Shown here one piece after another: positions 1 through 23,653 of a stretch of 23,653 nt of DNA. Within the stretch, counting starts at the first letter, position 1; each line of letters begins with the position of its first letter. The notes beneath the pieces are model-generated. The model did not search any database and was not told the origin of the DNA. It saw nothing but the letters and a program-made list of their open reading frames with translations. Source of the stretch: a virus; IMG/VR virus record IMGVR_UViG_3300009027_000037, positions 1 to 23,653 of that record; one strand, 5' to 3'. The translations under genes were made by a program, and so were the position numbers.

Positions 1-699
1 CTGTATAGCCACAGCACTATCAATATCATAACCTGCATTAACAGCAGCATCAAACCCTTGGACTTCTCTTCCAGCCTGTTCCATTAAAGCAGCACGAGTA
101 GACTGAACATTAGCCGCTCTGATCTGGTTCTTGTTCTTACCTGCAAAGAAACCTTTAGCACCGCGCCATAAAAACTCACCTACGTTTCGAGGGCCTTGGT
201 ACTCTTGAGCTAGTGAAGCTTCATAATCTTCGTAGCTTCCTAGCTGTAGGGCTGAGTTGTATTCGTCCCTAAAATTTTGTACGTTTTGAGAAGCCCACTG
301 AGTAGCTTGATTATTTATGTATTTGTTCAGCTCTGTTTCTTTTAACTCAGACAACTCTGCATATTCTTGTTGAGCATCGTTCATCAAAAAGTTTTTACGC
401 TTGTTAATCAGGTAGGCTTCTACGCCTCCATCAAACGCTTCAGCTTGTTTGTACTCTTCAATAGTATTGTTAGCAGTATTAAGAAAAGATCTATACTTGG
501 CTTTACGAGCCATGTTGTCTTCATTGTTAATAAAGTTTGAAGCCTGTTCCCGTAAGAAAGAATTACCTATTCTAGTAAGAATATTAGTAGCCGCAAACGC
601 TGTATCAACACGCTGCTGCTTTCGCTGCTGCTCGCGTATCCTTTCGTACTGTCCACGTCTAACCGCTTGGAGTTCTTTAAAGGTATCTTCAATAGCCAT
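1..699 (-). CDS. Putative internal virion/ejection protein, N-terminal part (runs off left edge)
   Basis: The reading frame starts at ATG 699 and stays open for 233 codons to the window edge, so the C-terminus is missing. The start lies 5 nt after the stop of the upstream gene. The product begins MAIEDTFKELQAVRRGQYER and is rich in charged and helix-forming residues, with a Q/R/K stretch near residues 18-30 that suggests a coiled coil. A small basic GKNKNQ segment sits near residues 195-200. No signal peptide, membrane segment or catalytic motif is visible in the part present. It is the last of a block of virion-type genes, where podoviruses usually carry large internal proteins ejected with the DNA, so I infer an ejection or internal core protein. 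A C-terminal lytic transglycosylase domain would be typical for such proteins but would lie outside the window. Confidence 0.75.
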   Translation of the reverse strand, partial: MAIEDTFKELQAVRRGQYERIREQQRKQQRVDTAFAATNILTRIGNSFLREQASNFINNEDNMARKAKYRSFLNTANNTIEEYKQAEAFDGGVEAYLINKRKNFLMNDAQQEYAELSELKETELNKYINNQATQWASQNVQNFRDEYNSALQLGSYEDYEASLAQEYQGPRNVGEFLWRGAKGFFAGKNKNQIRAANVQSTRAALMEQAGREVQGFDAAVNAGYDIDSAVAIQ

Positions 700-704
700 A
701 TTCT

Positions 705-1259
705 TTATCCTTGTAACAAGCTAGGTTCTGGTCTAGCCATCAAGCTTTCTTCTTGTGGAGGTTCCATAGTAGATATCTTTTCTACTATTTCTTCAGGCAA
801 AGCTCCCTGAGGTATTTGGTTAGTCTTTTTGTATTCATTTAATCTAGACTCTTGCTCGCTATAACCAGTAGCAGCATTCTCAGCGGCTTCTTCTTCTTCT
901 TCGCCCTGATAGATTACGTAGTCTATGTCTGCTCTTTCAGCCAGTGCCATAATCATGTACGCCGTAGGCTCTGCTAACAACATCATAAGATCAGGATTCC
1001 AAACACCCCTATCAAACCCTTGATAAAGAATGTTCTGTGTAATCTCCATAACAGAAATACCAGATCCTACAAGCTCTAAGATCTGTGGATAAGTTTCTTC
1101 AGAAGTTATTTTTACAAAAACAAACTCAATACCTTCACGCAGGTTAGTTATTTCAGGAGCCTTTTCAAACTCATAACGCTGCTCGGGATCGTTAGTTAAC
1201 GATTGGCCCGGAATAGATCTTTCGGCTTTTAAAATTTGGTTAACGTAGTTTGTATCCAT
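705..1259 (-). CDS. Conserved hypothetical virion-associated protein (184 aa)
   Basis: The 184-residue product starts at ATG 1259, 1 nt after the stop of the preceding gene, so it is probably translationally coupled. The centre (about residues 40-115) is a hydrophobic, probably globular helical region. It is followed by an acidic run EEEEEA (about 119-124) and a Pro/Glu-rich C-terminal tail. The tail ends in SLMARPEPSLLQG, which shares short motifs with the neighbouring 345-aa protein (SSLLQG, SLMAPEQP) and with the 322-aa protein far upstream (GLMSRP). No signal peptide or membrane segment is visible. I do not recognise a named family with certainty. Position within the ejection-protein block suggests a small internal virion protein or a chaperone for its neighbours; this is inference. 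Confidence 0.8.
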   Translation of the reverse strand: MDTNYVNQILKAERSIPGQSLTNDPEQRYEFEKAPEITNLREGIEFVFVKITSEETYPQILELVGSGISVMEITQNILYQGFDRGVWNPDLMMLLAEPTAYMIMALAERADIDYVIYQGEEEEEAAENAATGYSEQESRLNEYKKTNQIPQGALPEEIVEKISTMEPPQEESLMARPEPSLLQG

Positions 1260-1260
1260 A

Positions 1261-2298
1261 TTACACTAGACCTTGCATTCTTCTAGAATACATTCCTGCT
1301 GGTTTATATAAAGCATCATACTGAATCATAGGCATACCATAACCTACTGCTGGCATTTGAGACATTGTACCGGCTTGTCCGGGCTGTACTTCATAAGCAT
1401 TCTCTGCAACTACAATTGTTCCTCTACCGCCTCTGTAATCATACTCAGGCTGCTCTGGAGCCATAAGGCTTTGTCCAACCGCCTTCACTGCTTCTGTCCC
1501 AGCCGCCGCTAAACTACGCTCTGTGATAAGATAATCTTTACCAACATCTTCAGCTACATCACTTACTACTGAAGCAGGAATATCAGGAGCTACAAATGCT
1601 TCAGCCTGTGGAGTCATAGGCCCTTGCAACAAAGAAGAGTCAGCAGGCAACTCGCCATAAGCCCCTTCAGCTATAAAGTTAGGATCTGTTGGATCAGTAA
1701 ATACTCTAGCCATAGGATCGTCAGTAGCTTTTAGCGGCGTGTATTCGCTCTGTAGCTCTGGAGGCCCTGTAAAACCCGGAGGTATATTTTCAGGAGATCT
1801 GCCAATATCTTTCCACCAATCTGCACTTCCTATAGTAGTGTTCCAAGTTTCTACAGTTTTACCAGCCGCTACTTCTAATGCACCTCCCTGCCCAAAGATA
1901 TTTGTAGCAGCTCCTTCAACATTGATACCCGGAATTTTGTTAAGAAGTGTTTTACCTACTTCACCTGTAAAGTTTTTAACCGCACTAGTAACAGTGTTAA
2001 ACACTCTACCTGCTCCTGCGGCAAATCTAGCAGCTCCATTAACAACATGAGCAACACCTTTTACCAAAGCGTTAGTAGCAGGATTAGCAAGAGCTGCTGC
2101 TGCCCATGTTCCTACCTTTCCTAAAGTAGATGCTAGTGCACTACCAATACCCGGAAGTATAAAAGCCATAGCAATCTGACCAACAACGCCAATCTCGTTC
2201 ATAAACTTGCCAACTTTTACGGCAACTTTTTTGATGCCCTTGCCAATCTTTTTAAAGACTTTTTTTACGCCTTTAAAAACTTTACTAAAAAATCCCAT
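1261..2298 (-). CDS. Putative membrane-active ejection/internal virion protein with cationic amphipathic N-terminus (345 aa)
   Basis: Start at ATG 2298 is preceded by AGGA six bases upstream and lies 2 nt after the preceding stop. Residues 1-32 hold eleven Lys (positions 6, 9, 12, 13, 16, 17, 20, 23, 24, 28, 31) alternating with Phe, Val and Ile, and no acidic residue before Glu35. This is the pattern of an amphipathic membrane-disrupting helix. Residues 38-106 are an Ala/Gly/Val-rich hydrophobic stretch that could insert in or lie on a membrane. The C-terminal two thirds are Pro/Gly-rich and probably extended, with SSLLQG at 221-226 and SLMAPEQP at 277-284, motifs shared with the next gene's C-terminus. 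There is no signal peptide and no catalytic motif. Together with its place between two other virion-type genes this suggests a protein that helps DNA cross the host envelope. A lysis role is a less likely alternative. Confidence 0.8.
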   Translation of the reverse strand: MGFFSKVFKGVKKVFKKIGKGIKKVAVKVGKFMNEIGVVGQIAMAFILPGIGSALASTLGKVGTWAAAALANPATNALVKGVAHVVNGAARFAAGAGRVFNTVTSAVKNFTGEVGKTLLNKIPGINVEGAATNIFGQGGALEVAAGKTVETWNTTIGSADWWKDIGRSPENIPPGFTGPPELQSEYTPLKATDDPMARVFTDPTDPNFIAEGAYGELPADSSLLQGPMTPQAEAFVAPDIPASVVSDVAEDVGKDYLITERSLAAAGTEAVKAVGQSLMAPEQPEYDYRGGRGTIVVAENAYEVQPGQAGTMSQMPAVGYGMPMIQYDALYKPAGMYSRRMQGLV

Positions 2299-2300
2299 AA

Positions 2301-5300
2301 TTAATCCTCATACATCTTATCAACAGTTGCAATAAGTTTATCTACATACTCTGTGCTTCCGGCTTCTCCGGGGTCATTTGAAAGTGCAGTTGCATACAAA
2401 GTAGTTTGTCGTTGTTGTTCGTTTTGGTAGGCTGTTCGCGCATAGGTAGAGTCATCACGTAACTGCTGCCATACGTTAGCAAGTTCTTGTGTTGACAAGT
2501 TATATGCCTGTTGAGCCGCTGTAGCGTTTGCTGCATTCTCTGCGGCAGTGTTAATAGTATTAGCCTGTCTACGCCATTCAATATTAGACTGCTCTATAGC
2601 TTGAGCGTTTTGAGCATTCCATATCTCTCTTTGCTGATCCATTTGTGCATTAAACTGATCAAGCTGTGAAGTAAGTTGATTATTGAACTTCTGAACATCT
2701 ATCTCGTTTCCTGCGTTAATAGCAGCTACTCTGTTCTGTTCAGTCACATTAAACTGTGCCATAGCATTTAGTTGAGAAGCATTAAACTGTTCTATCTGTG
2801 CTGCAAGATTAGCATTGAACTGATTAATCTGAGCTTCTGTTGAAGCGTTAAACTGAGCCGCTGAATTTTGTGCTGATTGATCAGACAACAATCTTTGCTG
2901 CGCCATTTGCTGATCTAAAATAGTAGCTTGTTGTGCATTAGACAGATTAGCTATATCCATCTGTAAAAAGTTATTTGCATTTTCTATAGCTACTCTAGTT
3001 CTCTGATCAACAGTAGCAAGATCTAAAGACGCTAAAGCTGTAGCATTTTGCATAGCTGCTTGCTGCCTAGCATTAAAGTCTGTTAGCGTAATAGTCTGCA
3101 TAAACTGGCTGTTTGCTAGTTGCACTTGCTGATCTGCATTGAACTTAGTCAGATCAATATTAGCTACCATTCTAGCGTTTTCAACAGCTCTTTGCTGGTC
3201 AGCATTAAGCTGGGCAACACCCATTGACTGAGCTATCTGCGCCTGTGCCAGATTAGTTTGCATTCTTGCATTCAGGTTGGCAAGCTCTGTTTGTTGAGCA
3301 GCATTTAAGTTGTCTGAACTAGCATTGTTTAGTGCTGTAAGATTTGCAAGCCTTACTTGCTGATCAGCATCTAGGTTTGCTAATTCCATCTGCTGCTTAA
3401 ACGCTGCATTCTTAGATATAAAGTCTGCTGCTACTTGAAACTCTGCAAGCCTTGCTTGGTTCTCGGCTGTCATGTTCTCACGCTCTGTGAGATTCATAGC
3501 CTCAAGATTAGCAAGCTCCATCTGTTGTTCGTTAGATAAATTTTGAGCATTTGAAGCTTGTTGGTTCTGAGCATTTAACTCAGCAGATCTTTGGCGGTTT
3601 GCCAAGTTCTGTGTACGAATCTGCTGTGCTTGCTGTGCTGATAACAAAGCCGCATCTTGACGGAACTGGCTTTGAAGCTGCGCCATGCTCTGCGCCATCT
3701 GTGCTGTTTGGCTTGCAGAAGTTTGTTGATTTGCAAGGTTCTGTAGTCTTAACTGCATTTGAGAAGACTGCTGCTGAAGAGCTGCTTGCTGTTCGTTTGA
3801 TAAGTTCTGGGCGGCACGTTGTTGTAATGCTTGTGCATTAGATTCAGCTATAGGTAAAGATGTTTGAATAATAGCATTAAACAAAGCATCTCTAGCTACT
3901 GTAGAAACTTCCATGCCTCTTTGTGCCAAACGCTGCTCAACTATATCTACGGCTGGCCTAGCCCATGTTGGTATCTGTCCATCTTCCAAACCACCTAGAA
4001 GTGTTTCTAGTTGTGAAGATACCAAAGCTTCGTTAGGCAGGGCAGCAACAGCAGCTTGTATTTCAACAGGCTGTGTATCTACTATAGCTTCAACATTTGC
4101 AGGATCTTCAACAATAGCAGAAGCAACAGCATCAGGTAGCTCTCCCACTTCAGCAACCATAGAGGCAGCAGCACCTTTAGCGGCTGTGCCTTTGATAGCT
4201 CTAGTTTGAGCAGCTTGATAGTTAACAGTCTCTAGTATTTGAGCTTCTATGCCAGATCCAGCAGTTCCTGTAATAGCTTCTCGTTGTTGTGCTTCAATCT
4301 CAGGAGTCTGTGCAACTCTGATATCTGCTGCGGTAACTCCCGGCACAAAAGCATCAGGGCTGATAGTAAAGTCAGCAGCCTGTGCAAGTCCTGCCGTAAC
4401 GTCTCCCATTGTAGCGGCTTGCGCTCTAGAAGATATATCTTTAATTTCTTCTACAGTAATAGGAGGACGTTGTGTACCTATGGCGGGTACAGTTCTGTTT
4501 AACTCCTCTGCTAAGGCTGCTTCATATTGTGAAGCATCTATTTGATTTTTAGTTATTGCATCTGCAACACTAGCAGTAGCAGCTTGTATTTGAGTGGCTG
4601 TTACAGCGGGAGGAGGAGGTATATCAACAAATTTATTAAGTTGCTGTATAGCACTTTGAGGAGTTACACCAGCACTTATATCTACTTTAGTTACTTCAGG
4701 AGGCTGAACATAATCGGCTACATCAACAGTAGGAGCGCGATATGTACCCGGAGTTTCTGAAGTAATTCCTGTAACAACAGTCTCTGCTACTTTTTCTGTT
4801 TCTCCAGCAGAACCCAAAGCGTCCCTATACATCTGAAGACCTACATCCCTATCAATCTCAAGGGCATCAGCCACTAAACCTATATCAGCTCCTGTATCTT
4901 TTACAAACTGAGCTAACTGTTGATTTGTAGCATTAGGATTTTGTTCTTGATATCTAACAAAGTCAGCAGTTTTATCATCTGAAAGCGCATTAAATACTGT
5001 ATTAGCTCTTTCTCTGTCTATACCCATAGCATCTGCTACTTTATTTACATCAGCTCCAATTTGAGTAATGTAATTAGCAATATCTAAATTAGATGCTCCT
5101 CCTTCTCTTCCTGCAAACTGTAAAACTTGAGTAGTAAGATCAGGACTACCGCCATTACCACCATCATCACCACCATTACCACCATTACCACCATCATCAC
5201 CACCGTTACCACCACCCGGAGGAGGAGGGGTAATGTTAACAGTACCTAGATCAAGATTAGGATCAATACCAATATCTCTACCTTCAGTTTCTTCGCCGTA

Positions 5301-5351
5301 GTAAAATTCGTCAGTCCTACCGCCGATCTGATATTTTTTTCTTTTAGCCAT
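2301..5351 (-). CDS. Giant Gln/Asn/Ala-rich hendecad-repeat virion protein (1016 aa), putative ejection protein
   Basis: Start ATG 5351. Regions in order: basic N-terminus (MAKRKK); proline run then a Gly/Asn/Asp-only linker (46-68); two related helical motifs of about 36 residues (about 88-123 and 143-178, both of the form GAD-x3-VADA-x2-IDR); a Pro/Ala-rich extended part (about 200-470); a conserved-looking helical patch around 468-505; then a very long Q/N/A-rich helix (517-934) whose hydrophobic residues recur every 11 positions; and a helical C-terminus. Charge is very low in the long helix. It has no signal peptide or membrane segment. Size and position beside other large virion proteins fit a podovirus internal protein, although phage T7 gp15/gp16 similarity is not visible. 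A rod-like fibre or scaffold-type role is possible. Codon use looks like that of its neighbours. Confidence 0.85.
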   Translation of the reverse strand: MAKRKKYQIGGRTDEFYYGEETEGRDIGIDPNLDLGTVNITPPPPGGGNGGDDGGNGGNGGDDGGNGGSPDLTTQVLQFAGREGGASNLDIANYITQIGADVNKVADAMGIDRERANTVFNALSDDKTADFVRYQEQNPNATNQQLAQFVKDTGADIGLVADALEIDRDVGLQMYRDALGSAGETEKVAETVVTGITSETPGTYRAPTVDVADYVQPPEVTKVDISAGVTPQSAIQQLNKFVDIPPPPAVTATQIQAATASVADAITKNQIDASQYEAALAEELNRTVPAIGTQRPPITVEEIKDISSRAQAATMGDVTAGLAQAADFTISPDAFVPGVTAADIRVAQTPEIEAQQREAITGTAGSGIEAQILETVNYQAAQTRAIKGTAAKGAAASMVAEVGELPDAVASAIVEDPANVEAIVDTQPVEIQAAVAALPNEALVSSQLETLLGGLEDGQIPTWARPAVDIVEQRLAQRGMEVSTVARDALFNAIIQTSLPIAESNAQALQQRAAQNLSNEQQAALQQQSSQMQLRLQNLANQQTSASQTAQMAQSMAQLQSQFRQDAALLSAQQAQQIRTQNLANRQRSAELNAQNQQASNAQNLSNEQQMELANLEAMNLTERENMTAENQARLAEFQVAADFISKNAAFKQQMELANLDADQQVRLANLTALNNASSDNLNAAQQTELANLNARMQTNLAQAQIAQSMGVAQLNADQQRAVENARMVANIDLTKFNADQQVQLANSQFMQTITLTDFNARQQAAMQNATALASLDLATVDQRTRVAIENANNFLQMDIANLSNAQQATILDQQMAQQRLLSDQSAQNSAAQFNASTEAQINQFNANLAAQIEQFNASQLNAMAQFNVTEQNRVAAINAGNEIDVQKFNNQLTSQLDQFNAQMDQQREIWNAQNAQAIEQSNIEWRRQANTINTAAENAANATAAQQAYNLSTQELANVWQQLRDDSTYARTAYQNEQQRQTTLYATALSNDPGEAGSTEYVDKLIATVDKMYED
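2550..3803 (-). repeat. Array of 11-residue (33-bp) hendecad repeats inside the 1016-aa protein
   Basis: In-phase residues are L517, L539, A550, A572, L583, A594, L605, L616, M627, F638, A649, L660, L671, L682, L693, A704, L715, A726, F737, F759, A770, V781, A792 and L803, all separated by multiples of 11; exceptions at the same phase are Q528, S561 and S748. After a two-residue phase slip, the register resumes at L812 and S823. From 834 a hydrophobic residue followed by Asn recurs at exactly 11-residue spacing: F834, F845, F856, F867, I878, F889, F900, W911, (S922), I933, with Asn next in all ten. DNA repeats are degenerate; the periodicity is conserved at protein level. Confidence 0.85.
5148..5216 (-). 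repeat. Gly/Asn/Asp-only linker repeat (residues 46-68 of the 1016-aa protein)
   Basis: The DNA is a short tandem array of ACC/ACCATT/ATC-type triplets on the plus strand, encoding alternating GGN and GGDD units after four prolines. Such low-complexity triplet DNA changes length easily by slippage. At protein level it is a flexible tether between the basic N-terminus and the paired helical motifs. Confidence 0.8.
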
Positions 5352-5356
5352 CTATA

Positions 5357-5632
5357 TCACCACTTGACCTTATCAGCCCAGTAAGCCGCTGACATTTTAC
5401 CTTTAGAAATATTTTTAGCATGACGAGCCTTAAAAGATTTTCTCCTAGACTTTTCAGATGCTGACTGAGGATTTTTACCTGCACCAGAAACGCCTTGCTG
5501 ACCAAAACGTATAGTCTTAACTTGATCGCCTACTTTGGCTACAACAACATGACTCTTAGTAGGATGCTTAGGTGTACGCTTAGGTTTGTTAAACCCAGCC
5601 ACTCCAGCTCTTTCTAGTCTAGAATCTTTCAT
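5357..5632 (-). CDS. Small basic conserved phage protein (91 aa)
   Basis: ATG 5632 overlaps the holin stop in a TAATG. The product is strongly basic, with a Pro/Lys/Thr/His segment (KRTPKHPTKSHVV), a central IRFGQQGVSGAG motif and a C-terminal block with RRKSFKARH and MSAAYWADKVKW. I recognise this pattern (IRFGQQG ... SFKARHAKNI ... SPAYWADKVKW) as a small protein frequent in marine phage genomes. Its function is not known to me. The charge suggests binding to nucleic acid or to the acidic surface of another virion protein. Its place at the boundary between the lysis group and the ejection block does not decide the role. Confidence 0.85.
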   Translation of the reverse strand: MKDSRLERAGVAGFNKPKRTPKHPTKSHVVVAKVGDQVKTIRFGQQGVSGAGKNPQSASEKSRRKSFKARHAKNISKGKMSAAYWADKVKW

Positions 5633-6039
5633 TATGCTTTCCTATCTACCTTTTTAACTTTTTCTACAGTTCGCATAGCTCCTAGACCTAACATACCCAT
5701 CAACACAGGCATCATTAAATCTAGCTCAATCATAGGAACTAATACTCCAGTTTCCATTAATTCTAGTGCCATATTGACAAATGGAATAATAAGAAAATTA
5801 CCAGCCATACCAAGGCAACATACCCAGCCTATCGCAGGCCGCCACCCCGCTACAAACATACTGTGATGTTGAGCCTCTGTTTTGTTAATCTCTAGTTGAG
5901 CTTTTACTACCTCGTTCGCGTGTTTTTCACTCATGGTAGCTATCTCATGAGCAAGCTGTGCTTTTTTATCTTTATCTTCTATAAACTTATCTAGTATAGA
6001 AGATACAGGCCCTATTAGTGTATCTACTAATCCCATCAT
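5632..6039 (-). CDS. Holin of the HOL3TMs (3TM holin) type
   Basis: The product would form lesions in the inner membrane to start lysis. Hallmarks: an N-terminal LIGPVSSILDKFIEDKDKK segment, a helical stalk ending KAQLEINKTEAQHHSMFVAGWRPAIGW-like, and then two clear hydrophobic segments (about residues 68-95 and 105-122) before a basic tail. This matches the HOL3TMs family as I know it. A longer frame exists from TTG 6060, but I chose ATG 6039. It overlaps the upstream stop as ATGA, leaves the family-typical MGLVDTLIGP start, and gives 135 residues. The neighbouring DUF6127-like membrane protein may be a partner. No endolysin is visible beside it. Confidence 0.85.
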   Translation of the reverse strand: MMGLVDTLIGPVSSILDKFIEDKDKKAQLAHEIATMSEKHANEVVKAQLEINKTEAQHHSMFVAGWRPAIGWVCCLGMAGNFLIIPFVNMALELMETGVLVPMIELDLMMPVLMGMLGLGAMRTVEKVKKVDRKA

Positions 6040-6278
6040 TCCACACCCCAAGACATCCAAATGCCTATAGCCAAAGCAGTTAAAATTGAGGTAGTAAGCA
6101 TCCTAGCAATAGTCTGTCCTACTGTAGACTTAGTAGCCCTCCAAACATCTAAAAGATTTCTTAGCTCTTTTACATCATCATAGGCTTCTTGGTCTGACAG
6201 CCCAATATCTTTTAGTGCTTGCTTTGCTCCCTCTTGAGCAGCTTGACTAATTATTTTTTCTAATTCTAACTGATCCAT
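6036..6278 (-). CDS. Small membrane protein, DUF6127-like (possible holin partner/antiholin)
   Basis: The 80-residue product starts at ATG 6278. The N-terminal half is acidic and helical (residues 1-45), followed by ELRNLLDVWRATKSTVGQT, and then one hydrophobic segment (about 58-76, MLTTSILTALAIGIWMSWG) at the C-terminus. The pattern of an acidic helix, a DVxELRxLLDxWR motif and a C-terminal membrane helix resembles DUF6127 proteins that sit in phage lysis regions. Its stop overlaps the holin start (ATGA). A role as holin regulator or second holin is inferred from position and topology. The family assignment is from memory and moderately sure. Confidence 0.8.
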   Translation of the reverse strand: MDQLELEKIISQAAQEGAKQALKDIGLSDQEAYDDVKELRNLLDVWRATKSTVGQTIARMLTTSILTALAIGIWMSWGVE

Positions 6279-6292
6279 ATCTTAATTCCATT

Positions 6293-6760
6293 TTATAGTA
6301 TAATGGAGGTAGCTCCCATTGCAATTATAAATATACCAATTACAGTTCCACCAATAATTGCTAAGTCTATCATTGCTGCTTTTGTTTGAGCGGCTTGTTT
6401 AGCTGCTGCAATTCTAGTGTTTCTTATACGTGACCTTTCGCGTATCATTTCAGTCCAAAGATGACCATTCCCTGTCCATAAAAATATATCTTTTAATTCT
6501 CGCTCTAAATTTTCTGCACGTTGTTTCTGCAATGTCACTTCTAATGCTTGGGCTTCTACAGACTTACCACCAAATATCTTTTGCATTTTGCTAGGATTTG
6601 TTGCTTTCTGTTCAAGGACACTAACCTCTTCACGAGCATCCCAAAAAGCACCTATAGCATTGGTTAGATCTTGTAATTCTCTTCCTTTATGTACAGCTTT
6701 CTTAATAAAATTAAAAGCTTGATTAGCCGCTGAAACGGCTGCTATGATTTCTGCTGCCAC
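6293..6760 (-). CDS. C-terminally membrane-anchored helical protein (155 aa), lysis-region hypothetical
   Basis: The start is GTG 6760, which overlaps the upstream TAG stop as TAGTG. GAGGATC lies just upstream as a plausible ribosome binding site. The body is long, charged and helical (about residues 10-125), with a small Gly/Lys hinge at IFGGKS and a GNGHLWTEMIRER segment. A single strongly hydrophobic segment at residues 130-155 (IDLAIIGGTVIGIFIIAMG) ends the protein. The topology, a soluble coiled domain plus a C-terminal anchor, could suit a tail-anchored cytoplasmic-facing protein. It is not a typical inner-membrane spanin, which has an N-terminal anchor. I recognise it only as a type seen in marine phage genomes, not as a named family. 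Confidence 0.8.
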   Translation of the reverse strand: MAAEIIAAVSAANQAFNFIKKAVHKGRELQDLTNAIGAFWDAREEVSVLEQKATNPSKMQKIFGGKSVEAQALEVTLQKQRAENLERELKDIFLWTGNGHLWTEMIRERSRIRNTRIAAAKQAAQTKAAMIDLAIIGGTVIGIFIIAMGATSIIL

Positions 6761-6972
6761 TAGTAGATCCTCACGCCTTCTTGACTTGAATCAACCAAGA
6801 TTGGCTTGCAGTAAGCTGAGATGGGGCTAGATGTACTTGGAGATCCTCTCCATCTCAACTTGCTTGCAAAGTAATTACATCTGTTTACGTCATAGAAACA
6901 CATTGCTTGATCACAAGTGCTAGACGCTTCCTCGCCTCCTATGAGTACTATAAGGATAAAGACATGAACCAA
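6760..6972 (-). CDS. Small secreted Cys-rich protein (70 aa), TTG start
   Basis: The frame begins directly after the TGA stop of the 1177-aa fibre, in the same frame, with TTG 6972 as the only credible start; the next in-frame ATG would remove the hydrophobic N-terminus. GGTGG in the fibre end may serve as ribosome binding site. Residues 1-12 are hydrophobic (HVFILIVLIG), followed by EEASS, like a short signal peptide. The remaining part has four Cys (20, 25, 32, 55) in the pattern CDQAMCFYDVNRCNYF ... AYCKP, which fits a disulfide-stabilised periplasmic domain. The CFYD..RCNYF signature resembles small proteins I associate with marine phages near the lysis genes. Function is unknown; a role at the envelope during lysis or superinfection exclusion is possible. 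No lipobox is present. Confidence 0.65.
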   Translation of the reverse strand: MVHVFILIVLIGGEEASSTCDQAMCFYDVNRCNYFASKLRWRGSPSTSSPISAYCKPILVDSSQEGVRIY

Positions 6973-9900
6973 TCAAACCACCCGCACCTTCAGGTTATTA
7001 GCAGCCAGTGCAGTTATCCTCACCTTAGTAGCCGCAGGAGCATCAAAGTCGTAATCAGTGCCTAAGATAGCTCCTTTGTTCAGGACGTTGGCATCGTAGT
7101 TAATAGATACACCGTCACTGGAAGGAACCGTAGTGCCGCTAGATAGGTTGAAGATAATGCCTAAATCTAGGTCATTAGCTAGTGTGAAGTGGTTTGCGTC
7201 AGATACAGCGTCAAGCTGCGTCTTGTTCATTTGGTTTGGATAGACCACTGTTCCTACTGTATATTCATTAACATCATCACCGTCTATTCCGACAAGAAAC
7301 ATTTTACTGCCGTCATTATTAAATGTTACTCCTTCAACGCTTGTTTCTTGAGACGATACAGAAAAATTTTGCGTATAAGATGCTGTAGATACATCAAAAC
7401 CCGTAGTTAATGTATACTCGTTTACATCGTCTCCTCCTCCGCCACAGATAAACATTTTAGTCCCATCTGCATTAAACGCGATTCCAGATGGTGCTGTTTC
7501 TTGTGATGCGACTGAAAAGTTTTGTGAATAAGAAGCTGTTGAAACGTCAAAACCTGTAGTCAATGTATATTCATTAACGTCATCTCCAACATTTCCCACA
7601 ATAAACATTTTAGTTCCATCATTATTAAATGTTATTCCTTGAGGAGCTGTTTCCTGCGATGCGACTGAGAAATTTTGTGAGTAACTTGCAGTTGAAACAT
7701 CAAAGCCAGTAGAAAGTGTGTATTCATTTACATCATCACCGTCTATTCCGACAACAAACATCTTTGTTCCGTCATTATTAAATGCTAAACCTCGTGCATC
7801 TGTCTCTTGGCTATAAACACTAAAAAATTGGGAAAAACTTGCTGTAGAAACATCAAAGCCAGTTGTTAATGTATACTCCTGTACCTTTCCCCCAAATGTG
7901 CCAATTACGAACATTTTTGTGCCGTCAGTATTAAATCGGACATCTCTTGGGTCTGTCTCTTGCGAGCTAACGTCAAAACTATCCACAAATGAAGCAGTAG
8001 AAATATCGTATGCGTTGTTTACTCCTGATGCTTCCATAGCCTCCTGCAAAGCATTCAACTCTGTGTTGGTAGTCGCGTTAGTCCAAGTAGTAGACGCATA
8101 AGTACCGTTAGAGTTGTACTGCCAAGTGCCTGAGTTGTTACGAACAATAGAACGTATGCCGTCAGTGTTATGGGCAATCTTCCAAGTAGACCTATCGTCT
8201 GTTGATATACAGTAGAAGATACTTCCATCACCAGCAGCTTCATCTGCGGTCATAGAGTTAATGTCAGTCCAGTAGGTAGAGTCTGTAGAGGTTGTGGTGT
8301 GGACTGCGTGGTAGCCAGTCGGAATAGCTGTTGAGCCTAATGTGTATTCATTTACCTCTATTCCATTAGTGCCAACAATAAACATTTTGGTGCCGTCAGA
8401 GTTAAAGGCTATTCCTGTTGGCTCTGTTTCTTGTGCTGAGACCGAAAAATTCTGAGAGTATGAAGCTGTGGAAACATCAAAGCCGGTTGAAAGTGTATAT
8501 TCATTAACATCATCTCCTGACGTTCCTGTAATAAACATCTTAGTGCCGTCAGTATTGAAGGCCATTCCTTCCGGAACTGATTCTTGTGATGAAACTGAAA
8601 AGTTTTGAGAATAACTAGCAGTAGAAACATCAAACCCGCTGGATAATGTATATTCATTAACATCCGCACCATTGCTACCGAGCATAAACATTTTGGTGCC
8701 GTCAGAGTTAAAGGCTATGCTTCTTGGATTGGTATCTTGCGAACTAACAGAAAAGTTTTGACTATAGCTTGCTGTTGAAACGTCAAAGCCAGTAGTTAAA
8801 TTATATTCGTTTACGTCATCGCCTCCGCTACCAACGACAAACATCTTGGTGCCATCGGTATTAAAAACCACTCCGTGTGGGTTTGTTTCTTGTGATGACA
8901 CTGAAAAGTTTTGGGAATAGCTAGCAGTGGAAACATCAAAACCAGTAGTTAAATTATACTCATTTACATCGTCTCCCGACTGCCCAGTAATAAACATCTT
9001 TGTTCCATCGGTGTTAAAGGTTACTCCTAGCGGGGATGCCTCTTGCGCTGAAACTGAAAAGTTTTGGGAAAACGATGCCGTAGATACATCAAACTGACCC
9101 GTTGTTATGCCACTCAACTCCAAGTCACCATCAGTCGTGTTAAACACAACGCCATACATCTCCCAAGAGCCTGAAGCTACTTGAGCGTATGAAGTGGGTG
9201 CAGTAGTTTGAGATACAGCGCCAGCGGTAGATGTTAGAACAAACGCACCACTGTTAGCTTCAATGGTCTTGCCTACGTCAGCAGATGCAAATGAGCCTGT
9301 GCCTAGAGAAAAGCTGCCATAAGGCAATGAATACTGAAAGACAGTATTGTTTGCTCCACCAGCAATATAAAGATTTCCATCAGAAGTAATGTACATTCCA
9401 TTTGGCTGACTATCTTGAGAAGCCAAACTAAATGACTTGGAATCATAGCTTGCTGTGCTTATGTCATATGCCGTAGACAAGCTGTATTGATACAGAGAGT
9501 CATTAGTGTTATCAGCTATAATCATTACAGAGCCATTTGCTAAAAATGCTAGATTTTTTGGCGAAGTTGCTTCAGACGGGTCATAAAAAGTTTCATAAGA
9601 CGCTGTGCTTACATCATACGCAGTAGATAATGTATATTGATAAAAAGTATTATTAGTAAAACCTACGATGTACATTTTTGTTCCATCATCATTCATGTGA
9701 ACAAAAGTCGGTTGTGTTTCTTGGCTATTTACATTAAAACTTTTTGACTCATAAGATGCTGTAGATATATCCCAAGCAGTTGATAAGGCATATTGAAAAA
9801 CAGTATCGTTCCCATATCCAAGAACATACATTTTTGTTCCATCAGGCTTAAAAAACAAACCGCTTGGAACGGTGTTTCCTTCTGGCGTTACGCTAAAACT

Positions 9901-10506
9901 TACAGAATCATACGTTGCTGTAGAAACGTCATAAGCAGTAGATAGTGTGTACTGCAAAACCGCATCATTTTGATAGCCTACAAGATACATTTTTGTGCCA
10001 TCATCTTTTAAGTAAATACCTTGCAAACCATTCTCTGTTGATGCTACAGAAACACTTTTATTTGAATAGCTTGTATTTGATGTGTCTGGAACAAAATCCA
10101 AAGTAGTCGCAGGAGCAGAGTCTAAACGGGTGTAGTTCTCTGACGTTGAATTAACATCCCACGCATTATTGCTTACACCTGACTGAGCCACTTCTTTAGT
10201 CACAGATACTACGGGCGTAGCAATACTGCTAGACAAAGTAATAGTAGCCACTTCATCCTGTGCGAATGTCTTGGTAAGAGTGCCTGAAGTTACTGAGATG
10301 TTGTCTAGTTGCGTTTGTAAATTAGACGTAACACCATCCACATAATTTAATTCTGCTGTGGTTGCTATAACACCATCAAGGATGTTAAGTTCAGCAGTAG
10401 TTGCGGTAACCCCATCAAGAATATTTAATTCTGTTCCTGTAGCAGTAACACCGTCTAGAGCATTAATTGTAGCTGCGCTATCTGCTATATCTCTTGCTTT
10501 ACTCAT
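6973..10506 (-). CDS. Tail fibre/receptor-binding protein with 15 propeller-like repeats (1177 aa)
   Basis: Start ATG 10506 is preceded by GGGAGC at 6 bases. Residues 14-60 are four 13-residue repeats of the ELNILDGV type, a motif common in marine phage fibres. Residues about 143-398, 472-724 and 833-1086 are three arrays of five repeats each. The repeat consensus (about 51 residues) is FDVSTASYSQNFSVSSQET, a short variable part, FNTDGTKMFIVG and GDDVNEYTLTTG. Such repeats resemble beta-propeller blades (DGTKMF / NEYTLS). Two unrelated linkers separate the arrays (399-471, 725-832), and a small C-terminal domain follows (1087-1177). No signal peptide, membrane segment or enzyme motif is visible. 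A host-surface or glycan-binding fibre is the likely role. The downstream 70-aa ORF lies in frame after the TGA stop. Confidence 0.85.
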   Translation of the reverse strand: MSKARDIADSAATINALDGVTATGTELNILDGVTATTAELNILDGVIATTAELNYVDGVTSNLQTQLDNISVTSGTLTKTFAQDEVATITLSSSIATPVVSVTKEVAQSGVSNNAWDVNSTSENYTRLDSAPATTLDFVPDTSNTSYSNKSVSVASTENGLQGIYLKDDGTKMYLVGYQNDAVLQYTLSTAYDVSTATYDSVSFSVTPEGNTVPSGLFFKPDGTKMYVLGYGNDTVFQYALSTAWDISTASYESKSFNVNSQETQPTFVHMNDDGTKMYIVGFTNNTFYQYTLSTAYDVSTASYETFYDPSEATSPKNLAFLANGSVMIIADNTNDSLYQYSLSTAYDISTASYDSKSFSLASQDSQPNGMYITSDGNLYIAGGANNTVFQYSLPYGSFSLGTGSFASADVGKTIEANSGAFVLTSTAGAVSQTTAPTSYAQVASGSWEMYGVVFNTTDGDLELSGITTGQFDVSTASFSQNFSVSAQEASPLGVTFNTDGTKMFITGQSGDDVNEYNLTTGFDVSTASYSQNFSVSSQETNPHGVVFNTDGTKMFVVGSGGDDVNEYNLTTGFDVSTASYSQNFSVSSQDTNPRSIAFNSDGTKMFMLGSNGADVNEYTLSSGFDVSTASYSQNFSVSSQESVPEGMAFNTDGTKMFITGTSGDDVNEYTLSTGFDVSTASYSQNFSVSAQETEPTGIAFNSDGTKMFIVGTNGIEVNEYTLGSTAIPTGYHAVHTTTSTDSTYWTDINSMTADEAAGDGSIFYCISTDDRSTWKIAHNTDGIRSIVRNNSGTWQYNSNGTYASTTWTNATTNTELNALQEAMEASGVNNAYDISTASFVDSFDVSSQETDPRDVRFNTDGTKMFVIGTFGGKVQEYTLTTGFDVSTASFSQFFSVYSQETDARGLAFNNDGTKMFVVGIDGDDVNEYTLSTGFDVSTASYSQNFSVASQETAPQGITFNNDGTKMFIVGNVGDDVNEYTLTTGFDVSTASYSQNFSVASQETAPSGIAFNADGTKMFICGGGGDDVNEYTLTTGFDVSTASYTQNFSVSSQETSVEGVTFNNDGSKMFLVGIDGDDVNEYTVGTVVYPNQMNKTQLDAVSDANHFTLANDLDLGIIFNLSSGTTVPSSDGVSINYDANVLNKGAILGTDYDFDAPAATKVRITALAANNLKVRVV
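7249..8013 (-). repeat. Third array of five 51-residue (153-bp) propeller-like repeats
   Basis: Encodes fibre residues 832-1086. The motif (F/Y)D(V/I)STAS recurs at residues 833, 884, 935, 986 and 1037, exactly 51 apart, each followed by a DGTKMF (or DGSKMF) strand and an EYT strand. DNA copies are clearly related but not identical. Confidence 0.85.
8335..9093 (-). repeat. Second array of five 51-residue (153-bp) propeller-like repeats
   Basis: Encodes fibre residues 472-724. FDVSTAS recurs at residues 472, 523, 574, 625 and 676, exactly 51 apart. All five copies carry DGTKMF and VNEY motifs. Confidence 0.85.
9313..10080 (-). repeat. First, diverged array of five propeller-like repeats
   Basis: Encodes fibre residues about 143-398. 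The repeats are less regular (motif YDVSTA/WDISTA/YDISTA at 192, 245, 297 and 347; spacing 50-53). They carry DDGTKMY and QYTLSTA instead of DGTKMF and NEYTLTTG, so this array diverged from the other two or has a separate origin. Confidence 0.75.
10327..10467 (-). repeat. Four 39-bp ELNILDGV repeats at the fibre N-terminus
   Basis: Residues 14-60 of the 1177-aa fibre contain four 13-residue units (core LNILDGVTATTAE). The same unit occurs several times in the 1077-aa fibre (about 12717-13049), with visible DNA similarity. Confidence 0.85.
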
Positions 10507-10508
10507 AG

Positions 10509-10793
10509 TTAAGCTCCCGGCTCTTCAGGCCATGTTACTGTGTGGGGGAAGCCTTCTTGTGTTGGAACATCCCGTAGTGCTTGTCGGTAGGTTGCCCATT
10601 CAGTTGACAGCGTTAAGTCGCTGGAGGCTCTCCAATCTGTAGCAGCTAGTTTTTCATCTCGCTCTTCTCTGGCTTCAGCAGCCGCTCTGTCATCTGCACC
10701 AGCAGCCCATTCTGCTTCCTGTGTATCCCATTCAGCCTCTTCTGCAGGAGTAAACTGAACATTACCATTTGGTGTTGCTTTATAACGTGTCAT
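10509..10793 (-). CDS. Tail fibre assembly chaperone-like protein (Phage_tail_APC type)
   Basis: The 94-residue product starts at ATG 10793 with AGGA upstream. The N-terminus (MTRYKATPNGNVQFTPAEEAEWD) is followed by an acidic, Ala-rich helical middle (about 20-48) and the signature DEKLAATDWRASSDL ... WATYRQALRDVP ... GFPHTVTWPEEP. This RDxxLxxTDW ... YRQALRDxP ... WPxxP pattern is typical of the phage tail assembly chaperone (Phage_tail_APC) family found next to fibre genes. Location between the two long fibre genes fits a role in folding or trimerising one or both fibres. In such families the domain may also be attached to the tip of a fibre. Confidence 0.85.
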   Translation of the reverse strand: MTRYKATPNGNVQFTPAEEAEWDTQEAEWAAGADDRAAAEAREERDEKLAATDWRASSDLTLSTEWATYRQALRDVPTQEGFPHTVTWPEEPGA

Positions 10794-10802
10794 TGTTTAT
10801 TC

Positions 10803-13800
10803 CTATGAATTATTTATACCAAACAACCTAACTGTTCCACCGTCTATGCTGTTGTCGTGATAAATCCTAATGGCATCTACATCAGCGGCAGTTTCTCTTT
10901 GCCCACCACCAAAATGCCTCTGAAATTGAGAGGTTGGAAAACTAAGACCAGCTAAATCCCAAAAAAGATAAAAATTTGCAGCGTCAGATGGTTTTACTAA
11001 ATATATAAATCCACTTAAACTTTCTCCAGATGTTGCACCCTGACCAAAATTACTAACTCTTATTTCACTATCGCTTGCGCTGTTCAAGCCTGAAAATGAA
11101 GCGCTAGAATCTCTAATAGAACCTGCGGCATAAGAATAGCCACTTGAGTCAAAGCTACTCCCGCCATCTGTAGATGTTCTAATCTTAAAAGGGCTTCCAC
11201 TTCCTGTATTAACAGGTGCCACTTTTACAAGCTGTAACACATAAAAATCGTATGTGCTTCCAATTCCAGATGTAATATCTATTGATGCAACCGTGGAAGA
11301 AACCGTAGTTGAGTTAATGAAGTTCCAAGCCCCACCACCAGCATCCGCAAGAGATAAAGTACCACTGCCGTTGGTAGTTAATACTTGGTCAGCAGTTCCG
11401 TCTGATGTTGGTAGAGTAAAAGTGCCGACAAAACTGGTTAGGTTTGAATCATAGGCTTGAACGTCTGTGCCTATTGCTACGCCAAGATTAGTTCTTGCTG
11501 TACCAGCGTTAGCCAAATCAGATAGATTGTTTGCTGTAGCTGCACCACCTAGATTAGTAAGCGCAGTAGATGCGCTAGCAAGGTCAGACAGGTTGTTAGC
11601 AGTTGCAGCGTAGTCACCAGTTGCTGCTGTTGCGATTGTTCCAAGCCCCAGTGATGTTCTAGCTGTAGCACCTGATTCAGCTACAAAGTTAGCACCATCA
11701 CCAACAATAAAGTTTCCGTCAGTTGGTGTTAGTCCGGCTACATCTGCTAGTTGAGCATCATAGGCTTGTACATCAGTACCTATAGCCAATCCTAAGTTAG
11801 TTCGGGCTGTAGCTGCATCATTAACATCTGAAAGATTATTAGCTGGAGTTAATACATTTGCAACAGAGAAAGTTTCAAAAGCTATAATCTCTACAAGATC
11901 ACCAGACGTTGCACCAGATGAAAGAACTATTGAAGTCCCGTTAGTAGCTGTAAAGTCTGTGCCATTAATTAACTTTACGCCATTCAAATAAACATCTACA
12001 TAACCTACTGTGTATGTAGCAGAGAATGTAGTTTGTGCTGCGGTAGCTGTAGCATTAGTACGTGTATAAACATACTGTGCGCCTATAGAACCCCAAGCAG
12101 CCCCATCGTAGCCTTCAAAGACTGTATCCGTTGTATTGTAACGAATCATGCCCTGAACAGGCGTAGGACGCTGTGCGGTAGTACCAACAGGAACCTTAAT
12201 TGCTTCAGTGCCACTTATAGTTACAGTGCCAGTAAAAGTAGGATCGTCAGTTAGATTATCCCAAGACGGGTTAGTACCATCAGTTGTAAGATAGTAACCG
12301 CTGTTACCTGTCTGGCTTGGAAGAGCATCCACATCACCAAAAGTAATGTTACCTGCTGCGTCTGTAAGAAGTGCCTGACCACTAGTACCATCAGTAGTAG
12401 GAAGCGTAAACGTAGTTACAAAAGACTGTAAGTTACTGTCGTAAGCTAGTACATCAGAGCCTATAGCAACTCCAAGATTTGTTCGGGCTGCTGATGCGCT
12501 AGACGCTCCAGTACCACCATTAGCAACTTCAAGATCAGTACCAGACCAATCATCATTAGAAATTGTACTAGCTGTTGCAAGGCTTCCTAAGCCCAGCGAG
12601 GTTCGTGCCGTAGCTCCAGACTCAACAATCCATGTACTGCCATTACCGACAATAAAATTACCGTCAGCATTTGACAAAGCGGCAATGGCTGCTAAGTCTG
12701 CGTCAGAATCTTGTAAAGAATCTAGCTGAGTTTGAATAGAAGAAGTAACACCACTTAGATAATTTATTTCTGTTGTAGTTGCAGTTACACCGTCTAAAAG
12801 ATTTAGCTCTGCGGCAGTTGCTGTGATTGCAGTTCCGCTTAATTGAAGTGTAGTTGCGTTGACTTCTCCGGCTGCTCCATATACAACAGCCTTATTGTTT
12901 ACAATTGTTCCTGCGCTTGAGCCGTCTACAAGATTAAGTTCGGAGGCTGTCGCTGTAACACCATCTAAAATATTTAGTTCTGTAGCAGTCGCCGTAACTC
13001 CGTCAAGGATGTTAAGTTCTGCGGCGGTAGAAGTTATTGCAGTACCGCCAATAGACAGTGTAGAAAAGTTACCAGTAGAAGCAGTCGTAGATCCAATGGC
13101 TGTATTGTCAATTGTACCTGCATTAATGTCTGCTGTGTCGGCAACAAGGCTATCAATGTTTGCTGTGCCGTCTATGTACAGGTCTTGCCATTCAGAACCT
13201 ACAGCACCTAAGTCATAAGTACCATCAACACTTGGCAAAAGATCAGAAGCTACATCAGCACTAAAAGCTACAGTATCAGTTGCGGCATCACCAAACGTAA
13301 GATTACCTGCAATGGTAGCGTTGCCAGTAACTGTTAAGTCACCGCCTATAGATACATTACCAGTTGTAGTAACAGCATCTATATAGGCATTTGCCCAATA
13401 AGTAGAGCTATCCCCAAGATCGTAAGTACTGTCAGCATTGGGTAGAATATTTGATGCAATGTCGGCGGTAAACGTGACTGTATCTGTTGCGGCGTTTCCA
13501 AGAATGGTATTTCCTTCAACAGATAAAGTGCCGCTAAGTGTAGTAGCACCAGAAGCGGCAAGAGTTGTAAACGCTCCGGTACTAGCACTAGTAGCACCAA
13601 TTGTAGTCCCATCAATAGTTCCAGCATTTATATCTACCGTATCAGCTATTAAGCTATCAATGTTAGCTGTGCCATCAAGGTATAGGTCTTTAAACTCTAA
13701 TGAGCTAGTACCAAGATCTATACCATTATCTGTAACAGGAACAATTGCTCCATCCTGAATACGTATTTGCTCAGTAGCAACCCCACCAACTTCTACATAC

Positions 13801-14036
13801 ACTCCCCAACGATTGTTAGTGCTATCAACAACTATTTTGTTAAGAAAGTCTTGATCACCAATCGTGGCAATATTACCACCTTGACCTGCTGAACCATCAT
13901 GCTGATGCCCCGTAGTACCTGTGCTAGCATAACTAAAAGCATTTACAAGCTGGTTGTATTCATCGTTAAATAACGCAGCGGTTATCGTATCGCCGTCTGC
14001 AAATGTGCTTTGTCGTGTGTAGCTTGTTCCAGCCAT
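10803..14036 (-). CDS. Long repetitive tail fibre protein (1077 aa)
   Basis: Start ATG 14036, 2 nt after the hub gene stop. Residues 1-58 (YTRQSTFADGDTITAALFNDEYNQL ... GHQHDG) form an N-terminal module that I know from marine phage fibres and that probably attaches to the tail. The shaft contains repeated units: YLDGTANIDSLIADT-type repeats (about 119-160 and 287-328), ELNILDGV repeats (about 330-432), and ARTNLG(V/L)AIGTDVQAYD-type repeats (about 470-545 and 735-895). Two segments, about 450-489 and 766-804, are near copies. A distinct non-repetitive C-terminal domain (about 902-1077) likely binds the receptor. There is no signal peptide or enzyme motif. It is read upstream of the assembly chaperone and the second fibre. 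Confidence 0.85.
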   Translation of the reverse strand: MAGTSYTRQSTFADGDTITAALFNDEYNQLVNAFSYASTGTTGHQHDGSAGQGGNIATIGDQDFLNKIVVDSTNNRWGVYVEVGGVATEQIRIQDGAIVPVTDNGIDLGTSSLEFKDLYLDGTANIDSLIADTVDINAGTIDGTTIGATSASTGAFTTLAASGATTLSGTLSVEGNTILGNAATDTVTFTADIASNILPNADSTYDLGDSSTYWANAYIDAVTTTGNVSIGGDLTVTGNATIAGNLTFGDAATDTVAFSADVASDLLPSVDGTYDLGAVGSEWQDLYIDGTANIDSLVADTADINAGTIDNTAIGSTTASTGNFSTLSIGGTAITSTAAELNILDGVTATATELNILDGVTATASELNLVDGSSAGTIVNNKAVVYGAAGEVNATTLQLSGTAITATAAELNLLDGVTATTTEINYLSGVTSSIQTQLDSLQDSDADLAAIAALSNADGNFIVGNGSTWIVESGATARTSLGLGSLATASTISNDDWSGTDLEVANGGTGASSASAARTNLGVAIGSDVLAYDSNLQSFVTTFTLPTTDGTSGQALLTDAAGNITFGDVDALPSQTGNSGYYLTTDGTNPSWDNLTDDPTFTGTVTISGTEAIKVPVGTTAQRPTPVQGMIRYNTTDTVFEGYDGAAWGSIGAQYVYTRTNATATAAQTTFSATYTVGYVDVYLNGVKLINGTDFTATNGTSIVLSSGATSGDLVEIIAFETFSVANVLTPANNLSDVNDAATARTNLGLAIGTDVQAYDAQLADVAGLTPTDGNFIVGDGANFVAESGATARTSLGLGTIATAATGDYAATANNLSDLASASTALTNLGGAATANNLSDLANAGTARTNLGVAIGTDVQAYDSNLTSFVGTFTLPTSDGTADQVLTTNGSGTLSLADAGGGAWNFINSTTVSSTVASIDITSGIGSTYDFYVLQLVKVAPVNTGSGSPFKIRTSTDGGSSFDSSGYSYAAGSIRDSSASFSGLNSASDSEIRVSNFGQGATSGESLSGFIYLVKPSDAANFYLFWDLAGLSFPTSQFQRHFGGGQRETAADVDAIRIYHDNSIDGGTVRLFGINNS
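12717..13049 (-). repeat. ELNILDGV repeat cluster within the 1077-aa fibre
   Basis: Residues about 330-440 carry the units AAELNILDGV, ATELNILDGV, ASELNLVDG, AAELNLLDGV and TTEINYLSGV, with GGTAITSTAAE and SGTAITATAAE preceding the two groups. The units match those at 10327-10467 in the other fibre. Confidence 0.8.
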
Positions 14037-14038
14037 TC

Positions 14039-15634
14039 TTATCTCCTACCAGAAGGCGTATAGTCTACATATAAACCATTTATAGAATAAGAAGGTTTAT
14101 TGTCTTCTGAAAAAATTTTAAAACTACAAGTATGTCCACTACCCTGAATTGCTACTCTAGTCAGAGGATCTAAACTTCCTCCAAATACTCCCGTACCAAA
14201 AAGAGAAGATCCAAACAACGCCGGAGTTCTAACATTTGTTAAAACATAATCATTAGGTTGTGGAATAGTGGTATCTTCGTAGTTATATCTTACTCTAACA
14301 GAAGGCGTTACTTCTCCTTCCGGGCCTAAAGATATTTTTGCATATCTTAATGTTTTTAAAGTTCCAACATCTCCAAAGTCTAAGTTAGGAGTTTTATAAG
14401 AGGCTGCTATAGCCTGTGTACTTCCATCTTCGTAGAAGTTATTACCTACATCATGAGAGTATATATAACCTAAATTATCTCCATGATATACTTTTTCATC
14501 TCCTGAAGCGTCAAAGCCTGAGTTTATTGCAGGAGCTTGAATACCTTTAATTTCAGACCACTGAAAACCTTGAGGCGTTAGTGTACCTATCACACCTCTA
14601 GACGCATCTATGTCTGACGAACTTCCTGTATAAAATAATCTGTATTGAGACTTGTTTCTAAGTACAACGCTGCTAATAGTATAATTAGATATATTAGAAG
14701 CTAATGCCGATATAATAGATTGTATCTGACGAGAAGTAGATCCTAACTCTACGTCACCAATACGTTCTGTTGCTGCTACAAGTCTAATGCCATCAGGGGC
14801 TAAAAATACTACGTCACCTGCAATTTCTTGAATGCTGTAGCCGCTAAGACATCCTACGTTATTTGTTATTTGAACAACCGCAGTATTAGCCGAATCATTA
14901 ATATTATCTAAACGATGAATAGTGTTTTGACAGAAAATATAAAGCGAGCCACGAAAGCTTTTAATTCCTGTTATTTTATCTGAAATAGTTACTGAGCCTG
15001 AGCCAGTACCCGAAAAATCTTTATCATCATTTGTTTTTGAATAATATAATGTGCTAGGTGCATTTGTTGTATCTACAACACACAAATGCTTATCGTGATT
15101 TTCAATGTATTTACCAGCAGCAGGAGATGATGTTTCTCTGTATACAAATTTTCTTGTTGCACCTACACCATCAATATGAAAATGAGCAACTTTGTCGGCC
15201 CCTGTTGCAATTGATAAAGATCCATAAGTGGCATTAGGCGCACTTAAAGATGATTGCATTAAAGCAAACTGAGCTTGACCTTGGTTAGGTCGGTCTAGTT
15301 CTGTTTGACTGCTTAAATTAACCTCAAGAACTCCAGAGTGTCCAGTGTCCCTATTAATCTGAAGCCAAGTTGTTCCATCTTCAGTGTAGTATACTGATGT
15401 ATCAACACAAGCAACAACACCAAGGCCATAAGGTACTACACCTAAAATTCTACTAGCACCTTCAGGTCTAGTTGTACCATAAGGAGTGTACCCACTTACG
15501 CGCCTGTAGCCACCATCAGGGTCTACCTCAAAATTCAATAGCTCTTTAGCCGACCCCGGCTGCTTGAGCATATCAAATTCATTGAGGTTAGTATTTAAAC
15601 CTCCTGTGCAAGATAAACCAAATGCTAACGACAT
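14039..15634 (-). CDS. Tail hub/DNA-stabilisation-like structural protein (531 aa)
   Basis: ATG 15634 overlaps the adaptor stop as TAATG. The N-terminus (GGLNTNLNEFDMLKQPGSAKELLNFEVDPDGGYRRVSGYTPYG) has the 'NFE-x-DPDGGYRR-x-GY' pattern typical of podovirus tail hub proteins; P22 gp10 has a comparable N-terminal region in my memory. The body is beta-rich with many SxYYTEDG- or HRLDN-like strands, consistent with a propeller. The C-terminus has the LKTLRYAKISLGPEG ... VRVRYNYEDT ... LFGSSLFGTGVFG pattern. It probably closes the portal-adaptor channel and carries the fibres. No membrane or enzyme motifs are visible. The exact family is uncertain; the structural assignment is strong from synteny. 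Confidence 0.8.
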   Translation of the reverse strand: MSLAFGLSCTGGLNTNLNEFDMLKQPGSAKELLNFEVDPDGGYRRVSGYTPYGTTRPEGASRILGVVPYGLGVVACVDTSVYYTEDGTTWLQINRDTGHSGVLEVNLSSQTELDRPNQGQAQFALMQSSLSAPNATYGSLSIATGADKVAHFHIDGVGATRKFVYRETSSPAAGKYIENHDKHLCVVDTTNAPSTLYYSKTNDDKDFSGTGSGSVTISDKITGIKSFRGSLYIFCQNTIHRLDNINDSANTAVVQITNNVGCLSGYSIQEIAGDVVFLAPDGIRLVAATERIGDVELGSTSRQIQSIISALASNISNYTISSVVLRNKSQYRLFYTGSSSDIDASRGVIGTLTPQGFQWSEIKGIQAPAINSGFDASGDEKVYHGDNLGYIYSHDVGNNFYEDGSTQAIAASYKTPNLDFGDVGTLKTLRYAKISLGPEGEVTPSVRVRYNYEDTTIPQPNDYVLTNVRTPALFGSSLFGTGVFGGSLDPLTRVAIQGSGHTCSFKIFSEDNKPSYSINGLYVDYTPSGRR

Positions 15635-16404
15635 TAGATATACACCACTCTGTCATCTTTAAAATAAGATGTACTAGGCCCAAGAAGATTTTCTCTCATG
15701 CTTCTTAGACCTTTCTTGTAGTCTTCTAATGCAAATGCTGATGCTTGGGGATTATCTTTAAACTGATAAAGATAATATCTAGCTTTGGCCGTAACTACAG
15801 TGCTGTAAATATCTGGAAAAACTATTTCATCAGAATAAGCAGACAGCTCTGTAGGAAGATCATAAGCAAAGAACCAAATCTTGTAAGCTTTTTTAGGTAT
15901 AGGGCTTAGCCCAAACTTACGCCCATCAAGACTACGAACCACTGCGTTAGGCTCACCCCAGTTTTGGGTATCTGCATCATCAGCGTTTTCTCTAGTTCTT
16001 CTAAAATCTTTCCATGAATCTATAGTAATGTAACTTAAATTTTTAGAAACATAAGGAGCAGATTCACCGCTGACTCCTATAGTTGTTATATAAAAATTAT
16101 CCCAATCAATAGCTGCATAGTCTGTAGTTAAATTATCACTAGCAGCTTTTAGTTCATACCATCTTGTTCCGGCAGTAGTCTCAACAGAAACATTACCAAA
16201 CATCGGATCTGTAGCACCACTTTCACCTGTAGCCAGAAAAGGCCACTTAGGTTCTTCGGTAACAATATCTAAATAGGCTCTATTAATACAGTCTTTTGCA
16301 TGAGCCTGTATACCAATAGCTGAAGCAAAATTAGAAGAAGTCAGTACAACTTCATTTAATTCTCTTAGCAGCTCATTCGTTAACTGTAAATAAGTCTTAG
16401 CCAT
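15634..16404 (-). CDS. Head-tail adaptor protein (SU10/P22 gp4-type)
   Basis: The 256-residue product begins at ATG 16404, which shares one base with the stop of the upstream tiny gene (TAATG). The N-terminal helices (TYLQLTNELLRELNEVVL ... HAKDCINRAYLDI) are the usual start of ring-forming adaptor proteins. The middle is beta-rich, with an aromatic-rich WDNFYITTIG segment and KFGLSPIPKKAYKIWFFAYDLP. The C-terminal helices (YSTVVTAKARYYLYQFKDNPQASAFALEDYKKGLRSMRENLLG) are likewise typical. Adaptors bind the portal ring and link it to the tail hub encoded next. Length and motif order match adaptors of SU10/phiEco32-like podoviruses as I recall them. Confidence 0.85.
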   Translation of the reverse strand: MAKTYLQLTNELLRELNEVVLTSSNFASAIGIQAHAKDCINRAYLDIVTEEPKWPFLATGESGATDPMFGNVSVETTAGTRWYELKAASDNLTTDYAAIDWDNFYITTIGVSGESAPYVSKNLSYITIDSWKDFRRTRENADDADTQNWGEPNAVVRSLDGRKFGLSPIPKKAYKIWFFAYDLPTELSAYSDEIVFPDIYSTVVTAKARYYLYQFKDNPQASAFALEDYKKGLRSMRENLLGPSTSYFKDDRVVYI

Positions 16405-16550
16405 TATTTTTTATGAACCTTTTGAATTTCAAAGTTAGCAGACTTTGAAGCACCCCGGTGAGATTTGTAGCCATCTTTAGGGTCTTTCATAAGTTTGTAG
16501 CTTTTACCACTCTTCATCCAGTGGTAACCTTCAGGGGCTTGAACTTTCAT
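16404..16550 (-). CDS. Tiny conserved basic protein (48 aa)
   Basis: Starts at ATG 16550, one base after the TAA of the preceding tiny gene, and ends with TAATG at the adaptor start. It encodes MKVQAPEGYHWMKSGKSYKL... with many Lys and aromatic residues: GYHWMKSGKSYKLMKD, then YKSHRGASKSANFEIQKVHKK. The motif order (APxGYHWM ... G-SYKLM ... HxGAS) resembles a small protein I know from marine phages between capsid and adaptor genes. No clear Shine-Dalgarno is present, so translation is probably coupled. A minor virion or assembly role is inferred only from place. Confidence 0.8.
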   Translation of the reverse strand: MKVQAPEGYHWMKSGKSYKLMKDPKDGYKSHRGASKSANFEIQKVHKK

Positions 16551-16551
16551 G

Positions 16552-16701
16552 TTAGCAAGGTTTGGCAGTTTTCATAGCACTACTAACAGAACCGCCTTTG
16601 CTGTATTCACGGCGAGCCATTTTGTTTCCGTTAGCTTTACCGCCTTTGTTATATTTATTATAACCACCGCCCATCATTTTCTTTTTGCCGTAATCCATCA
16701 T
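16552..16701 (-). CDS. Tiny Gly/Lys/Met-rich protein (49 aa)
   Basis: ATG 16701 overlaps the upstream stop as ATGA, with AGAGAGGA seven bases upstream. The product is MMDYGKKKMMGGGYNKYNKG followed by a GKANGNKMARREYSKGGSV segment; it is basic and disordered, ending in AMKTAKPC. Similar short Met/Gly/Lys-rich proteins occur in phage head-tail modules. Function is unknown. The good ribosome binding site and tight coupling support a real gene. Confidence 0.75.
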   Translation of the reverse strand: MMDYGKKKMMGGGYNKYNKGGKANGNKMARREYSKGGSVSSAMKTAKPC

Positions 16702-16868
16702 TTTTTTTCCTCTCTATGATTTACAGGGTTATCAAGATTTCTAAAAATCCTATCATAATTTTCGTCAGCTTTTTTCTTATCTTCGTGTCTATAATATTTA
16801 GCACGGATTTTAACTTTGTTGTTTACGTTAAATCTAACGGGGTTTTGTTCGCTTCCAATTTGAGGCAC
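16698..16868 (-). CDS. Tiny charged protein after the capsid gene (56 aa), GTG start
   Basis: GTG 16868 is preceded by GGAG at seven bases and is the first gene after the capsid terminator. It encodes VPQIGSEQNPVRFNVNNKVK followed by IRAKYYRHEDKKKADENYDRIFRNLDNPVNHREEKK, basic and helical at the C-terminal part. The 'IGS-x-NPVRF ... KVKIRAKYY' core is strongly patterned, unlike random translation. No named family. I infer a structural or head-completion accessory from its place. The gene would need either its own promoter or readthrough of the terminator. Confidence 0.75.
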   Translation of the reverse strand: MPQIGSEQNPVRFNVNNKVKIRAKYYRHEDKKKADENYDRIFRNLDNPVNHREEKK

Positions 16869-16881
16869 TTATAAACTCCAT

Positions 16882-16911
16882 AAATTAAAGGGGGCCATAT
16901 TTCAGACCCCC
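16882..16911 (-). terminator. Rho-independent terminator after the major capsid gene
   Basis: On the minus strand the RNA would read GGGGGUC-UGAAAUAU-GGCCCCC followed by UUUAAUUU. That is a 7-bp, mostly GC stem (arms 16905-16911 and 16890-16896, one G-U pair), an 8-nt loop and a U-rich tail. The stem starts 7 nt past the capsid stop codon. It is the only strong intrinsic terminator I noticed in the window. Confidence 0.85.
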
Positions 16912-16918
16912 GATAATC

Positions 16919-17908
16919 TTAGTCAATACCGTAGAATGCGGATACCAGAGCTTCTGGACGCAGTACTTTGGCTCCATAAACATGGAGGCCACGTACAATG
17001 TCACCAAAGCTGCTTGGATCACGAATTACTTCAGTGTTAACAATAGTCTGAGCAGTACAGGTAGATGACATGTGACCAGCCAGACACTTACCAGCGGCAT
17101 TAGTAGTCGCTGCAATGTTGTTAGTCTTGTACATATCAAATCCACGTAGCTTGCCAGAAGATACCAAGCCATTACGGATTGAACCTTGACCAGCATTGTA
17201 ATCTACAGACAAGAGCTTAGAGTTGCTTTGTACAAGCTGCTCATAGAACTCTGGATTTGCAAGGAACCAACGGCCTTCTTCAGGAACATTTTGCTCGTCA
17301 AGCAGACGGGCCATGTGTGAAAGAACGTCAATTGGATCATGCTCAGAAGCTCCAAAGCCAATGTCAAGATTACCAGCACCGTCAAAAGTACCAGCAGCAA
17401 GGTCAGTAGCACTGTCAGAACCCAGAATGTGATTTGGGCTTGAAGCAGGAACGCCAGCAAACATAGTAGCGATTACGCCTTCGTCAAAAGCATCACGCAA
17501 AGAGTAAGCAGCAGAAGATGCAGCTACTTCGCGGAAGTTAACGTGAGACATATTGCTCTCAATGTCATCTACGATGAATTTAAAAGCATTCGCAGTATCA
17601 ACAACCAGAGTTACCTCTTGGTCGGTCAATTTAGTTGAAGCTACGTCCTGACCACGTTCATACTGGTAGACAGTGATGGTAGGTTCTTTGATGATCTTTA
17701 CAGAATCACCGTAAGCGGAAATCTCCCCGGCATAATCAGTGTTAGTGATTGCCTCGGCTACAGAAGCCTTACGGAAGAAATTCAGTACCGCCTTGCTATA
17801 AATAGCAGGAAGGAAGAATGAATTGTTCTGACCCGCTACGGAGTTCGCAAAGTTAGCATCAGTATCCGTACTCGGCTCAAAATACTGATCGGATTGGTTA
17901 TAAGCCAT
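16919..17908 (-). CDS. Major capsid protein (HK97-fold expected)
   Basis: The 329-residue product starts at ATG 17908 with GAGGT upstream. It follows the scaffold gene and ends in a terminator, as expected for a highly expressed coat gene. Sequence features: an N-terminal arm (SDQYFEPSTDTDANFANSVAG), FFLPAIYSKAVLNFFRKASVAEAITNTDYAG, then GDSVKIIKEPTITVYQYERGQ and LTDQEVTLVVDTANAFKFIVDDIES (a typical 'beta strand, x-F-x-V-DD' spine-helix boundary of podovirus coat proteins). The C-terminal half includes a DEQNVPEEGRWFLANPEFYEQL motif, as in many phage coat proteins. It forms the icosahedral shell. Identification is by motif pattern and synteny; the subfamily is uncertain. Confidence 0.9.
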   Translation of the reverse strand: MAYNQSDQYFEPSTDTDANFANSVAGQNNSFFLPAIYSKAVLNFFRKASVAEAITNTDYAGEISAYGDSVKIIKEPTITVYQYERGQDVASTKLTDQEVTLVVDTANAFKFIVDDIESNMSHVNFREVAASSAAYSLRDAFDEGVIATMFAGVPASSPNHILGSDSATDLAAGTFDGAGNLDIGFGASEHDPIDVLSHMARLLDEQNVPEEGRWFLANPEFYEQLVQSNSKLLSVDYNAGQGSIRNGLVSSGKLRGFDMYKTNNIAATTNAAGKCLAGHMSSTCTAQTIVNTEVIRDPSSFGDIVRGLHVYGAKVLRPEALVSAFYGID

Positions 17909-17934
17909 TTTTAATTACCTCAATAAAAGACAAA

Positions 17935-18774
17935 TTATTTAATTACTCGTCCTTCACTAATTGCTTGATTAATTTCTTCTTGATATTTATCAAACTCAGT
18001 TACGGACATTTTAGCAATTTCCCGTTCAGTCCATATCTTAGGTTGTTTAGTGTCAATGGATTTCGTTTTAGTAGAAACCATATCTGCTGCACTTCCTTGC
18101 GATACAGACTTCCTTTTGGTTGGCTGTGCAGTAATATTATTTTCTATCTTATACAAATCAATCGCTTTACTAGCTAAACCAGCATTATTAGGATTATTAT
18201 AAATCCAATCCTGTATTTGATCCGGTTGAGCTTTGGCCCATTCATGAAACTTTTCATTACCCCGAATGTCCTCAAAGTCGGGATGCCTTTGACGCAACTC
18301 AACTTCAGCTTCTTTCTTGGCTATGTCTGCTTCACGTTGCTTCAGTGAAACTAGCTCTTGGCGTATATCTGCCAGTTGCTGTTCGTTCTGAAAGTGAGCT
18401 ACAGTCTCTACCGTTTCATACAGATCAGGATTCTTTTTCCTGAAAGCTTCTATCTCTTCAACAGTTTTAGGAGCTTGGTACTGGGGAGCATTTGTTTTTG
18501 CTTCGGCCAACAGTTCTTGCTCACGCTGTTTAAATTCAGAAACTTTACTATCGTAATGCTTCTTTAGATCGTCATAGCGTTTCTTATAATTTACATCCTT
18601 AGACTCTTTTTTTTCAGGGGCTTCAGCTTCTTCGCTGGAGGTGGCCTTAGAAGGTTCAGGTGCAAAGAAAAGGCCATCAGCACTCTCCATGCGGGGAGTT
18701 TCGCCTTTGTGCCAATCTTTCTTCATGTTATAAGGATTTGCTTCTTGTTCCTCTAGTTTTTCTGCAACAGTCAT
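17935..18774 (-). CDS. Capsid scaffolding/assembly protein
   Basis: The 279-residue product starts at ATG 18774 with GGAGAAG upstream. It is very charged and mostly helical, with an acidic disordered N-terminus (residues 1-60), a long coiled-coil (about 62-160: KKRYDDLKKHYDSKVSEFKQREQELLAE ... ELVSLKQREADIAKKEAEVELRQ), then the patterned RHPDFEDIRGNEKFHEWAKAQP ... DWIYNNPNNAGLASKAIDLYK segment. A basic region (TKRKSVSQGS) and a helical C-terminus that would bind the coat protein follow. This order is typical of podovirus scaffolds, and the gene lies directly upstream of the capsid gene. It is expected in the procapsid and absent from the mature virion. Confidence 0.88.
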   Translation of the reverse strand: MTVAEKLEEQEANPYNMKKDWHKGETPRMESADGLFFAPEPSKATSSEEAEAPEKKESKDVNYKKRYDDLKKHYDSKVSEFKQREQELLAEAKTNAPQYQAPKTVEEIEAFRKKNPDLYETVETVAHFQNEQQLADIRQELVSLKQREADIAKKEAEVELRQRHPDFEDIRGNEKFHEWAKAQPDQIQDWIYNNPNNAGLASKAIDLYKIENNITAQPTKRKSVSQGSAADMVSTKTKSIDTKQPKIWTEREIAKMSVTEFDKYQEEINQAISEGRVIK

Positions 18775-18789
18775 GTTACTTCTCCAAAC

Positions 18790-18865
18790 GGGGCTTGTTG
18801 TCTACAAGGTAGCCTATTCTAAATGTCTCGTCAGACTGATAGGGGCTTGTTCCTTCAAGGTAGCC
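18790..18865. repeat. Tandem direct repeat of 24-25 bp in the scaffold leader
   Basis: Plus-strand copies GGGGCTTGTTGTCTACAAGG (18790-18809, extending to TAGCC at 18814) and GGGGCTTGTTCCTTCAAGG (18842-18860, extending to TAGCC at 18865) differ in the middle only. Each can fold weakly (for example CTTGT/ACAAG in the first). They occupy most of the 94-bp gap between the scaffold start and the upstream gene's stop. In the upstream gene's frame they read GYLEGTSP and GYLVDNKP. Confidence 0.75.
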
Positions 18866-18868
18866 GTG

Positions 18869-19837
18869 TTAACGAATACTCGGCATTCTGTTTGCTCCAG
18901 CCATTTGACGCTGAATCTTTTCTTCGTCAGTTAAAGCTGTTTGTGTGGTATCAGAAGGCCGACTCATTAAGCCACCATCATAAGCACGTTCAGCCTCGTC
19001 CATCATAACTTGGAGGTTGTCAGCACCTAATTGATCGGTAGCTTTTTTAGTGAATACAAACTCTCCGTCAGATAATCTAGCGGGTATTGAGTCCGATACA
19101 CCAGTTCCGGGGCCTTCAACTTCTCCGGCCCCAGAAAACTCAGAAGCAGTCATCACAACTTTGTCTATAATAGCACTAAGCTGTGGGTCTGATTCTAGAG
19201 CATTCTTTAAATATTCTTGTTCGGTAGGATCAAGTGTTTCATTGATTACATAACCAAAATAGTCTTGCTCCATCTGTTCATCAGGGAGCTGTGAAGCTTT
19301 GGCTTCTGCCATTTCTTCGGGTGGTATGTTTGGGTAGGTATCTTGAGGAACGCCTTCAGTAGGAACCATCATAGACCCACCTCCCGCCATTCTAAACAAA
19401 GGCTGTTGTTGTTTTGCAGCCTCCATTAAACCACCCATTTGCTTGGCGGCTCTAGATTGAGCATAAGCAATTGCAAGAGCTTGATCTCTAGAAGTTACGG
19501 TATCGCCAGAGCTAGACTTTAATTTACCTGCTCCAAATTCTTCCATTACAGTTTTAAATTTAGCTTTGTTCACAATACCACCTGTGTTCCTGTATTTACG
19601 TGCTGTTTCCGCAGCTTTTTCAGGCTGCTTAGAATGCTGTCTTCCTTTTGCAGTATCTTCTCTTTTCTTTTTTGTACTTGCTGCATATTCAGAACTAGAC
19701 ATAGCCTTGATAGCTTTTTCAGGCAGATACCTTTCACCTGTAGCTTCAGAGCCTTGAGTGGAAGGCTTACCGCTTTTGGTTCTCCACTTCTGAGATGTCC
19801 AATCTTTAAGAGATTGCTGAGACTTTTTTAATGTCAT
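18869..19837 (-). CDS. Multidomain virion protein: DUF5872-like + DUF6496-like + GTSDSIPA-type domain (322 aa)
   Basis: Start ATG 19837, overlapping the previous tiny gene by 32 nt. Residues 5-85 (SQQSLKDWTSQKWRTKSGKPS ... GERYLPEKAIKAMSSSEYAAST ... PEKAAETARKYR) match the DUF5872 pattern. Residues 94-130 (FKTVMEEFGAGKLKSSSGDTVTSRDQALAIAYAQS) match DUF6496. Residues 240-285 (EGPGTGVSDSIPARLSDGEFVFTKKATDQLG) carry the GPGTGxSDSIPAxLSDGEFV motif of many phage structural proteins. The segment between is acidic (about 164-235). The C-terminus has GLMSRP (289-294) and ends MAGANRMPSIR. It is probably a head-associated or tail-associated protein; the function of these domains is not known to me. 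The downstream frame continues for 30 codons after the TAA. Confidence 0.85.
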   Translation of the reverse strand: MTLKKSQQSLKDWTSQKWRTKSGKPSTQGSEATGERYLPEKAIKAMSSSEYAASTKKKREDTAKGRQHSKQPEKAAETARKYRNTGGIVNKAKFKTVMEEFGAGKLKSSSGDTVTSRDQALAIAYAQSRAAKQMGGLMEAAKQQQPLFRMAGGGSMMVPTEGVPQDTYPNIPPEEMAEAKASQLPDEQMEQDYFGYVINETLDPTEQEYLKNALESDPQLSAIIDKVVMTASEFSGAGEVEGPGTGVSDSIPARLSDGEFVFTKKATDQLGADNLQVMMDEAERAYDGGLMSRPSDTTQTALTDEEKIQRQMAGANRMPSIR

Positions 19838-19916
19838 CTTGCTTCTCTGCGTCTTTTATCCATTCATCATATGAAACAAGTTTTTTCTGAAGAGGACTCC
19901 AAAACAAACCTTTCAC
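19806..19916 (-). CDS. Tiny protein overlapping its neighbours (36 aa), GTG start
   Basis: GTG 19916 overlaps the stop of the 57-aa gene (GTGA), and the frame ends at TAA inside the start of the DUF5872 gene. The product, VKGLFWSPLQKKLVSYDEWI followed by KDAEKQDDIKKVSAIS, has a non-random look (FWSPxxKKLVSYDEWI) reminiscent of small conserved phage proteins. It depends on a GTG start and coupling. It is weaker evidence than for the other small genes because it is short and overlaps at both ends. Confidence 0.6.
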   Translation of the reverse strand: MKGLFWSPLQKKLVSYDEWIKDAEKQDDIKKVSAIS

Positions 19917-20086
19917 TTGTAACCGCCGCCTTTGGCTTTGTATTCTTTAGCAAGCATCTGGGCTTTACGCGCTGACCACTGTCCGGGTTTACCACCTTTA
20001 CCAGCAGCTTTAATTTTATTAAAAAGATTCTTTCGCATTGTGGGCTTAGTATAATTACCAGCCTCGTTCACTCTGCTCTTAGACAT
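19913..20086 (-). CDS. Small conserved basic phage protein, SKSRVNEAGNYTKP type (57 aa)
   Basis: ATG 20086, preceded by AAAGGTAA and overlapping the upstream stop by 8 nt. The product MSKSRVNEAGNYTKPTMRKN continues LFNKIKAAGKGGKPGQWSARKAQMLAKEYKAKGGGYK, a strongly conserved pattern I recognise in many marine and freshwater phages next to DUF5872 genes. It is very basic. The function is unknown to me; the conserved KGGKPGQWSARKAQMLA block suggests a nucleic-acid or partner-binding role. Confidence 0.88.
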   Translation of the reverse strand: MSKSRVNEAGNYTKPTMRKNLFNKIKAAGKGGKPGQWSARKAQMLAKEYKAKGGGYK

Positions 20087-20303
20087 CTAAATTACCTTTT
20101 TCTACTTCATAAATTTCATTAACAATTTTTAATTTTTCTTCGGCTGTCGCAACTTGTTCAATCAGTTTATCTACTTCTTCTACAATATCTGGATGTTCAG
20201 CTACACCCACAGCATTAGAAAAATAATTTGCTATGTTTACTTGTAGCCCATGCATATCAGCTTCGTATTTAGCTGCTAATGCGTCCAATATCATTAAAGA
20301 CAT
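20079..20303 (-). CDS. Small acidic helical protein (74 aa)
   Basis: ATG 20303 is used: it lies 4 nt after the TAG of the preceding gene, with AAAGAG as ribosome binding site. A longer frame from ATG 20327 would overlap that gene. The product MSLMILDALAAKYEADMHGL continues QVNIANYFSNAVGVAEHPDIVEEVDKLIEQVATAEEKL. The 'LDxLAAKYEA ... Y-x-NxVGVxEHPDIxEEVDxL' pattern is familiar from small proteins downstream of phage portal genes. Acidic and all-helical; role unknown, perhaps head assembly. Confidence 0.82.
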   Translation of the reverse strand: MSLMILDALAAKYEADMHGLQVNIANYFSNAVGVAEHPDIVEEVDKLIEQVATAEEKLKIVNEIYEVEKGNLDV

Positions 20304-20307
20304 ATTT

Positions 20308-20529
20308 CTACTCTTTGGCAAAATCATTTACGTTATCCCGCAACTTCTCTAAGCGTTCCAGAGAATTCACTCTCCCCTGACTGCGGTACATTTCCAGTTC
20401 CGATGTTGCCACCGCCAGTACCCGTAACTCCGACATCTTGGCCTTCTGGAGGTAATCCTTCAGGGCCTCCCACATCTCCGGGTTGTTCACTAGCGGCTTG
20501 AGCCTCCTGACCAGTGCCTTGTCCAGCAT
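20308..20529 (-). CDS. Small helical protein overprinted on the portal 3' end (73 aa)
   Basis: ATG 20529 lies inside the portal gene in a different frame, with AGGA seven bases upstream. The last 197 nt of the portal frame (portal residues 663-727, a Gly/Pro/Glu-rich tail) are shared. The product MLDKALVRRLKPLVNNPEMW continues EALKDYLQKAKMSELRVLAVATSELEMYRSQGRVNSLERLEKLRDNV, a well-formed helical sequence of the type seen after portal genes in related phages. The next gene starts just after its stop, so the operon order supports it. The function is unknown. Confidence 0.8.
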   Translation of the reverse strand: MLDKALVRRLKPLVNNPEMWEALKDYLQKAKMSELRVLAVATSELEMYRSQGRVNSLERLEKLRDNVNDFAKE

Positions 20530-22516
20530 TTTGTAATCCTATGATTCTAGCCATCACAGCGGCTTCTTCTGGATCATTCAATAGTTCTTCTGGGTCAAGT
20601 TCTAATGAATAAGCCAGTTCGCTGATAAGCTTGTTAATTTTAATAAATGGTGCAATTGAAGGATTTTGCGCTGTTTGCAAGAACATTGTCAAGCGTTGAC
20701 TACGTACTTCTTTTTGCATCAGGCTGTTAGTACCTGTAGCTTTTACTTCTAGATCTCCTTCTATATTTAGTTTATTATCTAAAAACTGCATATTCCACTG
20801 ATAATAAGCTTCGCCCAAAGGACGCAACAGAAAATCGTCTAGATTTTTTATAACTGTTTTGATGTTTAGTGAGGCTGCACCTAAAAGCATGGACATACCA
20901 GATGCGGTACGTGTCATGCTCTGTACACCTGTTTGCCCGTGTGAGTAACTAGGAATACCTGTTTGCTCGTCTGCAAGCTGCCGGAAACGATCAAACATCA
21001 TCATGTTTTCATTGGATGTATTAGGAAACTTTACGCCATTAATAGCCTGTCCGGGTACTCCAGCTTGACGCTTAAAGATCTTCCCCGGATATATCTCCAT
21101 GCTTTGACCACCCACAAGAGAAGACTCGTCAACATCAAATACTAGAGAGCCTGACAGGGCAAGGTTATCAATAGCCATACGTGCATGACCATTCATAATC
21201 TTTTGAGAGTCATCCATGTTTTCGGCAACACCAATGCCAAAGAAACTGTATGGATTACGCTCATAAGGAAAAGCATTGTAAGGAATACGATGAGGCGTAA
21301 ACGGATTAACAACAGCCCTGAGTATATTACCATTACATACCCAAGCGTTTATTTGTACTTCGTCTAAGTCATCAGTATCTTCAGGAAGCTCCATGCCAAC
21401 TTGCTTGGCATATTCAGCATCCATGATGCCCCAATACTCCAAGACTTCGTACTGACCGGAGCCATAGTCTTCTGAGCGTTGGTCATCTTTTAGTTCGTGT
21501 TCGTAATGCTCCGGCTCGTAGTTAGGCCCCATCTGTAGAGTAGCACGTATAGCATCCTTATCAAAATAAGGCATACGGGCCAAAGCACGTACTTGTGACT
21601 TGTTCATCTTGTGACGATGGAAAGCGTATTCGCATTCATCCATGTTAGTTGCGTTAGGATCTGGAAAGAAATCCCAGATGCTAACAAACTCTATGCGGGG
21701 TACTCGTACTTCTACTGGATTGTATTCTCTCTGACCCTCTGCGTTTTCTTCCCAACGATTCAGAGTTTTATTAAAATTAAATGGGCCTTTAACAATACCT
21801 GTGCCAAACAACGCACATTCAAACAGTGCATTACGTATCTCGCTAGATCCTTTAGACTCTTCTATCTGATCATGGATAAGTTTTTCCATGCGTCTAGCGG
21901 CTTCTTGTGCTGGCTTGGTTTCGTAAAACTGTGGGATAGCAGAGCCACCATCAGTCAACACATCCTTCAGCACAGCATCTATATCTTCTGTTTCTCCCTT
22001 ATTATAGGTTGCCCCGGCATTTAAGACCTGTTTTCCGTCACCTGCATACCCTACATCGTAAGGATTAGTTGCGCTAGGCTCCGGGGCTGGCGAGCTAGTC
22101 TCAATGCTGGGAACCGGATTTTGCGTGTCTAGATGAGCGTACTCAGCTACACCTTCCGGCATCTTTGTTTCAGATATTCCAATTGGGAGCTTATTGGAAC
22201 CAAAGACTACATCAACTAGCTGACCAAAAGCAGCAAGCACTTTAGTTTTAGTTACTTTTACAAATACTCTAGATTTTTCTGATTCTCTAAACTTATAGTG
22301 CTTGGGGTACAATCCACGGTAATTATGATAGCCAGTTATCCAACGCTTTTCGTCATGATCTCTAGCATCCTTGGCTGATTGATAACGATCATAAATAACG
22401 CCAGTAAATTGATTGTGAAGGGACTCCTCAAGGTTAAGTGTCTTACCCTGCTCGCCCTCTACATCTTGAAAATAGACGTTATTAGCGTTATCTGTTATTG
22501 AGTTTTTATCAGCCAT
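20333..22516 (-). CDS. Portal protein (SU10/P22-like size)
   Basis: I chose ATG 22516 (AGGT seven bases upstream, 13 nt after the terminase stop) over a TTG eight codons earlier. The 727-residue product is close to P22 portal length. Motifs: an N-terminal helical region with YDRYQSAKDARDHDEKRWI; VPRIEFVSIWDFFPDPNATNMDECEY (a typical portal wing pattern 'SIWDFFPDP'); NPFTPHRIPYNAFPYERNPYSFFG; a MDDSQKIMNGHARMAIDN helix; MTRTASGMSMLLGAASLNIKTVIKNLDDFLLRPLG (stem/clip helix); and a low-complexity Gly/Pro/Glu tail. It forms the dodecameric channel at one vertex that takes terminase during packaging and the adaptor after. The tail is overprinted by the next gene. Confidence 0.9.
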   Translation of the reverse strand: MADKNSITDNANNVYFQDVEGEQGKTLNLEESLHNQFTGVIYDRYQSAKDARDHDEKRWITGYHNYRGLYPKHYKFRESEKSRVFVKVTKTKVLAAFGQLVDVVFGSNKLPIGISETKMPEGVAEYAHLDTQNPVPSIETSSPAPEPSATNPYDVGYAGDGKQVLNAGATYNKGETEDIDAVLKDVLTDGGSAIPQFYETKPAQEAARRMEKLIHDQIEESKGSSEIRNALFECALFGTGIVKGPFNFNKTLNRWEENAEGQREYNPVEVRVPRIEFVSIWDFFPDPNATNMDECEYAFHRHKMNKSQVRALARMPYFDKDAIRATLQMGPNYEPEHYEHELKDDQRSEDYGSGQYEVLEYWGIMDAEYAKQVGMELPEDTDDLDEVQINAWVCNGNILRAVVNPFTPHRIPYNAFPYERNPYSFFGIGVAENMDDSQKIMNGHARMAIDNLALSGSLVFDVDESSLVGGQSMEIYPGKIFKRQAGVPGQAINGVKFPNTSNENMMMFDRFRQLADEQTGIPSYSHGQTGVQSMTRTASGMSMLLGAASLNIKTVIKNLDDFLLRPLGEAYYQWNMQFLDNKLNIEGDLEVKATGTNSLMQKEVRSQRLTMFLQTAQNPSIAPFIKINKLISELAYSLELDPEELLNDPEEAAVMARIIGLQNAGQGTGQEAQAASEQPGDVGGPEGLPPEGQDVGVTGTGGGNIGTGNVPQSGESEFSGTLREVAG

Positions 22517-22529
22517 ACTATTACCTATA

Positions 22530-23653
22530 TCAATAACCAAACTCTGAATCTAAAGGCGTGAATGCCTGTTCACGATGCATATGTCTGATTCTTGTTAGTG
22601 GATCGGCTATTCGGGGCCTTGACATTATCAAGTACCTCAACGCATCATATGCGTGGTCAGGGGCGTGAGTATCCACATCCTCTGGGTTTGACCGATCTAA
22701 AGGAATACTTTGAAGTTCACGTATCAGGTTAGGGCAAGTATTAAATATTTGCAGTCGCGGCCTACCGCTTTGTTGTATCTTCAAGTATTCGTGAATTTGT
22801 ATCTTACCTTGTATACGATTCTTATCTGCTCTTCGTAGCTTGTGACCTACGCGCATCAACGACTCGCCTACAGTTGGGCCTGTTGTACCTGTCTTAGCCC
22901 ATGCTGCCGTATCTAGAACTCCGGGTACAGCAAAAGGATCTTGGGCTTCCATTTCAGCTATTATGTTTCCAAGATCTTCGCCCGTAAGTCCTTTACGGTA
23001 TAACTCTCTATATATAATTAAAGTGCCGTCTGTTGGATCAACTGTCCCCCATATACAGGCACTCTCTGACGCATAACCATAGTCAATCCCTTTTATTCTT
23101 TCCCATCCTATTGGAATATCAAAAGGAGTAACTACGTGGGCTGCTGTATCAAACTCAGTGAATGCAGCACCCTCTGCGATTTCCCAATTACCTTCTAGTA
23201 ATTGTTTTCGCTGGATGTCAGGGAGAGCCTTGAGCATCTCCTCATAACGACCATCTTCTGCAAGATAAGGATTGTCATCTAATCTTGCTGGTATAAACTT
23301 TCTGGTTAGACCGTCTTCACCCTTAAAAGATTCATTGGGCGGGTGTGGTAATATGTACCGTTTCTTTACCCAATGAGCGCCGACACCACCGGGATTAGCT
23401 GTACACCGCATATAAGGTACAATGTCTGGATCTGTAGTTCGTAAACGCGAAGCCAGATAGTTCCATCCAAATTCTGTAGGTAGGTGAGTAATCTCATCAA
23501 ATCCTATCCAACTATATGCTTGTCCTTGATAACGATATACATCTGCATCTCGTTCCAAGAATCCAAATTCTACTTTAGCCCCTGACGGGAAGTTCCAAAG
23601 CTTTTCTACCTCCCGATACTTACAGCCGGGAAAGGCTCTTGGATACAGCTCTC
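22530..23653 (-). CDS. terL: Terminase large subunit, C-terminal part (runs off right edge)
   Basis: The frame is open from the right edge, about 373 residues, missing the N-terminus with the Walker A P-loop. At the visible start it reads ELYPRAFPGCKYREVEKLWN, with GAKVEFGFLERDADVYRYQGQAYSWIGFDEITH following; WIGFDE is the Walker B motif, and MRCTANPGGVGAHWVKKRYI is the coupling region typical of terminases. The nuclease domain has KGIDYGYASESACIWG (first acidic residue), VLDTAAW (second) and DHAYDALRYL (the last acidic cluster). It is the ATP-driven motor and headful or end-cutting nuclease. It lies right before the portal gene. Confidence 0.92.
   Translation of the reverse strand, partial: ELYPRAFPGCKYREVEKLWNFPSGAKVEFGFLERDADVYRYQGQAYSWIGFDEITHLPTEFGWNYLASRLRTTDPDIVPYMRCTANPGGVGAHWVKKRYILPHPPNESFKGEDGLTRKFIPARLDDNPYLAEDGRYEEMLKALPDIQRKQLLEGNWEIAEGAAFTEFDTAAHVVTPFDIPIGWERIKGIDYGYASESACIWGTVDPTDGTLIIYRELYRKGLTGEDLGNIIAEMEAQDPFAVPGVLDTAAWAKTGTTGPTVGESLMRVGHKLRRADKNRIQGKIQIHEYLKIQQSGRPRLQIFNTCPNLIRELQSIPLDRSNPEDVDTHAPDHAYDALRYLIMSRPRIADPLTRIRHMHREQAFTPLDSEFGY

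Follow-up and report, generated by a model that had tools for sequence, protein, structure and literature searches.

Length-locked hendecad helix arrays in a probable ejection-cassette protein of HMO-2011-type podoviruses

How short-tailed phages pass their DNA across the bacterial envelope has been detailed for a few systems only. What role an uninterrupted array of 11-residue repeats might play in this process is the question raised by a gene of a podovirus of the HMO-2011 type, a group reported to be dominant and widespread in the ocean (PMC9038755). The stretch of DNA analysed here, hereafter the window, is a virus record 23,653 bases long, a contig of such a podovirus. Its capsid protein is related to those of HMO-2011 and of HTVC103P, HTVC104P and HTVC115P (57.5% identity to Pelagibacter phage HTVC115P, 42.9% to HMO-2011), and its portal and adaptor match SU10-type families. 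The gene of interest (2301..5351, minus strand, ATG start) encodes a protein of 1016 residues, hereafter the hendecad protein, which is the homologue of HMO-2011 gene 25 and lies in the same gene order. Relatives were found in 26 phage records, including pelagiphages, roseophages, HMO-2011, CHOED, MQM1, Slicky01, phiM6 and Rhizobium phages, on 14 genome contigs and, by profile search, in at least 566 stretches of IMG/VR; one 52-kb contig (L002) carries the protein of the window unchanged. Profile searches of Pfam, PHROG, NCBIfam and the PDB returned no match, and Foldseek found nothing below an E-value of 0.001 in the PDB. In BFVD, Foldseek recovered only apparent members of the same family, followed by a second tier rich in tape-measure proteins at E-values above 0.001, and a consensus-like hendecad peptide used as a probe matched this family exclusively.

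The architecture of the protein is defined by two blocks of invariant or near-invariant columns, one on the N-terminal side of the array (residues 440-505, IPTWARPAV...RGM..S..ALFNAI...LPIA; 3837..4034, minus strand) and one on its C-terminal side (residues 912-985, N..N..AIEQSN..WRRQ...W..LRD; 2397..2618, minus strand), between which lie 37 hendecads (residues 505-911). Further upstream, AlphaFold2 (block means 83-94) and the sequence delineate a helical domain of two similar halves preceding the array (residues 72-180; 4812..5138, minus strand), which is not conserved in short relatives and which in one relative weakly matches Sigma70_r4_2. The only clear tandem repeat of the gene at the DNA level is a Gly/Asn/Asp codon run (GGNGGDDGGNGG; 5147-5216, minus strand).

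The cyclic profile, the Asn ladder and the length test described below concur in an unbroken 11-residue register from residue 504 to 942 (2526..3842, minus strand). When an 11-state cyclic profile is trained on the family with slips permitted, residues ~504-942 come out as a single register with zero slips, and Asn occupies one fixed hendecad position in 28 of 40 units (binomial P 1.1e-15). Identity autocorrelation reaches 0.24, 0.24, 0.20 and 0.25 at lags 11, 22, 33 and 44, against about 0.1 elsewhere. The excess of spectral power at period 11 on which the initial annotation staked its proposal is present, being exceeded by only 14 of 2000 shuffles, and the power of the 11/4 harmonic lies above all 2000. 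Charged residues are few (63 of 450), and glycine and proline together make up 0.5% of the array. The last ten hendecads (residues 802-911; 2619..2948, minus strand) differ in type, with Phe preceding Asn: position 10 is Phe at a frequency of 0.52, compared with Ala at 0.36 in the remainder. One earlier misreading can be corrected. That 24 of the 27 positions from L517 to L803 are hydrophobic or Ala (the exceptions being Q528, S561 and S748), and that Asn follows all ten positions from 834 to 933 (S922 being one of the ten), had been correctly described; the two-residue slip placed between these two series is an artefact, because the tracking had passed from the Leu after Asn (to 803) to the Phe before Asn (from 834), while the Asn position runs straight through. 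We consider the continuity of the 11-residue helix array to be established almost beyond doubt. A weak relative of the Phe-Asn part (32%, 6e-6) was also noticed on a 2.6-Mb bacterial chromosome contig of Sphingomonas baiyangensis, possibly in a prophage.

The strictness of this register becomes apparent when relatives are compared. The distance from the conserved block before the array to the one after it is a multiple of 11 residues in 106 of 107 relatives, so that the 11-residue spacing proposed from a single sequence is kept in homologues. It ranges from 12 to 77 hendecads in 20 distinct lengths, and the sole exception (L110) lacks 4 residues of a full 20 hendecads. Two control lengths, start codon to first block and second block to stop codon, spread over all eleven residues modulo 11. 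Mapped onto a tree built from the flanking regions, array length requires a minimum of 32 changes; starred branches make five or more independent changes unavoidable for length 47 and three or more for length 77, although mosaic exchange of arrays could lie behind some of them. Above 41 hendecads the only lengths are 47, 57, 67 and 77, and long arrays are self-similar at lags of 5, 10, 20 and 30 hendecads. In three 77-hendecad arrays (L085, L098 and L080) a 110-residue super-repeat with a 55-residue sub-period is observed, and total lengths step by ten hendecads.

Recent tandem duplication of DNA was rejected as their source, since TRF detects no tandem repeat apart from the Gly/Asn/Asp codon run. 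Unequal recombination between repeats, with its own steps of 33 bases, could partly generate lengths in whole units; however, the lack of any in-between length means that selection is still needed. The dN/dS ratio is 0.03-0.07 in the array versus 0.25-0.57 in residues 70-430, with synonymous sites saturated in some comparisons, and ratios this low mark the array as strongly constrained by purifying selection. We are confident, to near certainty, that array length is locked to whole units under selection. As straight helices, 12, 37 and 77 hendecads would measure ~20, ~61 and ~127 nm, and the match of about 62 nm to a podovirus head diameter, pointed out in the initial annotation, is probably a coincidence given this range. 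A head-size ruler was rejected: the number of hendecads varies about twofold, from 13 to 29, among isolates of similar genome size, and reaches 77 in metagenomic contigs of ~50 kb.

The array is alpha-helical, as opposite charges pair at i+3 and i+4. Such pairs are far in excess of what position-preserving shuffles yield (859 against 193 pairs at i+3, z 29; 929 against 369 at i+4, z 18); with one sequence per length class, z is still 9.4 at both spacings. AlphaFold2 models of the array are all-helical and strand-free, at low confidence (pLDDT 60.7, pTM 0.27). With its unbroken register and helical residue pairing, the array thus belongs among hendecad alpha-helices. A beta-solenoid with an Asn ladder was rejected on account of the pairing at i+3/i+4, which is weak at i+2, the near absence of Gly and Pro, and the strand-free models. 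Alpha/beta coiled coils were also rejected, these being known for insertions or repeats of 6 and 9 residues and not of 11 (PMC4786415).

Which surfaces this helix offers to its partners is revealed by the period of its hydrophobicity. Among 106 arrays, the peak falls at 2.75-2.76 residues (11/4) in 93 and at 2.20-2.21 residues (11/5) in 13. None peaks at 3.67 residues, where power is at or below random, whereas the tape-measure array of TP901-1 submitted to the same test peaks there with a power of 44.5. The helix consequently lacks one dominant hydrophobic face, a result that speaks against a simple coiled coil with one stripe as well as against a lipid-binding array. In agreement, the amplitude of the second helical harmonic is 0.71, compared with 0.21 for the first. 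On a wheel drawn at 11/3 with Asn set to 0 degrees, charged residues lie at 33 and 65, Ala/Leu at 98, Gln at 131, Leu/Met/Ile at 164, Gln/Ser at 196, Gln at 229, Ala at 262 (replaced by Phe in the last ten hendecads), Ala/Asn at 295 and Ala/Met/Val at 327 degrees. Two hydrophobic stripes thus separate a narrow amide face, with Gln/Ser/Asn at 196 and 229 degrees, from the charged face opposite. A helix of this design can touch two neighbours at once but is ill suited to lipid binding or to a coil of two or three strands; we lean moderately toward two-sided lateral packing of the array helices.

These patterns weigh on two alternatives. An amphipathic lipid-binding array of the apolipoprotein, synuclein or perilipin kind, favoured at first sight by the 11-residue period and offered as such in the initial annotation, should display a hydrophobic moment at 3.67 residues; as 0 of 106 arrays do, we regard it as extremely improbable. 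The other proposal of that annotation, a long hendecad coiled coil, fares better: a long alpha-helix is upheld by the lengths, the charge pairing and the low-confidence models, but not a simple one-stripe coil. Asn layers are known in trimeric fibre stalks. Together with the position of the gene after tail-fibre genes, these would suit a long parallel tail or head fibre in which hendecad helices coil as a trimer around such layers. A coiled coil with one core should nevertheless peak at 3.67 residues, as the TP901-1 control does and none of the arrays does, and the nearest conserved neighbours of the gene are the ejection genes downstream, not the fibres. A fibre is in our judgement quite unlikely.

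Tail-fibre genes precede the hendecad gene in the window and in relatives, and lysis genes border it as well. On the downstream side, where 92 relatives have sufficient DNA, nearly all keep the order of a cassette: a hydrophobic protein, roughly 260-500 residues long (short or absent in some), proteins of about 150-240 and about 260-1040 residues and finally a very large one. In the window, these correspond on the minus strand to a gene for 345 residues with a Lys-rich amphipathic start followed by a hydrophobic stretch (1261..2298), of a size found in most relatives, although the whole protein finds no relative among phage records; a gene for 184 residues (705..1259), with a counterpart of about 150-240 residues in nearly all of them; and a gene cut by the contig end (1..699), placed by the gene order of relatives and 644 residues long in the 52-kb contig. 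There, it is followed by a gp16-like internal virion protein of 815 or more residues, which matches 'internal virion protein with endolysin domain' (E 4.6e-12); in HTVC104P the last cassette gene contains a Phage_lysozyme domain. The hendecad gene therefore stands in an ejection cassette with a gp16-like protein, a layout that is the one of podovirus ejection genes (PMC8954989). We found no virion proteomics of the HMO-2011-type group in the literature, and the standing of a virion protein, assumed at the outset, would follow from gene order. The conserved downstream cassette supports the ejection role suggested initially, and we judge it likely, with good confidence, that the hendecad protein is an ejection-cassette protein.

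Other features of the neighbourhood deserve mention. Just upstream (5357-5632, minus strand) lies a 91-residue ORF that matches phrog_7595, of unknown function, at 6e-40; its match to phrog_220, 'minor head protein and DNA pilot', is weak (3e-5). The large protein of 1177 residues encoded at 6973-10506 (minus strand) includes a Kelch-like stretch (residues 499-712, E 9e-12, below Pfam's cut-off) and is probably a tail or receptor-binding protein. In HTVC115P (L027, 5774-6223), a gene annotated as toxin-activating lysine-acyltransferase lies directly 3' of the hendecad gene.

The closest working analogue is protein H of phiX174, whose tube (PDB 4JPP) is made of ten helices of hendecads and heptads, is 170 A long, and has Asn, Gln or Arg at 18 of 23 inward positions (PMC7354561). 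Both proteins have a Gln-rich hendecad helix with a two-sided pattern and no dominant peak at 3.67 residues; the amide-lined lumen of H parallels the amide face of the array, and its role in DNA passage the ejection cassette. The wheel is compatible with a ring of parallel helices around an amide/guanidinium lumen. A single shift aligns the hendecad profile of H with the array for hydrophobicity, charge and amide (0.71, 0.63 and 0.51), a weak fit over three hendecads only, and places Gln 1 and Gln 8 of H on the amide positions of the array. The differences are equally clear: phiX174 belongs to a different virus realm, H has three hendecads followed by heptads over 121 residues where the arrays have 12-77 hendecads and an Asn ladder, and H forms a known tube, whereas that of the array would be a putative one. 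Hhalign detected no sequence kinship with H (E 0.39, 14 columns), nor did PDB searches with the hendecad protein return an H entry; hence, the protein may work like H but cannot be called an H. The initial annotation knew of no ejection protein described in hendecad terms, which overlooked the three hendecads and the amide/guanidinium-lined lumen of H (PMC7354561), as well as the 11-residue units of some siphophage tape-measure proteins (PMC5099701).

We propose that the ejection cassette of HMO-2011-type podoviruses and related phages begins with the hendecad protein. As gene order suggests, this protein would be packaged inside the head and leave it together with the hydrophobic protein and the gp16-like, murein-cutting protein. 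The expelled rods would then pack side by side, their two stripes contacting two neighbours, into a parallel alpha-helical tube in the manner of H. The amide faces would line its bore and the charged faces would look outward, letting DNA pass without sticking. The 11-residue lock would arise because any shift of helix phase would break both interfaces at once. For an ejection-apparatus rod that packs into such a tube, the chances are in our view slightly short of even. Against the tube stands the Phe of the last ten hendecads, which at 262 degrees adjoins the supposed bore, as do the tail-fibre and lysis genes next to the hendecad gene and the twofold spread in hendecad number among isolates of similar genome size. 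Its main difficulty is length: from ~61 nm (37 hendecads) to ~127 nm (77), straight helices are longer than a periplasm, and the longest arrays exceed a head, that of the relative MQM1 being 70.6 nm (PMC10410586).

Excess length is explained if the protein is instead an internal organiser or spacer of the ejection cassette, its helices bundled or folded back in the head core, like T7 core proteins prior to ejection, and the array serving as a stacking surface for other ejection proteins. The cassette evidence applies equally, and the lengths of 47, 57, 67 and 77 with lags of 5, 10, 20 and 30 are as paired folding of 55-residue helices would give. The scarce Gly and Pro form no regularly placed turns, however, and the hendecad phase is continuous, without loops; this arrangement strikes us as rather unlikely. 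Resemblance to T7 gp15, P22 gp20 and Sf6 gp12 extends to a cassette position shared with a large gp16-like protein, a mostly helical nature and big size differences among relatives, with no hendecad array described in the portions of the literature drawn on here (PMC8954989, PMC4755594); the hendecad protein finds no PDB match, whether by sequence or by fold.

A tape-measure-like protein, the podovirus counterpart of the siphophage 11-mers with its hydrophobic part split into the next gene, was also considered. The tape-measure proteins of TP901-1 and p2 contain long helical arrays of 11-residue units and also serve DNA transit into the cell (PMC5099701), the 345-residue cassette protein has weak tape-measure profile matches (best E 0.0012), and the second Foldseek tier points the same way. 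The siphophage arrays, however, mix units of 11 and 18 residues, marked by Trp/Phe, with one hydrophobic face. The TP901-1 array is Trp/Gly-rich and single-faced, the hendecad array Gln/Asn/Ala-rich and two-striped; profile comparison of the array with TP901-1-type tape-measure proteins gave no match, and podoviruses lack the long tail that such a protein would measure. We thus hold this possibility to be very unlikely.

If the rods do form amide-lined tubes, they might represent a DNA conduit of a class new among phages, a parallel tube of two-striped helices with whole-hendecad length, preferred steps of ten, ~20-127 nm at similar genome size and rings of Gln, Ser and Asn, a proposition that we advance as doubtful at present. 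Nature has in any case provided a series in which one array occurs at 20 lengths, each locked to 11 residues, and how tube length relates to the envelope and to DNA delivery is thereby testable. The same family supplies tube design with many natural examples of two-striped hendecads, and would bear on whether amide-lined helical tubes for DNA passage arose more than once.
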